A stretch of DNA of 64,000 bases from Polaribacter septentrionalilitoris (GTDB lineage Bacteria > Bacteroidota > Bacteroidia > Flavobacteriales > Flavobacteriaceae): contig NZ_VRMJ01000014.1 in assembly GCF_009832745.1 (NCBI RefSeq), forward strand, positions 310,001-374,000, written 5' to 3'. Made by a program: the position numbers and the translations under genes. This document shows, piece by piece, positions 1 to 64,000 of this stretch (its first letter is position 1; each line of letters starts with the position of its first letter). The notes beneath the pieces were generated by a model. The model had not been told where the DNA came from and searched no databases. It saw only the letters and a list, made by a program, of their open reading frames with translations.

Positions 1-1
1 T

Positions 2-295
2 ATTGGAGTTATGGGAACGTTTATTACAGGAAGCACTACAGTATCGAATATTATTTTTGGATCAGTTCAATTTAACACAGCAGAAAATTTAAGTTTATCA
101 AAAGAGCTCATATTGGCAATGCAACTTAATGGCGCTAGCTTAGGGAACGCAATTTGCTTATTTAATATTATTGCTGCTGCAGCTGTAGCAGGTGTTACTC
201 AATATACTAAAATATTAGGTAAAAATATTATTCCTGTTCTACTAGCAACATTTATTACCTCTATTATTGGGATGATAATTCTACAATTAATTTAA
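2..295 (+). CDS. L-lactate permease family protein, C-terminal part (5' truncated by window edge)
   Basis: The reading frame is open from base 2, so this is the tail of a gene that begins before the window. The visible 97 residues start with IGVMGTFITGSTTVSN, which resembles the conserved glycine/serine-rich segment near the end of LctP-type lactate/glycolate permeases (usual form GAFIAGSNTVSN), followed by the AGxxxGNxxxxxNxxAA-like stretch GASLGNAICLFNIIAAAAVA and a final hydrophobic helix. The family is an inner-membrane proton symporter for lactate or related hydroxy acids. The ATG at base 11 is internal and not the start. A strong hairpin terminator follows 12 bases after the stop. Family call is fairly sure, the substrate is not. 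Confidence 0.75.
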   Translation: MGVMGTFITGSTTVSNIIFGSVQFNTAENLSLSKELILAMQLNGASLGNAICLFNIIAAAAVAGVTQYTKILGKNIIPVLLATFITSIIGMIILQLI

Positions 296-305
296 AACAA
301 CTCAT

Positions 306-338
306 AAAAAAACACCACTTGAAAAGTGGTGTTTTTAA
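306..338. terminator. Bidirectional intrinsic terminator
   Basis: A 13-bp perfect stem (aaaaacaccactt, 308-320) with loop gaa and matching arm at 324-336 lies between two convergent genes. A- and T-runs at both sides let it serve the permease on the plus strand and glyA on the minus strand. Confidence 0.85.
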
Positions 339-359
339 GAACTTATAATTTTTATAAAG

Positions 360-1634
360 TTACATTACAAACAATCTACGAGAACTCATCATTTCTGATA
401 CTCTTTCTCCTATTTCATGCAATGCTTCATCATTATCTGCATTTTGTAATGCTTCATCTATAAAGTCTACAACTTGCTTCATGTCTTCTTCTTTTAGACC
501 ACGAGTTGTAATCGCTGCTGTACCAACACGAATTCCTGAAGTAACAAATGGCGATTTATCATCAAACGGAACCATATTTTTATTTACTGTAATATCTGCC
601 TTACCTAAAGCAATTTCAGCATCTTTACCAGAAATATCTTTATTTCTAAGGTCAATTAACATACAATGATTATCTGTCCCTCCAGAGATTAAATTATATC
701 CCTTAGCAACAAATTCTTTAGCCATTGCAGCTGCATTTTCTTTCACTTGAATTTGATATTCTAAAAACTCATCCGTCAACGCTTCACCAAAAGCAATTGC
801 TTTAGCTGCAATAACGTGTTCTAATGGTCCACCTTGATTACCAGGAAAAACCGCAGAATTTAATAAGGTAGACATTTTTTTAGGTTTACCTGATTTTAAG
901 GTTTCTCCAAACGGATTTTCAAAATCTTTCCCAATCATAATCATTCCTCCTCTTGGGCCACGTAGTGTTTTATGAGTAGTTGTTGTTACGATATGACAAT
1001 GAGGTAAAGGATCGTTTAAAATACCTTTTGCAATTAAACCTGCAGGATGAGAAATATCTGCCATTAAAATTGCACCAACGCTATCTGCAATGACTCTAAA
1101 ACGTTCAAAATCGATATCTCTAGAATATGCTGATGCACCAGCAATGATTAATTGAGGTTTTTCTGCAGTAGCAATTTCTTGAATTTTATCGTAATTTAAA
1201 ACACCTGTTTCTTTTTCTACTCCATAAAAAACAGGATTGTATAATTTTCCAGAAAAGTTTACTGGAGAACCATGTGTTAAATGTCCACCATGAGATAAAT
1301 CGAAACCTAAGATTTTATCTCCTGGTTTTAAACACGCTGCAAAAACAGCTGTGTTTGCTTGAGAACCAGAATGAGGCTGTACATTAACATATTCTGCACC
1401 AAATAATTCTTTGGCTCTATCTATTGCAATCTGCTCTACAATATCAACAATTTCACAACCTCCATAATATCTCTTCCCAGGATATCCTTCAGCATATTTA
1501 TTGGTTAAAATAGAACCTTGTGCTCTCATTACTTGATCACTTACAAAATTCTCAGAAGCGATTAATTCTAAGCCATTTAACTGTCTTTCGTTTTCTTCTT
1601 GAATTAAATCAAAAATTTGATTGTCTAATTGCAT
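360..1634 (-). CDS. glyA: Serine hydroxymethyltransferase
   Basis: Cytosolic PLP enzyme that interconverts serine plus tetrahydrofolate with glycine plus 5,10-methylene-tetrahydrofolate, the main entry of one-carbon units. From the start chosen here it is 424 residues, normal for the family. Visible hallmarks are LIASENF (24-30), the substrate-binding YPGKRYYGG segment (~51-59), HSGSQAN (~88-94), and the PLP-lysine motif [14 protein letters not shown] with Lys222. The open frame extends 19 codons further to a TTG at 1691, but that TTG lies in the -33 position of a good promoter (TTG, 23-bp spacer, TATTTTTG at 1658-1665), so translation most likely begins at ATG 1634 ([11 protein letters not shown]). 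It is divergent from fahA and ends at a shared terminator. Confidence 0.95.
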
Positions 1635-1657
1635 TATTATTATTTTTATAGAAGCAT

Positions 1658-1691
1658 CAAAAATAACAAAAAACGTATTCGTAAAAAACAA
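1658..1691 (-). promoter_or_regulatory. Putative glyA promoter (Bacteroidota type)
   Basis: On the minus strand TTG (1691-1689) and TATTTTTG (1665-1658) match the Bacteroidota -33/-7 consensus TTG...TAnnTTTG with a 23-bp spacer. Transcription would begin near 1651, giving a leader of about 17 bases before ATG 1634. Confidence 0.5.
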
Positions 1692-1801
1692 GTTTTAGTG
1701 ATATTTTATAATTTTTAACGATTATTATATTTTTACGAATAAAGTACTGTTAAAAATAAATTTTTCATTGATATTTTATTTTAAAATGAAAAAAAAATAT
1801 G

Positions 1802-1809
1802 TAGGTTTG
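1802..1809 (+). promoter_or_regulatory. Putative -7 element upstream of fahA
   Basis: TAGGTTTG is an exact TAnnTTTG match 21 bases before the fahA ATG. I see no good TTG at the -33 distance, so this rests on the -7 element alone. Confidence 0.3.
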
Positions 1810-1830
1810 AGGAAAATAAAATGAAACAAA

Positions 1831-3108
1831 ATGATCATAACAGCAAATAATCCTAATCGTAAATCTTGGTTAAAAGTTGATAAAAATTCAGATTTTCCAA
1901 TTCAGAATATTCCTTTCGGGGTTTTTATCACAAGGGATGACATTATCACTATTGGTAGTAGAATTGGTGATTATGCCATAGATTTAGGTGCCTTTCATCA
2001 ACTAGGTTATTTTGATGGAATTCCGTTAACAGATGATATGTTTCTACAAGATAATCTAAATGATTTTATTGCAGATGGCCGTAAAACTTGGCGTTTGGTA
2101 AGAAATAGAATTGCTGAAGTTTTTGATGTAACTAATGGTAGTTTACGCGATAACGCGGATCACAAAGACAAAATTATTTTTAGAATGGATGAAGTAGAAA
2201 TGTTATTGCCTGTTGCTGTAGGTGATTATACAGACTTCTATGCAAGTAAAGAGCACGCAACCAATGTTGGTTCTTTATTTAGAGATCCAGAAAATGCTTT
2301 ATTACCAAATTGGTTGCACATTCCTATTGGTTATCATGGAAGAAGTTCTTCAATCATACCTTCTGGAACTCCAGTAAGAAGACCTTTTGGACAAACAAAA
2401 CCGGCAGAAGGAAGTGATAGACCAAATTTTGGGCCTAGTCAATTGTTAGATTTTGAACTAGAAATGGCTTTTATTACAACAGATGCTAACGTTTTAGGTG
2501 ATAGAATTCCTATTGAAGAAACAGAAGAATATATTTTTGGTTTAGTACAATTTAACGATTGGTCAGCAAGAGATATTCAAGCTTGGGAATATGTGCCCTT
2601 AGGCCCTTTCTTAGGAAAAAGTTTTGCTTCTACTATTTCTCCTTGGATCGTTACTTTAGATGCCTTAGAACCTTTTAGAGTTGATAACCCAAAACAAGTG
2701 CACAAACCTATGCCTTATTTAACACAAAAAGGGAAAGGAAGTTATGATATTAATTTACAAGTAGCTATTCAACCAGAAAACGCCGAAGAAACTGTTGTTT
2801 CCAATTCTAACTTTAAATATATGTATTGGACCATGGCGCAACAATTGGCACATCATACTGTAAATGGTTGTCCTGTAGAGGCTGGAGATATGATGGGTTC
2901 TGGAACCATTTCTGGACCTACAAAAGATAGTTTTGGTTCTATGCTAGAATTGACTTGGAGAGGACAAAATCCAATACAATTAAAAGACGGAACAGAACGT
3001 AAATTTATTAATGATTATGATACCGTAATTATGCGTGCACATTGTAAAAATGATAAAGTACGTATTGGTTTTGGAGAATGTGTTGGTAAAGTATTGCCTG
3101 CTAAATAA
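1831..3108 (+). CDS. fahA: Fumarylacetoacetase
   Basis: Hydrolyses 4-fumarylacetoacetate to fumarate and acetoacetate, the last step of tyrosine/homogentisate breakdown, in the cytosol. At 425 residues it matches eukaryote-type FAH rather than the short FAH-domain enzymes. The N-terminal SH3-like domain (~1-120) starts MIITANNPNRKSW and holds PFGVF, and the catalytic FAH domain (~125-425) contains IPIGYHGRSSS, DFELEMAFIT with metal-binding acidic residues, NDWSARDIQAWEYVPLGPFLGKSF in two parts, and GDMMGSGTISGP. The ATG at 1831 is chosen because family members start this way. An ATG at 1821 in another frame opens only a 9-codon ORF overlapping the start. Other tyrosine-degradation genes are not adjacent. 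A terminator follows at 3156. Confidence 0.95.
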   Translation: MIITANNPNRKSWLKVDKNSDFPIQNIPFGVFITRDDIITIGSRIGDYAIDLGAFHQLGYFDGIPLTDDMFLQDNLNDFIADGRKTWRLVRNRIAEVFDVTNGSLRDNADHKDKIIFRMDEVEMLLPVAVGDYTDFYASKEHATNVGSLFRDPENALLPNWLHIPIGYHGRSSSIIPSGTPVRRPFGQTKPAEGSDRPNFGPSQLLDFELEMAFITTDANVLGDRIPIEETEEYIFGLVQFNDWSARDIQAWEYVPLGPFLGKSFASTISPWIVTLDALEPFRVDNPKQVHKPMPYLTQKGKGSYDINLQVAIQPENAEETVVSNSNFKYMYWTMAQQLAHHTVNGCPVEAGDMMGSGTISGPTKDSFGSMLELTWRGQNPIQLKDGTERKFINDYDTVIMRAHCKNDKVRIGFGECVGKVLPAK

Positions 3109-3153
3109 TTACTTCTCTTTTCTTATTTTATACAATAAAATAACTTAATTCAT

Positions 3154-3184
3154 ACAAAAGCCTAATCTGATGATTAGGCTTTTG
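3154..3184 (+). terminator. Intrinsic terminator after fahA
   Basis: Perfect 12-bp stem aaaagcctaatc (3156-3167), loop tgat, matching arm ending in a short T-run at 3183. Confidence 0.8.
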
Positions 3185-3271
3185 AGTTAATCGTGTTTAT
3201 AGGATTTGACTTTCTGATAAAAAAGTTCGAACTTAGCTTAAATTAGAAACCGATAACATGGTTATAAATAT

Positions 3272-3293
3272 CATCTAGTGTTAAATCTAGATG
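3272..3293. repeat. Short inverted repeat upstream of the lipoprotein gene
   Basis: catctag (3272-3278) and ctagatg (3287-3293) form a perfect 7-bp dyad with an 8-base spacer, 64 bases before the next ATG. The geometry would suit an operator, but no regulator is identified and chance occurrence in AT-rich DNA is possible. Confidence 0.25.
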
Positions 3294-3356
3294 CATACTA
3301 AATGTGTTTTACGTTTTTGAGAGAAAAGTTGAATTAAAGATAAAATTCAAAAACCC

Positions 3357-4025
3357 ATGAAAAATATTATTACTGCTATTGCTTTTATAGGATTGTTGGT
3401 TTCTTGCACATCATCAAATAAAACTAAAACAGAATCAAATGAAACTTCTTCAATAGAAAGTATTTCTAATGCTAAAGAGGTACTTTTTAAACCTATTAAT
3501 ACTGATGAAGCGTTAGTTGCAACTGCATTATTGGCTGCACCAGAGGAAAGTAGAGAAAGTTGTACAGTTATTGGATATAATATGGCTGGTGAATTTGTGA
3601 CGTTTAAAAAGGGAAATAATGAATTCATTGTTCTGGTCGATAATCCTATTCAAGATGGATTTAATGCTGCTTGTTATCACAAAGATCTTGAACCTTTTAT
3701 GGCAAGAGGAAGAGCCTTAAAAGCAGAAGGAAAAAATAGACAAGAAATTTTTGATATTCGCGAAGCAGAAATGAAATCGGGTAAACTAAAAATAGCAACT
3801 GGATCAACATTGCATATTTATTATGGAGCAAAATCAATGTATAACCATGAAACTTCAAAAGTTGAGGGAGCTCAACTACGTTATGTAGTATATATGCCAT
3901 GGGCAACAGCTGCTTCTACAGGTTTACCTGAAACTCCAATTGCCTCAAACCACCCTTGGATTATGAATCCTGGAACTCATAGGGCACACATCATGATTTC
4001 TCCTTTATCACAAGATATAGATTAA
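3357..4025 (+). CDS. Conserved lipoprotein of unknown function
   Basis: A 222-residue protein with a lipoprotein signal peptide: a hydrophobic stretch after MKN and a lipobox LLVSC with Cys17, so it should be anchored in the envelope. A serine/threonine-rich linker follows (~18-40). The body contains ESCTVIGY, NPIQDGFNAACYHKDLEPFM (~92-111, two halves around a Cys-Tyr-His) and a conserved-looking C-terminal end with NPGTHRAHIMI. I have an impression of similar proteins in other phyla with this AACYHK...EPFMARGR and PGT.RAHIMI pattern, but no function is known to me. Cys, His and Asp in these motifs could be ligands or catalytic, which is inference. The gene stands alone between terminators. 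Confidence 0.8.
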   Translation: MKNIITAIAFIGLLVSCTSSNKTKTESNETSSIESISNAKEVLFKPINTDEALVATALLAAPEESRESCTVIGYNMAGEFVTFKKGNNEFIVLVDNPIQDGFNAACYHKDLEPFMARGRALKAEGKNRQEIFDIREAEMKSGKLKIATGSTLHIYYGAKSMYNHETSKVEGAQLRYVVYMPWATAASTGLPETPIASNHPWIMNPGTHRAHIMISPLSQDID

Positions 4026-4174
4026 TTTTTTTTTGTGTTGAAAACTAAACAAGCACAAATAGAAAACAAAATAAGGTGTTTAAATAATTATTTACTTTGT
4101 TTTTAATTGTAAAAAAGAACTTAATATTAGGCATTTTTAATTGCAAATTTGCTTAGACTAACACGTTAGCTAAA

Positions 4175-4212
4175 TCAAAAAATCTCTTTTCAATGAAGAA
4201 AAGAGATTTTAA
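4175..4212. terminator. Bidirectional intrinsic terminator
   Basis: Stem aaaatctctttt (4179-4190) with an 8-base loop and matching arm at 4199-4210, between convergent genes, with A and T flanks on both strands. The preceding 4026-4174 shows nothing else. Confidence 0.75.
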
Positions 4213-4233
4213 TTTAAGAAACTATTTTATAAT

Positions 4234-4512
4234 TTAATCTTCATCTTCAAGATCATTTGCATCAAAATCGTTATTATCATCAAAAAACTCTTCATCCTCA
4301 GCATATTCTTCCATCGCATTTTCTAATTTCGTGCTAATTTTCACCAAATAGTTAGTGTCTTTAGTTTTTACTTCTACCGCTTTTATGGTCTCTCCTTTTC
4401 CATTTTTAAATGAGATAATATCTTCATAATCATAACCATCAGGGTATTTTTCAATCAAAAGATCTAAAATATCTTTGGTTAATTTTGCGTACTCTACAAT
4501 TACTCTTTTCAT
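4234..4512 (-). CDS. Small acidic protein of unknown function
   Basis: A 92-residue cytosolic protein. The N-terminal half (MKRVIVEYAKLTKDILDLL, then YPDGYDYEDIISFKNGKGE and an EVKTKD...YLVKIS stretch) looks like a small alpha/beta domain, and residues ~66-92 are almost all Asp, Glu and Asn (FFDDNNDFDANDLEDED). Flavobacterial relatives are often labelled 'DNA primase' in databases, but there is no primase motif here and I do not accept that name. It lies downstream of the polyamine operon on the same strand, separated by 101 bases holding a degenerate palindromic repeat, so cotranscription is uncertain. Confidence 0.75.
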   Translation of the reverse strand: MKRVIVEYAKLTKDILDLLIEKYPDGYDYEDIISFKNGKGETIKAVEVKTKDTNYLVKISTKLENAMEEYAEDEEFFDDNNDFDANDLEDED

Positions 4513-4530
4513 TTTTTATAATTTGAATAT

Positions 4531-4609
4531 CATATTGAGCGCAATCGATAGGTCTTTTTTTTATGAAAACTCTAATTTAAAAGTTCTTGATTTCGCTCAA
4601 ATTGACAAG
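4531..4609. repeat. REP-like palindromic repeat, degenerate copy
   Basis: tattgagcgcaatcga (4533-4548) is inversely repeated by ttgatttcgctcaa (4587-4600), about 12 of 14 positions pairing, followed by attgaca. The same TTGAGCGCAGTCGA-type arms recur at 14829-14878 and one arm is inside hisA. These resemble the dispersed short palindromes common between flavobacterial genes. Confidence 0.5.
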
Positions 4610-4613
4610 TGTA

Positions 4614-5594
4614 TTACATTTCTAAAAGATAAGCAAAAATTAATGGAGCAACAATAGTAGCATCGCTCTCAATGATAAACTTTGGCGTATCAATATCTAA
4701 TTTTCCCCAAGTTATTTTTTCGTTAGGTACTGCACCAGAATACGAACCATAACTAGTGGTAGAGTCGGAAATCTGACAGAAATAACTCCAAAATGGCGTG
4801 TCTGTTTTTTCCATATCTTGGTATAACATGGGCACAACACAAATAGGGAAATCTCCAGCAATGCCACCTCCTATTTGAAAGAAACCAATTCCTCCTGAAC
4901 TTTCTGGATTAGCATTTTCTGTATACCAATCTGCTAAAAATGTCATGTATTCTATTCCAGATTTCATAGTAGCTGCTTGTAGTTCTCCTTTTAATACATA
5001 AGATGCAAAAATGTTTCCCATAGTAGAATCTTCCCAACCAGGACAAATAATAGGAAGGTTTTTTTCTGCGGCTGCGTACATCCATGAATCTTTGATATCA
5101 ATTTCATAATATTGCTCTAAAACACCAGAAAGTAATAATTTGTACATGTATTCGTGTGGTAAATATCGTTCTCCATTCGCTTCTGCTTCTTTCCATATTT
5201 TTACAATATGTTCTTGTATTCTTCGAAAAGCCTCTTCTTCTGGAATACAAGTATCTGTAACTCTATTTAAGCCTTTTTCTAATAAACCCCACTCATCTTG
5301 AGGTGTTAAATCTCTATAATTTGGTACGCGCTTGTAATGAGAATGAGCTACTAAATTCATGACATCTTCCTCTAAATTGGCTCCTGTACACGAAATAATT
5401 TGTACTTTATCTTTACGAATCATTTCTGCAAAAATTTTCCCTAGCTCTGCAGTACTCATCGCTCCTGCTAATGAAACTAACATTTTGTTTCCTTTATTCA
5501 ATTGTTCTTCATATCCTTTTGCAGCATCTACTAAAGCTGCTGCATTAAAGTGTAAAAAGTATTTTTCTATAAAATTTGTAATTGGTTTATTCAT
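4614..5594 (-). CDS. Deoxyhypusine synthase-like protein (possible polyamine aminobutyltransferase)
   Basis: A 326-residue member of the deoxyhypusine synthase family. In eukaryotes and archaea these enzymes move the aminobutyl group of spermidine to a lysine of eIF5A using NAD. The key lysine segment, AVSWGK in the human enzyme, appears here as NEKITWGK with Lys298. NAD-site stretches SLAGAMSTAELG (~41-52), SCTGANLEEDV (~68-78) and GGGIAGDFPIC are also present. Bacteria lack eIF5A, so the acceptor must differ: a small amine (homospermidine-type product) is the simplest idea, supported by its place as the last gene of a speA-speB operon. The 127-base gap to the previous gene contains a repeat element. 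Family is sure, reaction is inference. Confidence 0.85.
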   Translation of the reverse strand: MNKPITNFIEKYFLHFNAAALVDAAKGYEEQLNKGNKMLVSLAGAMSTAELGKIFAEMIRKDKVQIISCTGANLEEDVMNLVAHSHYKRVPNYRDLTPQDEWGLLEKGLNRVTDTCIPEEEAFRRIQEHIVKIWKEAEANGERYLPHEYMYKLLLSGVLEQYYEIDIKDSWMYAAAEKNLPIICPGWEDSTMGNIFASYVLKGELQAATMKSGIEYMTFLADWYTENANPESSGGIGFFQIGGGIAGDFPICVVPMLYQDMEKTDTPFWSYFCQISDSTTSYGSYSGAVPNEKITWGKLDIDTPKFIIESDATIVAPLIFAYLLEM

Positions 5595-5625
5595 TTTTTA
5601 ATTTTTTAAGTAAAATCTTTAAAAC

Positions 5626-5671
5626 GTTCTCGAAACATCCTAATTAGCATAGAGACACTCGAACTAATAGT
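5626..5671. repeat. Dispersed repeat, copy 1 (GTTCTCGA...ACTCGAACT type)
   Basis: gttctcga (5626-5633) and actcgaact (5657-5665) bracket a 23-base variable centre. The same bracketed pattern, better preserved, occurs between hisH and hisA at 41687-41732. Here it sits in the intercistronic gap of the polyamine operon. Confidence 0.45.
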
Positions 5672-5721
5672 TTTTTATCAGTATTCATTTTATAAATTTT
5701 AGATTCTACTAATTATTTTTA

Positions 5722-7245
5722 TTAAAGTTTTCGAACTTCAAAAATATCTGTTCTTCTGTCTTTTAAATTACGTACACTCCCAAATTGGTTCAAGTCTTTT
5801 AACAAATCTAAATCCACATCAGCAATTAAAATCATTTCTGTATTTGTGGTTGCTTCTGCTTTGATTCCGTTTGCGGGAAAAGAAAAATCACAAGGTGTAA
5901 ATACCATAGACTGTGCATATTGAATATCCATATTATTTACTTTAGGTAAATTCCCTACACTTCCTGCTATAGCCACGTAACACTCGTTTTCTATTGCCCT
6001 TGCTTGTGCACAATGTCTTACTCTAGAATAGCCATTTTGGGTATCTGTTAAAAACGGAATAAATAAGATATCCATACATTCATCAGCCAAAATTCTACTC
6101 AGTTCTGGAAACTCAGCATCATAACAAATCAATACACCTATTTTTCCACAATCTGTATCAAACGTTTTTAATTGATGACCACCTTGCATTCCCCAAACTT
6201 TAGCTTCATCTGGAGTAACATGTAGTTTTTCATAACGATCTGTTGTGCCATCTCTTTTACAGATATAACCAACATTATATAATAAACCATCTTTTATTTC
6301 TGGTACGCTTCCAGTAATAATATTGATGTTATATGTAATTGCCAACTCAGAAAATTTCTGAACAATAACTGGTGTATATGCTGCCAATTCACGAATTGCT
6401 TGAGATTCTGGTAAATGGTTATGTTCTGCCATTAAAGGCGCATTAAAAAACTCTGGAAACAGAGCAAAATCAGCTCTATAAGCAGACACAGCATCTACAA
6501 AATATTCTGCCTGCTGCATTAATTCTGCCAAATCTTTATACAAACGCATTTGCCATTGAATTAATCCTAAACGAACAACACTCTTTTTTGTAACCGCCTT
6601 TTTAGTTTCTTTTTTATAATAAACATTGTCCCATTCTAATAAAACAGCATAATCATTTGAGTCTGTATCGCCTTCTAAATATCCTTTGATTACTTTAGAA
6701 GGATGAAAATCGTTAGAGATTTGAAAGTTTAATACTGGGTCATAAATTTCTTTACGTTTTACTTTCTCTAAATATTCTTTAGGCGTTATTTTATCAGCAT
6801 ATTTGTTAAAATTAGGAATTCTGCCACCAAAAGCAATTCCTCTTAAATTGAGCTTTTCACACAATTCTTTTCTGTAATCATACAACCTACGTCCTAATCG
6901 TAAACCTCGATATTCTGGTTTTATAAAAACTTCTATACCATATAAAACATCACCTTTATCAGAATGTGTATTAAACGAATAATTACCGGTAATTTCTTGG
7001 TAGGTGTGGTGATCATCAAACTTATCATAATCTACTCGCAAAGAAAAAGCACAACCCGCCAATTTATCGTTAATTTTAATAACAACTTGTCCTTCTGGAA
7101 ATTTATCAATTAAAGATTGTATTTGAGCCTCATTCCAATACATGTTCTCCATATTAGAATACACTTCTATCATTGCCGCTTTTAGTTGTTGATAGTCGTT
7201 AATGGTCAAATACTGTAATTCTATATTTTCTATGTTTTTAATCAT
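5722..7245 (-). CDS. Bifunctional GNAT N-acetyltransferase / carbon-nitrogen hydrolase
   Basis: A 507-residue fusion. Residues ~8-205 are a GNAT domain with the beta4-alpha3 segment EVFIKPEYRGLRLGRRLYD (~105-123) that binds acetyl-CoA (the loop RGLRLG is a slight variant of R-x-x-G-x-G/A). Residues ~222-507 are a nitrilase-superfamily amidase with the full catalytic triad: Glu265 in LFPEFF, Lys340 in YEKLHVTPDE and Cys374 in LICYDAEFPE. Nitrilase relatives include N-carbamoylputrescine amidase and N-acyl amidases. The 9-base gap after speB and the polyamine context suggest acetylation and/or amide hydrolysis of a polyamine or precursor, but with agmatinase present the carbamoylputrescine route is not needed. 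This fusion is a known architecture in Bacteroidota, and its substrate is not known to me. Confidence 0.88.
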   Translation of the reverse strand: MIKNIENIELQYLTINDYQQLKAAMIEVYSNMENMYWNEAQIQSLIDKFPEGQVVIKINDKLAGCAFSLRVDYDKFDDHHTYQEITGNYSFNTHSDKGDVLYGIEVFIKPEYRGLRLGRRLYDYRKELCEKLNLRGIAFGGRIPNFNKYADKITPKEYLEKVKRKEIYDPVLNFQISNDFHPSKVIKGYLEGDTDSNDYAVLLEWDNVYYKKETKKAVTKKSVVRLGLIQWQMRLYKDLAELMQQAEYFVDAVSAYRADFALFPEFFNAPLMAEHNHLPESQAIRELAAYTPVIVQKFSELAITYNINIITGSVPEIKDGLLYNVGYICKRDGTTDRYEKLHVTPDEAKVWGMQGGHQLKTFDTDCGKIGVLICYDAEFPELSRILADECMDILFIPFLTDTQNGYSRVRHCAQARAIENECYVAIAGSVGNLPKVNNMDIQYAQSMVFTPCDFSFPANGIKAEATTNTEMILIADVDLDLLKDLNQFGSVRNLKDRRTDIFEVRKL

Positions 7246-7254
7246 TATATTTGA

Positions 7255-8190
7255 TTAATAATTGTCATCATTGTCTTTAAATTTCGAAAACTTAGTAAAG
7301 GTTTCTTCATTTTCTCCAATATCATAATCATCATCATTTTCTAAAAATTTATAGCTTAGCATTTTATAGAATATTTTTGCAGCTAAAAAATCTGATGATT
7401 TATCATTTTCAATCGGGCATAATTCTACCATATCAAAACCAACAACATTTTTTTCATCAAACACACGTTTTAAAAATTCTAAAGTTTCGTAATAAAACAA
7501 ACCACCTGGTTCTGGCGTTCCAGTACTAGGGAAAATAGATGGATCTAATGCATCTAAATCGAAAGTAATAAAGACGTTGGTACTTAATTGATCGATAACA
7601 TCATCCATCCAATCTTCGTTTAAAGCCATATCATGAGCAAAGAAAACCTTGTCTAAATTCATTTCTCTTTTCTCTGAAATGTCCATGCTTCTAATTCCAA
7701 CTTGCACTAAGTTTGTAGATTGATTTGCTTCAAAAACTGCACAAGCATGATTGCATTTAGACCCTTCGTATTCTTTTCTTAAATCAGCATGAGCATCTAT
7801 ATGCAACACTGTTAAGTCGTTAAAACATTCGTTAAAAGCTCTAATTGTTCCAATAGAAACAGAATGTTCTCCACCAAAAACAGTTACAAATTTATTTCTG
7901 TTGATGTACTTTTTAGTTTCTTGATGAACAGCGTCTATCATAGCTTCTGGAGAACTATTTTCGGTAACAGGCTCTGTTAAAAAAACACCCTGTTTATAGA
8001 CTTCAGAATCTGTTTCTATATCATACAATTCCATATTCTCAGAGGCGTCTAAAAAAGCTTTAGGTCCTTTGTCTGCTCCTTTTTGCCATGTACTTGTTCC
8101 GTCATAAGGAACAGGGATAATTACAATTTTTGATGTGGACAGGTTTCCAAACTCCTGTGGAATTCCTGCATATGTTTTTAATGTATTCAT
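7255..8190 (-). CDS. speB: Agmatinase (ureohydrolase family)
   Basis: Hydrolyses agmatine to putrescine and urea, the second step after arginine decarboxylase. The 311-residue cytosolic protein shows all binuclear manganese ligands of the arginase/agmatinase fold: His109 in GGEHSVSIG, Asp132, His134 and Asp136 in HIDAHAD, and Asp211 and Asp213 in TFDLDALDPS. The agmatinase rather than arginase role is supported by the directly upstream arginine decarboxylase gene, 24 bases away, and the GNAT-nitrilase gene 9 bases downstream on the same strand. Formiminoglutamase or guanidinase activity cannot be excluded by sequence alone. The C-terminal tail (~285-311) is unusually acidic, rich in Asp, Glu and Asn. 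Confidence 0.9.
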   Translation of the reverse strand: MNTLKTYAGIPQEFGNLSTSKIVIIPVPYDGTSTWQKGADKGPKAFLDASENMELYDIETDSEVYKQGVFLTEPVTENSSPEAMIDAVHQETKKYINRNKFVTVFGGEHSVSIGTIRAFNECFNDLTVLHIDAHADLRKEYEGSKCNHACAVFEANQSTNLVQVGIRSMDISEKREMNLDKVFFAHDMALNEDWMDDVIDQLSTNVFITFDLDALDPSIFPSTGTPEPGGLFYYETLEFLKRVFDEKNVVGFDMVELCPIENDKSSDFLAAKIFYKMLSYKFLENDDDYDIGENEETFTKFSKFKDNDDNY

Positions 8191-8214
8191 TTTATATTTT
8201 ATTTCTAAAAGAGT

Positions 8215-9669
8215 TTATACCTCTTGTAATTCTTCGTTTATTAATTTTTCTTCTTGATTTTCTTTTTCAGTAGCTTCTCCATAACCTAATATAGATAGTA
8301 ATTCACTACTTTTTTGTTGTTCTTTAAATATGCGAGTGGTTAAATTACCGTATTCATCTCTGTCTATAATTAAATGCTTTGGATGTGGTATTAAGCAATG
8401 CTGTAACCCCCCAAAACCACCAATAGATTCTTGGTAAGCTCCTGTATTGAAAAACCCAATGTAAAGCGGATTCTCTTTTTCATATATGGGCAAATAAATT
8501 CCGTTTACGTGTTGTTCTGAGTTATAATAATCATCACTATCACAAGTTAAACCACCTAATAAAACACGTTCATATTTATGATTCCATTTATTTACGGGCA
8601 GCATAATAAAGCGTTTATTTATGGCCCATGAATCAGGCAACGTGGTAATGAAAGATGAGTTGATCATATTCCAACGTTCTCTATCATTTTGTTTTTTTTG
8701 ATACAAAACTTCATAAATTGCTGCTCCAGATTCACCTACTGTAAAGCTTCCAAATTCTGTAAAAATATTGGGGACATCTACACCTGCCTCATTACATGCT
8801 TGCTGAATTTGAATTATAATTTCATCAATCATATATGCATAATCATAATCAAAAGCGAGTGAGCTTTTTATTGGAAATCCACCTCCTATATTTAAGCTAT
8901 CTAGAGTTGAACATACTTTTTTTAGGTTGATGTAAACCGTTAAACATTTCATCAACTCGTTCCAGTAATACGCATTGTCTTTAATACCAGTATTGATGAA
9001 AAAATGTAACATTTTTAAATCTACTTGTTTGTTTTTAGAAATCTCACGTTCGTAAAAAGAAACGATGTTTTTATAACCAATACCTAACCTAGATGTATAA
9101 AATTCAAATTTTGGTTCTTCTTCAGAAGCAATTCGAATTCCAACTTTAAAGCGTTTGGTAATTTCTTTTTGCAAAAGAGGTAACTCTTCGTAATTGTCTA
9201 TAATTGGGATACAATTTTTATGACCAGAGTTAATTAAATCACTGATATTGTTAATATATTGCTCTCTTTTAAAACCATTACAAACAATATAAGTAGTGTC
9301 TTTTATTTTGCCTTCTGCTATTAAATTATTTACAATATCTATATCAAAAGCAGATGATGTTTCTATGTGAATATCATTTTGTAAAGCCTCATGCAAAACG
9401 TGTTTAAAATGAGAACTTTTTGTGCAATAACTGTAAAAATATTTGCCTTTATAGTTGTTTTTTTCAATACTAGTGTTAAACCAAATTTTTGCTTTGTTGA
9501 TGTTTTCAGAGATCTTTGGTAAGTAAGTAAATTTTAACGGAGCCCCATATTTTGCAGCTAATTCCATTAAATTAATACCATGCCAAAACAATTTACCCTT
9601 TACTATTTTAAATTCTTCTTGTGGAAAATCAAACGTTTGTTCGATTAAATCAATATATTTTGTGTTCAC
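8215..9669 (-). CDS. speA: Arginine decarboxylase (alanine racemase-fold, PLP)
   Basis: Converts arginine to agmatine, opening the polyamine pathway completed by speB next door. The protein is 484 residues, shorter than the 650-residue E. coli SpeA, as usual for Bacteroidota. The PLP lysine is Lys84 in YSYCTKSSH, the phosphate-binding glycine loop is LNIGGGFPIKS, and the C-terminal beta domain carries LLGGLTCDSDD and YIGFFNTGAYQESIGG, with the Cys-Asp pair that completes the active site across the dimer. The start is GTG at 9669; no in-frame ATG occurs before residue ~35, and family members start MNTKY. First gene of the operon speA-speB-GNAT/nitrilase-DHS-like, with a long (about 270-base) leader. 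Confidence 0.92.
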   Translation of the reverse strand: MNTKYIDLIEQTFDFPQEEFKIVKGKLFWHGINLMELAAKYGAPLKFTYLPKISENINKAKIWFNTSIEKNNYKGKYFYSYCTKSSHFKHVLHEALQNDIHIETSSAFDIDIVNNLIAEGKIKDTTYIVCNGFKREQYINNISDLINSGHKNCIPIIDNYEELPLLQKEITKRFKVGIRIASEEEPKFEFYTSRLGIGYKNIVSFYEREISKNKQVDLKMLHFFINTGIKDNAYYWNELMKCLTVYINLKKVCSTLDSLNIGGGFPIKSSLAFDYDYAYMIDEIIIQIQQACNEAGVDVPNIFTEFGSFTVGESGAAIYEVLYQKKQNDRERWNMINSSFITTLPDSWAINKRFIMLPVNKWNHKYERVLLGGLTCDSDDYYNSEQHVNGIYLPIYEKENPLYIGFFNTGAYQESIGGFGGLQHCLIPHPKHLIIDRDEYGNLTTRIFKEQQKSSELLSILGYGEATEKENQEEKLINEELQEV

Positions 9670-9805
9670 TTTTAGTTCTATTAATTGTACAATAAATTAT
9701 TCTCTACTAAAACCTGATGAACAGATTAAAGTATAAGAAACATACTCTTTAAAAAAAGAGGTTATCACTGTATAATTTGTAAGTAAACTACATGCAGCCT
9801 AGAAA

Positions 9806-9874
9806 TTAGCTGTATTTTTTTAAAATAAGAAAATGGAGAAACCTTAATTTTTTCGTCGCATTTCCAAAATGCAT
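9806..9874 (-). CDS. Possible upstream leader ORF of speA (22 codons)
   Basis: ATG 9874 to TAA 9806 on the minus strand encodes 22 residues beginning MHFGNATKKLRFLHF and ending KKYS, with three of its basic residues clustered as KKLR. A GGAG sequence lies about 14 bases before the ATG, notable because Shine-Dalgarno sites are rare in this window, and that GGAG is in the loop of a possible hairpin between gtgattt and aaatcatcac. The position in the speA leader suggests translational or polyamine-dependent control, but this is inference from position only. It could also be a chance ORF. Confidence 0.35.
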   Translation of the reverse strand: MHFGNATKKLRFLHFLILKKYS

Positions 9875-9949
9875 TGTGATGATTTATCTCCTGTAAAAAA
9901 TCACTCCCGAAATAAGAAAAACGATACATTTAACTTATAATAAGCGAGT

Positions 9950-9983
9950 CAAATGTAAATTATTTTTTAATATAAAAAACAAA
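9950..9983 (-). promoter_or_regulatory. Putative promoter of the speA operon
   Basis: On the minus strand TTTG (9983-9980), a 22-base spacer and TACATTTG (9957-9950) match the Bacteroidota -33/-7 consensus. Transcription would start near 9943 and give a leader of about 270 bases before the speA GTG. The rest of 9670-9805 is AT-rich with small hairpins (cagc...gctg near 9798-9812) and nothing else identified. Confidence 0.4.
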
Positions 9984-9985
9984 AT

Positions 9986-10016
9986 CAAAAAAAAAGTGAA
10001 AAAAAATTTCCACTTT
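9986..10016 (-). terminator. Intrinsic terminator after the helicase gene
   Basis: On the minus strand aaagtg (10016-10011) pairs with cacttt (9998-9993), extendable with one bulge, followed by a run of T (complement of the A-run 9986-9995), 18 bases after the helicase stop. Confidence 0.6.
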
Positions 10017-10033
10017 AATGTTATCAGTAAATA

Positions 10034-11581
10034 CTACTCCTCTGGAGGATACCCATGTATTTCTTCGAAATCTCTATCAAAGTTTTCTCTTAAATAAGAG
10101 TTTAATTTCTTCCTGTAATCGTCTTTTAACCAGGTAACAAAGTTGTGTGTACTTTTAGAAATACACTTTGCATATCTGTTAATTCTATCATCTATCTCCT
10201 CTCCTAGCATTTTTGCTAAAATTAAGGCATCAAAGACGTCTTCACTGTTTTCAATACACATTTTTGCATGGTGTTGAATGGATTTCTCTAAAACTCTTTT
10301 TGAGGATTCACCAGATCTAATGGTATCTATATATACTTTTTTCATGTCGAAATAAGTATCTGTAGATTTTGCAAATTCTTTCTTTACATCAGCTGGTAAT
10401 TCGTATCTAAAAGTGCTTTCAATTTCTTCATCAGAAAGAATTGCATTTAGATAATAATCTGGAGCTCTAAACATTTTTTGCCAATCTAAATCAGCACCCC
10501 AAGGTCCAAATCTGTAGAAATTGTTCCCTAAATCAACAACATCAAACGTAGTTTTATCACCAAAAATACGAGAACCACGTCCAATCATTTGGTAATATAG
10601 CGTCAGTGACTTTGTTGCTCTGTTTAAAATAATAGCTTCAATACTAGGTTCATCAAAACCAGTAGTTAATATACTTACAGAGGTAATAATAGCATTTGGT
10701 GTTTTATGAAACCAACGTAAAATTAACTCACGTTCTTTTTTTGTATTCGTATTGTCTAAATGCGCAATTGGATATCCGGCTTTTTTAAAGGCATGAAAAA
10801 CCTGAATAGAAGTATTAATACCATTATTAAAAATCAAGGTTTTCTTTCCTTTAGCAGTTTCTTCATAAGCAGCAACCAACTTAGATAACATATCAGAATT
10901 AGTATATAAATCTTCTGAAGATTTTACGGTATAATCACCATTTGCTCCAACTTCTAATGAGGTTAAACCTACGTTGTAAGAATACATGTTAGCTCTTGCC
11001 AAATACCCATTATCTATTAAATCTTGGATAGATTCTCCTACAAACAGTTCTTGATAATTCTCATACATTGGTAGCTTGATGTTAGAACTCAAGGGAGTTG
11101 CTGTAACACCTAATATAAATGCGTCGTTAAAAAACTTAAAGATTTTTGTAAACGAATTGTAATGCGCCTCATCAACAATAACTAAACCAATATCTGAAAT
11201 ATCTAATTTTTCATCATTCAAACGATTCTTTAGCGTTTCTACCATAGCTACAAAACAATCAAAATCATGTTGATCATCTAATTTAGCAGTAGAATTAATA
11301 ATTTTATTAGTCACACCAAACTCACCCAACATTCTTGAAGTCTGTTTACTCAACTCAATTCTATGGGTTAAGACTAAAACTTTCTTTTTAAAGGTCTTTA
11401 GATAACGTCTGGTAATTTCTGAAAAAATAACCGTTTTTCCACCACCTGTAGGCAATTGGTATAATAAATGATAATCTGGTGGAGCTGTCTCAAAACGCTT
11501 AAAAATTTCTTGAAGTGCGTCTTGCTGATAGCCGTATAATTCTTTTCCTGTAGTTGTGTCTGTCGTATTTGTTTCCGCCAA
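10034..11581 (-). CDS. DEAD/DEAH-box superfamily 2 helicase
   Basis: A 515-residue SF2 helicase with two RecA lobes: YGYQQDAL motif, Walker A QLPTGGGKT (Lys49 in this numbering), VDEAHYNSF (motif II, DEAH), GVTATP (motif III), a C-terminal lobe with TTGFDEP and QMIGRGSR (motif VI, arginine finger). Fold resembles the ResIII/UvrB-type helicases; no nuclease domain is seen, and the C-terminal ~110 residues are helical. The frame is open to a TTG at 11605, but a -7 element (TACTTTTG 11610-11603) covers it, so the start is more likely the TTG at 11581 (LAETNTTDTT). No ATG occurs early enough to keep the Walker motif. Probably nucleic-acid unwinding; specific role unknown. Confidence 0.82.
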   Translation of the reverse strand: MAETNTTDTTTGKELYGYQQDALQEIFKRFETAPPDYHLLYQLPTGGGKTVIFSEITRRYLKTFKKKVLVLTHRIELSKQTSRMLGEFGVTNKIINSTAKLDDQHDFDCFVAMVETLKNRLNDEKLDISDIGLVIVDEAHYNSFTKIFKFFNDAFILGVTATPLSSNIKLPMYENYQELFVGESIQDLIDNGYLARANMYSYNVGLTSLEVGANGDYTVKSSEDLYTNSDMLSKLVAAYEETAKGKKTLIFNNGINTSIQVFHAFKKAGYPIAHLDNTNTKKERELILRWFHKTPNAIITSVSILTTGFDEPSIEAIILNRATKSLTLYYQMIGRGSRIFGDKTTFDVVDLGNNFYRFGPWGADLDWQKMFRAPDYYLNAILSDEEIESTFRYELPADVKKEFAKSTDTYFDMKKVYIDTIRSGESSKRVLEKSIQHHAKMCIENSEDVFDALILAKMLGEEIDDRINRYAKCISKSTHNFVTWLKDDYRKKLNSYLRENFDRDFEEIHGYPPEE

Positions 11582-11602
11582 AAGAATAAAAATTTTGAAA
11601 AA

Positions 11603-11634
11603 CAAAAGTACGACTTAAATAAGGTTTTATGCAA
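11603..11634 (-). promoter_or_regulatory. Putative helicase promoter
   Basis: Minus-strand TTG (11634-11632), 21-base spacer, TACTTTTG (11610-11603) fits the Bacteroidota consensus. It lies just past the ytxJ stop, so the helicase can be expressed on its own. Confidence 0.5.
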
Positions 11635-11641
11635 GTTTATG

Positions 11642-12043
11642 CTATAGAAATCTTGTTAAATCTGTAGCAGCTATGTCATAATGCGATGCATGATGAACAG
11701 CAACACTATTTTTTACAACTATCAATTGAGGTGATTGATGCATTACTTGAAAAGCATATCCTATTTCATCAGAAATTGTTCTGTAACTTAATAAGTCTAA
11801 GTAATATACTTTTAAATGTTGATGTTCTTCTTGAAACAAGTTTTCAAACCGTTTGATAACCATACTGCTAATTCCACAACGTGTAGAATGTTTAAAAATA
11901 AGAACAGATGCTGTTTTAGATTGTTCTTTAATTTCTTCTAATTGATCTACTGAGGTTAAAGGAATCCAATGTAAATATGACTTTTTTTCTGGTTTTGATT
12001 CCTTTTCGCCATTTGCTCCAAATACTTTATTAAATATACCCAT
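11642..12043 (-). CDS. ytxJ: Bacillithiol system redox-active protein YtxJ
   Basis: A 133-residue thioredoxin-fold protein. The active-site region FKHSTRCGISSMV (~49-61) has the single cysteine of the YtxJ family (TRCPIS in Bacillus, here TRCGIS), and the cis-proline region HQSPQLIVVK follows at ~103-112. YtxJ is assigned to bacillithiol-linked thiol redox chemistry, probably as a monothiol de-bacillithiolation partner; this indicates that the organism may use bacillithiol as its low-molecular-weight thiol. The N-terminal 25 residues (GIFNKVFGANGEKESKPEKK) are a charged, likely disordered leader. It has its own -7 element upstream and may read through into the helicase gene. Confidence 0.85.
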   Translation of the reverse strand: MGIFNKVFGANGEKESKPEKKSYLHWIPLTSVDQLEEIKEQSKTASVLIFKHSTRCGISSMVIKRFENLFQEEHQHLKVYYLDLLSYRTISDEIGYAFQVMHQSPQLIVVKNSVAVHHASHYDIAATDLTRFL

Positions 12044-12068
12044 TTTTATATTTTATCCTTTTACGATA

Positions 12069-12076
12069 CAAATATA
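12069..12076 (-). promoter_or_regulatory. Putative -7 element of ytxJ
   Basis: TATATTTG on the minus strand (12076-12069) is an exact TAnnTTTG match, 26 bases before the ytxJ ATG. A TTTG 16 bases upstream is a little close for the -33 element. Confidence 0.45.
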
Positions 12077-12200
12077 GAAAACTTTTTCAAGCCAAAAAGT
12101 CAGTAAAACAAAGACTTAACAAGACATTTTGACTGGTTTTGTTTCGGAATTCACAATGGTATTATTATTGACTTTATAAGTTTAAAAACAAAAAAAGATT

Positions 12201-14819
12201 ATGAATTTTAATAACTATACAACAAAATCACAAGAGATCATCCAAATGGCCCAACAGATTGCCCAAGGATTTGGTCATAATCAAATAGAAAATGAGCATA
12301 TTTTTAAAGCCTTAACTCAAGTTGATGAAAATGTATTGCCTTTTTTATTAAAGAAACTGAACATTAATATCGATGTTATAAACCAGATTCTAGACAAACA
12401 ACTGCAGAGTTTAGCAAAGGTGTCTGGAGCTGAATTAATGCTATCAAGAGAAGCTGGAAAAACCTTAAATGAAGCATCTATCATCGCCAAAAACATGAAA
12501 GATGATTATGTTTCTATTGAGCATTTAATCTTGGCAATTTTTAAATCAAAAAGTAATATAGCTCAGGTTTTAAAAGATCAAGGAGTTACAGAAAAACATT
12601 TAAAAGCAGCAATTGAAGAATTGCGAAAAGGCGAACGAGTAACCTCTCAAAATCAAGAAGAAACTTATAATTCTTTGAATAAATATGCTAAAAACCTAAA
12701 CGATTTAGCAAAAAACGGAAAACTAGATCCTGTAATTGGTAGAGATGAAGAAATCAGAAGGTTATTGCAAATTTTATCAAGAAGAACCAAAAACAATCCA
12801 ATTTTAGTAGGAGAACCAGGAACAGGTAAAACAGCCATTGCAGAAGGTTTAGCCCACAGAATTGTTGATGGAGATGTCCCAGAAAATCTAAAAGATAAAC
12901 TCATTTTTTCTTTGGATATGGGGGCTCTAATTGCAGGTGCAAAATACAAAGGAGAGTTTGAAGAGCGCTTAAAATCCGTTATTAAAGAAGTAACTACTTC
13001 TGATGGAGATATTGTCTTGTTTATTGATGAAATTCACACCTTAGTTGGTGCTGGAGGTGGCCAAGGGGCAATGGATGCTGCAAATATTTTAAAGCCAGCG
13101 TTGGCAAGAGGAGAATTACGTGCAATTGGAGCCACTACTCTAGACGAATATCAAAAATATTTTGAAAAAGACAAAGCGTTAGAGCGCCGTTTTCAAAAGG
13201 TATTGGTTGATGAACCAGATACAGAAAGTGCCATTTCAATTTTAAGAGGAATCAAAGAAAAGTACGAAACACACCATAAAGTTCGTATTAAAGATGATGC
13301 TATTATTGGTGCTGTAGAGTTATCTCAACGTTACATTACCAATCGTTTTTTACCAGATAAAGCTATTGATTTAATGGATGAAGCTGCCTCTAAATTACGA
13401 ATGGAGATCAATTCAAAGCCAGAAGAACTGGATGTTTTAGACCGTAAAATAATGCAACTAGAAATTGAGATTGAAGCCATTAAACGTGAAAAAGATGAAG
13501 TAAAACTAAAATCTTTGCGCGCTGAATTGGCGAATTTAAAAGAACAAAGAAATACGTTGAATGCAAAATGGAAATCTGAAAAAGAGGTTGTAGATAACAT
13601 TCAAAATGCAAAATCTGATATTGAAAACTTTAAAGTTGAAGCTGAAAAAGCAGAACGTGAAGGAGATTATGGTAAAGTAGCAGAAATAAGGTATGGAAAA
13701 ATTAAACAAGCTCAAGAAAAGCTTGAAGAATATCAACAAATTTTAGCAGAAAACCAGAATGGAAATTCTTTAATAAAAGAGGAAGTAACCTATGAAGATA
13801 TTGCTGAAGTCATTGCAAAATGGACAGGAATCCCTGTTACTAAAATGATTCAGTCAGAACGTGACAAACTCTTAAAGTTAGAAGATCAATTGCATAAAAG
13901 AGTTGTGGGTCAAGAAGAAGCTATTGTTGCAATTTCTGATGCTGTAAGACGTTCTAAGGCAGGTTTGCAAAATCCGTCTAAACCCATAGGAAGTTTCTTG
14001 TTTTTAGGAACAACAGGAGTAGGAAAAACAGAGTTGGCAAAAGCCTTAGCAGAATATTTATTTGATGATGAAAGTGCCATGACTAGAATAGATATGAGCG
14101 AATATCAAGAACGTCATTCTGTTAGTAGATTAGTGGGTGCGCCTCCAGGTTATGTGGGGTATGATGAAGGTGGACAATTGACTGAGGCAGTAAGAAGAAG
14201 ACCTTATTCTGTAGTATTGTTAGATGAAATTGAAAAAGCACATCCAGATACTTTTAATATCTTATTGCAAGTGTTAGATGAAGGAAGGTTAACTGATAAT
14301 AAAGGGCGTGTAGCAGATTTTAAAAATACAATTATCATCATGACCTCTAATATGGGAAGTCATATTATAATGGATAAATTTAGCGACCCAAAAGCAGATG
14401 TTGATGCTGTTACAGAAGTTGCCAAGTTAGAAGTTTTAGGGTTGTTAAAACAATCTGTAAGACCTGAATTTTTAAACAGAATTGATGATGTAATTATGTT
14501 TACTCCACTGAGTAAAGATGATATTTTTGAAATTGTACGTTTGCAAATAGTTCAGTTACAAAAAATGATCGCAAAACAAGACATCACCTTAGATGCTACT
14601 GATGAAGCTATTGCTTATTTAGCTAAGAAAGGATATCAACCTGAATTTGGTGCAAGACCTGTAAAAAGAGTCATTCAGAAAGAGGTATTGAATCAATTAT
14701 CTAAAGAAATTTTATCTGGAAAAATAACAACAGATAGTATTATTTTATTAGATGCTTTTGATGATAAATTAGTGTTTAGAAATCAGTCTGATTTGGTAGA
14801 AACTAGAAAGTCAGTGTAA
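12201..14819 (+). CDS. clpB: ATP-dependent disaggregase ClpB
   Basis: An 872-residue Hsp100 chaperone that, with DnaK, pulls polypeptides out of aggregates after heat stress in the cytosol. All parts are present in order: Clp-N double repeat (~1-145), first AAA+ module with Walker A GEPGTGKT (204-211) and Walker B LFIDEIHT, the long coiled-coil middle domain (~405-525, rich in E, K, L) that marks ClpB rather than ClpC or ClpA, and second AAA+ module with Walker A GTTGVGKT (603-610), Walker [12 protein letters not shown] and sensor-2 GARPVKR. No ClpP-binding IGF/L loop is obvious. I see no CIRCE or other heat-shock operator upstream. A terminator follows. Confidence 0.97.
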
Positions 14820-14828
14820 AATTTTCAA

Positions 14829-14878
14829 CTTGAGTTCAGTCGTAAGATTTCTAATTCTTGACTGCGCTCAAAAAGACA
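14829..14878. repeat. REP-like palindromic repeat
   Basis: cttgagttcagtcg (14829-14842) is inversely matched by ttgactgcgctcaa (14858-14872), followed by aaagaca. Same family as the copy at 4531-4609 and the half-element inside hisA. Confidence 0.5.
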
Positions 14879-14900
14879 AAATATAATTTGGTCAATTAAG

Positions 14901-14938
14901 AAAGACGATGTTTGTTAAAACATCGTTTTTTCTTTTTT
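14901..14938 (+). terminator. Intrinsic terminator after clpB
   Basis: Stem acgatgttt (14905-14913), loop gtta, arm aaacatcgt (14918-14926), then a long T-rich run. Confidence 0.8.
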
Positions 14939-14967
14939 AACTATATTAGTCATCTAATTTAAATATC

Positions 14968-15465
14968 ATGAAACAATTTTTATTGCTTTTTATTGTTACA
15001 TTAACAATCTTAACCTCTTGTACTTCTGATGAAACTACTACGTATTATTTAATTCGACATGCAGAAAAAGACAGAACAGACAAAACTAATAGAAATCCTA
15101 ATTTGAATGATAAGGGCCTTAAAAGAGCAAAAACATGGGCTAAATATTTTGATTTGATAGATCTAGACGCTGTATATTCTACAAATTACAATAGAACAAT
15201 GCAAACTGCAAAACCAACTGCAGATAGTAAATATTTAAAAATAGTAAATTATGATCCAAGGAAAATGTACGATTCTATTTTTAAACAAAACACAAAAGGA
15301 AAAACTGTTTTAGTTGTTGGTCATAGCAATACCACTCCTGTTTTTGTAAATAAAATTTTGGGTAAAAAGAAGTATGAATGGATGAAAGATGATGATAATT
15401 CAAGCTTATTTATTGTCACTATTTCTAATGGCAAAAAAACAAGTAAAATTCTTAAAATACACTAA
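14968..15465 (+). CDS. Histidine phosphatase family lipoprotein
   Basis: A 165-residue protein with a lipoprotein signal ending in ILTSC (Cys18), so probably attached to the periplasmic side of an envelope membrane. The histidine-phosphatase core is intact: catalytic LIRHAEK with Arg30 and His31, second arginine Arg76 in STNYNRTMQTA, and the second histidine His119 in VVGHSNTTP. The family includes phosphoglycerate mutases, SixA and phytases. The small size and export suggest a phosphomonoesterase of unknown substrate rather than glycolytic mutase. Its stop overlaps by four bases the end of the converging frameshifted gene. Confidence 0.88.
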   Translation: MKQFLLLFIVTLTILTSCTSDETTTYYLIRHAEKDRTDKTNRNPNLNDKGLKRAKTWAKYFDLIDLDAVYSTNYNRTMQTAKPTADSKYLKIVNYDPRKMYDSIFKQNTKGKTVLVVGHSNTTPVFVNKILGKKKYEWMKDDDNSSLFIVTISNGKKTSKILKIH

Positions 15466-16078
15466 TTTACAATCTTTTTTTGGGGTTCATAAATTATAAT
15501 TAACTGAATTGTAATTGCCAACAACACCAAAATTCCTATTTCAATTTGAGTAAATAATTCTATTGTTGAAACCGCTTTTTTACCAATAAAAAATTGTCTT
15601 CTTCCTTCATTTATTTGAATTTTTGAATTTTTGAAAGTTTGATTAAGTTCTTATCAATTTCAGAAAACTTCATCATCATCTTAGATTTAAGATCATGTGA
15701 TGGGTTTTCTATATTCTTATTTTCTAAATCAAATAAAAGCTTAATATTATCCTTTAAATTAGTTAATGTTTTTGCTTCTTCTATGGTTAATTTTGTTTGT
15801 TCGAAGTCAAAAATTAAATTCTCAATAGAACTGTTAATAATATCATCTTTTGAAGATAATCTTGCAGAATTATTTAACAGAACCTCTTTTTCTTTTAGAT
15901 GAATATTTTTAGATATTTCAAAAATTATATTATTGGCAATAAGCCTATCTTGGTATATGTTAACAACAGTTTGCTTTACTCTATTAAAATTATTTTTATC
16001 TACAAGGTTTGTAGTAATAATAATTATAAAAATGATTAGCACTCCTAAAATAGACTTTACTTTGTTATATATTGACAT
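15462..16078 (-). pseudogene. Four-helix-bundle MCP-type sensor protein, frameshifted at an 8-bp tandem repeat
   Basis: The first 155 codons (16078-15611) give an N-terminal membrane helix (~10-24) and a long helical region resembling the four-helix-bundle ligand domain of methyl-accepting chemotaxis proteins. The frame then stops, but a second frame continues to 15462 with NEGRRQFFIGKKAVST and then a second membrane helix (GILVLLAITIQLIIIY) and a short basic tail, exactly what such two-helix sensors carry. The junction is a tandem octamer TTTGAATT at 15614-15621 and 15622-15629 plus a partial third. Removing one unit restores one 202-residue frame. Either a pseudogene, a phase-variable gene, or an assembly error. 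It has no signalling domain even when repaired. Confidence 0.7.
15614..15635. repeat. Octanucleotide tandem repeat at the frameshift
   Basis: TTTGAATT occurs twice in tandem followed by TTTGAA (2.75 copies). A change of one copy shifts the reading frame of the overlapping sensor-like gene by two bases. Confidence 0.8.
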
Positions 16079-16105
16079 ATTAAATTAATTATTGTTAAGA
16101 AATAT

Positions 16106-16132
16106 AAAAACCCCAAGATAATCTTGAGGTTT
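16106..16132 (-). terminator. Intrinsic terminator after the triple-repeat protein gene
   Basis: On the minus strand aaacctcaagat (16132-16121) pairs with atcttggggttt (16119-16108) and is followed by T-rich sequence; it separates this gene from the downstream sensor-like gene. Confidence 0.65.
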
Positions 16133-16170
16133 AATAGGTTAACATCTTAAAATCAAGACATTAAACAACA

Positions 16171-16494
16171 TCATTTTTTAATGATTGTTTTTTTATTTTT
16201 TTGCCATGGCTTTTGGTTCTTAAATGCAGGCCCTTTTAATTTTGGTTTAGTTGACTGTATGTTTAAAACTTTAAAAGTAGCATTCTTGTTATTTTTTTGC
16301 CAAGGTTTAAAGTTTTTAAAAGCAGGCCCTTTTAAACCTTTCTTTGGACTACCAACATACACAACTGTTGGCTCTGCAGTACTCTCCCAAACCTTAAAGT
16401 TTTTAAATTCTGGTCCTTTTAAATCATTTCTTTTTTGTGCAAAAGCAGATGTTGAGAGGAAAATAATTCCTAATACTAAAACTATTTTTTTCAT
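16171..16494 (-). CDS. Small secreted protein with three LKGPxFKNxKPWQ repeats
   Basis: A 107-residue basic protein with a clear signal peptide (MKKIVLVLGIIFLSTSAFA, cleavage after SAFA). The mature part consists of three near-identical motifs, LKGPEFKNFKVWE (~25-37), LKGPAFKNFKPWQKN (~54-68) and LKGPAFKNQKPWQKN (~87-101), separated by ~17-18-residue variable linkers. The repeats are rich in Lys, Pro and aromatic residues. I do not recognise a function; binding to polyanions or cell-wall/polysaccharide is a guess. It lies just downstream (same strand) of a NarL response regulator gene, with a hairpin at 16597-16614 in between, and has a tcaaac...gtttga dyad at 16517-16532 close to its start. 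Confidence 0.75.
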   Translation of the reverse strand: MKKIVLVLGIIFLSTSAFAQKRNDLKGPEFKNFKVWESTAEPTVVYVGSPKKGLKGPAFKNFKPWQKNNKNATFKVLNIQSTKPKLKGPAFKNQKPWQKNKKTIIKK

Positions 16495-16596
16495 GATGAT
16501 GTTGTTTTATAGTTATATCAAACCCTATTGTTTGACTACCATAAAATTAATCATGAAACAAGTCTTATACTGTTATAAGAAAATTGGTAAATGTAT

Positions 16597-16614
16597 ATCC
16601 GTATTTATACGGAT
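16597..16614 (-). terminator. Hairpin downstream of the NarL-type regulator
   Basis: Perfect 7-bp stem atccgta / tacggat with a 4-base loop, seven bases beyond the regulator stop. The T-run behind it is weak, so partial read-through into the repeat-protein gene is possible. Confidence 0.5.
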
Positions 16615-16620
16615 GTTTAG

Positions 16621-17247
16621 TTATAAAATCTTTTGTTCTGTAGCTTTTTTAATTAAAGCTGCAGTGTTTTTTACTTCAAGTTTTTTTAGAATATTAGCTC
16701 TATGAGTTTCTATTGTTCTTGAACTAACAAATAGTTTTGCTGCAATTTCTTTAGTTGTCATTCCTTTAGAAATAAGTTGTAATACTTCATTTTCTTTATT
16801 GGATAATTGGTTAGCACTTACCCTATTTTCTGACATGAAGTTTACCATTTTTTCTGATATTTCTGGACTAAAATATTTTTTACCATTTGCAACTGTTCTG
16901 ATACTTAATAAAAGCTCTTCTGCATCTGCATTTTTTATTAAATATCCATAAGCTCCTTCTTTAGCACATTTGGCAATATAATTTCCCTCATTGTGCATAG
17001 AAATAATAATTGGTTTTATGGTAGACTCTGTTGAACTGAGCCTTTTTAAAACTTCAAAACCATCCATATTTGGCATAGTTATATCTAATAAAATTACATC
17101 AATATCTTTTATATTTTCTAGTGATTTTATTAGTTCTTGTCCATCAGAAACGGTTTTAACAACATTAATATCACTATACTTTTTAAGAAGTTCAGACAAA
17201 CCAAATCGAAATAAATCGTGATCATCTGCAATTATTAAGTTTATCAT
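16621..17247 (-). CDS. NarL/FixJ-family response regulator
   Basis: A 208-residue two-component regulator. The receiver domain (~1-120) has the acidic pocket Asp8-Asp9, phospho-acceptor Asp55 in VILLDITMPN, Ser in IISMH and the Lys of LIKNA. A LuxR-type helix-turn-helix (~143-205) has LSNKENEVLQLISKGMTTKEIA and SSRTIETHRANILKKL. The frame is open to a TTG at 17256, but the ATG at 17247 (MINLIIADDHD) is the usual start and lies 9 bases after the kinase stop. Partner of the upstream sensor kinase; cotranscribed with it. Target genes unknown, the adjacent triple-repeat protein being one candidate. Confidence 0.92.
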   Translation of the reverse strand: MINLIIADDHDLFRFGLSELLKKYSDINVVKTVSDGQELIKSLENIKDIDVILLDITMPNMDGFEVLKRLSSTESTIKPIIISMHNEGNYIAKCAKEGAYGYLIKNADAEELLLSIRTVANGKKYFSPEISEKMVNFMSENRVSANQLSNKENEVLQLISKGMTTKEIAAKLFVSSRTIETHRANILKKLEVKNTAALIKKATEQKIL

Positions 17248-17256
17248 TTTTATCAA

Positions 17257-18906
17257 TTAAATTGGTAATTCAATTTCAAACTTGGTAGTGCCATTACTAG
17301 TTTGGATATCTATTGTACCATTAAAGATTTCAACTCTTTCTTTTATGTTTGTAATTCCAGAACCAAAAGTTGTTTTTTCCAAATCAAATCCTCCTCCATC
17401 ATCAAAATAAAATAAAGATATAAAATTATCAAATTCAGATAAGGTGATTTTTATTTGTTTTGCATGTGAGTGTTTTATAGTATTATTAATAAATTCTTGA
17501 ACAATTCTAAATAGATTAATAGCCAACTCATTAGAGATATTTCCTTTTGAAGCATCATCAAAATTGATCTCTATATTTACAGATTGTTGTATGGTTTCAA
17601 CATAGTTTTGTAACGTAGGACCAATTCCGAAATCTTCTAATGTAGAGGGCATTAGAGCATTTGTCATAGATCTTACTTCTGAAATTGTAGTATCAATCAT
17701 TTTTTTAATTTCAGCCTTGTGAGTTTCTTTTTGAATGTTATTCTGAATGTAAAACTTTAATGTAGTTAAAAAGGGTCCTATACCATCATGTAGTTCTCTT
17801 GCTAATTTTTTTCTTTCATTTTCTAAACGATCCACCAAAACTCTTTTGTTGGTTATGATCACCTGCTGCTCTTTATTTCGAAAATCTATCAACTTTTCAC
17901 GCATTTTTAAAAGCGTTTGCCCAAGTAAATCATCAGAACTTTTTGGACTATAATTTGACGTTAGATTCATATTACCAACATCCACAGAAAAATCCACAGC
18001 TCCAGAAAGTGCTGTTTTTAAACTACTTAGCGCTTCAAACATTTCATTAATTTCTTTGGGTTTTGATAAAAAAGAATAATAAGAAGAACCTAACTCATTT
18101 TTTTCAGTATAATTCCCTTTAGCCATTACCATTAATTTCTCCTTCATTTCAATAATAGGTTGTGTAATGATTCTAGTTAGGAAAAGTGATAAAACAACAG
18201 AAACAATAATTATGAAAACTGTAATTAGAATCAACTTTTTACGCATTTCTATTAATGGTTTAGAAACCTCACTAACATCTATTTCTGAGAGAATTACCCA
18301 ATTTAAATTTCCAATTTCAATAGGTTGATAAGCGCTGTATACAGGTATATTTCTATAATCTGGAAAAACACCTGTTTTTTGCAAACCATTACTAGCATTC
18401 ATTACTCCTTCTGTTTTTGCAATAATAGTATATGGCGTTTTGTTTGGAAAAAAACGTGATTGAGAACGCAGCCTAAAATCATCACCAACTAAGTAAGATT
18501 CCCCACTCAGCCCCATACCTGTTCTTTCTAATAAAATATTTTTAATTTTTTTATAATCTAAAAGGTGAATTATTCTTTTAGCTTCAGAAATTTTAACAAA
18601 GACTATAGAAGTTTGTTGATTTGGATTCAAATGGGTTACATCATAAATTCCTTTGGTTAAATACTGGTTTTCTGGTATTTGAAAATTTGGTGTATTAAAA
18701 ACATTCTCTTCTTCAAATTTTTGCCATTCTGCATGAATAAGCTTTTCTAATTGTATGTTTTTTAGTGTTTTAATTGAATTTAATTGCAGTAATACACGAT
18801 TGTCTAAAACCTTAGAAAACTCCTTGTAAAAGGTAAATGAAAGAAACAATACTACAAATACAATAAGAGTATTTATAATAACAATTATCCAACTTTTAAT
18901 ATTCAT
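17257..18906 (-). CDS. Cache-domain sensor histidine kinase (HisKA_3 type)
   Basis: A 549-residue membrane kinase. TM1 (~5-27), a periplasmic domain of ~190 residues with features of a dCache sensor (GLSGESYLVGDDFRLRSQSR and the later WVILSEIDVSEV), TM2 (~225-247), a HAMP linker (ITQPIIEMKEKL), then a HisKA_3 dimerisation helix with phospho-accepting His373 in LARELHDGIGPF and an HATPase_c domain with NNTIKHSHA (N box) and DDGGGFD / GSGITNIKER (G boxes). Start ATG 18906 is preferred over TTG 18912. It phosphorylates the NarL-type regulator encoded directly downstream. A Cache domain points to a small external ligand such as an organic acid or amino acid, which is inference. Confidence 0.9.
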   Translation of the reverse strand: MNIKSWIIVIINTLIVFVVLFLSFTFYKEFSKVLDNRVLLQLNSIKTLKNIQLEKLIHAEWQKFEEENVFNTPNFQIPENQYLTKGIYDVTHLNPNQQTSIVFVKISEAKRIIHLLDYKKIKNILLERTGMGLSGESYLVGDDFRLRSQSRFFPNKTPYTIIAKTEGVMNASNGLQKTGVFPDYRNIPVYSAYQPIEIGNLNWVILSEIDVSEVSKPLIEMRKKLILITVFIIIVSVVLSLFLTRIITQPIIEMKEKLMVMAKGNYTEKNELGSSYYSFLSKPKEINEMFEALSSLKTALSGAVDFSVDVGNMNLTSNYSPKSSDDLLGQTLLKMREKLIDFRNKEQQVIITNKRVLVDRLENERKKLARELHDGIGPFLTTLKFYIQNNIQKETHKAEIKKMIDTTISEVRSMTNALMPSTLEDFGIGPTLQNYVETIQQSVNIEINFDDASKGNISNELAINLFRIVQEFINNTIKHSHAKQIKITLSEFDNFISLFYFDDGGGFDLEKTTFGSGITNIKERVEIFNGTIDIQTSNGTTKFEIELPI

Positions 18907-18952
18907 ATACAATCCTTTTATTTAAGGTAAATAGTATGTTTAATATATGAAA

Positions 18953-19681
18953 TTAATCCAAAAGTTTTACATTAATATCTTTTAAAACTATTTCAGAAAC
19001 CTTTTTTAGTTGATTGTTCTCATATGCTTTATCAATATCAATCAATTCAATATTTTTAATTTTAGGCTTATAATTGTGATAATCTACAAAACGAACCCCG
19101 TTTACGATACATTGTTCTTTTAACGCTCTAAAACGCATTCCTCCACCATTAGTTTTGTAAGAATATGCTAAATAATCAATTAAATAGTCTTCTTTTCCAA
19201 TCCAATAAATAAAGACATCTTCATGGTCTTCTCCTCCTCCTTCTTCAGAAAAAGTAATTTCAATTTTATAATAAATTTTACCTTTTATTGTTGATAATGG
19301 TAATAGCCTTTTTTTTACGGCAGTATCATGTAAACTATAAGGCAACACAGAAAAATAATGTACAGAATTTACTGAGTTCGCATAATTTAAAGAATCTAAT
19401 GCAGATACATTTACTTTTTTATCATTGATAAATCTTGTAAATCCATTATTAGATAACACGTCTTTTATTGAATCAAAACTTCTACTTAATGTAAAACTTC
19501 CTCTTTTTCTAATTGCATTATATTTTTTATCTCTAAATTGAAATGAAATTTCAGAGTTTATAACTTTGTTGGCTCCTGAGTACACAATAGTTTTATCAAT
19601 AACATCTTTTGCTAAAATTTTATCCTTCTGTGGATTACAAGAAATTAAAAATAACAGCGTAAACAAGTAAAAGTATTTCAT
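18953..19681 (-). CDS. Conserved lipoprotein (DUF6503-like)
   Basis: A 242-residue lipoprotein with signal MKYFYLFTLLFLISC (lipobox LISC, Cys15). The body has the pattern of a lipid- or envelope-associated beta fold: 'INSEISFQFRDKKYNAIRK', later 'YKIEITFSEEGGGEDHED' and a YKTNGGGMRFR stretch. Relatives in Flavobacteria are sometimes labelled deoxyribose-phosphate aldolase, but no aldolase motif is seen and I reject that name. I associate it with the DUF6503 group from memory, not with certainty. It lies 46 bases upstream of the sensor kinase on the same strand and could share its transcript. Confidence 0.75.
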   Translation of the reverse strand: MKYFYLFTLLFLISCNPQKDKILAKDVIDKTIVYSGANKVINSEISFQFRDKKYNAIRKRGSFTLSRSFDSIKDVLSNNGFTRFINDKKVNVSALDSLNYANSVNSVHYFSVLPYSLHDTAVKKRLLPLSTIKGKIYYKIEITFSEEGGGEDHEDVFIYWIGKEDYLIDYLAYSYKTNGGGMRFRALKEQCIVNGVRFVDYHNYKPKIKNIELIDIDKAYENNQLKKVSEIVLKDINVKLLD

Positions 19682-19746
19682 TCTCTTTAGTTGTGTTTGG
19701 TATAAATAGAATTCAAAATTACATTTCTTTGACCAAAGTAAAAATG

Positions 19747-19754
19747 TATCTTTG
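19747..19754 (+). promoter_or_regulatory. Putative -7 element of smpB
   Basis: TATCTTTG is an exact TAnnTTTG match 22 bases before ATG 19777; a TTTG lies 15 bases upstream, short of the usual spacing. Confidence 0.45.
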
Positions 19755-19776
19755 TTAATCTTTTGTGAAGACGATT

Positions 19777-20238
19777 ATGCAGAAAAAAATAAACATACAG
19801 AACAAAAAAGCACGTTTCGAATTTGAAATTCTAGATAAATATATTGCTGGAATTCAATTAACTGGTACAGAAATAAAATCGATTAGAAACAGTCAAGCAA
19901 GAATAACTGAGAGTTTTTGTGAATTTAATGAACGTGGAGAGTTGTTTATTATAAACATGTACATTCAAGAGTATTTATTTGGACATCATTTTAATCATAA
20001 CCCAAAGAGTGAAAGACGTTTACTACTAAATAAGCGTGAATTGAGAAGTTTAAAAAAAGATGTTGAAGCTAAAGGAAATACCATAGTTCCTTTACGCTTA
20101 TTTATTAACGAACGTGGTTTTGCCAAATTAGAAATTGCTTTGGCAAAAGGTAAACAAACTCACGACAAGCGTAATGTTATCAAAGACAGAGATAATAAGC
20201 GTGATTTAGCTAGAATTAAAAAGAGTTTTAACGCATAA
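19777..20238 (+). CDS. smpB: SsrA-binding protein SmpB
   Basis: Binds tmRNA and delivers it to stalled ribosomes for trans-translation. 153 residues, normal length. Hallmarks are KKARFEFEILDKYIAG, the LTGTEIKSIR motif, ESFCEFNERGELF, and the basic C-terminal tail (KGKQTHDKRNVIKDRDNKRDLAR) that enters the decoding centre. A GTG at 19765 would add four residues, but ATG 19777 (MQKKINIQNKKARF) fits the family and sits a sensible distance after the -7 element at 19747-19754. It is followed after four bases by the prenyltransferase gene, so the three genes to maf probably form one operon. Confidence 0.96.
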   Translation: MQKKINIQNKKARFEFEILDKYIAGIQLTGTEIKSIRNSQARITESFCEFNERGELFIINMYIQEYLFGHHFNHNPKSERRLLLNKRELRSLKKDVEAKGNTIVPLRLFINERGFAKLEIALAKGKQTHDKRNVIKDRDNKRDLARIKKSFNA

Positions 20239-20242
20239 TTTA

Positions 20243-21142
20243 ATGATTTCTTTTCTAAAACTCATTCGTTATAAGAACTTGTTGATGGTTTTACTAACGA
20301 TGGTTTTAACTAGGTACACTTTATTAGATCATCTTATTCCAAATATAGAATTATCTGGTTTTGATTTTGTGCTTTTTGCCATCAGCATAGTTCTTATTAC
20401 TGCCTATGGTTATATTATAAATGATTTATTTGATATAAAAGCAGATCAAATAAATAAGCCAGAAAAGGTATTTATTGATCATTACATCTCAAAAAAAACA
20501 GCTTTATACCTTAGTATTTTATTAGGGTTAGTTGGTTTTTTTATTGGTTTTTATGTCTCTTATAAAAATCATAAAATTTACTTACTTAACTATTATCTAT
20601 TTTCAATATTGATTTTATTTCTGTATTCTTTTTCTTTTAAGAAAATAGCATTTTTAGGAAACTTGATTGTTTCGTTTTTATGTGGATTTCCAATCTTAAT
20701 ATTATATTTCCTAATTACAGGTCTAAGCTTTACAGAATTAAATGATGTTCTCTTTTTTGATTTTCCTGTTTTAGCATATTGTTTGTTTGCAATGTTTACA
20801 ACATTTATAAGAGAAATTATTAAAGATATTGAAGATATTGATGGAGATTTAAAAATAAAAGCTAAAACACTCCCTATTATTATTGGTAGAGAAAGAGCTT
20901 CTAGGGTTGCTTTTGTTTTTTCATCATTACTTTTTATTTTTTTTATTATAATCTTGCAGTTTCTGCAGAATAATTATTTGTTTTTAGGTTATGGAATTCT
21001 CCTTTTAATACTTCCACAAATCTATTTTATGAGTAAGTTGTGGGTGGCAAAAAGTAAAAAAGACTTTTCTAAATTGAGTAGTTTTCTAAAAAGTATTATG
21101 TTAATAGGGATTCTATCAATGTTATTATTTAAATTTCAATAA
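20243..21142 (+). CDS. UbiA-family prenyltransferase
   Basis: A 299-residue inner-membrane protein with eight or nine predicted helices. It carries both aspartate-rich motifs of UbiA enzymes: NDLFDIKADQINKP (~74-87, NDxxDxxxD) and DIEDIDGDLKIKAKTLP (~196-212, DxxDxxGD), which bind the prenyl diphosphate through magnesium. Bacteroidota members in this context are commonly named geranylgeranylglycerol-phosphate geranylgeranyltransferase, but the acceptor (quinone ring, glycerol phosphate or other) cannot be read from the sequence. It lies between smpB (4-base gap) and maf (stop immediately followed by the maf ATG). Confidence 0.85.
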   Translation: MISFLKLIRYKNLLMVLLTMVLTRYTLLDHLIPNIELSGFDFVLFAISIVLITAYGYIINDLFDIKADQINKPEKVFIDHYISKKTALYLSILLGLVGFFIGFYVSYKNHKIYLLNYYLFSILILFLYSFSFKKIAFLGNLIVSFLCGFPILILYFLITGLSFTELNDVLFFDFPVLAYCLFAMFTTFIREIIKDIEDIDGDLKIKAKTLPIIIGRERASRVAFVFSSLLFIFFIIILQFLQNNYLFLGYGILLLILPQIYFMSKLWVAKSKKDFSKLSSFLKSIMLIGILSMLLFKFQ

Positions 21143-21721
21143 ATGTTAAGAGAAAAACTACAAGAATATAATATCATTTTAGCTTCTGGTTCTCCTAGAA
21201 GGCAGCAATTTTTTAAAGATTTAGATATTGATTTTACCATTCAACTTAAAGAGGTTGAGGAGATTTATCCACCAGAATTAAAAGGATCTGAAATTACAGA
21301 TTATTTAGCCGATTTAAAATCGAAAGCATTCACAAACTTATCTGAAAATGATATTTTAATTACTTCAGATACCATTGTCTGGTTAGAAAATACAGCTTTA
21401 GGAAAGCCCAAAAACAAAAAAGAAGCTTTTAGTATGTTGCGCTCATTATCAGGAAAAAAACACGAAGTAATTACATCAATCAGTATAAAAAGTAAAGATT
21501 TTCAAACCATTGTAAATGATACCACAGTAGTTTCTTTCAAAAAAATTTCTGATAAAGAAATCAATTATTATATCAATAATTACAAACCTTTTGACAAAGC
21601 TGGAGCATATGGAATTCAAGAATGGATTGGCTTTATTGCCATAAATAAGTTAGAAGGAAGTTATTTTAATGTAGTTGGTTTGCCTGTTCACAAATTGTAT
21701 GAAGAACTAATGAAATTGTAA
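21143..21721 (+). CDS. maf: Maf-like nucleoside triphosphate pyrophosphatase
   Basis: A 192-residue cytosolic housecleaning enzyme that hydrolyses non-canonical or excess NTPs (dTTP/UTP or 7-methyl-GTP, depending on subgroup). The N-terminal signature ILASGSPRRQQFF (13-25), the SDTIVW stretch, LGKPKNKKEAFSML and LSGKKHEVITSI, and DKAGAYGIQEW (~150-160) are all present. The ATG directly follows the prenyltransferase stop. The GAYGIQ pattern is the YhdE (dTTPase/UTPase-like) kind. Confidence 0.92.
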   Translation: MLREKLQEYNIILASGSPRRQQFFKDLDIDFTIQLKEVEEIYPPELKGSEITDYLADLKSKAFTNLSENDILITSDTIVWLENTALGKPKNKKEAFSMLRSLSGKKHEVITSISIKSKDFQTIVNDTTVVSFKKISDKEINYYINNYKPFDKAGAYGIQEWIGFIAINKLEGSYFNVVGLPVHKLYEELMKL

Positions 21722-21854
21722 AAAATTTACTTTCAAATACTTAACCCTAAAAACAGTAAGTAAAATAGTCTTTTTGCTATTCCCTCTTTTCTTTTCTTTA
21801 AAGCAAAATAAAAGTTTATTTTTACGCCAAATTATACAACACACAATTTTTACA

Positions 21855-22811
21855 ATGAAAAAATACACGTACACAGAAAAAAAAGACACACGTTCTGGTT
21901 TTGGTGATGGTTTAACAGAATTAGGAAGAACAAACCCAAATGTTGTTGCTTTATGTGCAGATTTAATAGGTTCCTTAAAAATGAATCAATTTATTAAAGA
22001 AAACCCTGAGCGTTTTTTCCAAGTTGGTATTGCAGAAGCTAATATGATGGGTATGGCTGCTGGACTAACTATTGGAGGTAAAATTCCGTTTACGGGTACT
22101 TTTGCAAACTTTTCTACTGGTAGAGTTTACGATCAAATTCGTCAATCTATTGCTTATTCTGGTAAAAATGTAAAAGTTTGTGCATCTCACGCAGGTGTAA
22201 CTTTAGGTGAAGACGGTGCAACTCATCAAATTTTAGAAGATATTGGTTTGATGAAAATGTTACCTGGTATGACTGTGATTAATCCTTGTGATTACAATCA
22301 AACAAAAGCAGCTACTATTGCTATTGCTGATTTTGATGGTCCTGTTTATTTAAGATTTGGTCGTCCAAAAGTTCCTGTTTTTATGCCAGAAGATGCAAAG
22401 TTTGAAATTGGTAAAGGAATTCAGTTAACAGAAGGATCAGATGTTACTATAGTTGCTACAGGACATTTAGTTTGGGAATCTTTACAAGCAGCTGAACAAT
22501 TAGAAGCTCAAGGAATTTCTGCTGAAGTCATTAACATACACACTATAAAACCTTTAGATGAAGAAATCATCTTAAAATCGGTTGCAAAAACAGGTTGTAT
22601 CGTAACTGCAGAAGAACATAATAAATTAGGTGGTTTAGGTGAAAGTGTTTCAAGAACCTTAGCGTTAAACACTCCTACTCCGCAAGAATTTGTGGCAACT
22701 AATGATACTTTTGGAGAATCAGGAACGCCAGATCAATTGATGGCAAAATATGGTTTAGATGCCAATTCAGTTCTAAAAGCAGTAAAAAAAGTAATTTCTA
22801 GAAAAAAATAA
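21855..22811 (+). CDS. Transketolase, C-terminal subunit
   Basis: A 318-residue protein covering the pyrimidine-binding and C-terminal domains of a split transketolase, which moves two-carbon units in the pentose phosphate pathway using thiamine diphosphate. Visible are RFFQVGIAEANMMGMAAGLTI with the essential Glu, the GVTLGEDGATHQ loop and the C-terminal TAEEHNKLGGLGESV. The frame is open 27 codons upstream, but the ATG at 21855 (MKKYTYTEKKDTRSGFG) is the natural start. The N-terminal (diphosphate-binding) subunit, usually directly upstream in Flavobacteria as I recall, is not in this window: maf precedes it at 134 bases. Confidence 0.92.
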   Translation: MKKYTYTEKKDTRSGFGDGLTELGRTNPNVVALCADLIGSLKMNQFIKENPERFFQVGIAEANMMGMAAGLTIGGKIPFTGTFANFSTGRVYDQIRQSIAYSGKNVKVCASHAGVTLGEDGATHQILEDIGLMKMLPGMTVINPCDYNQTKAATIAIADFDGPVYLRFGRPKVPVFMPEDAKFEIGKGIQLTEGSDVTIVATGHLVWESLQAAEQLEAQGISAEVINIHTIKPLDEEIILKSVAKTGCIVTAEEHNKLGGLGESVSRTLALNTPTPQEFVATNDTFGESGTPDQLMAKYGLDANSVLKAVKKVISRKK

Positions 22812-22852
22812 CGTTTTATCAATTTAAAGCGTCTAATTAAAAACAGTAATAT

Positions 22853-23452
22853 ATGAAAAAAGTAATTTTAATGATGGTTTTGGCTTTAGGATTAAGTCAA
22901 GCTGCAAATGCCCAAATTAATTTTGGTCTTAAAGGAGGAATCAACTACAACTCAAATTCTATCAAAGAAGTTCAAACTGATGTTTTTGACGGAGCAAAAA
23001 GTAAAACTGGTTATCATGCTGGTATTTGGTTACGTTTTAAAATTCCAGTAATTGGTTTGTATTTAAGACCAGAATTGGTTTATACAAGTTTAGAAAATGA
23101 AGTTTTGTATAAAACATCTGGAAATACAACTTCATATAACTTTCAAAAAATTGACATACCTGTATTGTTAGGGAAAAAGATTTTTGGAATTGGTAATGTT
23201 TATGTTGGGCCTTCATTTCAATACATATTAGATTCTGATTTTAGTTTTAGTGATATTCCTGATGTAGAAGCAGATGGTTTTACAGTAGGACTTCAATTTG
23301 GAGGTGGAATAGAACTAGGAAAAATAGGTATTGATGTAAGATGGGAAAGAGCTTTCTCTGGTATTGAATCTACTTTTATCGGCAATGCAGGTAATGTAAA
23401 TTTTGATACTAGAATTAATCAAATAATTCTAGGTTTGTCTTATAGATTATAA
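22853..23452 (+). CDS. Outer-membrane beta-barrel protein
   Basis: A 199-residue exported protein with signal peptide MKKVILMMVLALGLSQAANAQ and a mature region of alternating amphipathic strands, glycine-rich turns (INFGLKGGINYNS) and a final strand ILGLSYRL, typical of the PorT/OMP_b-brl_2 type of eight-stranded barrels in Bacteroidota. Motifs such as YLRPELVYT and GLQFGGGIELGKIGIDVRWE fit this. Function is unknown; barrels of this kind are structural or small transport proteins. It is 41 bases after the transketolase gene and ends at a strong terminator. Confidence 0.82.
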   Translation: MKKVILMMVLALGLSQAANAQINFGLKGGINYNSNSIKEVQTDVFDGAKSKTGYHAGIWLRFKIPVIGLYLRPELVYTSLENEVLYKTSGNTTSYNFQKIDIPVLLGKKIFGIGNVYVGPSFQYILDSDFSFSDIPDVEADGFTVGLQFGGGIELGKIGIDVRWERAFSGIESTFIGNAGNVNFDTRINQIILGLSYRL

Positions 23453-23474
23453 TAAATAAGTACAAATAATATAT

Positions 23475-23509
23475 AAAAAATCCCTTGAGAGTTACTCAAG
23501 GGATTTTTT
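23475..23509. terminator. Bidirectional intrinsic terminator
   Basis: Perfect 15-bp stem aaaaaatcccttgag (23475-23489), 5-base loop and matching arm to 23509, between convergent genes. Confidence 0.88.
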
Positions 23510-23530
23510 ATATATTAGGATTATTATATT

Positions 23531-24331
23531 TTAATTGACATTAGAATTTAAGTAATCTGGTGTAGAAGGAAAATCCTCATCACTAAAGTCATTTCTTGGA
23601 TCTCCATCTCCGTCAGCATCTTCATCTATTGAAGCTTTACCGTCATTATCATGATCTGTTCCTTTTACAAAATCTAATAAACTTACATAAAAAATTAAAT
23701 TTTCATTTGGGGGTATTCCATCAGTACCTGAATTTCTGTAAGCCAAACCAGAAGGAATAATTAAAATTCCTTTACCAAAATTTTCATAAGTTATTGGTCC
23801 GTTATTAGTTATGTTTTTACCTCCTTCTAAGTTATCACTAATACCATATGTCCAACCTCTAATTACACCATCAAGTGTAAACCATATACCAGATTCATTC
23901 TGATCAAATGGAACTGATCCTATGCTATCATTTCTTACAATTCTTTGACCTTTATATTTAGCAAAAACAGAATCTACGACACTTGGACTTCCTTTTGCGT
24001 TGATTATATTTCCACTAGCATCTTTTCCTCCTCTATCAATCACATAAATATACATTGTATAATCAATATCATTTTCTGTAACATTTAGTGTTTTTAAATT
24101 GCCAGAAGTATCATCTGCTAAAGATGTTTGGCCAGCAACCATTGGTTTAATAGCCTCTGTAGAGCTATCAAAATAAAAATTCTTTAAAAATTGTGTTAGA
24201 GAATCATTATCTATTAAAGCTTGCCCTTCATGATCAAAATTGTCAAAAACTATTCCATTGTTATTATCTCCACAAGAGAAAAACACTAAACTAATAATAA
24301 GTAGGGCAAAAATATTTTTAATTTTATTCAT
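23531..24331 (-). CDS. FKBP-type peptidyl-prolyl isomerase lipoprotein with acidic Asp-rich tail
   Basis: A 266-residue lipoprotein (signal ending VFFSC, Cys20). Residues ~90-225 form an FKBP-like domain: SVPFDQNESGIWFTLDGVIRGWTYGI, GKGILIIPSGLAYRNSG and FYVSLLDF correspond to the usual V.F.LG.VI.GW..G...M..G and I.IP..LAYG...IP....L.F.VEL. The C-terminal ~40 residues (DHDNDGKASIDEDADGDGDPRND) are Asp-rich, like calcium-binding thrombospondin type-3 or EF-hand-like repeats. The usual tyrosine/glycine of LAYG is altered to LAYRNSG, so activity is uncertain. It probably assists folding of envelope or outer-membrane proteins. Confidence 0.85.
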   Translation of the reverse strand: MNKIKNIFALLIISLVFFSCGDNNNGIVFDNFDHEGQALIDNDSLTQFLKNFYFDSSTEAIKPMVAGQTSLADDTSGNLKTLNVTENDIDYTMYIYVIDRGGKDASGNIINAKGSPSVVDSVFAKYKGQRIVRNDSIGSVPFDQNESGIWFTLDGVIRGWTYGISDNLEGGKNITNNGPITYENFGKGILIIPSGLAYRNSGTDGIPPNENLIFYVSLLDFVKGTDHDNDGKASIDEDADGDGDPRNDFSDEDFPSTPDYLNSNVN

Positions 24332-24369
24332 TTAAATCGAAAATTTAAGGGCGCAATTTACCATTTTTA

Positions 24370-24377
24370 TACCTTTG
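24370..24377 (+). promoter_or_regulatory. Putative -7 element of hslR
   Basis: TACCTTTG is an exact TAnnTTTG match, 33 bases before the ATG; no clear TTG at the -33 distance. Confidence 0.4.
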
Positions 24378-24410
24378 TAAAAAGACAAAGTCTATATTTT
24401 AACTATTTTT

Positions 24411-24782
24411 ATGAGGATTGATAAATATTTATGGTGCATTCGTGTTTTTAAAACTAGAAGTATTGCAACAACTGCTTGTAAAAAAGGGCAAGTAAAAATT
24501 AATAATTCATCAGTTAAACCCTCAAAAGAGGTGTTTAGTAATGAAATTATTTTAGTTCGAAAAAATCAAATTAATTATCAGATAAAAGTTTTAGATTTAC
24601 CTAAAAGTAGAGTTGGAGCAAAATTGGTAGATTTGTATCGTAAAGATATTACCCCAAAAGAAGAATTTGAAAAGACAGAACTTCTAAAATTTGCTAAGGA
24701 TTATTATAGAAAAAAAGGAAGTGGTAGACCTACAAAAAAAGATAGAAGAGATATTGATAATTATCAAGACGATATAGATTAA
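24411..24782 (+). CDS. hslR: S4-domain RNA-binding protein (Hsp15-like)
   Basis: A 123-residue protein whose first 60 residues are an S4 RNA-binding domain: MRIDKYLWCIRVFKTRSIATTACKKG (in two halves) and GQVKINNSSVKPSKEV. The rest is basic (KKGSGRPTKKDRRDIDNY). Hsp15 of E. coli binds 50S subunits that carry a stalled peptidyl-tRNA after heat stress. Length and layout match that group. Followed five bases later by a phosphoribosyltransferase gene. Confidence 0.88.
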   Translation: MRIDKYLWCIRVFKTRSIATTACKKGQVKINNSSVKPSKEVFSNEIILVRKNQINYQIKVLDLPKSRVGAKLVDLYRKDITPKEEFEKTELLKFAKDYYRKKGSGRPTKKDRRDIDNYQDDID

Positions 24783-24787
24783 GACTT

Positions 24788-25294
24788 ATGACAACACCAG
24801 AAAATATAATTTTAGATCAGTTACAAATCAATCAAAAAATAAAAAGGATTGCTTATCAAATATATGAAACTAACGCATCTGAAAAAGAAGTTATCGTTGC
24901 AGGAATTGTAGGTAATGGTTATGTTTTTGCAGAAAAGTTGGTTGAAGTATTGAAAGAAATATCACCATTAAAAGTAATAATCTGTAAAGTGATAATCAAC
25001 AAGAAAAAGCCTTTAGAACCTGTTACTACTTCTCTTGAAGTTTCTGAGTATAAAAATAAATCACTGGTTTTAGTTGATGATGTTCTAAGCTCAGGAACTA
25101 CATTAATTTACGGAATTAAACATTTTCTTGAAGTTCCTTTAAAAAAGTTTAAAACTGCAGTGTTGGTCAATAGAAATCATAAAAAATATCCAGTAAAAGC
25201 CGATTTTAAGGGTATTTCTCTTTCTACCTCAATAAAAGAACATATACAGGTTGAGTTTTCAGAAAAAGGTGCTTTAGCGTATTTGGTTGAATAA
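24788..25294 (+). CDS. Phosphoribosyltransferase (PyrR-like)
   Basis: A 168-residue type I phosphoribosyltransferase with the PRPP loop LVLVDDVLSSGTTLIYG (~97-113) and the preceding GIVGNGYVFAEKL pyrophosphate loop. Similar to the PyrR/uracil phosphoribosyltransferase-type proteins often found beside hslR in Flavobacteria. Whether it acts on a free base or serves as a regulator cannot be decided. Its last 21 bases overlap the end of aroK on the opposite strand. Confidence 0.85.
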   Translation: MTTPENIILDQLQINQKIKRIAYQIYETNASEKEVIVAGIVGNGYVFAEKLVEVLKEISPLKVIICKVIINKKKPLEPVTTSLEVSEYKNKSLVLVDDVLSSGTTLIYGIKHFLEVPLKKFKTAVLVNRNHKKYPVKADFKGISLSTSIKEHIQVEFSEKGALAYLVE

Positions 25295-25801
25295 TTCAGC
25301 AATTTCTACAGCTACTTCTTTTTTACGTTTGTGATCTATTTTTATTGTGTATTCTGCTTGTTCGTAAAAGGGTCTTCTTTCAAAAAGATGTTTGGCTACA
25401 AATTCAGGAATTTTTTCATCACCCAAAGAAGCTATTAAAGGTCTTTTGCTTTTTTTACGAATCAATCTCTCAATCATTACTGGTGTACTTCCCTGTAAAT
25501 AAATTGATATAGAGTTCTTATCATTTCTAATTTGCTCCATGTTATTTGCATAACAAGGTGTTCCTCCTCCTAATGCTAAAATAAAATCTTCTTTTGTATT
25601 TAAAATTTCATTTAAATATTGGTGTTCTATTTTTCTAAAATAAACTTCACCTTTCTTTTTAAAAATAGATGAAATAGACATTTTTTCTTTATCAATAATA
25701 TAATCATCTAAATCTAAAAATCGCATAGACAATATGTTAGAAAGCCTTTTTCCAATACTAGATTTCCCAGATGCCATATACCCTAATAAGATAATTTTCA
25801 T
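25274..25801 (-). CDS. aroK: Shikimate kinase
   Basis: Phosphorylates shikimate at the 3-hydroxyl with ATP, fifth step of the chorismate pathway. 175 residues. Walker A is GYMASGKSSIGKRL (7-20), the shikimate-binding D-x-D pair is DLDDYI (~31-36), the glycine loop is ALGGGTPCYA (~76-85), and the lid has RPLIAS and the ERRPFYEQAE arginines. Convergent overlap of 21 bases with the phosphoribosyltransferase gene. A near-consensus CATATTTG lies 17 bases upstream of its ATG. Confidence 0.95.
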   Translation of the reverse strand: MKIILLGYMASGKSSIGKRLSNILSMRFLDLDDYIIDKEKMSISSIFKKKGEVYFRKIEHQYLNEILNTKEDFILALGGGTPCYANNMEQIRNDKNSISIYLQGSTPVMIERLIRKKSKRPLIASLGDEKIPEFVAKHLFERRPFYEQAEYTIKIDHKRKKEVAVEIAELFNQIR

Positions 25802-25871
25802 GTCTAAAATATTTCTGCAAATATGAGTAAAAATTTTTCAAATAAACATCAATAATTTAAATGATTGATAT

Positions 25872-25879
25872 TATATTTG
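25872..25879 (+). promoter_or_regulatory. Putative -7 element of the tRNA genes
   Basis: TATATTTG, exact TAnnTTTG match, 17 bases before the 5' end of tRNA-Lys. Confidence 0.45.
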
Positions 25880-25896
25880 CAATCCATTTAAAGAAT

Positions 25897-25969
25897 GACC
25901 TGGTAGCTCAGTTGGTAGAGCATCTCCCTTTTAAGGAGAGGGTCCTGGGTTCGAGCCCCAGCCCGGTCA
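25897..25969 (+). tRNA. tRNA-Lys (anticodon TTT)
   Basis: A 73-base cloverleaf without encoded CCA: acceptor GACCTGG / CCCGGTC with one T-C mismatch, D arm GCTC...GAGC, anticodon stem TCTCC/GGAGA with loop CTTTTAA (anticodon 25930-25932), T arm CTGGG TTCGAGC CCCAG. The mismatch at the fifth acceptor pair is slightly unusual. Confidence 0.95.
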
Positions 25970-25971
25970 CT

Positions 25972-26002
25972 AAAAAAGGTTAAGCTATCGCTTAACTTTT
26001 TT
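25972..26002 (+). terminator. Hairpin between the two tRNA genes
   Basis: gttaagc (25979-25985), loop tatc, gcttaac (25990-25996) followed by six T. It could end tRNA-Lys transcription or act as a processing site. Confidence 0.6.
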
Positions 26003-26014
26003 GTTTTAAGTAGA

Positions 26015-26098
26015 GCGCACGTGGCGGAATTGGTAGACGCGCTGCCTTGAGGGGGCAGTGAACGCAAGTTCGTGGAAGTTCGAATCTTCTCGTGCGCA
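26015..26098 (+). tRNA. tRNA-Leu (anticodon GAG)
   Basis: An 84-base class II tRNA: acceptor GCGCACG / CGTGCGC, anticodon stem CTGCC/GGCAG with loop TTGAGGG (anticodon GAG), a long variable arm (tgaacgcaagttcgt) and T arm GGAAG TTCGAAT CTTCT with one non-Watson-Crick pair. CCA is not encoded. Confidence 0.95.
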
Positions 26099-26186
26099 CT
26101 TTAAAACTTCAATAAAAGTAAAAAAACATCACACTGTTTCACATAAAATTAACCTTTCTAAGCAGTTTTATTAGTAATATTGCATT

Positions 26187-26990
26187 ATGCAAAGACTATT
26201 CATTATTTTGTGCTTATTTGCTTCAATAAGTACTTTTTCTCAGAACGATACGATTCGTGTAAAAAATTTAAAAGGACAAATTGTTCATGCTGAAAATAAA
26301 AAGCCTTTAAGTGCAGCACATATTTTAAATTTAAACACTGTTCAGGGAACCATCACCAATGATAAAGGTTTTTTTGAAATTCCGACAAGAGCAAATGATA
26401 CTATTTTAGTTTCTTATTTAGGCTATTCGTCCATTAAGTTAAAAATCACAAACGATTTATTAAAAGGAAATGAATTACTAATAGCTTTATACGAAAAACC
26501 AGAAGCCATAAAAGAAGTTGTTATTAAATCTACCAAACTTATTGGAGTATTAGAGATTGACATCAAACAAGTACCAAAAGATAGGTTTACTAGGATTAAA
26601 ATTAACGGTTTGCCTCAAACTTATGAAGTTGGTAAACCTAAAGGAAAAGACTTCTCCTCTCCTATTGCTGCATTGTTTCAACCTGTAGATTTTCTTTACA
26701 ATCTCTTTGGAAAAAAACCGAAGCAACTCAAAAAACTACAAAAGCTAAAAAAAGAAGACGATTTACGCAAAATGTTAGCAGGTAAATTTGATAGAGAAGT
26801 AATGATGGAATACCTTGGTATGGATCGTCAAGAATTAACTGAACTCTTAACAGACTGTAATTACTCAGATTATTTTATCAAAAAAGCGTCAGATTTACAA
26901 ATGATTGAAGCCGTTTTAGACTGTTATGAAAATTATAAAGCGCTCAAGAAAGGTAAAATTGAGCGTGATAAAATTCCGGTTAAAAACTAA
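26187..26990 (+). CDS. Exported protein with carboxypeptidase D regulatory-like domain
   Basis: A 267-residue protein with a signal peptide (MQRLFIILCLFASISTFSQ). Residues ~27-105 form a CarboxypepD_reg-like beta-sandwich: LKGQIVHAENKKPLSAAHIL, then VQGTITNDKGFFEIPTRANDTI and LVSYLGYSSIKL, the pattern seen at the N terminus of SusC-type receptors and many stand-alone flavobacterial envelope proteins. The rest (~105-267) is lysine-rich and helical with LFGKKPKQLKKLQKLKKEDD. Function unknown; no TonB box or barrel follows. A hairpin with an 11/12-bp stem lies at 27007-27033. Confidence 0.8.
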   Translation: MQRLFIILCLFASISTFSQNDTIRVKNLKGQIVHAENKKPLSAAHILNLNTVQGTITNDKGFFEIPTRANDTILVSYLGYSSIKLKITNDLLKGNELLIALYEKPEAIKEVVIKSTKLIGVLEIDIKQVPKDRFTRIKINGLPQTYEVGKPKGKDFSSPIAALFQPVDFLYNLFGKKPKQLKKLQKLKKEDDLRKMLAGKFDREVMMEYLGMDRQELTELLTDCNYSDYFIKKASDLQMIEAVLDCYENYKALKKGKIERDKIPVKN

Positions 26991-27006
26991 CTTCTATAAA
27001 TCGAAA

Positions 27007-27033
27007 AGAGCCAAAAGCAACGCTTTTGACTCT
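27007..27033 (+). terminator. Hairpin after the carboxypeptidase-regulatory-like gene
   Basis: agagccaaaagc / gcttttgactct with one mismatch and a 3-base loop. It lacks a T-run, so it may stabilise the 3' end rather than terminate. Confidence 0.4.
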
Positions 27034-27063
27034 ATCAACTATTAAAAACTAACTAATTACTAA

Positions 27064-27186
27064 CTAAAATACTGTTGTAATGTATTTGTAGTTATACTTT
27101 CTCCTTGTATTCCAAGTCATTCTTTTTGATTGTACAATTTCGAATGAATTATCTCTTTTTTGATTATTATTCTGTTCTTTACTCAT
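27064..27186 (-). CDS. Possible small basic protein (40 residues)
   Basis: An ATG-to-TAG frame of 41 codons starting MSKEQNNNQKRDNSFEIVQ and containing KRMTWNTRRKYNYKY near its end. It is strongly basic, without signal peptide. Its upstream sequence (tataaaacaacacc before the ATG) resembles that of the triple-repeat protein gene (ataaaacaacatcatc), which suggests a real start. The region 27187-27398 upstream has a 6-bp dyad aacaga/tctgtt at 27258-27281 and otherwise nothing recognisable. Not similar to anything I know. Confidence 0.4.
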   Translation of the reverse strand: MSKEQNNNQKRDNSFEIVQSKRMTWNTRRKYNYKYITTVF

Positions 27187-27398
27187 GGTGTTGTTGTTTT
27201 ATATTTATACTGATATGACGCCTTTGTATCAGGTTCGTTACAAGCTAAAATCGGTTTAACAGAACTTTAAGAATCTCTGTTAATTTGTTGCTAACAAAGA
27301 AGTTAATGTTTTTAAAGGTGGAAATAAATAATTTGATCAAACTATTCATCGACTTAAAGAAAAGGATATATAGTTTCTTTCTTAGAAGATTTAAAGAC

Positions 27399-27430
27399 AA
27401 AAAAAATCCAGCTAAAGCTGGATTTTTTTT
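27399..27430 (-). terminator. Intrinsic terminator after the prohibitin-family gene
   Basis: Perfect 15-bp stem aaaaaaaatccagct / agctggatttttttt with a 2-base gap at the centre, 17 bases beyond the stop. Confidence 0.85.
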
Positions 27431-27446
27431 ATATGTGGGATTTCTA

Positions 27447-28277
27447 TTACTGATTTCCTAAAATAATTGGCATTCCAGATTTACCAGAACCAATTACAAC
27501 AACTTTACTATTGTTAGATTCAGAAAGCTTTAACGTTGCTTCTATTCCTTTTTCTTGTAGAATTTTATCAGTTAAAGAAGCACTTAAAATTTTATTGGCA
27601 GTAGCTTTACCTTCTGCATCAATTTTTTGTCTTTCTGCTTCTTTTTTAGCTTTTGCCAACCTAAATTCATATTCTAAAGATTCTTGTTCTTGTTTTAGTT
27701 TTGTTTCAATTGCTGTTCTAATTGTTGTTGGTAATTTTACATCTTCTACCAAAACTCTTTTTACAATTAAATACTGATCTTTTAGTAATATTTGAACTTC
27801 ATCTAAAATCTCTTGTTCAATAACATCTCTTTTACTAGAGTATAATTGTTCTGGAGTGTAACGTCCTACAACACTTCTTGCTGCTGCATTAATAGCAGGA
27901 TCTAACAATTCTCTTTCATAGTCTTCTCCTTTGGTTTTTATCAATAAACCTAAGTTAGAGAATTCAGGTTCATACCAAATGGTACCATTAACTTTTACCT
28001 CTAATCCATTTACAGAAAGTACATTCATTTCATCAGAAACGGATTGTTGACGTACTTTACGAACAATCATTTCATTCCAAGGAGCTACAATTTGAAATCC
28101 TTCTCCATAGGTTTTTTCTGTATTAATACCATCTCCAAATCTTTCAAAAACTACTCCACCTTCACCAGGTCCAATAGTTACTGTAGATTTTGAAAATAAA
28201 ATTAATACTGCTACAATAATTATTATTATAAAAACTCCTCCTTTTGGGAATTTTAAATCAACTTGATTATTTGCCAT
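27447..28277 (-). CDS. Prohibitin/SPFH-domain membrane protein
   Basis: A 276-residue protein with one N-terminal membrane helix (~13-28, GVFIIIIIVAVLILF) followed by a full SPFH/prohibitin domain (~30-200: GPGEGGVVFERFG, GEGFQIVAPWNE, NVLSVNGLEVKVNGTIWYE) and a coiled-coil C-terminal region (~190-235, rich in E, K, A). Prohibitins form large ring assemblies that organise membrane domains and modulate FtsH-type proteases. Bacterial members of this length are closest to eukaryotic prohibitins. A promoter is seen just upstream. Confidence 0.9.
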   Translation of the reverse strand: MANNQVDLKFPKGGVFIIIIIVAVLILFSKSTVTIGPGEGGVVFERFGDGINTEKTYGEGFQIVAPWNEMIVRKVRQQSVSDEMNVLSVNGLEVKVNGTIWYEPEFSNLGLLIKTKGEDYERELLDPAINAAARSVVGRYTPEQLYSSKRDVIEQEILDEVQILLKDQYLIVKRVLVEDVKLPTTIRTAIETKLKQEQESLEYEFRLAKAKKEAERQKIDAEGKATANKILSASLTDKILQEKGIEATLKLSESNNSKVVVIGSGKSGMPIILGNQ

Positions 28278-28301
28278 TATATATTAAAATTTAAATTCTT
28301 T

Positions 28302-28332
28302 CAAATTTACAACATAAGTTTATCAAACACAA
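28302..28332 (-). promoter_or_regulatory. Putative prohibitin-gene promoter
   Basis: Minus-strand TTG (28332-28330), 20-base spacer, TAAATTTG (28309-28302), starting inside the last codons of the upstream CDF gene; 24 bases to the ATG. Confidence 0.45.
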
Positions 28333-29216
28333 TCTATAAAATCACAATCTTCTTTAAAAACCTCTATTTCTATGGTAATATGCTTTAAATTAAAATTTTC
28401 TTGCAGTTTATTTCTAATTTTAGATTTTAATTCTTTTCCTTCTTCCCATGTTAGAGATTCATCAACAACTAAATGCATTGTAAGGACATTATATTCTCCA
28501 TCCATTGTCCAAAAATGACAATCGTGAATATTTTTTACTTTTCTAAAGTTTAGTAATTTTTCTTTTACGTTATCTATATTGATTTGAGCTGGAGCACCCT
28601 GTAGAATAATTGTAACACTTTCTTTTCCGTTTTTAAATACATTATACAAAATAAATAATGCTATTAATAATGAAAGAATTGGGTCTAAAATAGGCAAATA
28701 CCAAAACTGCATAACAATACTTGCAATTAACACAGCTACCCATCCTAAGACATCTTCTAAGATGTGTAAAGAAACTACTCTTTCGTTAATTGATGTTCCT
28801 TTTCTTAATTTTAAAACAGCTGCTCCGTTTACTAAAATTCCTAAAATTGCAAACCACATCATACCCTTTGCATCTGATTCTTCTGGAGAGATTATTCTAG
28901 GAATTGCTTCGACAATTATAAAAACAGATCCAACAAATAAAATAACAGAGTTTATTATAGCTCCTAATAATGAAAACCTTTTAAACCCATAAGAATATGT
29001 TTTGGTTGGTTTTTTGTCTGATATTTTTTGAAAATACCAAGACATACCTAAACTTAAGCTATCTCCTAAATCATGAATAGCATCAGAGGTTATTGCCAAA
29101 CTATTGGTGTAAACACCTCCAACAAATTCAATAATTGTAAAAAAAAGATTAAGAAAAAAAGCAGTACGAATGTTTTCTGTTGAACTATGGTGATTATGTT
29201 GATGTTGATGACTCAT
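28323..29216 (-). CDS. Cation diffusion facilitator family transporter
   Basis: A 297-residue inner-membrane divalent metal/proton antiporter. The N terminus is His-rich (MSHQHQHNHHSS). Six helices follow; helix II carries ITSDAIHDLGDSLSLG and helix V HILEDVLGWVAV, giving the HxxxD + HxxxD tetrahedral site typical of zinc exporters (Zn-CDF, CzcD-like). A cytoplasmic domain (~205-297) has HDCHFWTMDGEYNVLTMHLVV and ends with a Cys-rich tail DCDFIDCV. Export of Zn, Cd or Co is the likely role. No metalloregulator is adjacent. Confidence 0.92.
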   Translation of the reverse strand: MSHQHQHNHHSSTENIRTAFFLNLFFTIIEFVGGVYTNSLAITSDAIHDLGDSLSLGMSWYFQKISDKKPTKTYSYGFKRFSLLGAIINSVILFVGSVFIIVEAIPRIISPEESDAKGMMWFAILGILVNGAAVLKLRKGTSINERVVSLHILEDVLGWVAVLIASIVMQFWYLPILDPILSLLIALFILYNVFKNGKESVTIILQGAPAQINIDNVKEKLLNFRKVKNIHDCHFWTMDGEYNVLTMHLVVDESLTWEEGKELKSKIRNKLQENFNLKHITIEIEVFKEDCDFIDCV

Positions 29217-29262
29217 TTTAAAATAGAAGCATTAAATTGCTAAAAGATGCAAAAAAATTTAA

Positions 29263-31290
29263 TTATATTTTTCCATGGTATTTTCTGATAAACCATTCAG
29301 TCGAAAATAAGGAAATTACAATACATAAAATCCATTTCCAATCGATTAAGTTTTTTTCTTTGGTAATCGATTTTTGGATTGTATAATAAGATGTATTTGT
29401 AAGAAGTTCTTCTTTTAAATCTTTAAACTGACTTTTATAATATAGCTTACCTCCTGTTCTATCAGCTAATTGGAGAAGTTTTTCTGTATTAGCTCTCGTA
29501 AATTGCTCTTCGATTAAAAAATCTGTAATTTTAAATTTACCGTATTTATTAATATTTTGACCTAAAACAGCCACTTTATATTGATAATCACCAGAAGGTA
29601 AACTCTCTATTTCAGTTTGATATGAATTATTGATTAGAGAAAAAGGAGACTTTAGTACTTCTTGAGTTTCTGAATTGGTTATGGTAACTTCTAAAGAGGC
29701 TCTATTGTCAAATTTAAAATTTTGATCTGTATAAAATGCACTAATTATTACTTTTGAGTTTGCTGGAATTAAACGCTCAGTATTTACTTCTAAACGATCT
29801 CTTTTCTTATTAGAAGCTACATATTGAATGAGGTTGCCTATAAATACATCAAAATCTTGAAATGAATTGGTTGATAAAAAGCTGTTTGCTCTCCATTTCC
29901 AGATTCCTTGACCAAAAAGTACAGCTGTTTTTTGACTATTTTCTTCAAAAGTAACCAATAGTGGTTGTTTTGTTTCTAATCCGTTAATATTTTGATACAA
30001 TAAAGTTTGATGTTCTTTAGAAATTACTACTTCTCCAAACTTATCTAATAAGGGAGGAAACTGATTAAAACCAATATCTTTTTGTGAAAAAGTTAAAAAT
30101 CCATTATTAAGAATTGCGCCAAAGTTTTCTGTTTGATTGATTGCATTTTTTTGAAATCCTAATTGCTGTTGATTGATAAAATTCCAATCAGAATTTGGAC
30201 CGGAAACCAAAATATAATTGCTATTATGTTTTTTTATTTCATTTATCACATTCTTAAACCTATTGTTTACACCAAACAATACAACTAATTGATAGTTATT
30301 TAATTGATCATTAAAATCATCAATGGTAAAAATATCTAAAGAACGTTGTTTATTACTTTCAATGGCTTTTTTTAAGGCTCCAATATCTGGATGCAATACT
30401 GAGGTTAATAAAAGAACTTTTGTTTGTTCATCTATAACTTCTACAGAGAAAGTTTTAGTATTATTTTTTGTGTTTTTTTCACTTTCAATTTTTAGAATGC
30501 TTGCAGTGTAATATTGAAGTCCTTTTTCTGATGAAGTTAAATTAGTGGTGATTGATTCAGAATTGTTAGCTTCAGAAAATTTTAATCTTTTAGAAAAAAC
30601 CACTTTACCTTTCTTATAAATATTTAGCCTAGAATTTACTGTTTCTCTGCCTTCATAATGAACTAATACTTCAACAGGAAACTTATTTTTGATATAACTG
30701 TATTTATTAACGTTAAGCTGATTGATTTTTAAGTCTTTATATTTTGTTGTATCACCAAAAACTACAGGATAAATATTTTGATTAGAATTGATAAAATTAT
30801 AATCATTACCAATTGTTTGATTACCATCAGACAATAAAACCACGGGAGAAACATAATCTTTATACAAATTATTAACGAGTTTTAATCCCTTATAAATATT
30901 AGTATTAACCCCTGTAAAAGTGACACTATCTTTAAGTTTTACATCACTTTTAAATAGAAATTCCTTAATATCAAATTTTTCATTAATTTCTTTATCATCA
31001 GCAAGTTTAGCAATAATATCTTGCATACTTTTTTGCTCCTTAAAAAATGAAATAGATTGAGAATCATCAATTAAAAGCGATAACTTAGGTTTTATATTTT
31101 GAAGTTCTGTCTGTTTTATTGTCGGGTTGATAAATAGTAACAACAACAAGAAAAGACTAAAACTCTTTAAAATAAATAAAACAAGTTGAATTTTATCTTT
31201 TCTCTTTTCTTTAAAAAAATATTGAAAAAACGCTACTGAAACACTCAGTATCAACGCAATAAGAATAAGTAAAATAGTGTTTGTTTGCAA
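29263..31290 (-). CDS. Large VWA-like membrane protein
   Basis: A 675-residue protein with two N-terminal membrane helices (~5-26 and ~38-58), a large periplasmic region and one C-terminal helix (~650-667). Residues ~70-180 look like a von Willebrand factor A-type fold (KLSLLIDDSQSISFF in place of DxSxS, then SPVVLLSDGNQTIG), followed by beta-rich domains and a glutamine-amidotransferase-like segment (YQLVVLFGV...YILVSGPNSDW). This architecture is widespread in Bacteroidota; function unknown, possibly envelope-related, similar to BatA-neighbour proteins. The start appears to be TTG at 31290 (no early ATG). It lies 46 bases upstream of the CDF gene. Confidence 0.78.
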   Translation of the reverse strand: MQTNTILLILIALILSVSVAFFQYFFKEKRKDKIQLVLFILKSFSLFLLLLLFINPTIKQTELQNIKPKLSLLIDDSQSISFFKEQKSMQDIIAKLADDKEINEKFDIKEFLFKSDVKLKDSVTFTGVNTNIYKGLKLVNNLYKDYVSPVVLLSDGNQTIGNDYNFINSNQNIYPVVFGDTTKYKDLKINQLNVNKYSYIKNKFPVEVLVHYEGRETVNSRLNIYKKGKVVFSKRLKFSEANNSESITTNLTSSEKGLQYYTASILKIESEKNTKNNTKTFSVEVIDEQTKVLLLTSVLHPDIGALKKAIESNKQRSLDIFTIDDFNDQLNNYQLVVLFGVNNRFKNVINEIKKHNSNYILVSGPNSDWNFINQQQLGFQKNAINQTENFGAILNNGFLTFSQKDIGFNQFPPLLDKFGEVVISKEHQTLLYQNINGLETKQPLLVTFEENSQKTAVLFGQGIWKWRANSFLSTNSFQDFDVFIGNLIQYVASNKKRDRLEVNTERLIPANSKVIISAFYTDQNFKFDNRASLEVTITNSETQEVLKSPFSLINNSYQTEIESLPSGDYQYKVAVLGQNINKYGKFKITDFLIEEQFTRANTEKLLQLADRTGGKLYYKSQFKDLKEELLTNTSYYTIQKSITKEKNLIDWKWILCIVISLFSTEWFIRKYHGKI

Positions 31291-31402
31291 TGATTTTTAT
31301 TTATTGTGAAAGATATAAAGAAGTATTTAAAAATTAAAAATCCTATAGTTTTATTTTTAGATAAACTGTTTATAAATTAAAACTATTTTTCATAAAAAAT
31401 AC

Positions 31403-31430
31403 TTGAAATCAAGTTTTTCTTGTAAATTTA
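31403..31430 (+). promoter_or_regulatory. Putative promoter of the BNR-repeat protein gene
   Basis: TTG (31403-31405), 17-base spacer, TAAATTTA (31423-31430, seven of eight consensus positions), 19 bases before the ATG. Confidence 0.35.
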
Positions 31431-31449
31431 GAGTTCTAAACCAACCTTT

Positions 31450-34400
31450 ATGAAACTAAATATTTCAATCCTTACTTTTTTATTACCTATTATTTTATTT
31501 GCACAAGAAGCAGATAATTATTTTTCTCCAATCAAATACAGAAATATCGGCCCTTTTAGAGGTGGACGTTCTGTTAGCGCAACAGGAGTTACAAATAATC
31601 CTCTTACCTATTATATGGGAACCACAGGTGGTGGTTTATGGAAAACTGAAGATGCTGGTGCCCATTGGAATAATATTAGTGATGTTTTTTTTAAAACAGG
31701 TTCAGTTGGTGCTGTTGCTGCATCAGAAAGTAACCCTAATATTATATATGTTGGTATGGGTGAGCACGCAATTAGAGGCGTAATGTCTTCTTATGGTGAT
31801 GGCGTATACAAATCTACAGATGCAGGAAAAACTTGGACACATTTAGGTTTAGAGAAAACAGAACAAATTTCAAGAATTGTGATTCATCCTACTAATCCAG
31901 ATATTGTTTATGTTGCTGCTCAAGGAAAATATACGAGTCCTACTGAAGAAAGAGGTGTTTATAAATCTATTGATGGTGGTAAGACTTGGAAAAAAACCTT
32001 GTTTGTAAACAATTATGCAGGTGCTTCAGAACTATCTATTGATATGAATAATCCTCAGGTTTTGTATGCTGCTTTATGGCATCATCAAAGAACACCATGG
32101 AAAATGATTAGTGGTGGCGAAGGTAGTGGTTTGTATAAATCTGTTGATGCTGGAGAAACTTGGAATAGACTCGAAGACGGACTTCCTAAAGAGTTAGGAA
32201 AATTAGCAATATCAGTTTGTAGAAGTAATAGTGATAAAGTTTATGCGCTTGTAGAAAGTGATACTCAAACAGACCTAAGTGGTTTGTATGTATCTAACAA
32301 TGCAGGAAAAAGTTGGAGTCAAGTTAGTGGTGATAATAGATTAACACAACGTGCATGGTATTATATAGAGGTTTTTACAGATCCTACAGATGATGAAACT
32401 GTTTATGTTTTAAGTGCTCCTGCTTTACGTTCTAAAGACGGAGGAAAAAATTGGGAAAGAATTACAGGTACACATGGAGATTATCATGATTTATGGATTA
32501 ATCCTAAAAACCCTAAAAATATGGTAATTGCTAATGATGGTGGTGCAGCAATTTCTTTCAATTTTGCTAAAAGTTGGTCTTCTCAAGACATTATGCCTAC
32601 AGCTCAATTTTATAGAATTAATACTGATAATCAATTTCCGTATAATATCTATGGTGGGCAGCAAGACAATTCTTCTGTAAAAATAGCAAGTATGAATATG
32701 ACAGGTTATTCTATATCTGAGAGAAACTGGACTTCTGCTGCAGGGGGTGAAAGTGCATTTTTAGCCTTTGATAAAGACAACCCTAAAATTACAGTTGGTG
32801 GTAGCTATCTTGGAACCATAGAAGCCTTAGATATGGAAAACAAAGTGAGTACTAACATTATGGCAGCTCCAATCCAATATTTAGGAAAAACTGCCAGAGA
32901 TATGAAATATTTGTACAATTGGAATGCTCCAATTATATGGTCTCAGCACGAACCAAATACTATTTTTCACGCAGCTCAATTGGTTTTAAAATCTACTGAT
33001 TTGGGTAAAACTTGGACGCATTTTTCACCAGATTTGACTAGGAATATAGATGAAAAGCAAGGTAAAGGTGGTGGCCCATACACCAATGAAGCTGTAGGTG
33101 CAGAAAATTACGGAACAATTAGTTACCTTGTTGAATCTCCTCATGAAAAAGGCGTTTTTTACACTGGTAGTGATGATGGTTATGTACAAATAACCAGAAA
33201 TAATGGGAACTCTTGGAAAAACATCACTCCAAAAAAAATTGGAGAAACCTTAGTAAATGCCATTGAAGTTTCGCCTCATGATCCTGCAACAGTTTATATA
33301 GCAACTACCAAATATAAATTAGGAGACTATACACCTGCCATTTACAAAAGCTCTAATTATGGAAAAACTTGGAAAAATATAAGTTCAGGCATTCCTTATG
33401 GAGCTCACACAAGAGTTGTTAGAGAAGATAAAACTAAAAAAGGTTTATTGTATGCTGGAACTGAATTAGGAATTTACATTTCATTTAATGATGGTAAAAC
33501 ATGGGAATCTTTTCAAAGAAACTTACCTACTACTCCAATTCTTGACCTTAAAGTACATCAAAATGATTTGGTTGTGGCTACATCTGGAAGATCTTTTTGG
33601 ATATTAGACAATTTATCGTTGATTAGTCAGTATGATAAAAGAAAAAAAGCAGTAAAACTTTACAGTCCAGAACCAATAGTATATGGAAACTGGGGAAGTA
33701 GAATGAATGGAAATATTGATAATTTTAACGGAATGCAGAACTTTGTTGGAGTGAATCCTGCAAATGGAATAGAGTTGTATTATTATCTTCCCGAAGTCGA
33801 TAAATCTAAGTCTGTAGAGCTTGTTATTACCGATAACAGTGGTAAAATCATCAACTCTTACACTTCTAAAAGAGATGAAAATTATGTCCCTCATAATGGT
33901 GGTAGCGCTCCAAGAGCACCTAGATTACCAAAAAAAGAAGGTTTAAATCGTTTTGTTTGGAACATGCAACATCAAATAGTACCAGGTGTTCCTGGAGTTT
34001 ATATTGAGGCAAATTTTAGAGGTCACAGAGTAATTCCTGGCACTTATAATGTAACTTTAAAATATGATGGAAAATCATATGAAACAAAAGCGATCATTAA
34101 AGGAAATACTAATTATTCAATTTCTAAAGCTGAATTTTTAGAATATGATGCAATTATGAATCAAATGGAAGCTACCGTAACTGACATGCATCAAAAGGTA
34201 AATTTATTGAATAAAATAGCCAAAGACATTAAATCTTCTTTAAAACAATTAAAGAAAACAAATAAGAATTCAAACTTAATCAAGGAAGGAGAAACGTTAC
34301 TAAAACAAATTAAAAATTGGGATGAATTGATGGTACAACGTAGATCTCAAGCTTATGATGATGTAGAAAACTTTGAAAATAAATTTACAGCTGAGTATTT

Positions 34401-34590
34401 GTTTTTAATGAATCAGACCAGTAGTAGTTTACCTAAGGTTACGCAAGCTTCAATTGATAGAAAAAAGGAATTAGACGCTCAATGGATTCCATTAAAAGCA
34501 ACAGTAGATAATTTAATCAACACTAAAATACCTGCCTATAATAAAAATTTATGGAGTGCTGGTATTGGTGCTATTCAATTAAAAATGTAG
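31450..34590 (+). CDS. Exported BNR/sortilin-like beta-propeller protein
   Basis: A 1046-residue protein with signal peptide ([19 protein letters not shown]). Residues ~20-720 form one or two beta-propellers built from BNR/Asp-box repeats, for example [67 protein letters not shown] and [11 protein letters not shown]. The last ~300 residues include a beta-sandwich and a helical end (METTV-type coiled stretch ~895-1000). Family members are annotated as glycosyl hydrolases or VPS10/sortilin domains, but no catalytic acid is identifiable and I would not claim glycosidase activity. No type IX C-terminal sorting domain is seen, so periplasmic or outer-membrane location is likely. Confidence 0.85.
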
Positions 34591-34597
34591 TAGTAAT

Positions 34598-35902
34598 TTA
34601 AGGTTTTTTCATTTTTAGTGATCCTATAAACAAAAACACCAAAAAAGGGATTAACAAATAGCTTATAAATTCATAGCTACCTAAACTTGTAAAACAATAA
34701 CTGAACAAACTTGGAGCAAGAGCACTTGCTATCACCAAAAAACTCATTATTTTACCAGTGATGGCTCCCAAGTATTTTCGACCAAAATAACGAGGCCAAG
34801 TAACAGCATTTACAACTGCAAAAAGTCCGCTATAAATACCTAAACCTGCAATTAGAAAATAAACCCCAAAAGTATTTTCTAGCATTAAAAGACCTGTTGC
34901 TGCTAAAAATCCGCTTGCAATCATAACAAACAAATACACTTTATGCTGAATATAATCACTAAGAATATTTGCTATTGTTGATGTAATAATCGCAATTATT
35001 GAAATTGGCAGAAAAACTGCAATAGCCTCAGATTTACTATATCCTTGTGTGCTAAAAATAGACACAATATGAAAAGTTAAGCCTGTGCTAAAAAAACTAT
35101 TGAATGATAATGCCAAACCTAACATCCAAAATGCTCTAGTATTTTTTGCTTCTTTTAAGGTAAAATTTACTTCAATATCTTCTTCTACTTTCTTTTTAGT
35201 GCTTTTTTTATTTTTAAGATATCCATCAGGAATTAAATTAAAATCTTCTGGTTTATTTCTATAAAACTGTAAAATTAAAACACTGAAAATCAATAAACAA
35301 CAAGCTAAAATTTGCCAACTTACCTCCCATCCATTATTGTCAATTAAATAATTAAATAAAATTGGAGAACTCGAAAAACCTAAAGAAACTCCAATACTAC
35401 TTATTGAATTAACTTTTCCTCTATTCTTATCAAACCACATCATAATCATGTTTCTTGATGACATTGTAAGTACACCTTGTCCAAAAAAACGAATTAAAAA
35501 GAATAGAAAACAAATCAATAAAAAAGGAATAAACCAAGATTCTAAATGAAAGAATTGTTTTAAATGATTTGAAGTTTTCTCTGAAAAAGAAAATATGATT
35601 AACGTAATTGCTAAAAAAAAAGCTGCAAAGAACGCTACAAATCTTGCACCAAATTTATCAAATAGTCGTCCAGCTTTAGTAACAAAAAAAGCACTTAACA
35701 AAGTACCAATCATATAAGCATTACTAAACTGATTTCTAGTTAAACCTAATGCATCTTTAACTGGATCTGTAAATACAGAAACTCCAACAGTTTGCCCTGG
35801 AATACTAAATAAAACTCCAATACTACCAAAAATCAATACAATATAGCCATAAAAAAAAGGCCACTTTTCTGGTTTGATAAATGAATATTTATTGGGCTTC
35901 AT
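34598..35902 (-). CDS. MFS transporter (monocarboxylate/oxalate-type)
   Basis: A 434-residue twelve-helix major facilitator. The loop between helices 2 and 3 has AGRLFDKFGARF (G-x-x-x-D-x-x-G-x-R signature) and helix 4-5 has the RFFGQGVLTMSSRN stretch typical of the OFA/monocarboxylate-like group, with a long central loop (~205-230, KKSTKKKVEEDIEVN). Substrate unknown; the group includes oxalate/formate and monocarboxylate carriers. One base separates it from the EamA gene upstream, so they form an operon. It converges with the BNR gene with seven bases between them. Confidence 0.88.
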   Translation of the reverse strand: MKPNKYSFIKPEKWPFFYGYIVLIFGSIGVLFSIPGQTVGVSVFTDPVKDALGLTRNQFSNAYMIGTLLSAFFVTKAGRLFDKFGARFVAFFAAFFLAITLIIFSFSEKTSNHLKQFFHLESWFIPFLLICFLFFLIRFFGQGVLTMSSRNMIMMWFDKNRGKVNSISSIGVSLGFSSSPILFNYLIDNNGWEVSWQILACCLLIFSVLILQFYRNKPEDFNLIPDGYLKNKKSTKKKVEEDIEVNFTLKEAKNTRAFWMLGLALSFNSFFSTGLTFHIVSIFSTQGYSKSEAIAVFLPISIIAIITSTIANILSDYIQHKVYLFVMIASGFLAATGLLMLENTFGVYFLIAGLGIYSGLFAVVNAVTWPRYFGRKYLGAITGKIMSFLVIASALAPSLFSYCFTSLGSYEFISYLLIPFLVFLFIGSLKMKKP

Positions 35903-35903
35903 A

Positions 35904-36800
35904 TTATTGTCTTTTTCTTGAAGTAATAAAATAAACTCCGGTTAATAATATTATTGATGCTATTATGGACTGTAAACTTAATTTTTCATCTAAAAAATAC
36001 CAACCCATAAATAAAGCTATTACAGGGTTCACATATGCAGATGTGGATACTTTATCTGTAGAAACAACTTTAAGCAAGTAATTAAAGGCAGTAAAAGCTA
36101 TAATACCGCCAAAAATAACCAATAAAAACATTGAGAGTTGTACGTTGGGAGTCCAGTTTAAAGGAGAAGACCAATGTTCTTGAAATACAAAGCTAATTAA
36201 AGCCAAAAAAATTCCTCCAAAAACCATTTGATATCCAGTACTGACTAAAAAGTTTTTGGGTAAAATTGTTTTTGCAACAAAAATACTACCATAACTCCAG
36301 CTCAATACACAGGTTAACATTACTAAAACTCCAATTAAACTATTTTGTGAAGTTGTCAATTCTTCTTGACTTACCAACAGAATCATACCCAAAATACCTA
36401 AAACAACACCTAAGATTGATTTCTTTTTCATTGGTTTTTGATCTATGATACGCATCATAACTAATACAAATAACGGATTTGTAGATGCCATTAAAGATCC
36501 AAAACCACTATCTACAAACTGCAATGCCCAAACAAAAACACTGTTTCCATAAACCAAAAAGAAAAATGCTGTAATACAAATGTTTTTAAACTCTTTTTTA
36601 GATATTTTTAAGTTTGCTTTAGTTACATAAGCTATCGAAATCATTATACATCCTGCAGTAAAAAAACGAATTGAGGCTAAAAAAAATGGAGGTAACTCAG
36701 TTACAGCAACTTTATTGAATAAGTAAGTAGATCCCCAAACTACATAAATAGCTATAAATGAAAGGATAATGAGTAGCTTTGTATTTCTTAAAATCATCAT
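35904..36800 (-). CDS. EamA/DMT-family transporter
   Basis: A 298-residue inner-membrane protein with ten helices arranged as two EamA repeats (~10-140 and ~155-292). Motifs VVWGSTYLFNKVAV at helix 1, SLMASTNPLFVLVM, and SAYVNPVIALFMGWYFLDEKL in the second repeat are the usual drug/metabolite exporter signatures. These export amino acids, nucleosides or similar metabolites; the substrate cannot be told. First gene of a two-gene operon with the MFS transporter. Confidence 0.9.
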   Translation of the reverse strand: MMILRNTKLLIILSFIAIYVVWGSTYLFNKVAVTELPPFFLASIRFFTAGCIMISIAYVTKANLKISKKEFKNICITAFFFLVYGNSVFVWALQFVDSGFGSLMASTNPLFVLVMMRIIDQKPMKKKSILGVVLGILGMILLVSQEELTTSQNSLIGVLVMLTCVLSWSYGSIFVAKTILPKNFLVSTGYQMVFGGIFLALISFVFQEHWSSPLNWTPNVQLSMFLLVIFGGIIAFTAFNYLLKVVSTDKVSTSAYVNPVIALFMGWYFLDEKLSLQSIIASIILLTGVYFITSRKRQ

Positions 36801-36879
36801 TTTAATCTAGACTGCGAAAGTACTACTAAAATGGTTAGAAAGTAATTTACATTTAGATTAAACTGAGGTTCTAAATTAT

Positions 36880-36887
36880 TATATTTG
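36880..36887 (+). promoter_or_regulatory. Putative -7 element of the LytTR gene
   Basis: TATATTTG, exact TAnnTTTG match, 22 bases before the ATG. Confidence 0.4.
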
Positions 36888-36909
36888 AAATAGAAATGAT
36901 TTAAGATTC

Positions 36910-37725
36910 ATGAAGAAGAACTCTATTTTAAATACAAAATATCCTTTTGACTCATCTTTAAAGCATCATATTATTATTGCTTTAGGTTTAGCTTTGTGGA
37001 TTTTTATTTTTCTTTATTTTACAGAACCTTTAGATGTTAATGAATTTAGAGATACAGAGAAATTAATTTACTTGCCTTTATATGGATTGTTAGGTGCATT
37101 TTGTTATGTCTTATTTTTACCCCTACAAAGTTATTTATTTCATAAAAATGATAAAAATTGGTTTGTAAAAACAGAATTATTATTCTTCTTAATTTTTAGT
37201 AGTGTTAGTATTTTAGCTGCTAGACTTTTTTATCTGTATGTTATTGTACCTGGAGAACCTAATCCATATACACTTTGGTATCATTTAAAATCTATTATTT
37301 TTCCTGCTCTACTTACTATTTTACCTATTGTTATATTTGGGCGTTTTGCTTTTGGTAAATACAAGAATAAAAAAATTGATGAACAAAAAATAGAAATTAA
37401 AGGCAAAGGAAATTATGAAGGCTTACGAGTTTTATTAAATGATTTAATTTGCATTCAATCTTCAGATAATTATATAGAAGTATTTTATGTTTCTGGAAAA
37501 GATGTCAAAAAAACATTAATACGAAATAAACTTTCTAAAGTTGCTGCAGAATTTTCAGATTTATTAAGGGTACATCGTTCTTATATTATCAACCCATATC
37601 ATTTTAAACAATGGAAAACCGAAAAAGGAAAACTTTTTGCAGAGTTGTCTAGTTCTATTTTCATCCCAATATCTAACACTTACAAAAATGAGGTGAAATC
37701 AGTTTTAAATTCTACCACAGAATAG
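36910..37725 (+). CDS. Membrane-anchored LytTR transcriptional regulator
   Basis: A 271-residue protein with four membrane helices in the first half (~20-38, 57-76, 91-111, 133-150) and a C-terminal LytTR DNA-binding domain (~165-268: YEGLRVLLNDLICIQSSDNYIEV in two parts, LIRNKLSKVAAEF, LLRVHRSYIINPYHFKQWK, FIPISNTYKNEV). No receiver domain is present, so it senses through the membrane part or is regulated by a partner. Such membrane LytTR proteins are common single-component regulators in Flavobacteria. The next gene downstream (93 bases) has its own -7 element. Confidence 0.9.
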   Translation: MKKNSILNTKYPFDSSLKHHIIIALGLALWIFIFLYFTEPLDVNEFRDTEKLIYLPLYGLLGAFCYVLFLPLQSYLFHKNDKNWFVKTELLFFLIFSSVSILAARLFYLYVIVPGEPNPYTLWYHLKSIIFPALLTILPIVIFGRFAFGKYKNKKIDEQKIEIKGKGNYEGLRVLLNDLICIQSSDNYIEVFYVSGKDVKKTLIRNKLSKVAAEFSDLLRVHRSYIINPYHFKQWKTEKGKLFAELSSSIFIPISNTYKNEVKSVLNSTTE

Positions 37726-37778
37726 TTGAGTTTCGCCCCAAACCCCTTTAATTATTAAGTTTTTTAGTATTTCATTTC

Positions 37779-37786
37779 TAGTTTTG
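37779..37786 (+). promoter_or_regulatory. Putative -7 element of the DUF5694-like gene
   Basis: TAGTTTTG, exact TAnnTTTG match, 32 bases before the ATG. Confidence 0.4.
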
Positions 37787-37818
37787 TCTCAGAAAGTTTC
37801 ATCACAAAATTTAGAATT

Positions 37819-38766
37819 ATGAAAACTAAAATCACTTTATTATTTATTTTATTAGCCTCAAATTTTGTTACATCTGCACAAAATCAAAATCAAGAAATTA
37901 TAATTGTAGGCACAATGCACACAGTACCCAAAATTGTAAAAAAGAGCTATAAACCCATGTTGCGTTTTGCAAAAAAATACAATCCTGAGGCTATTTATGT
38001 AGAATCACCAATGGCAAACGATAATGAATCTTGGGAATATTTAAAAAAAGGTTGGTCTAAAGGTTATCAAAAATTTTATGCTAAATCAGATTCTATTAAA
38101 AAAGTATTCAATTTTAATAAAGCTTATTTTAATGTATTAGCTCATAAAAAATATGTTGAGTTGTCATCAATAGAAACTGATTATCTCATTAAATCTTACT
38201 TGTATTTAAGAGATAATGGCAACCATGAACTATTAACTTATTTAAAGAAATACGGAATTCATGGGGCTAAAAAACCAACAAGACACGAAGATGGAGATTT
38301 AACTTACAAATTAGCGCTGAGTAAAAATTTAAAGGTTAACAATATGGACGATCAACAAACAAATAAGGAATATCATATTGGTTGGAACAAATGTGTAAAA
38401 GAAGGTAGCAAAAATGGAAGTAATTTGGCAGGCTCAAAAATCAACAAAAAACAATATAATGCAGCAAAAATTCCTGCAATTTTTAGAAAACTAGGAAAAC
38501 ATACTAATACTAGAAAATCTTTAAATATACTATACAAAATGAGTTCTTTTAATTATGTTACTGAAGATACAGAGGGTTGTTTAGAAGGAAGAAAATATTG
38601 GAATGAACGTAATATGAGAATGGCTAAAAATATTGCCACACAAGTTTTAGCATCAGGAAAAACAAAGAATATTGTTATGGTTGGTGCCTCTCATGTTATA
38701 GGGATAGAAAAAGAATTGAAAAAAAACTACCCTAATTTAAAAGTAATTCTAATGAATGAGTATTAA
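37819..38766 (+). CDS. Exported DUF5694-type protein
   Basis: A 315-residue protein with signal peptide MKTKITLLFILLASNFVTSAQ. The body starts with EIIIVGTMHTVPK (~26-38), contains YVESPM (~63), and ends with NIVMVGASHVIGIEKELKK (~289-307). The paired GTMHT and GASH motifs around a central helical region recall TraB/TIKI-like and DUF5694 proteins, where the histidines and glutamate are candidate metal ligands for hydrolase activity. DUF5694 is my best family match; the activity is not known. It stands downstream of the LytTR regulator on the same strand, a possible target. Confidence 0.8.
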   Translation: MKTKITLLFILLASNFVTSAQNQNQEIIIVGTMHTVPKIVKKSYKPMLRFAKKYNPEAIYVESPMANDNESWEYLKKGWSKGYQKFYAKSDSIKKVFNFNKAYFNVLAHKKYVELSSIETDYLIKSYLYLRDNGNHELLTYLKKYGIHGAKKPTRHEDGDLTYKLALSKNLKVNNMDDQQTNKEYHIGWNKCVKEGSKNGSNLAGSKINKKQYNAAKIPAIFRKLGKHTNTRKSLNILYKMSSFNYVTEDTEGCLEGRKYWNERNMRMAKNIATQVLASGKTKNIVMVGASHVIGIEKELKKNYPNLKVILMNEY

Positions 38767-38787
38767 ACATATAATTTCACCAATAAA

Positions 38788-38818
38788 AATAACCCTCACT
38801 TTTTAAGTGAGGGTTTTA
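38788..38818 (+). terminator. Intrinsic terminator after the DUF5694-like gene
   Basis: aaccctcact (38791-38800) pairs perfectly with agtgagggtt (38806-38815), extendable by tt/aa, followed by tttt. Confidence 0.85.
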
Positions 38819-39335
38819 CTTGTTGTAAGTTTTATTAAACGCTATAGCCCTATATAATTATAATAACAACTACAACAGCTTCTACATTTAAGATTTGTAT
38901 TTTTTCATCTATATGGTGCAAAATAGACAAAAAGTATACAAAGAGCTTTGAAAAAAATTAAATAAATGTTTTAAAAACTTACTGCAGTTATTTTTAAAAA
39001 ATGGAATTCGTAAAATTGATCTGTTGGATACAAAATTTCACAATTTATTAATTCCAAAGCATTTATTTAATTTTCTTCCCATCCGATAAATAATTTTTTA
39101 ATTAAAAGTAAAAATACAACATACCGTTTAACTAATTGACTAAAAAATCAAACAGAATATACTTTTAACTTTTTTTTAGTAGGAATAAAAAAACAAACCT
39201 TACAAATATTAACCACAAACTTGAATTAATATTAATAAATTCATAAAACTTTATTTACTTCAATTTATGAGTAATATCAATAAAGAGATCTTTAAAAGGT
39301 ATCTTAATGTATAAATATCATAAATAATCCATATT
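38819..39335. other. AT-rich intergenic region, nothing recognised
   Basis: About 517 bases between two converging terminators. The longest ATG frames are under 20 codons. I see no tRNA-like fold, strong promoter or repeat copy; a small RNA without protein-like features cannot be ruled out. Confidence 0.6.
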
Positions 39336-39374
39336 AAAAAAATCCCTAAAACAACTGATGTTTTAGGGATTTTT
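39336..39374. terminator. Terminator of the his operon
   Basis: Perfect stem aaaaatccctaaaac / gttttagggattttt with a 7-base loop, 20 bases beyond the hisIE stop; A- and T-runs on both sides. Confidence 0.88.
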
Positions 39375-39393
39375 AATAAATATCTATAGAAAA

Positions 39394-39993
39394 CTATTTG
39401 TGTCTACCTTTTAATTCTGCTTCAATATCTTTTAAAGTGAAACCTTTAGCTTGTAGTAACATTAAATAATGAAATAGTAAATCTGCAGATTCATATAGAA
39501 ACAATTCATCGTTATTATCCATAGCTTCGATGACCGTTTCTACAGCCTCCTCTCCTACTTTTTGAGCCACTTTGTTAATTCCTTTTGCAAATAAACTAGC
39601 TACATAAGATTTTTTTGTGTCTTTATTCTCAACACGTTCTTTAATTACATTTTCTAAGGTTGAAAAGAATCCAAAATTCGAATTATTTTCTTCGTTCCAA
39701 CAAGTATCTGAACCTTTATGACAAGTTGGCCCTTTTGGATTCACCTGAATTAACAAAGTATCATTATCGCAATCTAGTTTCATATCCACTAAATTCAACA
39801 CATTTCCACTTTCTTCACCTTTTGTCCATAACCTGTTTTTAGTTCTACTAAAAAAAGTTACCAAATACGTTTCTTTGGTTTTGTTAAAAGCCTCTTCATT
39901 CATATACCCTAACATTAAAACGTTTTTTGTTGTTGCATCTTGAATGATTGCTGGCACTAAACCATCGTTATTTTTATTAAAATTGATATTCAT
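39394..39993 (-). CDS. hisI: Bifunctional phosphoribosyl-AMP cyclohydrolase / phosphoribosyl-ATP pyrophosphatase
   Basis: HisIE, 199 residues, catalyses steps 2 and 3 of histidine synthesis. The N-terminal cyclohydrolase (~1-105) has TKGEESGN, DCDNDTLLIQV and the zinc-binding PTCHKGSDTCW. The C-terminal pyrophosphatase (~108-199) has the VGEEAVETVIEA helix and ESADLLFHYLMLL with the acidic metal ligands. The frame extends 20 codons upstream through spacer repeats (VDRLNKNQKLKTNNKK), but ATG 39993 (MNINFNKNNDGLVPAI) matches the family start. Last gene of the operon, 83 bases after hisF with a palindromic spacer. Confidence 0.96.
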   Translation of the reverse strand: MNINFNKNNDGLVPAIIQDATTKNVLMLGYMNEEAFNKTKETYLVTFFSRTKNRLWTKGEESGNVLNLVDMKLDCDNDTLLIQVNPKGPTCHKGSDTCWNEENNSNFGFFSTLENVIKERVENKDTKKSYVASLFAKGINKVAQKVGEEAVETVIEAMDNNDELFLYESADLLFHYLMLLQAKGFTLKDIEAELKGRHK

Positions 39994-40076
39994 TTTGTTT
40001 GGTTTTTTGTTGTTGGTTTTTAGTTTTTGGTTCTTATTCAAACGATCAACCACAAACCAACAACTATAAACTATTG
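39994..40076. repeat. Palindromic intercistronic repeat, hisF-hisIE
   Basis: On the plus strand gttgttggtttttagtttttggtt (about 40009-40032, positions of the arm) and aaccacaaaccaacaac (about 40049-40065) form a long imperfect hairpin. Related G/T-rich arms with A/C-rich partners recur in the hisA-hisF and hisB-hisH gaps. Confidence 0.45.
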
Positions 40077-40832
40077 TTATATTCTTACAGGCACTCCCTG
40101 TTTTTGTAATTCTTGTTTTAACTCTAAAATAGGAATTTCACCAAAGTGAAACACACTTGCTGCTAATGCTGCATCCGATTTTCCTTTGGTAAATGTATCA
40201 ACAAAATGCTGCACAGTTCCTGCACCTCCAGAAGCAATAATAGGAATATTTACCAATTCTGATAAATGTGCCAAGGCTTCATTTGCAAAACCAGCTTTAG
40301 TTCCATCATGATTCATAGAAGTAAACAAAATCTCTCCTGCTCCACGTTGTTCTACTTCTTTTGCCCAATCAAAAAGCTTTATTTCTGTAGGAATTGTTCC
40401 TCCAGCTAAATGCACAAACCATTCTCCATCAATTTGTTTTGCGTCAATGGCAACTACCACACATTGACTTCCAAATTTGTCTGCCAATTCACTTACCAAT
40501 TCTGGTCTTTTTACTGCAGATGAATTTATAGATACTTTATCAGCACCACATTTTAACAATGCATCTACGTGCTCTACAGAAGATATTCCTCCTCCAACTG
40601 TAAACGGAATGTTTACTTGTTCTGCCACTTTTAATACCATATCTAAAGTGGTTCCTCTATTTTCTAAAGTAGCTGCTATGTCTAAAAAAACCAGCTCATC
40701 TGCTCCTAAATCTGCATATTGTTTTGCCAAAACAACTGGATCTCCTGCATCAATTAAATTTACAAAATTGACACCTTTTACAGTTCTTCCGTTTTTAATA
40801 TCTAAGCAAGGTACTATTCTCTTTGTTAACAT
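40077..40832 (-). CDS. hisF: Imidazole glycerol phosphate synthase, cyclase subunit
   Basis: 251-residue TIM barrel that takes ammonia from HisH and turns PRFAR into IGP and AICAR. Catalytic aspartates are in [14 protein letters not shown] (Asp11) and VVAIDAKQ (~Asp130); phosphate loops are FTVGGGIS and IIASGGAGT. The open frame continues 23 codons upstream through the intercistronic repeat, but ATG 40832 ([11 protein letters not shown]) is the family start. Follows hisA by 69 bases. Confidence 0.97.
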
Positions 40833-40834
40833 TT

Positions 40835-40901
40835 TATTTTGTTGTTGGTTAGTGGTTTTTGGTTGTTGGTTTAGGTTAAAATAATAACCAAACACTAACA
40901 A
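40835..40901. repeat. Palindromic intercistronic repeat, hisA-hisF
   Basis: Arms gttgttggttagtggttttt (about 40841-40860) and aaccaaacactaacaac (about 40887-40903) make an imperfect hairpin of the same kind as in 39994-40076. Confidence 0.4.
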
Positions 40902-41660
40902 CTATAAACCATCAACTATATAATTTTCTAATTGTTTTAAGCTGATTTTATTCTCATAAATTGCTTTTCCAATAATCACACCTTCACAACCTAATGCTGC
41001 TAATTTTGGCAATTCATCAAAAGTGGATATTCCTCCTGAAGCGATTAGTTTTAAAGACGTTTCCACAGGCTCAACGTGACATTCGTTAAGTATTTTTGAA
41101 TACGTTTCAAAACTAGGGCCTTGTAACATACCATCTTTAGAAATGTCTGTACAAATTACATATTGAATTCCTTTTTGTTGATAATCAGCAATAAACGGAA
41201 TCAATTCTAAACTACTTTCTTCTTGCCAGCCATTGGTAGCTATCTTTCCTCCTGAATTATCAGGATAAAAATCGGCACCTAAAATAATTTTTTCTGCCCC
41301 GAATTTGGTAATCCAACTTTTAAAAACCTCAGGATTTTTTACAGCAATACTGCCTCCAGTAATTTGATTGGCTCCAGAATTAAAAGCAATTTCTAAATCT
41401 TTATCAGCCTTTAACCCACCACCAAAATCAATTTTTAAATTGGTTTTCGTTGCAATTTGCTCTAATACTTTATAATTAATTATTTGACTTGCTTTGGCAC
41501 CATCTAAATCTACAACATGCAAATATTCAATACCTGCAGCTTCAAATTCTTTGGCAACTTCTAATGGGTTTTCATTATATATTTTCTTGGTATTGTAATC
41601 GCCTTTGGTTAAACGAACACATTTACCTTCTATAATATCTATGGCTGGAATTATTCTCAA
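40902..41660 (-). CDS. hisA: ProFAR isomerase with a REP-derived insert
   Basis: Phosphoribosylformimino-5-aminoimidazole carboxamide ribotide isomerase, step 4 of the pathway, a (beta/alpha)8 barrel of 252 residues. Asp8 in IPAIDIIEG, the CVRLTKGDY segment, DFGGGLK and GADF are as expected. The start is a TTG (41660), since family members begin MRIIPAIDI and no ATG is near. Odd feature: between the helix SFETYSKIL and strand LKLIASGG the peptide [10 protein letters not shown] (~193-202) is encoded by a half of the dispersed palindromic repeat, read in frame. It lengthens the protein by about nine residues in a surface loop and should be tolerated. Catalytic residues are intact. Confidence 0.95.
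41059..41082. repeat. REP-like half-element inside hisA
   Basis: On the plus strand ttccacaggctcaacgtgac (41061-41080) aligns with the arms at 4587-4607 and 14858-14878 (shared GCTCAA, two or three variable bases, GACA). In the hisA frame it encodes CHVEPVET. Confidence 0.6.
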
Positions 41661-41686
41661 AATAGTTTTTAGTTTTTAGTTTAATT

Positions 41687-41732
41687 GTTCTCGATACAAT
41701 TTTTCGTTCCTCAAAATCACTCGAACTGACAG
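41687..41732. repeat. Dispersed repeat, copy 2 (GTTCTCGA...ACTCGAACT type)
   Basis: gttctcgatacaattttt at 41687-41704 and atcactcgaactgacag at 41716-41732, in the hisH-hisA gap. Same bracket as the degenerate copy at 5626-5671. Confidence 0.5.
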
Positions 41733-41735
41733 TAT

Positions 41736-42317
41736 TTATAAATTCAAGAAGTTTTCTAAAATTTTACTTCCTGCAAGAGATGATTTTTCGGGGTGAAACT
41801 GCACTCCATAAAAATTATTATTCTGTAATGCAGATGCATACTCAATTTCATAATCTGTTTTGGCAATCATATCATCGCATTTTTCTGCATAAAAACTATG
41901 TACCAAATACATAAACTCTTTTTCTTTAATGTCTTTAAATAAATCAGATTTTAAGTCAGCAATTACATTCCAACCCATTTGTGGCACTTTAACCTCATTA
42001 GAAAAACGTTTTACAGCCACATCAAAAATACCTAAACCTTGGGTGTTTCCTTCTTCTGAATGGTTACACATTAACTGCATTCCTAAACAAATGCCTAAAA
42101 CGGGTTGTTTTAATGTAGGTATCACTTTGTCTAAGCCACTTTCTTGTAACATTTTCATAGCAGAACTTGCTTCTCCAACTCCTGGAAAAATTACTTTATC
42201 AGCAGCTTTAATTTCATCAACATTATTTGTTAAAACAGCATCAATACCTAAACGCTTAAAAGCAAATTGAATGCTTTTAATGTTTCCTGCTCCATAATTT
42301 ATAATCACTAATTTCAT
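41736..42317 (-). CDS. hisH: Imidazole glycerol phosphate synthase, glutaminase subunit
   Basis: 193-residue class I glutamine amidotransferase that feeds ammonia to HisF. The nucleophile cysteine is in VLGICLGMQLM (~Cys76) and the His-Glu pair is in VQFHPEKS (~173-180). The oxyanion strand KVIFPGVGEA is present. Separated from hisA by 75 bases containing a dispersed repeat, from hisB by 77 bases with another palindrome. Confidence 0.97.
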   Translation of the reverse strand: MKLVIINYGAGNIKSIQFAFKRLGIDAVLTNNVDEIKAADKVIFPGVGEASSAMKMLQESGLDKVIPTLKQPVLGICLGMQLMCNHSEEGNTQGLGIFDVAVKRFSNEVKVPQMGWNVIADLKSDLFKDIKEKEFMYLVHSFYAEKCDDMIAKTDYEIEYASALQNNNFYGVQFHPEKSSLAGSKILENFLNL

Positions 42318-42394
42318 TTTTCTATTGGTTTTGGTTGATAGTTTTTGGTTGATGGATCAAAAAAAACTAACGACTAAAAATTATCATCTGTCAA
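42318..42394. repeat. Palindromic intercistronic repeat, hisB-hisH
   Basis: G/T-rich arm gttgatagtttttggttgat (about 42337-42356) faces the A/C-rich arm aactaacgactaaaaattat (about 42365-42384), an imperfect hairpin similar to those before hisF and hisIE. Confidence 0.4.
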
Positions 42395-43531
42395 CTAAAG
42401 AAGTCCTTTTGTAGATGGTAAAAACATCTTATTAGCATCTCTTTTTACTGCCATTTTCATTGCTTTTGCAAAAGCTTTAAAAATGCCTTCTATTTTGTGA
42501 TGTTCATTTACACCTTCTGCTTTAATATTTAAATTACATTTTGCACCATCTGTAAACGATTTAAACAAGTGAAAAAACATTTCTGTTGGCATATCTCCAA
42601 TTTTTTCTCTCTTGAATTCTGCATCCCATTCCAACCAATTTCTTCCTCCAAAATCTACAGCAACTTGTGCTAAACAATCGTCCATAGGCAAGCAAAAACC
42701 ATATCTTTCAATACCTAATTTATTACCTAAAGCTTTGTTGAATAATTCACCAAAAGCAATCATGGTGTCTTCTATAGTATGATGCTCATCAACCTCTAAA
42801 TCTCCATCTACTTTTATGGTCAAATCCATATTTCCATGACGCCCTATTTGGTCTAACATATGATCGAAAAAAGACAATCCTGTACTGATATCATTTTTAC
42901 CAGAACCGTCTAAATTTAATTTGATATAAATCTTTGTTTCATTGGTATTTCTGGTGATTTCTGCAACTCTATCTTCTAATTTTAAAAATTGATAAATTTC
43001 TGACCAATCTGTACTTGTTAAAGCAATGCAATCAAGAACCTCTTGTTTTGAAGTTTCAATTTCGTCTGCACCTAACTCTGGATTTTCAGACAAATAAATT
43101 CCTTTTGCGCCTAAATTTTTAGCCAATTCCATGTCTGTAATTCTATCACCTAAAACAAAAGAATTTTCTAAATCATATTCCTCAGAAAAATAGTTGGTTA
43201 ACAAACCTGTTCTTGGTTTTCTGGTTTCAGCATTTTCATGCGGAAAAGTTTTATCTATATGAACTGCCGAAAAAACAACGCCTTCTTTTTCAAAAGCAGC
43301 AATAATTTTATTTTGAGCTGGCCAGAAGGTGTCTTCTGGAAAAGAATCGGTTCCTAAACCATCTTGATTGGTAACCATTACCAATTCGTAATCCAATTCT
43401 GAGGCTATTTTAGCCATGTATTGAAAAACTTTTGGATAATATTCTAACTTTTCTAAACTATCTAATTGATAATCTACAGGTGGTTCTAACACTAAAGTTC
43501 CGTCTCTATCTATAAATAATACTTTTTTCAT
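42395..43531 (-). CDS. hisB: Bifunctional histidinol-phosphatase / imidazoleglycerol-phosphate dehydratase
   Basis: 378-residue fusion for steps 6 and 8. The N-terminal HAD phosphatase (~1-165) starts with [14 protein letters not shown], where the two aspartates are nucleophile and acid/base, and has [11 protein letters not shown] and [13 protein letters not shown]. The C-terminal dehydratase (~185-378) has [23 protein letters not shown] and [14 protein letters not shown] with the manganese-binding histidines. ATG overlaps the hisC stop by one base, so the two are translationally coupled. Confidence 0.97.
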
Positions 43532-44586
43532 TACTGAATTTCCTTTAAAGCTCTTATTAATCTTTGATTTTCTTCACATACTCCAACACTAATTCGCAAA
43601 CAATTTTCACACAAAGGTTGTGTGGTTCTGTTTCTAATTACCACTCCATAGTCTATTAATTGCTTATATCTTTTGTTTGCGTCATCAACCTTTAATAATA
43701 AAAAGTTGCCATCTGAAGGATATACTTTTTCGATATAACTTACACAGCATTCCAACTCTTTTTTTAGACGTTTTCTTTCACTGATAAGTTGCGCAATTTC
43801 ATTTTTAACTTCATTCAACCTTTGCAATCTTGTAATTGCTCTTTGCTGAGTTAATTCATTGACGTTATAGGGAGGTTTGATGTTATTTAATATATTGATA
43901 ATTTCTTTAGAAGCATAACAAACTCCCAATCGAATTCCTGCTAAACCATAAGCTTTAGACAAGGTTTGTGTGATAATTAAGTTAGAGAACTTTTGCAATT
44001 TTTCTAGCCAACTTTTTTGGGTTGAAAAATCAATATAAGCTTCATCAATTACGACTAACCCATTAAACTCTTTTATTAATTTTTCTACAGCTCCATTTGA
44101 AAAACTATTTCCTGTAGGATTATTTGGAGAGCATAAAAAAAGAATTTTACTATTGTTGTCTGCAGCAGCTAAAATTTCATCAACATTAGGCTCAAAATCA
44201 GTATTCAATAAAACCTTTCTGTTTTCAATTGCATTAATATTAGCCAAAACAGAATACATTCCATAAGTTGGTGGTAATGTAATAATATTGTCTTTATTAG
44301 GTTCACAAAAAGCTCTAAAAATAAGGTCTAATACTTCATCACTTCCATTACCCAATAAAATCAGTTCTTTTGGTATTGTTTTAATATCTGATAACAAATC
44401 TTTAACCTTATTTTGTCTCGGGTCTGGATATCGATTTACTCCGTTTTCGAAAGGATTTTCATTCGCGTCTAAGAAAATCATATCTTTTGACGTTGCGTCT
44501 TTATATTCATCTCTAGCTGATGAATATGGTTGTAGAGATTTAATGTTCTCTCTAACTAAATTATTGATGTTAAAGTCTGTTTTCAT
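43531..44586 (-). CDS. hisC: Histidinol-phosphate aminotransferase
   Basis: 351-residue fold-type I PLP aminotransferase, step 7. The PLP lysine is in [16 protein letters not shown], and [31 protein letters not shown] and [10 protein letters not shown] are standard. Starts at ATG 44586, 36 bases after hisD; ends overlapping hisB. Confidence 0.97.
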
Positions 44587-44622
44587 ACTTTAATGACTCC
44601 AAAAGTAGTCTTTTCGTTACAT

Positions 44623-45906
44623 TTATAATACCTCTTTTAAACGCAATGTTACCGCATTTTTGTGTGCTTGTAATCCTTCTGCATCCGCCATTAACTCAAT
44701 TGCATTACCAATAGTTTGAATTCCTTTTTTTGATATTTTTTGAAAGGTAATACTCTTAGTAAAACTATCTAAATTCACTCCAGAATAAGCTTTACTAAAT
44801 CCATTTGTTGGTAAGGTATGATTTGTTCCAGATGCATAATCACCTGCACTTTCTGGTGTATAATTCCCAATAAAGACTGAACCAGCATTTTCTATATTAT
44901 CAATATAAAAATCAGTATCATTTGTACAAACAATAAAGTGTTCAGGACCATATTCATTGATTAACTCTAGCGCAATTTTATCATTTTCTACCAAAATTGA
45001 TTTTGAATTTGCAATTGCCTGTTTCGCAATTTCAACTCTAGGCAAGCCTAAAACTTGTTTTTCAATCTCTTTAGAAACTTCATCAATTAAACTTAAAGAA
45101 GTTGATACTAGGATAACTTGACTATCTACACCATGTTCTGCCTGACTTAGTAAATCTGATGCGACAAAACTCGCTTTAGCAGAATCATCTGCAACAACTA
45201 GCAATTCACTTGGACCTGCTGGCATATCAATAGCAACTCCGTATTTTGTTGACAATTGTTTTGCAACAGTTACAAACTGATTTCCTGGTCCAAAGATTTT
45301 ATAAACCTGTGGAATGGTTTCTGTACCAAAAGTAAATCCTGCAATCGCTTGAATTCCGCCAACTTTAATAATTTTGGTTACTCCACATAAATTAGCTGCA
45401 TACAAAATTGCTGGGTGAATTTTACCTTCTTTATTAGGTGGAGAACACAACACAATTTCTTTACAACCTGCAATTTGAGCAGGAACCGCTAACATTAATA
45501 CTGTTGAGAATAAAGGTGCTGTACCTCCTGGAATGTATAAACCAACTTTTTGAATTGGTCTTTTTTCTTGCCAACATTCTACTCCGTTAGCCGTTTCAAC
45601 AAATACTTTATACGTTTTTTGTGCCTTATGAAAATTGTAAATATTTTCTTTGGCTAATGATATTGCAGATTTTAATTCATCAGAAACTAAACTGATTGCC
45701 TCGTCAATTTCATCTTTAGAAACAATTGTATTATCTATGGTTATTCCATCAAATTTAGCAGTATATTTATTTACAGCTGTATCTCCGTTTTTTTGTATAT
45801 CCTCAAAAATTTGAGTTACTGTAGTTTCAATATCATCAACCGTTTTTGTTGGTCTTTCTAAAATTTGAGACCAATCTTTTTTTAGTGGATTAAGAATTGT
45901 TTTCAT
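44623..45906 (-). CDS. hisD: Histidinol dehydrogenase
   Basis: 427-residue zinc and NAD enzyme that carries out the last two oxidations of histidinol to histidine. Typical segments: VGLYIPGGTAPLFSTVLML (120s), GPGNQFVTVAKQL, DMPAGPSELLVVAD, LLSQAEHGVDSQ with the zinc Gln-His pair, NYGPEH-like NEYGPEHFI with the catalytic Glu-His, and YASGTNHTLPT. One base after hisG. Confidence 0.97.
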   Translation of the reverse strand: MKTILNPLKKDWSQILERPTKTVDDIETTVTQIFEDIQKNGDTAVNKYTAKFDGITIDNTIVSKDEIDEAISLVSDELKSAISLAKENIYNFHKAQKTYKVFVETANGVECWQEKRPIQKVGLYIPGGTAPLFSTVLMLAVPAQIAGCKEIVLCSPPNKEGKIHPAILYAANLCGVTKIIKVGGIQAIAGFTFGTETIPQVYKIFGPGNQFVTVAKQLSTKYGVAIDMPAGPSELLVVADDSAKASFVASDLLSQAEHGVDSQVILVSTSLSLIDEVSKEIEKQVLGLPRVEIAKQAIANSKSILVENDKIALELINEYGPEHFIVCTNDTDFYIDNIENAGSVFIGNYTPESAGDYASGTNHTLPTNGFSKAYSGVNLDSFTKSITFQKISKKGIQTIGNAIELMADAEGLQAHKNAVTLRLKEVL

Positions 45907-45907
45907 T

Positions 45908-46765
45908 TTACAATACCATTTTCTCTATAGGACATACTAAAATACCTTCAGCACCATTAATTTTTAACTCATCAATAATTTCCCAAAATTGATTTTTACT
46001 AATTACAGTGTGTACAGAGCTCCAACCTTCTTGTGCTAATGGTAAAACAGTTGGACTTCTCATTCCTGGCAATAATTTTAAAATGTTATCTAATTTATTG
46101 TTAGGCGCATTTAACAAAATGTACTTAGATTGCCTTCCTTTTAAAACTGATTGAATTCTAAACTGAATTTTTTCTAAAATGGCTTTTCTTTCTTCAGAGA
46201 TTTGAGGAGAAACCGCTAAAACAGCTTCAGATTTTAATAAAACTTCAATTTCTTTTAGGCCGTTTTTAAATAATGTACTTCCACTTGAAACAATATCACA
46301 AATTCCGTCTGCCAAACCAATATTTGGAGCAATTTCTACAGAACCATTAATTTTGTGTAATTGCGCATCTATATTCTGCTCTTTTAAGTATTTTTTTACG
46401 GTTTCTGGGTAAGAAGTCGCTATACGTTTACCATCTAAATCTTTTAATGAATTTGCATCTGATTCTTTAGGTACTGCTATAGAAACTTTACATTTAGAAA
46501 ATCCTAAACGTTCTACAAATTGGATGTCATCTCCTTTTTCTATTAGAACATTTTCACCAATAATGGCTGCATCTACTACTCCGTCTTTCAAATATTGAGG
46601 TATATCTCCATTACGTAAATAAAATACTTCAACTGGAAAATCTCTAGCAGCTGCTTTTAATTGGTCTTTTCCGTTATCTATAGAAATACCAATGTCTTTT
46701 AAGATTCTCATTGAATCTTCATTTAATCTCCCTGATTTTTGTACTGCAATTCTTAAGTTACTCAT
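45908..46765 (-). CDS. hisG: ATP phosphoribosyltransferase (long form)
   Basis: First enzyme of the pathway, joins ATP and PRPP. 285 residues, thus the long, HisZ-independent form with a C-terminal regulatory domain (~210-285) where histidine inhibits. RIAVQKSGRLNEDS, DAAIIGENVL, ATSYPETVKKYL and the PRPP loop DIVSSGSTLF are visible. The frame is open to a TTG at 46792 inside the leader inverted repeat, but ATG 46765 (MSNLRIAVQKSGRL) is clearly the start. First structural gene of hisGDCBHAF(IE), preceded by an attenuator-like leader, so control is both allosteric and transcriptional by inference. Confidence 0.97.
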   Translation of the reverse strand: MSNLRIAVQKSGRLNEDSMRILKDIGISIDNGKDQLKAAARDFPVEVFYLRNGDIPQYLKDGVVDAAIIGENVLIEKGDDIQFVERLGFSKCKVSIAVPKESDANSLKDLDGKRIATSYPETVKKYLKEQNIDAQLHKINGSVEIAPNIGLADGICDIVSSGSTLFKNGLKEIEVLLKSEAVLAVSPQISEERKAILEKIQFRIQSVLKGRQSKYILLNAPNNKLDNILKLLPGMRSPTVLPLAQEGWSSVHTVISKNQFWEIIDELKINGAEGILVCPIEKMVL

Positions 46766-46782
46766 TTTTAGCTTTGTATTAT

Positions 46783-46834
46783 GTTTGAGCAAATTTGGTT
46801 TTAAATTAAAAAAACCCGTTCGATTTGCTCAAAC
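46783..46834. repeat. 12-bp perfect inverted repeat spanning the his terminator loop and hisG 5' region
   Basis: gtttgagcaaat (46783-46794) and atttgctcaaac (46823-46834), 28 bases apart. On the transcript the first-transcribed arm is the loop and part of the 5' arm of the leader terminator, the second arm lies 17 bases before the hisG ATG. Confidence 0.85.
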
Positions 46835-46840
46835 GGGTTT
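46806..46840 (-). terminator. his leader terminator (attenuator)
   Basis: On the minus strand AAACCCGTT (46840-46832), an 11-base loop and AACGGGTTT (46820-46812) form a 9-bp stem followed by a run of T. It lies between the His-rich leader peptide and hisG, where a terminator makes sense only as a regulated one. Confidence 0.8.
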
Positions 46841-46870
46841 ATAAATATCTTGATTTTATTCAATACATTT

Positions 46871-46924
46871 CTAAATCGCTTGAGAGCAATTGTAAAAATG
46901 ATGATGATTTTGAATAAAAGTCAT
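46871..46924 (-). CDS. hisL: his operon leader peptide (three consecutive His codons)
   Basis: ATG 46924 to TAG 46871 encodes 17 residues, MTFIQNHHHFYNCSQAI, with codons 7-9 all CAT (His). It lies about 12 bases after the expected transcription start and upstream of a terminator hairpin and hisG. The stretch 46889-46877, starting nine bases after the last His codon, can pair with 46835-46825 (ttgctc-tc-aagcg with cgtttgagcaa, 11 pairs including one G-U and a 2-base bulge) and thereby break the terminator. A ribosome waiting at the His codons would leave that segment free (read-through); one that reaches the stop codon would cover it (termination). Symbol given by analogy of role with the enterobacterial hisL; the peptide itself is not homologous in an obvious way. 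Confidence 0.75.
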   Translation of the reverse strand: MTFIQNHHHFYNCSQAI

Positions 46925-46942
46925 GTCTTTGTTATTATGTTG

Positions 46943-46974
46943 CAAATATCTATAATTTATTGGTTAAAAACCAA
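46943..46974 (-). promoter_or_regulatory. Putative his operon promoter
   Basis: Minus-strand TTG (46974-46972), 21-base spacer, GATATTTG (46950-46943), seven of eight positions of TAnnTTTG. Transcription would begin near 46936, just ahead of the leader peptide. Confidence 0.5.
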
Positions 46975-47062
46975 AATAAGTTCATAAAAAAATATTAGAA
47001 TTTAAAATTTTTATCAAATTTTGAAGTTTTGTTTAAAATTAAAAAATAAATCTCTATTCTAA

Positions 47063-47176
47063 TAGCTTGCAAGCAAGTTTAGCCCTGATAGAGGCATTGT
47101 TGGAGCTCCTTGCAAAGAGCGACTGCCGAAAGCAGGAAACAGCTTCTAAAAAAAAAGCTAGCTACTTGTTATAAGC
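47063..47176. repeat. Structured repeat element (AGCCCTGATAG...GCAGGAAACAGCTTC type)
   Basis: Outer arms gcttgcaagcaagt (47065-47078) and acttgttataagc (47163-47176) pair imperfectly; inside are two small hairpins (gctcctt/aagagc around 47105-47120 and ctgc/gcag around 47123-47135). The phrases tagccctgatagaggc and gcaggaaacagcttc are familiar from dispersed palindromes of Flavobacteriaceae. It follows the rlmL-like gene end on the minus strand. Confidence 0.55.
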
Positions 47177-47182
47177 AAAGGT

Positions 47183-48364
47183 TTAATTTTCTTCGCCTTC
47201 TTTATGTTCTTTAATTTTACGTGACCCCTCGTACAATTCGTATTTTACAAATCGACATTCTAAATCAGCATTTTTTAACGGAATACGTTTAGAAGTTCGT
47301 AAACCTACATGCTTTAGTGCTTGTATATCTGATGTAATTAACCACGCTGTAGAACCTGGGTAATTATGTTTTAATGTATCTCCTATTTTCTTATAGAATT
47401 CTGGAATATCAATATTTAAACGCTCTCCATAAGGTGGATTGAACAATATTGTTGTATTTCCAAACACTTCTTTAGTAGAGTTAAAAAAGTTAACATGATG
47501 TACCCCAATAAACTCCTCTAAATTAGCAGAAATTATATTTGCTTTTGCTTTTTGGACTGCTGATGGCGCTTTATCAAATCCCATAATTTTAAAATGAGAA
47601 CTTCGTATTTTCTTTAACAGCGAATCTTGAATGATAAAATACAAATCCTCATCATAATCTTTCCAGTTCTCAAAAGCAAAAAGTTTTCTGTTGATGTTTG
47701 CTGGAATATTATTGGCAATCATTGCTGCTTCAATTAAAATAGTTCCAGAACCACACATGGGGTCTATAAAGTTTTCATCGCCTGTATAACCAGATAACAA
47801 AACCATACCTGCAGCCAAAACTTCATTTATTGGCGCTATGTTTGTAGCTGTTCTATATCCTCTTTTATGTAAAGAATCTCCAGAAGAATCTAAAGAAATT
47901 GTTAACCATTCTTTTTGAATATGAACATGGATTTTTACATCAGGATATTTTAAATCTACATTAGGTCTTTTATGGTATTTATGACGAAAATAATCTGCAA
48001 TTGCATCTTTAGATTTTAAGGAAATATAATGAGAATTAGAAGTAAAGTTTTTAGAATTTACCACTGCTCCAATGGCAAAAGTACCTTCTGGATCTAAATA
48101 TTTTTCCCATTTTATTTTCTGAATAGATTCGTATAAATCTTCTTCATCGTAAATTTTACAAGTTTTAATGGGTTTTAAAATACGAACAGCTGTTCTTAAT
48201 GTAATATTAGCTTTATACATAAACCCCTTATCGCCTCTAAAAGAAACATTTCTTACACCTTCTTTTATATCTTGTGCTCCTAACTGCTTTAGCTCTGTTG
48301 CTAACACATTTTCTAAACCAAAAAGTGTTGTCGCAACCATTTTAAAATCTCTATCCATACTCAT
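47183..48364 (-). CDS. THUMP-domain rRNA methyltransferase (RlmL-like)
   Basis: 393-residue SAM-dependent RNA guanine-N2 methyltransferase. An N-terminal ferredoxin-like/THUMP module (~5-155, FKMVATTLFGLENVLATEL, GTFAIGAVVNSKNF) is followed by a Rossmann methyltransferase (~165-385) with INEVLAAGMVLLSGY, DPMCGSGTILIEAAMIA (SAM motif I) and the catalytic NPPYGERL (motif IV). The length corresponds to the N-terminal half of E. coli RlmL (G2445 of 23S rRNA); the second RlmK-like half is absent, which is usual outside Proteobacteria. Ends next to a structured repeat element. Confidence 0.9.
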   Translation of the reverse strand: MSMDRDFKMVATTLFGLENVLATELKQLGAQDIKEGVRNVSFRGDKGFMYKANITLRTAVRILKPIKTCKIYDEEDLYESIQKIKWEKYLDPEGTFAIGAVVNSKNFTSNSHYISLKSKDAIADYFRHKYHKRPNVDLKYPDVKIHVHIQKEWLTISLDSSGDSLHKRGYRTATNIAPINEVLAAGMVLLSGYTGDENFIDPMCGSGTILIEAAMIANNIPANINRKLFAFENWKDYDEDLYFIIQDSLLKKIRSSHFKIMGFDKAPSAVQKAKANIISANLEEFIGVHHVNFFNSTKEVFGNTTILFNPPYGERLNIDIPEFYKKIGDTLKHNYPGSTAWLITSDIQALKHVGLRTSKRIPLKNADLECRFVKYELYEGSRKIKEHKEGEEN

Positions 48365-48468
48365 ATAATTGTTTGCAAAAATACATTTTAAAATAGGATA
48401 TTTCAGAAATACTGAATTTCATTTTTTCTAAAGTAAGAATTGGTTACTTTTACAGACTTATTTTGAAC

Positions 48469-49194
48469 ATGAAGCAAAAAGATTGGTTTACAGATTGGTT
48501 TAACACACCTTATTATCACATTTTGTATAAGGAGAGAAATGATGAAGATGCGCAATTCTTTATGAAGAATATTACATCATTTTTAAAATTACCATTATCA
48601 ACTCATATTTTAGATTTACCTTGTGGTAAAGGGCGCCATTCTGTTTTTTTAAATTCTTTAGGCTATAAAGTTACTGGTGGAGATTTATCTAAAAACAGTA
48701 TTCAGGAAGCTCAAAAATTCGAAACTGAAACACTAAATTTTAAAATCCATGATATGCGTAAACCTTTTAATAACAGTTATGATGCAGTTTTTAATTTGTT
48801 TACAAGTTTTGGTTATTTTGATGACGACAAAGAAGATATTCAAGTCTTACAAAACATTAAAAATGGTTTAAATAATGAGGGAACATTTGTATTTGATTTT
48901 TTAAATGCTGATAAAGTAAAACTAAATTTGGTTGAAAAAGAAACTAAAATTGTAGATAATATTACGTTTTACATTCAAAGAGAAATTACAGATGGTTTTA
49001 TTTTAAAGCATATTTCTTTTTTTGCAGATGGAAAAGATCATTCATATACAGAACAAGTAAAATATTTGAATTTAGAAAAAATGCAATTGTTCTTTAAAAA
49101 AGTAGGTTTTACAATTACCAACGTTTTCGGTGATTATCATTTGAATGATTATAATACAACTACCTCAGACCGATTAATTTTAGTTGCCAAATGA
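48469..49194 (+). CDS. Class I SAM-dependent methyltransferase
   Basis: 241-residue small-molecule-type methyltransferase. Motif I is ILDLPCGKGRHSVFL (~42-56), the acidic end of strand 2 is VTGGDLSKN, and post-motif FNLFTSFGYFDDDKED follows. The C-terminal part has a beta-rich insertion. ATG 48469 is chosen over TTG 48463. Substrate unknown. The ZIP transporter ATG overlaps its stop by four bases, so the two are translationally coupled. Confidence 0.87.
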   Translation: MKQKDWFTDWFNTPYYHILYKERNDEDAQFFMKNITSFLKLPLSTHILDLPCGKGRHSVFLNSLGYKVTGGDLSKNSIQEAQKFETETLNFKIHDMRKPFNNSYDAVFNLFTSFGYFDDDKEDIQVLQNIKNGLNNEGTFVFDFLNADKVKLNLVEKETKIVDNITFYIQREITDGFILKHISFFADGKDHSYTEQVKYLNLEKMQLFFKKVGFTITNVFGDYHLNDYNTTTSDRLILVAK

Positions 49195-49868
49195 GTTACA
49201 TATTACTAATAGCCTCTGTTTTAATAGGATCTTTATTGGTTTACACCATAAAACCTCAAAAAATATTTGTTCGTTTATTATTGGCATTTAGTGGAGCCTA
49301 CCTTTTATCTGTTACTATTCTTCATTTATTACCAGAAGTATATCAAGAAACAACTGAGTACAAAACAATAGGGGTTTTTATTTTAATGGGAATCATTATT
49401 CAATCTGTTTTAGAATCCTTCTCTAAAGGGGCAGAACATGGACACATCCATATTCATTCGGATGGAAAAGAATTTCCAACCTTATTATTTGTAAGTTTAT
49501 GCATTCATGCTTTTTCAGAAGGATTACCAATACATAATTCTGATGATAATTTATTGTGGGCTATTATAGTACATAAAATACCTATTGCTATTGTATTAAC
49601 TACTTTTTTAATTCATACCAAATACTCAAAAAAAATAATCTTTGTATTCTTGAGTTTATTTGCATTAATGAGTCCTCTAGGAGTTTTATTAGGTGATAAA
49701 GTACTGTTTTTTAGTACATATTCTAGTGAAATTACCGCCCTAATTATTGGAGTTTTCTTACACATTTCTACCATTATTCTTTTTGAAAGTACTGAAAACC
49801 ATAAATTTAACTTACAAAAGTTTATTGCAATTCTTTTTGGGATATTACTTACAGTAGTTACTCTTTAG
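49191..49868 (+). CDS. ZIP-family metal transporter
   Basis: 225-residue inner-membrane protein with eight hydrophobic segments. The central His-rich loop HGHIHIHSDGKE (~83-94) and helix IV CIHAFSEGLPI (~104-114, H-x-x-x-E-G pattern) plus IIVHKIPIAIVL in helix V (H-K-x-P) are the ZIP signatures; these bring zinc or iron into the cytosol. ATGA overlap with the upstream methyltransferase gene. Confidence 0.9.
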   Translation: MSYILLIASVLIGSLLVYTIKPQKIFVRLLLAFSGAYLLSVTILHLLPEVYQETTEYKTIGVFILMGIIIQSVLESFSKGAEHGHIHIHSDGKEFPTLLFVSLCIHAFSEGLPIHNSDDNLLWAIIVHKIPIAIVLTTFLIHTKYSKKIIFVFLSLFALMSPLGVLLGDKVLFFSTYSSEITALIIGVFLHISTIILFESTENHKFNLQKFIAILFGILLTVVTL

Positions 49869-49935
49869 TTTTTTATTATATTTAGTGAAATATAAATGCC
49901 TATTTGTAGGTATACCAATTGCTTCAAATATTTTT

Positions 49936-49943
49936 GATATTTG
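49936..49943 (+). promoter_or_regulatory. Possible -7 element before the unknown gene-kinase-regulator cluster
   Basis: GATATTTG, seven of eight consensus positions, 21 bases before the ATG at 49965; TTG 14 bases upstream is closer than usual. Confidence 0.3.
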
Positions 49944-49964
49944 AAAATATAAAGTTTAATATTT

Positions 49965-50447
49965 ATGAAAGAATTAAAATCAAAATTAATTACCCCAAAT
50001 GAAGAAATTATTTTTAAAAATTTATTGAATTTTTATTTAGCTGATAAGAAAAAAAAGCATAGTTATGTAAATAAAAAAGGTGAAAAATTTAAAATAAGAA
50101 CACCTCTGCCAAATGATCGTTTTAGAGTAGAAAAAATATTTTTATATGAAGTAATTGGGAAAGATTGCATTTTTATACACATAACAGATGACAAAATAAT
50201 TAAAAGAAGACATGATCATAAAGTTTTTATTGGAGAAATAACTTTTGATTTAGCAGATATTGAATATCATGCCAATAGAGATGATTTAATTAATTATAAT
50301 GAAATTAAAGTTATCATTTTTAATAGTACAGATATATTATCATCTCCTGAAGATCTCCCTGTATTTGGTCCAGATATTTTTGACTTTAAAAGAAGTATAG
50401 TTTTACCCGATGATACCGGAGGTGGTGTAATTGTAGAAGGCCCATAA
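49965..50447 (+). CDS. Protein of unknown function coupled to a histidine kinase gene
   Basis: 160 residues, no signal peptide or membrane helix, so cytosolic. The N-terminal part is lysine-rich (LADKKKKHSYVNKKGEKFKIRT), the middle has FIHITDDKIIKRRHDHKVFIGEI and the end is acidic then glycine-rich (VLPDDTGGGVIVEGP). I do not recognise the family. One base separates its stop from the ATG of the TPR histidine kinase, so the two are cotranscribed and probably coupled; a role in the same signalling path is a fair inference. Confidence 0.75.
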   Translation: MKELKSKLITPNEEIIFKNLLNFYLADKKKKHSYVNKKGEKFKIRTPLPNDRFRVEKIFLYEVIGKDCIFIHITDDKIIKRRHDHKVFIGEITFDLADIEYHANRDDLINYNEIKVIIFNSTDILSSPEDLPVFGPDIFDFKRSIVLPDDTGGGVIVEGP

Positions 50448-50448
50448 A

Positions 50449-52140
50449 ATGTATTTTTTTAAATACATAAAGCATGTAAAACTACAAATCTTATTTTTAT
50501 TGGTTTGTAGTTTTTGTTATTCTCAAAATTCTACATTAGATTCTGCATATTTCTTCCATAAAAAAGCAAAACAATTTGACTACGAGAATAAGCATTTTAA
50601 AGCCTATAAAAACTATATAAAGTCTCTAGATTTATATAAAAAACTAAATCTTGAAGATAGTATTGCAAAATGTAACTTAGAAATCTTTGAATTAATTACA
50701 TCTCAGAATAATTTAGAAGGCAACTCTAAACCTTATTTAGACGATTACCATCAATATGCTTTAAAAAAAAAGGATTCTTTTCTAATTTTAAAATCGTTGA
50801 ATAGATATGCTCAATATTATTGGAATACTGATTCTATAAAAGCATCAAAATCATATTACTTAAAAGCTTTACAACTCACAAGTAGTAAAAAGCTTTCAAA
50901 ATATAAAGTTAGTACATATTCTAATTTAGCGTATTTACATACTAAGAAATATCCAGATACAGCTGCTTATTATTTTGATAAAGTTTTAAATTTAAAAGAA
51001 CTTATGAATGATGCTCAGTTGGTTGGAACTTTTATCAATTATTCATTCTTTTTAACAAATCAAAATAAACATACTCAAGCTTTAATACAATTAAAAAAGG
51101 CTGAAGCTATTAAGTTAGATAAATATCAATTAAAATACAATAAAATTATCTTCGGAAAACTTGCAAATTGCTATAAAGAGATTGGAGATTATAAAAATGC
51201 ATATAAATATTATGAAAGATATAACATTACTAGAGATAGTTTAAACAATACATTACAAAATATTGCTATTTCAGATTTAGATAAAAAATATCAAACCGCA
51301 GAAAAAGAAAAAGAAAATCTAGAATTAAAAATAGATAAGGAAAAAAATAGAAATCTTTTTATAGCTTCTCTCCTATTTATATTTTTGGGTGGTATTATAT
51401 CAATTTTAGCTGTTAAAAGTTCTAAGAGAAAAAGAAAACTTGCAGAACAACAAAAAGAAATTCAAACTCAAAAAAACCTTACACTTTTAAAAGAACAAGA
51501 AATTACGACAATTAATGCAATGGTAGATGGGCAAGAAAAAGAACGTAAACTAATTGCTGAAGATTTGCATGATAATTTGGGTTCGGTTTTAGCCACATTA
51601 AAATTGCATTTCGAGAATTTAAAAATCAATAGAGAGAAGAAAAAAATAAACCAAGAAACGCTATTTGATAAAACTGAAAATTTGATTGATGAAGCCTATT
51701 TAAAAGTTCGTAGCATAGCGCATGCTAAAAATGCAGGTGTAATTGCAAACCAAGGTTTATTAGTTGCGATACAAATGATGGCTGAAAAAATATCATCTTC
51801 AGATAAAATAAAAATTAAAGTCATTGATTTTGGTTTAGACAAACGCATAGAAAACAGTTTAGAAATTAGTGTTTTTAGAATTATTCAAGAATTAGTAACC
51901 AATATTATAAAACATGCTGATGCTAATAATGGAACCATAAATATTGCGGCTTATGATAACAATTTAAATATAATTATAGAAGATGATGGCAAAGGTTTTG
52001 ATATTAAAAAAGTTGATTTAAAAAACGGAATGGGAATCAGTTCTATAAAAACTAGAATAGAACATTTAAGAGGTACATTTAAAGTGGATTCTACCAAAGG
52101 AAAAGGAACTTCAATAATTATAGATATTCCAATTTCTTAA
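50449..52140 (+). CDS. TPR-repeat sensor histidine kinase (HisKA_3 type)
   Basis: 563-residue protein: an N-terminal hydrophobic signal (~8-25, LQILFLLVCSFCYSQ), about six tetratricopeptide repeats in the periplasm (~30-275; e.g. SYYLKALQLTSS, YYFDKVLNLKEL, AYKYYERYNITRD), a membrane helix (~301-320), a coiled-coil linker, HisKA_3 with His374 in LIAEDLHDNLGSVLATLKL and HATPase_c with NIIKHADANNG and EDDGKGFD / NGMGISSIKTRI. This TPR-TM-HisKA_3 design is frequent in Bacteroidota; the TPR part senses a protein or peptide partner. The response regulator gene follows after 61 bases. Confidence 0.9.
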   Translation: MYFFKYIKHVKLQILFLLVCSFCYSQNSTLDSAYFFHKKAKQFDYENKHFKAYKNYIKSLDLYKKLNLEDSIAKCNLEIFELITSQNNLEGNSKPYLDDYHQYALKKKDSFLILKSLNRYAQYYWNTDSIKASKSYYLKALQLTSSKKLSKYKVSTYSNLAYLHTKKYPDTAAYYFDKVLNLKELMNDAQLVGTFINYSFFLTNQNKHTQALIQLKKAEAIKLDKYQLKYNKIIFGKLANCYKEIGDYKNAYKYYERYNITRDSLNNTLQNIAISDLDKKYQTAEKEKENLELKIDKEKNRNLFIASLLFIFLGGIISILAVKSSKRKRKLAEQQKEIQTQKNLTLLKEQEITTINAMVDGQEKERKLIAEDLHDNLGSVLATLKLHFENLKINREKKKINQETLFDKTENLIDEAYLKVRSIAHAKNAGVIANQGLLVAIQMMAEKISSSDKIKIKVIDFGLDKRIENSLEISVFRIIQELVTNIIKHADANNGTINIAAYDNNLNIIIEDDGKGFDIKKVDLKNGMGISSIKTRIEHLRGTFKVDSTKGKGTSIIIDIPIS

Positions 52141-52201
52141 AATCCTTATATGTAGTGACTTTTACAAAATTTATAAATAGTATTTTTATTAAAAATAATT
52201 T

Positions 52202-52843
52202 ATGATCACAATTGTAATGGCAGAAGATCATCAAATGTTAATTGATGGGGTAAAGTCTTTTTTTGAGTATGATGAGAATATCAATATTATTGGTGCCGTA
52301 AATAATGGAGAAGAATTGGTAAAATTAGTTTCTCTTAAACAGCCAAAATTAGTAATTACTGATATTAGAATGCCAATTATGGATGGAATACAAGCAACAA
52401 GAATCATTAAAAAGAAGTTGCCACATATTAATGTTTTAGCAATGACTATGTTTGATCAACCAGATGCAATCAAACAAATGTTAGATGCAGGTGCTACAGG
52501 TTATATCTTAAAAAATTCAGGTATTAAAATGCTCTCAAAAGCTATAATAACTGTTGCTAAAGGTGAAACTTTCTTTGATCCTAACGTTGCCTTTAATTTT
52601 ATGAATAATTATATTGATGATAATGTGACTATTGGTAAATCTGAGAAAGTAATTTTATCAAACAGAGAAAAAGAAATCTTAAATTTAATTGCAGAAGGAA
52701 AAACATCTAAAGATATTGCAGACACTTTATTTATAGCAAAAACTACTGTTGATACTCATAGAAAAAATATGATACGGAAATTAGAATTATCTTCTGGAAA
52801 TGAGTTAGTTAAATATGCTATTGATAAAAAATACCAGTTTTAA
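52202..52843 (+). CDS. NarL/FixJ-family response regulator
   Basis: 213-residue regulator: receiver (~1-122) with Glu8-Asp9, phosphorylation site Asp54 in LVITDIRMPIMDG, Thr in AMTMF and Lys in ILKNS, then a LuxR helix-turn-helix (~150-205; LSNREKEILNLIAEGKTSKDIA, AKTTVDTHRKNMIRKL). Cognate to the TPR kinase upstream. Its stop overlaps the recQ stop on the other strand by four bases. Confidence 0.93.
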   Translation: MITIVMAEDHQMLIDGVKSFFEYDENINIIGAVNNGEELVKLVSLKQPKLVITDIRMPIMDGIQATRIIKKKLPHINVLAMTMFDQPDAIKQMLDAGATGYILKNSGIKMLSKAIITVAKGETFFDPNVAFNFMNNYIDDNVTIGKSEKVILSNREKEILNLIAEGKTSKDIADTLFIAKTTVDTHRKNMIRKLELSSGNELVKYAIDKKYQF

Positions 52844-55023
52844 TTTGCAACTTCATTAATAAATTTAATTCGCATTAAACGCAATTCATCTTCATCATAA
52901 TCACCATCAAATTCATCTAATGCTTCTTGAATATTGTCTGTTTCTGCATCCATAAAATAATCATGAATTTCTTCTTGCTGATCTTCGTCTAATAATTCAT
53001 CTAAAGCATAATCGATATTAATTTTAGTTCCAGAAAAAATAATTCTTTCCATTTCTTTAATCAACTCACTCATTTCTAACCCTTTCGATTTAGCAATATC
53101 TTCTAGAGGTAATTTTTTATCAGTATTCTGAATTACAAATAACTTTAATCCAGAGTTAACACCAGTACTTTTTACAATTAAATCATCTGGTCTTAAAATA
53201 TCGTTTTCATCAACATAAGTTGCAATTAATTTAACAAAATCTCTACCAAATTTTCTAGCTTTACCTTCTCCTACTCCATGAACTTTAGATAATTCTTCTA
53301 AAGAAATAGGGTATTTTAAAGCCATATCATCGATAGAAGGGTCTTGAAAAACAGCAAAAGGAGGAACACCTTGTCTTGAGGCTACTTTTTTACGTAAATC
53401 TTTTAATAATTTCACCAACTTTTCATCAGCTGCACCACCTGCAGATTTTGAATTTGTAATGATTGAGTTATCATTTTCTTCATTGTACTCATGATCTTCA
53501 GTCATCATAAATGAAGTTGGGTTTTCAATGAAATTTTCACCTTCTTTAGTCAACTTAATTACTCCATATTGTTCAATCTCTTTTCGAATTAAGTTAACCA
53601 CCAAAACCTGACGAATTAAAGCCATCCAATAAGATGCTGAGTGGTCTTTACCAATTGCAAAGAAAGGTTGTAGATGTGTTTTATGAGATGTTAATAAGGC
53701 ATTTTCTTTCCCTATTAAAGTATTTACAATTTCTTTGGCTTTATATTTTTGAAGTGAATCTTTGATTACTTTTAATAACCTAATGACATCATCTTTGGCT
53801 TCGTGTTTCTTTTTGGGATTACGAGAATTGTCATCCATATCAGCACCTTCACCGTTTTTCTCATCAAATTCTTCACCAAAATAATGCAATAAATATTTAC
53901 GTCTGTTCATAGAAGTCTCTGCATAACCAACAACTTCTTGTAATAAAGCATGACCAATTTCTTGTTCTGCTACAGGTTTGCTAGACATAAATTTTTCTAA
54001 CTTTTCAATATCTTTATATGAATAGAAAGCTAAACAATATCCTTCTCCATCATCACGTCCTGCTCTACCTGTCTCTTGATAATAACTTTCTAAACTTTTA
54101 GGAATATCATGATGAATTACATAACGAACATCTGGTTTGTCAATTCCCATACCAAAAGCAATAGTAGCTACCACTACATCACAATCTTCCATCAAAAACA
54201 TATCTTGATGTTTTACTCTAGTTTTAGCATCTAAACCTGCATGATAAGGCACTGCTTTAATACCATTGACTTGTAATATCTGTGCAATTTCTTCAACTTT
54301 TTTTCTACTCAGACAATAGATAATTCCTGACTTTCCAATTCTTTGTTTTACAAACCTAATAATATCTTTTTCTACCTCTTTTGTTTTAGGTCTAACCTCA
54401 TAAAATAGATTAGCTCTATTAAAAGAAGCTTTAAATCTGTTAGCATCAGTAATTCCTAACGTTTTTAGAATATCTTCTTGTACCTTTTCTGTTGCAGTTG
54501 CTGTTAAACAAATCACTGGCACATTATCAATGGCTTTAATTATGTGTTTTAAATTTCTGTATTCTGGTCTAAAATCGTGACCCCATTCAGAAATACAATG
54601 TGCTTCATCAATGGCAACAAAAGAAATTTTTTGAGTTCTTAAAAAAGTAACATATTCCTCTTTTATTAGAGATTCTGGAGCTACGTATAATAATTTTGTA
54701 ATACCATTTGCAATATCTTCTTTAACCTGACTAATTTCTGTTTTGTTTAAAGAAGAATTCAGCACATGGGCTACACCATTATCTTCTGAAATACCACGAA
54801 TTGCATCAACTTGATTTTTCATTAAGGCAATTAGAGGTGAAACCACAATTGCAGTACCTTCTTTCATTAAAGCTGGTAATTGGTAGCAAAGAGATTTACC
54901 ACCACCCGTTGGCATAATTACAAAAGTGTTATTATTACTAACGATACTTTTAATTACTTGCTCTTGTAACCCTTTAAACTTAGTAAAGCCAAAGAATTTT
55001 TTTAGAGGACTATATAAATCCAT
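52840..55023 (-). CDS. recQ: ATP-dependent DNA helicase RecQ
   Basis: 727-residue 3'-5' helicase for recombination repair. Walker A MPTGGGKSLCYQ (Lys43), DEAH motif AIDEAHCISEWGHDFRPEY (in two parts), helicase C lobe with TIAFGMGIDKPDVR and YYQETGRAGRDD, a winged-helix RQC region, an HRDC domain (~525-605; FAVFQDPSIDDMALKYP, VHGVGEGKARKFG) and a highly acidic extra tail (~665-727). The zinc-binding cysteines of classic RecQ are not evident: the region after AGRDD reads MNRRKYLLHYFGE without the four Cys. ATG 55023 is preferred over TTG 55050. Confidence 0.93.
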   Translation of the reverse strand: MDLYSPLKKFFGFTKFKGLQEQVIKSIVSNNNTFVIMPTGGGKSLCYQLPALMKEGTAIVVSPLIALMKNQVDAIRGISEDNGVAHVLNSSLNKTEISQVKEDIANGITKLLYVAPESLIKEEYVTFLRTQKISFVAIDEAHCISEWGHDFRPEYRNLKHIIKAIDNVPVICLTATATEKVQEDILKTLGITDANRFKASFNRANLFYEVRPKTKEVEKDIIRFVKQRIGKSGIIYCLSRKKVEEIAQILQVNGIKAVPYHAGLDAKTRVKHQDMFLMEDCDVVVATIAFGMGIDKPDVRYVIHHDIPKSLESYYQETGRAGRDDGEGYCLAFYSYKDIEKLEKFMSSKPVAEQEIGHALLQEVVGYAETSMNRRKYLLHYFGEEFDEKNGEGADMDDNSRNPKKKHEAKDDVIRLLKVIKDSLQKYKAKEIVNTLIGKENALLTSHKTHLQPFFAIGKDHSASYWMALIRQVLVVNLIRKEIEQYGVIKLTKEGENFIENPTSFMMTEDHEYNEENDNSIITNSKSAGGAADEKLVKLLKDLRKKVASRQGVPPFAVFQDPSIDDMALKYPISLEELSKVHGVGEGKARKFGRDFVKLIATYVDENDILRPDDLIVKSTGVNSGLKLFVIQNTDKKLPLEDIAKSKGLEMSELIKEMERIIFSGTKINIDYALDELLDEDQQEEIHDYFMDAETDNIQEALDEFDGDYDEDELRLMRIKFINEVAN

Positions 55024-55098
55024 TAACGTAAATATTTGTTTAACAATCAAAACAATTCACAAACCTTCTATAATATTTTTTAAAACTATTTTTTATAG

Positions 55099-55106
55099 TA
55101 AATTTG
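55099..55106 (+). promoter_or_regulatory. Putative -7 element of the kdsD-tatC cluster
   Basis: TAAATTTG, exact TAnnTTTG match; transcription near 55113 would give a 50-base leader before the TTG start of kdsD. Confidence 0.45.
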
Positions 55107-55163
55107 CCTGCTTTGTTAATCTAAAGATATAACTTTTTTTTATTCTAATAAAATACTTGACTA

Positions 55164-56132
55164 TTGAAAAAAACAAACTCAATAATACAAACAGCAAAAG
55201 AAACAATCTTAATAGAAAGTAATGCCTTAGCTAACTTAGCAAATTTAGTTGATAATGATTTTGAAGAAGCTGTTAAATTTATTTTAAATTCAAAAGGGAG
55301 AGTTATTGTTACCGGAATTGGAAAAAGTGCAAATATTGCTTCAAAAATTGTAGCCACTTTAAATTCTACAGGAACTCCTGCTATTTTTATGCATGCTGCA
55401 GACGCAATTCACGGTGATTTGGGTAATGTACAAATAGATGATGTTGTAATTTGTTTATCAAAAAGTGGTAATACACCAGAAATCAAAGTCTTAGTTCCTT
55501 TAATTAAAAACTATGGAAATAAAATTATTGCTATTACTGGAAATGTAGACTCCTATCTGGGTGAACATGCTGACTTTACCTTAAATGCATATATAGAAAA
55601 AGAAGCTTGTCCTAATAACTTAGCACCTACCACAAGTACCACTGCTCAACTAGTTTTAGGTGATGCACTTGCAATTTGTTTATTAAATTTAAAAGGGTTT
55701 ACCAGTAAAGATTTTGCAAAATACCATCCTGGAGGTGCTTTAGGAAAACGTTTATATTTAAGAGTTTCTGATTTAATGGCAAAAAATGAAATTCCAAAAG
55801 TTTCTGAAACAGACACTATTGCTAAAGTAATTGTTGAAATCTCTGAAAAAAGATTAGGGGTTACTGCCGTTGTAAGCAAAGAAAAAATTATAGGAATTAT
55901 AACTGATGGTGATATTAGAAGAATGCTGTCTAAAACCACACAAATAGCTAATTTTAAAGCAAAAGATATAATGGGAAACACTCCAAAAACTATTCATCAA
56001 GATGCAATGGCTATTGAGGCTTTAGAAACTTTAGAAAACAATAATATTACACAAATATTAGTGATTAATGACAAGAAAAACTATGTTGGAGTTGTACATT
56101 TACATGATTTAATTAAAGAAGGAATTTTCTAA
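55164..56132 (+). CDS. kdsD: D-arabinose 5-phosphate isomerase (KpsF/GutQ family)
   Basis: 322 residues; isomerises ribulose 5-phosphate to arabinose 5-phosphate, the first step of Kdo synthesis for lipopolysaccharide. An N-terminal SIS domain (~35-170) has VTGIGKSANIASKIVATLNSTG (in two parts), CLSKSGNTPEIKVL and NLAPTTSTTAQLVLGDALA; two CBS domains follow (~205-322, VSDLMAKNEIPKV, ITDGDIRRML). The start is a TTG at 55164 (reads MKKTNSIIQTAKETI), required because no ATG occurs before the SIS core. Stop and tatC ATG overlap by one base. Confidence 0.93.
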   Translation: MKKTNSIIQTAKETILIESNALANLANLVDNDFEEAVKFILNSKGRVIVTGIGKSANIASKIVATLNSTGTPAIFMHAADAIHGDLGNVQIDDVVICLSKSGNTPEIKVLVPLIKNYGNKIIAITGNVDSYLGEHADFTLNAYIEKEACPNNLAPTTSTTAQLVLGDALAICLLNLKGFTSKDFAKYHPGGALGKRLYLRVSDLMAKNEIPKVSETDTIAKVIVEISEKRLGVTAVVSKEKIIGIITDGDIRRMLSKTTQIANFKAKDIMGNTPKTIHQDAMAIEALETLENNNITQILVINDKKNYVGVVHLHDLIKEGIF

Positions 56133-56947
56133 TGGCAAGTCAACAAAAAGAAATGTCTTTTTTAGGACATTTAGAGGAATTAAGATGGCATTTGGTAAGA
56201 AGTGCTTCTGCAATATTTATTTTAGCAATCATCTTTTTTGTGTTTGCTGAGTATGTTTACACCCATTTTTTATTAGCTCACATTAAACCAGACTTTGTTA
56301 CTTACAGAGTTTTTTGTGATTTCTTTAATCTATTTGGATTAGAAAGTGCTTTTTGTGATATAAATTTTGCAGATAAAAAATTGCAAAGTATCAAGGTAAC
56401 TTCACAATTAATGAACTCTATTTGGTCTTCAATAATACTAGGAATTATCATTGCTTTTCCCTATATTTTATGGGAAATTTGGCGTTTTGTAGCTCCTGGG
56501 TTAACAGATAATGAAGTGAAAAGATCTAGAGGTTTTATTCTTATAGCCTCATTTTTATTTTTCTTAGGAGTACTTTTTAGTTTTTATGTAATTGCTCCTA
56601 TTTCAATCCACTTTTTGTATAATTACCAAATAACAGATGCTATTGAAAATAGTTTTACACTAGAATCTCACATCGGTCTAGTTACAAATATGTTATTAGG
56701 AGTTTCAATTTTATTTGAACTTCCTGTTTTAATATTCTTTTTGACCAAAATAGGATTGATTACTCCAGAATTCTTAAAAAGATATCGAAAACATGCTTTA
56801 GTGGTTGTACTAATTCTTGCTGCAATTATTACACCTCCTGATGTTATGAGTCAAATTATAGTTGCAATTCCAATACTTATACTATACGAAATAGGTATTA
56901 AAGTTTCTAAAAGAGTGATTAAAAAACAACAAAAAAATGCCAAATAA
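56132..56947 (+). CDS. tatC: Sec-independent protein translocase TatC
   Basis: 271-residue six-helix membrane protein that recognises twin-arginine signal peptides. FLGHLEELRWHLVRSA at the N terminus is the conserved TatC start, and FPYILWEIWRFVAPGL, FELPVLIFFLTKIG and a PPDVMSQ loop are diagnostic. A longer than usual periplasmic loop (~45-90) contains two cysteines. Translationally coupled to kdsD, overlapping the next gene by 11 bases. Confidence 0.96.
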   Translation: MASQQKEMSFLGHLEELRWHLVRSASAIFILAIIFFVFAEYVYTHFLLAHIKPDFVTYRVFCDFFNLFGLESAFCDINFADKKLQSIKVTSQLMNSIWSSIILGIIIAFPYILWEIWRFVAPGLTDNEVKRSRGFILIASFLFFLGVLFSFYVIAPISIHFLYNYQITDAIENSFTLESHIGLVTNMLLGVSILFELPVLIFFLTKIGLITPEFLKRYRKHALVVVLILAAIITPPDVMSQIIVAIPILILYEIGIKVSKRVIKKQQKNAK

Positions 56948-57287
56948 AGTAAACGAATTTAATGAGTATCGTTCTAAAATGAACGAGAAAATTTTAGCTT
57001 CTGACAATAAAGTAATCAAAAGAATCTTTAATTTAGATACCAATGCTTTTAAAGAAGGACATTTACCTGTTAAGACAAAAGAGCTTTTAGGTTTGGTGGC
57101 TTCTGCAGTTTTACGATGTGATGATTGTGTTCAATATCACCTTGAATCTTCTTACAAACTAGGTGTAACTAAAGAAGAAATGATGGAAACTATGTCTATT
57201 GCCAACTTAATTGGAGGTACAATAATGATTCCGCATTTAAGACGTGCTGTTGAATATTGGGAAGCTTTAGAAGAAAGCGATTTATAA
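56937..57287 (+). CDS. Carboxymuconolactone decarboxylase family protein (AhpD-like)
   Basis: 116-residue all-helical protein with the AhpD-like redox motif RCDDCVQYH (Cys-x-x-Cys followed by His, ~58-66) in the context LLGLVASAVLRCDDCVQYHLES (two parts). Such proteins work as small thiol peroxidase-type or alkylhydroperoxidase components; decarboxylase activity is unlikely with this motif. Begins inside the end of tatC. Confidence 0.88.
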   Translation: MPNKVNEFNEYRSKMNEKILASDNKVIKRIFNLDTNAFKEGHLPVKTKELLGLVASAVLRCDDCVQYHLESSYKLGVTKEEMMETMSIANLIGGTIMIPHLRRAVEYWEALEESDL

Positions 57288-57330
57288 TTTATTTAAGACA
57301 TCTACCTCAATCATTTACTATATTTGATTC

Positions 57331-58071
57331 ATGATTTTAAGAGCAGAAGACATTCAGAAAATCTACGGAAGTAGAAAAGTGGTAAAAGGAATTTCGTTAG
57401 AAGTTCAGCAAGGTGAAATTATTGGACTTTTAGGTCCTAATGGAGCTGGAAAAACGACTTCTTTCTACATGATTGTTGGTATGATTAAACCTAATGCTGG
57501 TAAAATCTTTTTAAATGATGAAGAAATTACTGAAGATGCCATGTATAAACGTGCGCAAAAAGGAATAGGATATCTTGCCCAAGAAGCTTCTGTATTTCGA
57601 AAATTATCAGTAGAAGATAATATTTTGTCTGTTTTACAATTCACTGGCTTATCAAAAAAAGAACAAAAAATTAAATTAGAATCTTTAATTGAAGAGTTTA
57701 ATATTGGTCACGTTCGTAAAAATAGAGGTGATTTATTGTCTGGTGGAGAAAGACGTAGAACTGAGATTGCACGTTGTTTAGCCTCTGATCCTAATTTTAT
57801 ATTATTAGATGAGCCTTTTGCAGGAGTAGATCCTATTGCTGTTGAGGATATACAAAGTATAGTTGCCCATTTAAAACACAGAAATATAGGTATTTTAATA
57901 ACAGATCATGATGTACAAGCAACCCTTGCCATTACAGATAAAACGTATTTAATGTATCAAGGAAGCATTTTAAAAAGCGGAACTCCAGAAGAATTAGCTG
58001 CTGATGAAATGGTTCGTAAAGTATATTTAGGGAAAGATTTTGAATTGAAAAGGAAGAAAATTTTTCAATAA
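57331..58071 (+). CDS. lptB: LPS export ABC transporter ATP-binding protein LptB
   Basis: 246-residue ATPase of the LptB2FG complex that extracts lipopolysaccharide from the inner membrane. Walker A GPNGAGKTTSF (~36-46), Q-loop YLAQEASVFRKLSV, signature LSGGERRRTEIARCLA, Walker B FILLDEPFAGVDP and switch His in ITDHDVQ; the FAGVDPIAV and LAQEASVFR stretches are LptB-specific. A TATATTTG element at 57319-57326 lies only five bases before the ATG, so a near-leaderless transcript is possible in addition to read-through from tatC. With kdsD it makes an LPS-related cluster. Confidence 0.95.
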   Translation: MILRAEDIQKIYGSRKVVKGISLEVQQGEIIGLLGPNGAGKTTSFYMIVGMIKPNAGKIFLNDEEITEDAMYKRAQKGIGYLAQEASVFRKLSVEDNILSVLQFTGLSKKEQKIKLESLIEEFNIGHVRKNRGDLLSGGERRRTEIARCLASDPNFILLDEPFAGVDPIAVEDIQSIVAHLKHRNIGILITDHDVQATLAITDKTYLMYQGSILKSGTPEELAADEMVRKVYLGKDFELKRKKIFQ

Positions 58072-58436
58072 AAACAACCAATATGCCATAGAATTCCTGA
58101 TGGGTCATGCACAAAGAATTCTTTACCCCAATCATTTTTTACAATTTCAGAAATCCTAACTTTAGGATATTTCTCAGTTAATTTTTTAGCTTTTAGTGTT
58201 TCTAAATAAGCTTCTAGATTTTCTACTTCCAAGAAAATCATGGAATTATCTATCCAATCTTTTACATAGGCTTTTTGTAAATAAAAACTTAGTTTATCAT
58301 CAACCTTAAAAACGGACATGTTTTCTGATAATATGGTTTCTGAAAAACCTAAATCTTTATAAAAATTGCTTGATGTTTCAAAATCTTTTGCTCCTATAAA
58401 GCTTCTAATCGATTTAAATTGGTGTTTTTGTTCCAT
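58065..58436 (-). CDS. VOC-family (glyoxalase/bleomycin-resistance fold) protein
   Basis: 123-residue protein with two beta-alpha-beta-beta-beta units: IRSFIGAKDFETSSNFYKDLGF at the start and FFVHDPSGILWHIGCFY at the end, typical of single-chain VOC proteins. Metal ligands are not complete in an obvious way, so it could be a binding protein rather than an enzyme. It overlaps lptB (convergent) by seven bases and starts inside the end of pssA (23-base overlap), so it is expressed with pssA. Confidence 0.85.
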   Translation of the reverse strand: MEQKHQFKSIRSFIGAKDFETSSNFYKDLGFSETILSENMSVFKVDDKLSFYLQKAYVKDWIDNSMIFLEVENLEAYLETLKAKKLTEKYPKVRISEIVKNDWGKEFFVHDPSGILWHIGCFY

Positions 58437-59151
58437 AATTATTTACAATTGAAAGGATCACATAAAGGATAATAATTAATGGAATTGAAAGATATTGTAA
58501 AGTGATGATTAGTACTAATGATATCAATAAAAACATATATTTTATCACATTCTTTTTAACTGAATAATCTTTAAACTTTAGAGAAAAGAGAGGTATTTCA
58601 GCATTCATCAAATAGGTTAACAAAATAGTTACAGCAATTAAAAAATAATTATTAGTAATTAAGTTTTGAACAAATTCAATATCAGAATATTCAAGAATTA
58701 ATGGCAATGAGATGACAAATAAACTCATGGCAGGCGTTGGTAAACCTATAAAAGATTCAGATTGTCTTGTATCAATATTAAATTTGGCTAACCTGTAGCA
58801 AGCACCAAGAGTCAACAATAACCCAAAAAAAGAAAGGAAGGAAGGTAATACAAATTCGTCACTAAAGTTCTCAACTCCAATTTCTGTATCTCCAAATAAT
58901 TTCAACATAATAATTCCTGGCACAACCCCACTTGTAACCATATCAGCTAAAGAATCTAGTTGTTTACCTAATTCTCCAGAAACATTTAGTAAACGTGCTG
59001 CAAATCCATCAAAAAAATCAAAAAATATTCCTAATACAACAAAAAAAGCTGCAGCAAAGAAATTACTTTGTACTGCAAAAATTGTTGCAACTGTTCCGCA
59101 AAATAAATTTCCAAGTGTTAATAAATTAGGAATGTGTTTTTTTATGTTCAT
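58414..59151 (-). CDS. pssA: CDP-diacylglycerol-serine O-phosphatidyltransferase
   Basis: 245-residue membrane enzyme making phosphatidylserine, the precursor of phosphatidylethanolamine. The CDP-alcohol phosphotransferase motif D-G-x2-A-R-x8-G-x3-D-x3-D is complete: Asp48, Gly49, Ala52, Arg53, Gly62, Asp66, Asp70. About seven hydrophobic helices follow. IPNLLTLGNLFCGTVA at the N terminus is typical of PssA. Confidence 0.94.
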   Translation of the reverse strand: MNIKKHIPNLLTLGNLFCGTVATIFAVQSNFFAAAFFVVLGIFFDFFDGFAARLLNVSGELGKQLDSLADMVTSGVVPGIIMLKLFGDTEIGVENFSDEFVLPSFLSFFGLLLTLGACYRLAKFNIDTRQSESFIGLPTPAMSLFVISLPLILEYSDIEFVQNLITNNYFLIAVTILLTYLMNAEIPLFSLKFKDYSVKKNVIKYMFLLISLVLIITLQYLSIPLIIILYVILSIVNNYGTKTPI

Positions 59152-59249
59152 GCATCATCAAATTGAAAAAGCTAAAATAAGAAATCAAACTTGGGTAGTT
59201 TTCATTATTGTCAAAATTTTGTCATATTTGTAAGAATAAGAAAAACTTT

Positions 59250-60230
59250 ATGCCCGTATTTACATCAGATTTCTCACCTACTTTGCCCTTTAAAAATGGT
59301 CACTTTAACACCATGTACAGACCGCTTTTTATGAAAGATATTTGTAGTTATTTGAGAAAAAGAATTAGAACTTGGGATAACGATTTTATTGATTTAGATT
59401 TTTCTATAGTAGGTTCTGAAACTTTAGTTGTTTTGATTCATGGTTTAGAGGGTAGCTCTGAATCTCGATATATGGCATCAACTACAAAACATTTAAACAA
59501 AAAAGATGTAGATACAGTTTGCTTTAATTTAAGAGGTTGTTCTGGTGAAGACAATTTGTTATTAGCCACCTATCATAGTGGAAAAACAGATGATGTAGCT
59601 TTTGTCATCAATTATTTATTAGAAAATTATGATTATCTGAATATCATTATTGTTGGATTTAGTTTAGGAGGCAATTTAACTCTTAAATATTTGGGTGAAA
59701 ATGGCAATAACTTATCGCCAAAAGTAAAAGGTGGCATTGCAGTTTCTGTACCTGTAGATATTGGTTCTTCTGAAGAAGAAATGGATAAGTTAAAAAACAA
59801 ATTGTATATGGAAGTTTTTTTTAAGACCATGAAAAATAAAGTTTTAGAGAAAGCTCACAAATTTCCAGAATATAATTTAGACAAAGACAAATTGTTTAAA
59901 GCCACTAAATTTAGACATTTAGAACATTTGTATACAGTTCCTGTTTTTGGTTTTAAAAGTCCTCAAGATTATTGGCAAAAAGCAAGTTCAAAACCCTATT
60001 TATCTCAAATTAAAAGACCAACTTTACTGATTAATGCTAAAGACGATACTTTTTTGGCTAATGAATGTTATCCTTTTGATGAGGCCCATAACTCTGATTA
60101 TTTTTTTTTAGAAGCACCTAATTATGGAGGTCATGTTGGATTTATGACGTCTTTTAAACCTGCTGAAAACAGATGGTTAGAACATCGAATAGAAAGATTC
60201 ATCAAACAAAACATCAAGATTGATATTTAA
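59250..60230 (+). CDS. YheT-like alpha/beta hydrolase
   Basis: 326-residue esterase-like protein. The nucleophile elbow GFSLGGN (in IIIVGFSLGGNLTLKYLGE), the HGLEGSS oxyanion segment, FNLRGCSGEDN, the acidic residue in LLINAKDDTFL and the catalytic His in GGHVGFMTS make a full Ser-Asp-His set in the YheT/ABHD1-3 group. Natural substrate unknown, probably lipid esters. A TTG at 59208 opens the frame further, but ATG 59250 (MPVFTSDFSPTLPFKNGH) is the family-like start, preceded by a near-consensus CATATTTG. Confidence 0.9.
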   Translation: MPVFTSDFSPTLPFKNGHFNTMYRPLFMKDICSYLRKRIRTWDNDFIDLDFSIVGSETLVVLIHGLEGSSESRYMASTTKHLNKKDVDTVCFNLRGCSGEDNLLLATYHSGKTDDVAFVINYLLENYDYLNIIIVGFSLGGNLTLKYLGENGNNLSPKVKGGIAVSVPVDIGSSEEEMDKLKNKLYMEVFFKTMKNKVLEKAHKFPEYNLDKDKLFKATKFRHLEHLYTVPVFGFKSPQDYWQKASSKPYLSQIKRPTLLINAKDDTFLANECYPFDEAHNSDYFFLEAPNYGGHVGFMTSFKPAENRWLEHRIERFIKQNIKIDI

Positions 60231-60275
60231 CAAACAATAACTTTAAAAAATAGCTGTTATTTTAGTATGTTTTTA

Positions 60276-60283
60276 GATATTTG
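60276..60283 (+). promoter_or_regulatory. Putative -7 element of the PorV/PorQ-like gene
   Basis: GATATTTG, seven of eight consensus positions, overlapping the TTG that opens the longest frame and thus arguing for the later TTG start at 60305. Confidence 0.35.
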
Positions 60284-60304
60284 TTATTGATAATTTTCAT
60301 CCTT

Positions 60305-61375
60305 TTGAAACAAAAAATAATACTTTTTTTATTGATTACTCCATTATTTTTATCTGCACAAGCATTTAGAAATTATTCCAATGAATTTTTATCTATTGGA
60401 GTTGATGCAGCTGGTTTAGGAATGAGTAAAAGTGTTGTTGCCACTACTAATGATGTAAATGCAATCTATTGGAATCCTGCAGGATTAGTGGGAATAGAAG
60501 ACTATCAAGGCTCATTAATGCATGCTTCTTATTTTGCAGGAATAGCAAACTACAATCATGCTGCTTTTGCAATGCCTATTGATAGACAAAGTGCTTTAGG
60601 TATTTCTATAATTCGTTTTGGGGTTGACGATATTTTAAATACAACAGAATTAATTGACAGTCAAGGAAATATAGATTTTAATAGAATTAGTTTATTTTCT
60701 TCTGTAGATTATGCTTTTAATATTGCGTATGCAAGAAACCTTCTCTTTAAAGATGTTACATTTGGTGTGAACGCTAAAATTGTTCGAAGAATTATTGGTG
60801 ATTTTGCTTCTTCATGGGGTTTTGGTTTTGATGTAGGAATCCAATTTGAAAGAAATGATTGGAGATTTGGATTGATGGCTAGAGACATCACCACAACTTT
60901 TAATAGTTGGGCAATAGATGAAGATGAATTCAATAAGATTAAAAATGCTATTCCTGGTCAGAATCAAGAAGCACCAGAAAGCACTGAAATTACAAAACCT
61001 AAGTTACAATTAGGAGTTGCTAAAAGTTGGAGAATTGGTCGTTTATTTAATTTATTGACAGAAGCAAATGCAAATATTCGATTTTCTAAAACAAATGACA
61101 TTGTTTCATCAGATTTTGCAAGTGTAGATCCTGCTTTGGGTTTTCAATTAGATTATGATCAATTGGTGTATTTAAGAGCAGGTGTTGGTAATTTTCAATA
61201 TATAACCGAATTTGATAATTCAAAATCACTATCATTACAACCAAATTTTGGATTAGGTTTTAAATACAATGGAATTCAAATAGATTATGCTTTAACCAAT
61301 ATTGGTAGTGTTGGAAATGCTTTATTCTCTAATATTTTTTCAATTACTTTTGATTATAGTTTTTTTAGACGATAA
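60305..61375 (+). CDS. PorV/PorQ-family outer-membrane protein
   Basis: 356-residue outer-membrane barrel of the FadL-like PorV/PorQ group. After the signal peptide (MKQKIILFLLITPLFLSAQ, with TTG start at 60305) comes SIGVDAAGLGMSKSVVATTNDVNAIYWNPAGLVGIEDYQ (in parts), the hallmark N-terminal hatch of this family, then GFGFDVGIQFE, KLQLGVAKSWRIG and a terminal strand ITFDYSFFRR. PorV shuttles type IX secretion cargo to the attachment complex; whether this paralogue does so is unknown. The TTG start is favoured because the first TTG (60281) lies in the promoter. The DUF4105/Lnb-type gene follows after five bases. Confidence 0.85.
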   Translation: MKQKIILFLLITPLFLSAQAFRNYSNEFLSIGVDAAGLGMSKSVVATTNDVNAIYWNPAGLVGIEDYQGSLMHASYFAGIANYNHAAFAMPIDRQSALGISIIRFGVDDILNTTELIDSQGNIDFNRISLFSSVDYAFNIAYARNLLFKDVTFGVNAKIVRRIIGDFASSWGFGFDVGIQFERNDWRFGLMARDITTTFNSWAIDEDEFNKIKNAIPGQNQEAPESTEITKPKLQLGVAKSWRIGRLFNLLTEANANIRFSKTNDIVSSDFASVDPALGFQLDYDQLVYLRAGVGNFQYITEFDNSKSLSLQPNFGLGFKYNGIQIDYALTNIGSVGNALFSNIFSITFDYSFFRR

Positions 61376-61380
61376 TTATT

Positions 61381-62565
61381 ATGATAAAAAAATACACTTT
61401 TCTATTATTACTATTTTTTTTCTTTTTGCCTATAAAAGCTCAAGCTCAACTTTCTGAAAATGCAGAAATTAGTATTGTTACTGCTGGTCCTGGAGAAGAG
61501 CTCTATGAGGCCTTTGGTCATTCTGCCATAAGAATTAAAGATCCTAATTTAAATTTAGATTTGATTTACAACTATGGTGTGTTTGATTTTAACAGACCTA
61601 ATTTCTATACCGATTTTGCCAAAGGAAATATGATTTATAGTCTTGCTCGTTATGATTTTAAATATTTTTTAGCAAGTTACAAAAGAGATAATCGTTGGTT
61701 AAAACAACAAATTTTAAATCTATCACAACAAGAAAAACATGCTTTTTTCTCTTTCTTAGAAAATAAGGCATTACCAAAAAACAGAGATTATTTATACAAT
61801 CCTTATTTTGATAATTGTGCTACTAAATTAAGAGACATTACAAAAATGGTTTTAGGAGATAAAGTTAGTTTTAAAGATGATTACTTAGAAAATGAATTAA
61901 CTTTTAGAGAATTAACAAATCGTGAAATTCATTGGAACACTTGGGGTAGTTTTGGATTGAACCTAATTGCTGGTATTAAATTAGACAAAAAAGCAAAACC
62001 TGATGAATACCTATTTCTTCCTGATTATACTTACAAAGCATTCAAAAATGCAAAGTTAATATCAAAAAATACAACTCAAGATTTAGTAAAAAAAGAAGAT
62101 ACTTTACTTAGTTTTAAAGAAAAACAACCAAAAACTGAAACATTTAGTCCTTTTTTAATCTTTTGCTTACTTGCACTTATTGGAATATTTATCACGTATA
62201 AAGATTATAAAAGAAAAAAGAGAACTAAGTTATTAGATTTTGTGCTGTTTTTTACTACTGGTCTTATAGGTTGCATCTTATTTTTTCTTTGGTTTTTTTC
62301 CAGTCATTCTACAGCTCCCAATAACTTTAATATTCTTTGGGCATTTCCCGTTAATCTTGTAATTGGTTTTTTATTACTAAAAAAGAACATAAAAACAAAA
62401 TGGTTAAACATCTACATTAAGTTTTTATTAATTTTAATAGCAATTATTCCAATATTATGGATTATTCAAATACAAGTGTATCCAAAAGTTATTATACCGC
62501 TATTGATCTTATTTTGGATTAGATATTATTTCTTGTCCAAGAATTTATTGTCCTTTGAAAAATAA
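61381..62565 (+). CDS. DUF4105 (Lnb N-terminal domain) membrane protein
   Basis: 394-residue protein: signal-like helix (MIKKYTFLLLLFFFFLPIKAQA), a periplasmic DUF4105 domain (~25-235) and four or five C-terminal membrane helices (~258-390). Conserved candidate catalytic residues are His47 in EAFGHSAIRI and Cys146 in YNPYFDNCATKLRD, a papain/NlpC-like pair. DUF4105 was, as I recall, renamed Lnb_N after the Bacteroides lipoprotein N-acyltransferase Lnb, so this gene is a candidate for the final N-acylation of lipoproteins in an organism where Lnt may be absent. That assignment is inference. It is 5 bases after the PorV-like gene and overlaps the next (convergent) gene by 21 bases. Confidence 0.82.
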   Translation: MIKKYTFLLLLFFFFLPIKAQAQLSENAEISIVTAGPGEELYEAFGHSAIRIKDPNLNLDLIYNYGVFDFNRPNFYTDFAKGNMIYSLARYDFKYFLASYKRDNRWLKQQILNLSQQEKHAFFSFLENKALPKNRDYLYNPYFDNCATKLRDITKMVLGDKVSFKDDYLENELTFRELTNREIHWNTWGSFGLNLIAGIKLDKKAKPDEYLFLPDYTYKAFKNAKLISKNTTQDLVKKEDTLLSFKEKQPKTETFSPFLIFCLLALIGIFITYKDYKRKKRTKLLDFVLFFTTGLIGCILFFLWFFSSHSTAPNNFNILWAFPVNLVIGFLLLKKNIKTKWLNIYIKFLLILIAIIPILWIIQIQVYPKVIIPLLILFWIRYYFLSKNLLSFEK

Positions 62566-63927
62566 AACAGTAGTAATTGTTTTAATTAAGATTTTAAAAT
62601 CTAACAAGGTATCACGTTCTTTGATATAATACAAATCATAACGTAATTTGGTTTCTTGTTCTTCAATACTATTTGCATAAGGATAATTAACTTGTGCCCA
62701 CCCTGTTAAACCAGGTCTAACAACATGTCTTATCGAATAAAAAGGAATTTCTTTTTCTAAATCTTTTACAAATTCAGGTCTTTCAGGTCTAGGGCCAATT
62801 AAGCTCATGTCCCCTTTTAGTATATTAAAAAATTGTGGAATTTCATCTAATCTAGTATTTCTTAAGAATTTACCAAACACTGTAATTCTAACATCATTTT
62901 TAGCTGCCCAAACAGCACCATTACTTTCGGCATTCTTGACCATAGATCTAAGTTTATAAATAGTAAATGGTTTTGTGTTTTGACCAACTCTTTCTTGAGT
63001 ATAAAAAAGAGCCCCCCTATTTCCAATAAAGTTACATATAAGTAAGATTGGTATTAAGAAAGTAAAAACTAGTAAACCTAAAATGGAAATAACAATATCA
63101 ATAAATCTTAGACCAAAAAGGTAAAATCTATTGGAATTATTTTTACTAAAATTTAGATTTTTATAAAAAGTATGATCTAAATACTCTTTAGGAACCCTAG
63201 AAGTTACCGTTTCATAAAATGTTTCATAACTAATAATATTAACCCCTTTTTTAAAGTTAGCTATTAATTCTTGATTTAAAAAAGAAACATTATCATTAGT
63301 TAGATTTTTTTCCGAAACAACCACCTCTGTTATCGGATTATTTTCTACTAAATATGATAAATCAAAAGAGTTAATATCATGATATCCTTTTAAACCATCA
63401 ATTTTCTGCTCAGAAACATAACCAGTTACATGATGAAAATTATCATTTTTAATATGAGTCAATAGTTTCTTTACCAAAGAAGAGTGTCCTATGAATAATA
63501 TTGTTTTAAAATATTTTGGTGAAAAAATTAACCAAGAATAAATAAATCTCCAAATAATAATTGGTGTAGATATAATTAAGAAAAAATAGACAATTTGTAG
63601 TCTATTTTCTGGTAATACAGGAGAAATATAAGGGGTAAAAACATAGAATATAGTTGTTGCAAATGCAGTGAGTACAACACTTCGTAAAATTAAATATCTA
63701 TTATTAGAAACACTTAAATTATATAGTTGAAAAATTTCACCGAATAAAACGTAATAAAAAATTAAAAGAATAAACCAATTTAATATTAATTGATTATTAA
63801 ATTTAAAATATTTAAAGTCAAGAAACACATATGAAAACCATATACTAAGTATTAAAATTAAAACATCGAAAAGCCTTAAAAAAAACTTTCTTTCTGAGAT
63901 ATCTAAATACGTTTTTTTACTTGCCAA
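62545..63927 (-). CDS. Polyprenyl-phosphate sugar-1-phosphate transferase (exopolysaccharide biosynthesis)
   Basis: 460-residue membrane enzyme of the WbaP/PHPT type that loads the first sugar-phosphate onto undecaprenyl phosphate. Four N-terminal helices (~17-115), a CoA-binding-like middle domain (~140-240), a fifth helix (~277-300) and the catalytic C-terminal domain (~320-460) with YKLRSMVKNAESNG, FLRNTRLDEIPQF, GDMSLIGPRPERPEFV and RPGLTGWAQVNY. The start seems to be TTG at 63927 (MASKKTYLDISERK) since no early ATG exists. It is likely the first or last gene of a surface polysaccharide locus that continues past the window. Confidence 0.9.
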   Translation of the reverse strand: MASKKTYLDISERKFFLRLFDVLILILSIWFSYVFLDFKYFKFNNQLILNWFILLIFYYVLFGEIFQLYNLSVSNNRYLILRSVVLTAFATTIFYVFTPYISPVLPENRLQIVYFFLIISTPIIIWRFIYSWLIFSPKYFKTILFIGHSSLVKKLLTHIKNDNFHHVTGYVSEQKIDGLKGYHDINSFDLSYLVENNPITEVVVSEKNLTNDNVSFLNQELIANFKKGVNIISYETFYETVTSRVPKEYLDHTFYKNLNFSKNNSNRFYLFGLRFIDIVISILGLLVFTFLIPILLICNFIGNRGALFYTQERVGQNTKPFTIYKLRSMVKNAESNGAVWAAKNDVRITVFGKFLRNTRLDEIPQFFNILKGDMSLIGPRPERPEFVKDLEKEIPFYSIRHVVRPGLTGWAQVNYPYANSIEEQETKLRYDLYYIKERDTLLDFKILIKTITTVLFFKGQ

Positions 63928-64000
63928 AATATTTTAGAGTTTTATGAACAGCACATGAAACAGTTGATATTGTAGCTCGAAAATAAGATAATTTTTCTAT

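Follow-up and report, generated by a model that had tools for sequence, protein, structure and literature searches.

A predicted ribosome-mediated his attenuator in Flavobacteriaceae and its relatives, with a covarying pairing element ahead of hisG

Background

The enterobacterial his leader, hisL, carries seven His codons and is followed by a terminator and a mutually exclusive antiterminator. Passages of Naville and Gautheret (2010, PMC2965389) state that, before the Firmicutes case presented there, leader-peptide systems had been shown just in Proteobacteria and Actinobacteria. The parts of an article from 2022 on Gram-positive his regulation (PMC9413887) that deal with attenuators name them in Proteobacteria and some Firmicutes, and the string 'bacteroid' is absent from its main text. 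As treated in these two papers, the his attenuators of Firmicutes combine His leader peptides with a terminator and an antiterminator. For the Bacteroidota, the Bacteroid-trp element (RF01692) was listed in 2010 (Weinberg 2010, PMC2864571), and a Flavobacterium transcriptome article of 2021 (PMC9723704) gives, for Flavobacteriaceae, clues to leader peptides as well as an element at hisG. The latter, located 5' of hisG in Flavobacterium psychrophilum, is described there as transcribed, structured, common to other genera and without an Rfam hit; the passages on this element come without a peptide, a pairing or covariation.

The locus described here lies in a window of 64,000 nt from Polaribacter septentrionalilitoris, the term window referring to this whole stretch. 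It shares with the enterobacterial attenuator (hisL, RF00514) a His run in a short leader ORF, a terminator before hisG and an exclusive antiterminator, and it differs in its smaller number of His codons and in an added helix, 3:5, before hisG. Bacteroid-trp comes from the same phylum and is of the same kind, with a leader ORF and a terminator, but it belongs to trp rather than his, and no counterpart of element 5 was seen in it by eye. Whereas the Firmicutes his attenuators comprise 17 genomes in PMC9413887, the leader is nearly universal in the Flavobacteriaceae studied here. The 5' element of F. psychrophilum hisG is probably the same element as the attenuator described in this work.

Materials and methods

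hisG was found in 30 of 39 relatives and in 250 of 299 genomes from the family; the corresponding figures were 104 of 196 for the order, 87 of 198 for the class and 171 of 198 for the phylum, and 80 named hisG loci were added to these genome sets. The 297 upstream regions analysed (285 distinct) are a subset of the existing ones, and some loci repeat a genome. A set of 100 stretches was chosen non-randomly for spread, and part of the taxon labels was taken from a kinship listing. A leader was accepted by a strict test if it started with ATG, had 8-35 codons and contained HHH or four His within six codons.

Pairing within the family was assessed on an alignment (A1) of 74 out of 131 family loci, which in turn had been chosen from 166 for a spacer of 40-66 nt. 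Loci with inserts before hisG were left out of the pairing and covariation, start-opening, spacing, loop-helix and swap tests on A1, and subsets of this alignment were used for the swap test (67 of 74 loci), the start-opening test (63 loci) and the spacings (57 loci). For comparisons between lineages, which are the better test of the 2:3 pairing, 89 divergent representatives sharing fewer than 30% of their 7-mers were used. The swap test compared closest pairs with different loops, chosen to allow for relatedness.

Results

The features of the locus are listed in Table 1. The gene order behind the leader is hisGDCBHAF-IE, with hisG starting at 46765, and the NCBIfam matches bear out the his operon that had been recognised there from the sequence; the most similar HisG proteins among the named loci come mostly from Polaribacter. 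The promoter-like site TTG-N21-GATATTTG was also read correctly, and it resembles the flavobacterial promoter consensus. Among 155 distinct family sequences, 132 have NA..TTTG 5' of the leader ATG (99 at -23 to -28; dinucleotide shuffles, 53.8).

Table 1. Features of the his leader region in the window
Feature	Position	Strand	Basis
Promoter-like site of flavobacterial type: TTG (46974-46972), 21 nt, GATATTTG (46950-46943)	46943..46974	-	direct reading
Leader-peptide ORF, peptide MTFIQNHHHFYNCSQAI: ATG 46924-46922, stop 46873-46871	46871..46924	-	direct reading
Three His codons (putative sensor)	46898..46906	-	direct reading
Segment 1 (TTGCT), able to pair with segment 2	46885..46889	-	alignment
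Segment 2 (CTCAAGCG, covers the Gln-Ala codons), predicted antiterminator arm	46877..46884	-	pairing with segment 3
Small hairpin between leader stop and terminator	46843..46870	-	84-87% of cells paired
Terminator hairpin (3:4), U tract ending at 46808	46812..46840	-	fold: 12-bp stem, 5-nt loop
Segment 3 with the terminator loop, the stretch for which segments 2, 4 and 5 compete	46823..46835	-	alignment
Element 5 (ATTTGCTCAAAC), 17 nt before the hisG ATG	46783..46794	-	complementarity to the loop and upper 5' arm of the terminator
hisG, first gene of the operon	45908..46765	-	TIGR00070, TIGR03455
hisD, hisC, hisB, hisH, hisA, hisF, hisIE	39394..45906	-	NCBIfam matches

The short leader ORF carries a run of codons for the amino acid that the operon produces, and its 17 codons with three consecutive His codons are present as the sequence-only reading had them. 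By the strict test, a His leader occurs in 161 of 169 family loci, 28 of 34 loci of other Flavobacteriales, 61 of 75 of other Bacteroidia and 6 of 19 from the rest of the phylum; with identical upstream regions removed, the counts are 152/159, 27/33, 60/74 and 6/19, respectively. Allowing a run of two His raises the family count to 166 of 169. Two further leaders with the usual ending were recognised by eye, L117 (HHYFH), whose upstream region equals that of L095, and L144 (HRHH). With L113 left out of the usable loci for its merely 121 nt of upstream sequence, relaxed runs and the two leaders found by eye together give 168 of 168 usable family loci. Relatives with hisG and no His-rich ORF, the cases to which the sequence-only reading had pointed as speaking against it, were absent among the usable family loci, while the loci in which the strict test detected no leader number 6 of 34 in the order, 14 of 75 in the class and 13 of 19 in the phylum. 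Three loci from 600-kb genomes of the order (L214, L218, L219) have kept hisG, and the strict test found no His leader there.

Controls over the 297 hisG upstream regions gave 0/297 for the reverse strand and at most 11/297 for any other amino acid. In 463 kb from 80 named relatives, 75 of the 76 short ORFs with HHH are hisG leaders. The window itself holds two ATG ORFs of 8-35 codons with HHH; one is the hisG leader, and the other lies at 54018 on the plus strand (MNRKLNNILLHHHVLLYLSLDNNFLNF). A plasmid search for the leader gave no match. For the first 139 loci, the longest His run is 3-6 in 121 of 128 distinct leaders, and their His codons are CAT in 510 cases and CAC in 19.

An intrinsic terminator lies between the leader ORF and the first gene. 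It had been described as a 9-bp hairpin with a T-run; the hairpin itself was recovered, and folding enlarges it to the dimensions in Table 1. The 151-nt leader folds at -34.6 kcal/mol compared with -15.8 +- 3.1 for shuffles (z -6.1). On the alignment of 74 family leaders, 99.5% of the cells of the terminator stem are paired. A terminator-like hairpin between leader and hisG was present in 253 of 261 leaders, a raw count from a finder that picks the best hairpin. The small hairpin ahead of the terminator shows changes on both sides at 7 of its 10 pairs in the same 74 leaders and may, as a guess, be a pause or spacer element.

An antiterminator that excludes the terminator can form from the very RNA that would be hidden by a ribosome standing at the stop codon. 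The proposed pairing of 46889-46877 with 46835-46825 can form, with a 2-nt bulge, and it would take seven base pairs from the longer terminator stem instead of the four originally counted. Segment 2 consists of the codons directly 5' of the leader stop and is near-invariant in the family (CA[AG]GCG, Gln-Ala). Covariation of the 2:3 helix within the family is weak because shuffled sequences pair nearly as often (94.4% of cells versus 94.9%); 2 pairs changed on both sides compared with 0.7 for shuffles (79 of 500), and the covariation score was 0.075 compared with 0.068 (11 of 500).

Between lineages, 65 of the 89 representatives have a 2:3 pairing that is better than 95% of shuffles (family 25/25, order 13/18, class 22/40, phylum 5/6), with sequences that differ between lineages (CTCAAGCG:CGTTTGAG, GGTAAGCC:GGCTTGCC and CACCACGGC:GCTGTGGTG among others). 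In 80 of 89 representatives, the helix midpoint falls between -15 and +8 nt relative to where the leader stop ends, while shuffles reach 45.1 +- 4.1 with a maximum of 55, and the helix starts a median of 10 nt past the last His codon. With this position, a stalled ribosome would leave segment 2 free and a terminating one would cover it. Ranked against the segments of other leaders, which is a weaker control, a leader's own segment 2 was among the best 5% in just 21 of 89. In the leaders L044 and L127, the reading frame already ends within segment 2, yet the pairing of this segment is kept, as expected if the RNA and not the peptide end is under selection.

A simple ribosome model, with 13 nt masked from the A site onwards, returned the expected order of states, a result that is partly trivial since less RNA is free at the stop codon; shuffled spacers served as the control. 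With the ribosome on a His codon, the probability that segment 3 is paired upstream was 0.66 compared with 0.43 for shuffled spacers, and it was above the shuffle mean in 84 of 89. For the window, the terminator fold (-38.8 kcal/mol) is far more stable than the forced 2:3 fold (-28.6 kcal/mol), and the switch must therefore be kinetic.

A helix between TTGCT (segment 1) and the terminator loop, part of the sequence-only reading, was rejected as a general feature, since 61% of its cells are paired compared with 66% for a copy slid by three columns; its covariation is weak (0.124 versus 0.079 +- 0.015, 3 of 500 shuffles). Segment 1 is better read as the arm of a predicted local hairpin with segment 2 (TTGC with GCGA), for which 77% of cells are paired and the outer pair shows compensatory changes in the 74 family leaders. 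The energy of this 1:2 hairpin is better than that of shuffles (p<=0.05) in merely 4 of 89 representatives and not significant in the other 85.

Taken together, the comparison between genomes documents the ORF, its His run, the terminator and the 2:3 pairing, and it makes it highly probable that the his leader controls its operon by ribosome-mediated transcription attenuation. The enterobacterial type of logic proposed for it is upheld in its kept parts, the His-run leader, the terminator and the core 2:3 helix, and loses the extra loop helix as a general component. We infer that the leader ORF is translated, that ribosomes stall on it and that the switch responds to histidine. When charged His-tRNA is scarce, the ribosome would stall on the His codons. 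Segment 2, beginning some 10 nt beyond them, would remain free to pair with the emerging segment 3 (the 5' arm of the terminator), and RNA polymerase would read into hisG. With plentiful histidine, the ribosome at the stop codon would cover segment 2, 3:4 would form, and transcription would end near 46808.

A leader that senses a protein or ligand (T-box, riboswitch or RNA-binding protein), with the ORF being incidental, would fit the small hairpin conserved between ORF and terminator. This is very improbable, given that the features kept across the class are the His run and pairing arms set around the stop codon, and given the Rfam results. At the gathering cut-off, Rfam 15 matches two tRNAs in the window and nothing else, with no family on the his leader element. 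The leader stretch has 16 sub-threshold matches (E<=10), the best being the PyrG leader (32.3 bits of 65, E 0.011), and the his leader (RF00514), Bacteroid-trp (RF01692) and T-box models are absent among them. That the terminator merely closes the methyltransferase gene upstream of the leader (48364-47183), which runs in the same direction as the his operon, with the ORF arising by chance, has a negligible probability, as the terminator lies more than 340 nt beyond that gene and behind the promoter-like site and the ORF is found at all usable family loci.

Element 5 is an addition to the sequence-only reading. Next to segments 2 and 4, it is the third segment that can pair with the terminator's 5' arm, and the comparison of sequences documents this 3:5 pairing as well. 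Its conserved core was located in 124 of 185 loci. The six letters 5' of this core match the loop of the same locus in an average of 4.47 positions (32 loop types), compared with 3.38 +- 0.16 after permutation (0 of 10,000). On the alignment, 89.9% of the cells of the 3:5 helix are paired compared with 81.7% for shuffles, the covariation score is 0.316 compared with 0.203 +- 0.008 (slid copies, <=0.094), and 68 cells have changed on both sides compared with 23.4; counted by pairs instead of cells, such double-sided changes do not exceed those in shuffles (6 versus 5.2, 180 of 500). In 33 non-overlapping closest pairs, own pairing was better than swapped pairing in 23, worse in 0 and tied in 10 (sign test, 1.2e-7). 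The control that ranks a leader's own segment among those of other leaders gave 14 of 84 for 3:5. Since its significance by shuffles is high in the family (14/25 representatives) and the order (11/17) and low in the class (5/36) and the phylum (2/6), element 5 is mainly a feature of Flavobacteriales.

Within the stem part of element 5, most of the variation is between A and G or between C and U, which keeps the pairing to U and G. The 3:5 helix therefore seems to include the arm and so would exclude both the terminator and the antiterminator. After read-through in Flavobacteriales, element 5 could thus pair with the same stretch of segment 3, together with the terminator loop, near the hisG start. 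The duplex energy of 3:5 is past -9 kcal/mol in 13 of 19 long-spacer loci and 134 of 173 short-spacer loci. At least four of the loci with inserts before hisG (L002, L041, L045, L068) show no core of element 5, which may accordingly be dispensable.

As a possible function of element 5, a gate acting in cis on hisG translation is favoured, tentatively and at somewhat below even odds, because its distance from the start codon varies little and because the start region is predicted to open when 3:5 forms. In this proposal, element 5 would be free to fold onto the hisG start region while 3:4 is formed, and a 12-bp 3:5 helix replacing the terminator hairpin would leave the A-rich hisG start open. 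The distance to the hisG ATG has a median of 15 nt (IQR 14-16, MAD 1) and that to the terminator a median of 18 nt (IQR 16-22, MAD 3) in 57 loci. The argument is weakened by the preselection of these loci, which had to have a strong duplex and a spacer of 40-66 nt, and by the similar standard deviations of both distances (6.0 and 5.8). The region from -15 to +6 is unpaired with a probability of 0.73 in the 3:5 state compared with 0.64 in the 3:4 state, and it is more open in 38 and less open in 7 of 63 loci. The read-through folds with 3:5 and 3:4 are near-equal in the window (-38.5 and -38.8 kcal/mol), whereas 3:4 has the advantage across 63 loci, with a median difference of 3.3 kcal/mol. According to PMC6847099, structure around the start tunes translation initiation in Flavobacterium johnsoniae, which is consistent with such a gate.

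Pairing between element 5 and the hisG start was rejected as a general feature, as the own start was better than those of others in 37 of 63 loci, a count that also speaks against the gate; loci in which this pairing is strong mostly have a GUACAU or GUAAAU loop. At L148, L149, L155, L157 and GTAAAT-loop loci such as L013, L017 and L060, the terminator loop mimics the hisG start (UGAGUAC, UGAGUAAA), and there element 5 can pair with either.

Element 5 might instead strip the terminator hairpin off the read-through mRNA and thereby alter its stability or processing, with translation unaffected. The mutual exclusion of 3:5 and 3:4, which share nucleotides, would fit this, but the narrow spacing to the hisG ATG in most loci makes it unlikely. 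Quite improbable is an action in trans, in which the loop of the terminated leader RNA would pair with element 5 of the hisG mRNA and lower translation at plentiful histidine. Loop and element 5 do covary, and the short leader RNA would presumably abound under such conditions; against this, the same loop in cis, a few tens of nucleotides away on the target mRNA, should win, and the pairing also takes in the stem part of the arm.

Further leader candidates were noticed in P. septentrionalilitoris. A trp leader candidate (L298:1521-1634) consists of the ORF MKNNTKNTWWWNSLNS and a terminator, with a Bacteroid-trp match of 48.6 bits at a cut-off of 49; the gene behind it is trpE-like (TIGR00564, E 3.9e-124, below the curated cut-off). 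The other two were found by eye. A candidate ilv leader before ilvD (L299:3346-3468, minus strand) has the peptide MKKQILNIISIIVVIVIITT, AGGAAG directly after the stop and then the terminator AACCTTCCTGTAAAATGGAAGGTT. A Phe/Tyr candidate before a prephenate dehydratase gene (pheA candidate; L300:2051-2180, minus strand) encodes the peptide MLNNNFTRFYFYFYFFSKRRDFVSYC, and a stretch within its ORF, GAGACTTT, is complementary to the terminator arm.

Discussion

The his switch is of a known kind, traced here across the class, with a covarying part, element 5, that is new. The novelty at the level of the phylum suggested by the sequence-only reading is not total, given the Flavobacteriaceae element in the passages of PMC9723704 and the Bacteroid-trp family of Rfam, while element 5 is undescribed in the literature searched. 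This search, which covered mostly literature outside subscription, brought up no other account of the his switch for Bacteroidota, nor any of element 5.

For Flavobacteriales, a two-stage switch is conceivable, though rather doubtful as a whole. Segment 3 would first set elongation by its choice between segments 2 and 4, and its capture by element 5 would then set the translation of hisG. Covarying arms such as element 5 often point to a mechanism.

Leader-peptide attenuation requires a ribosome that follows close behind RNA polymerase. The presence of the his attenuator in 61 of 75 Bacteroidia loci outside the order, in conjunction with the trp, ilv and pheA candidates, suggests that ribosome-polymerase coupling at leaders is common in these bacteria. 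Bacteroidota mRNAs are described in PMC6847099 as being without Shine-Dalgarno sequences, and the his attenuator makes the question of coupling at leaders in such a phylum testable with a laboratory strain.
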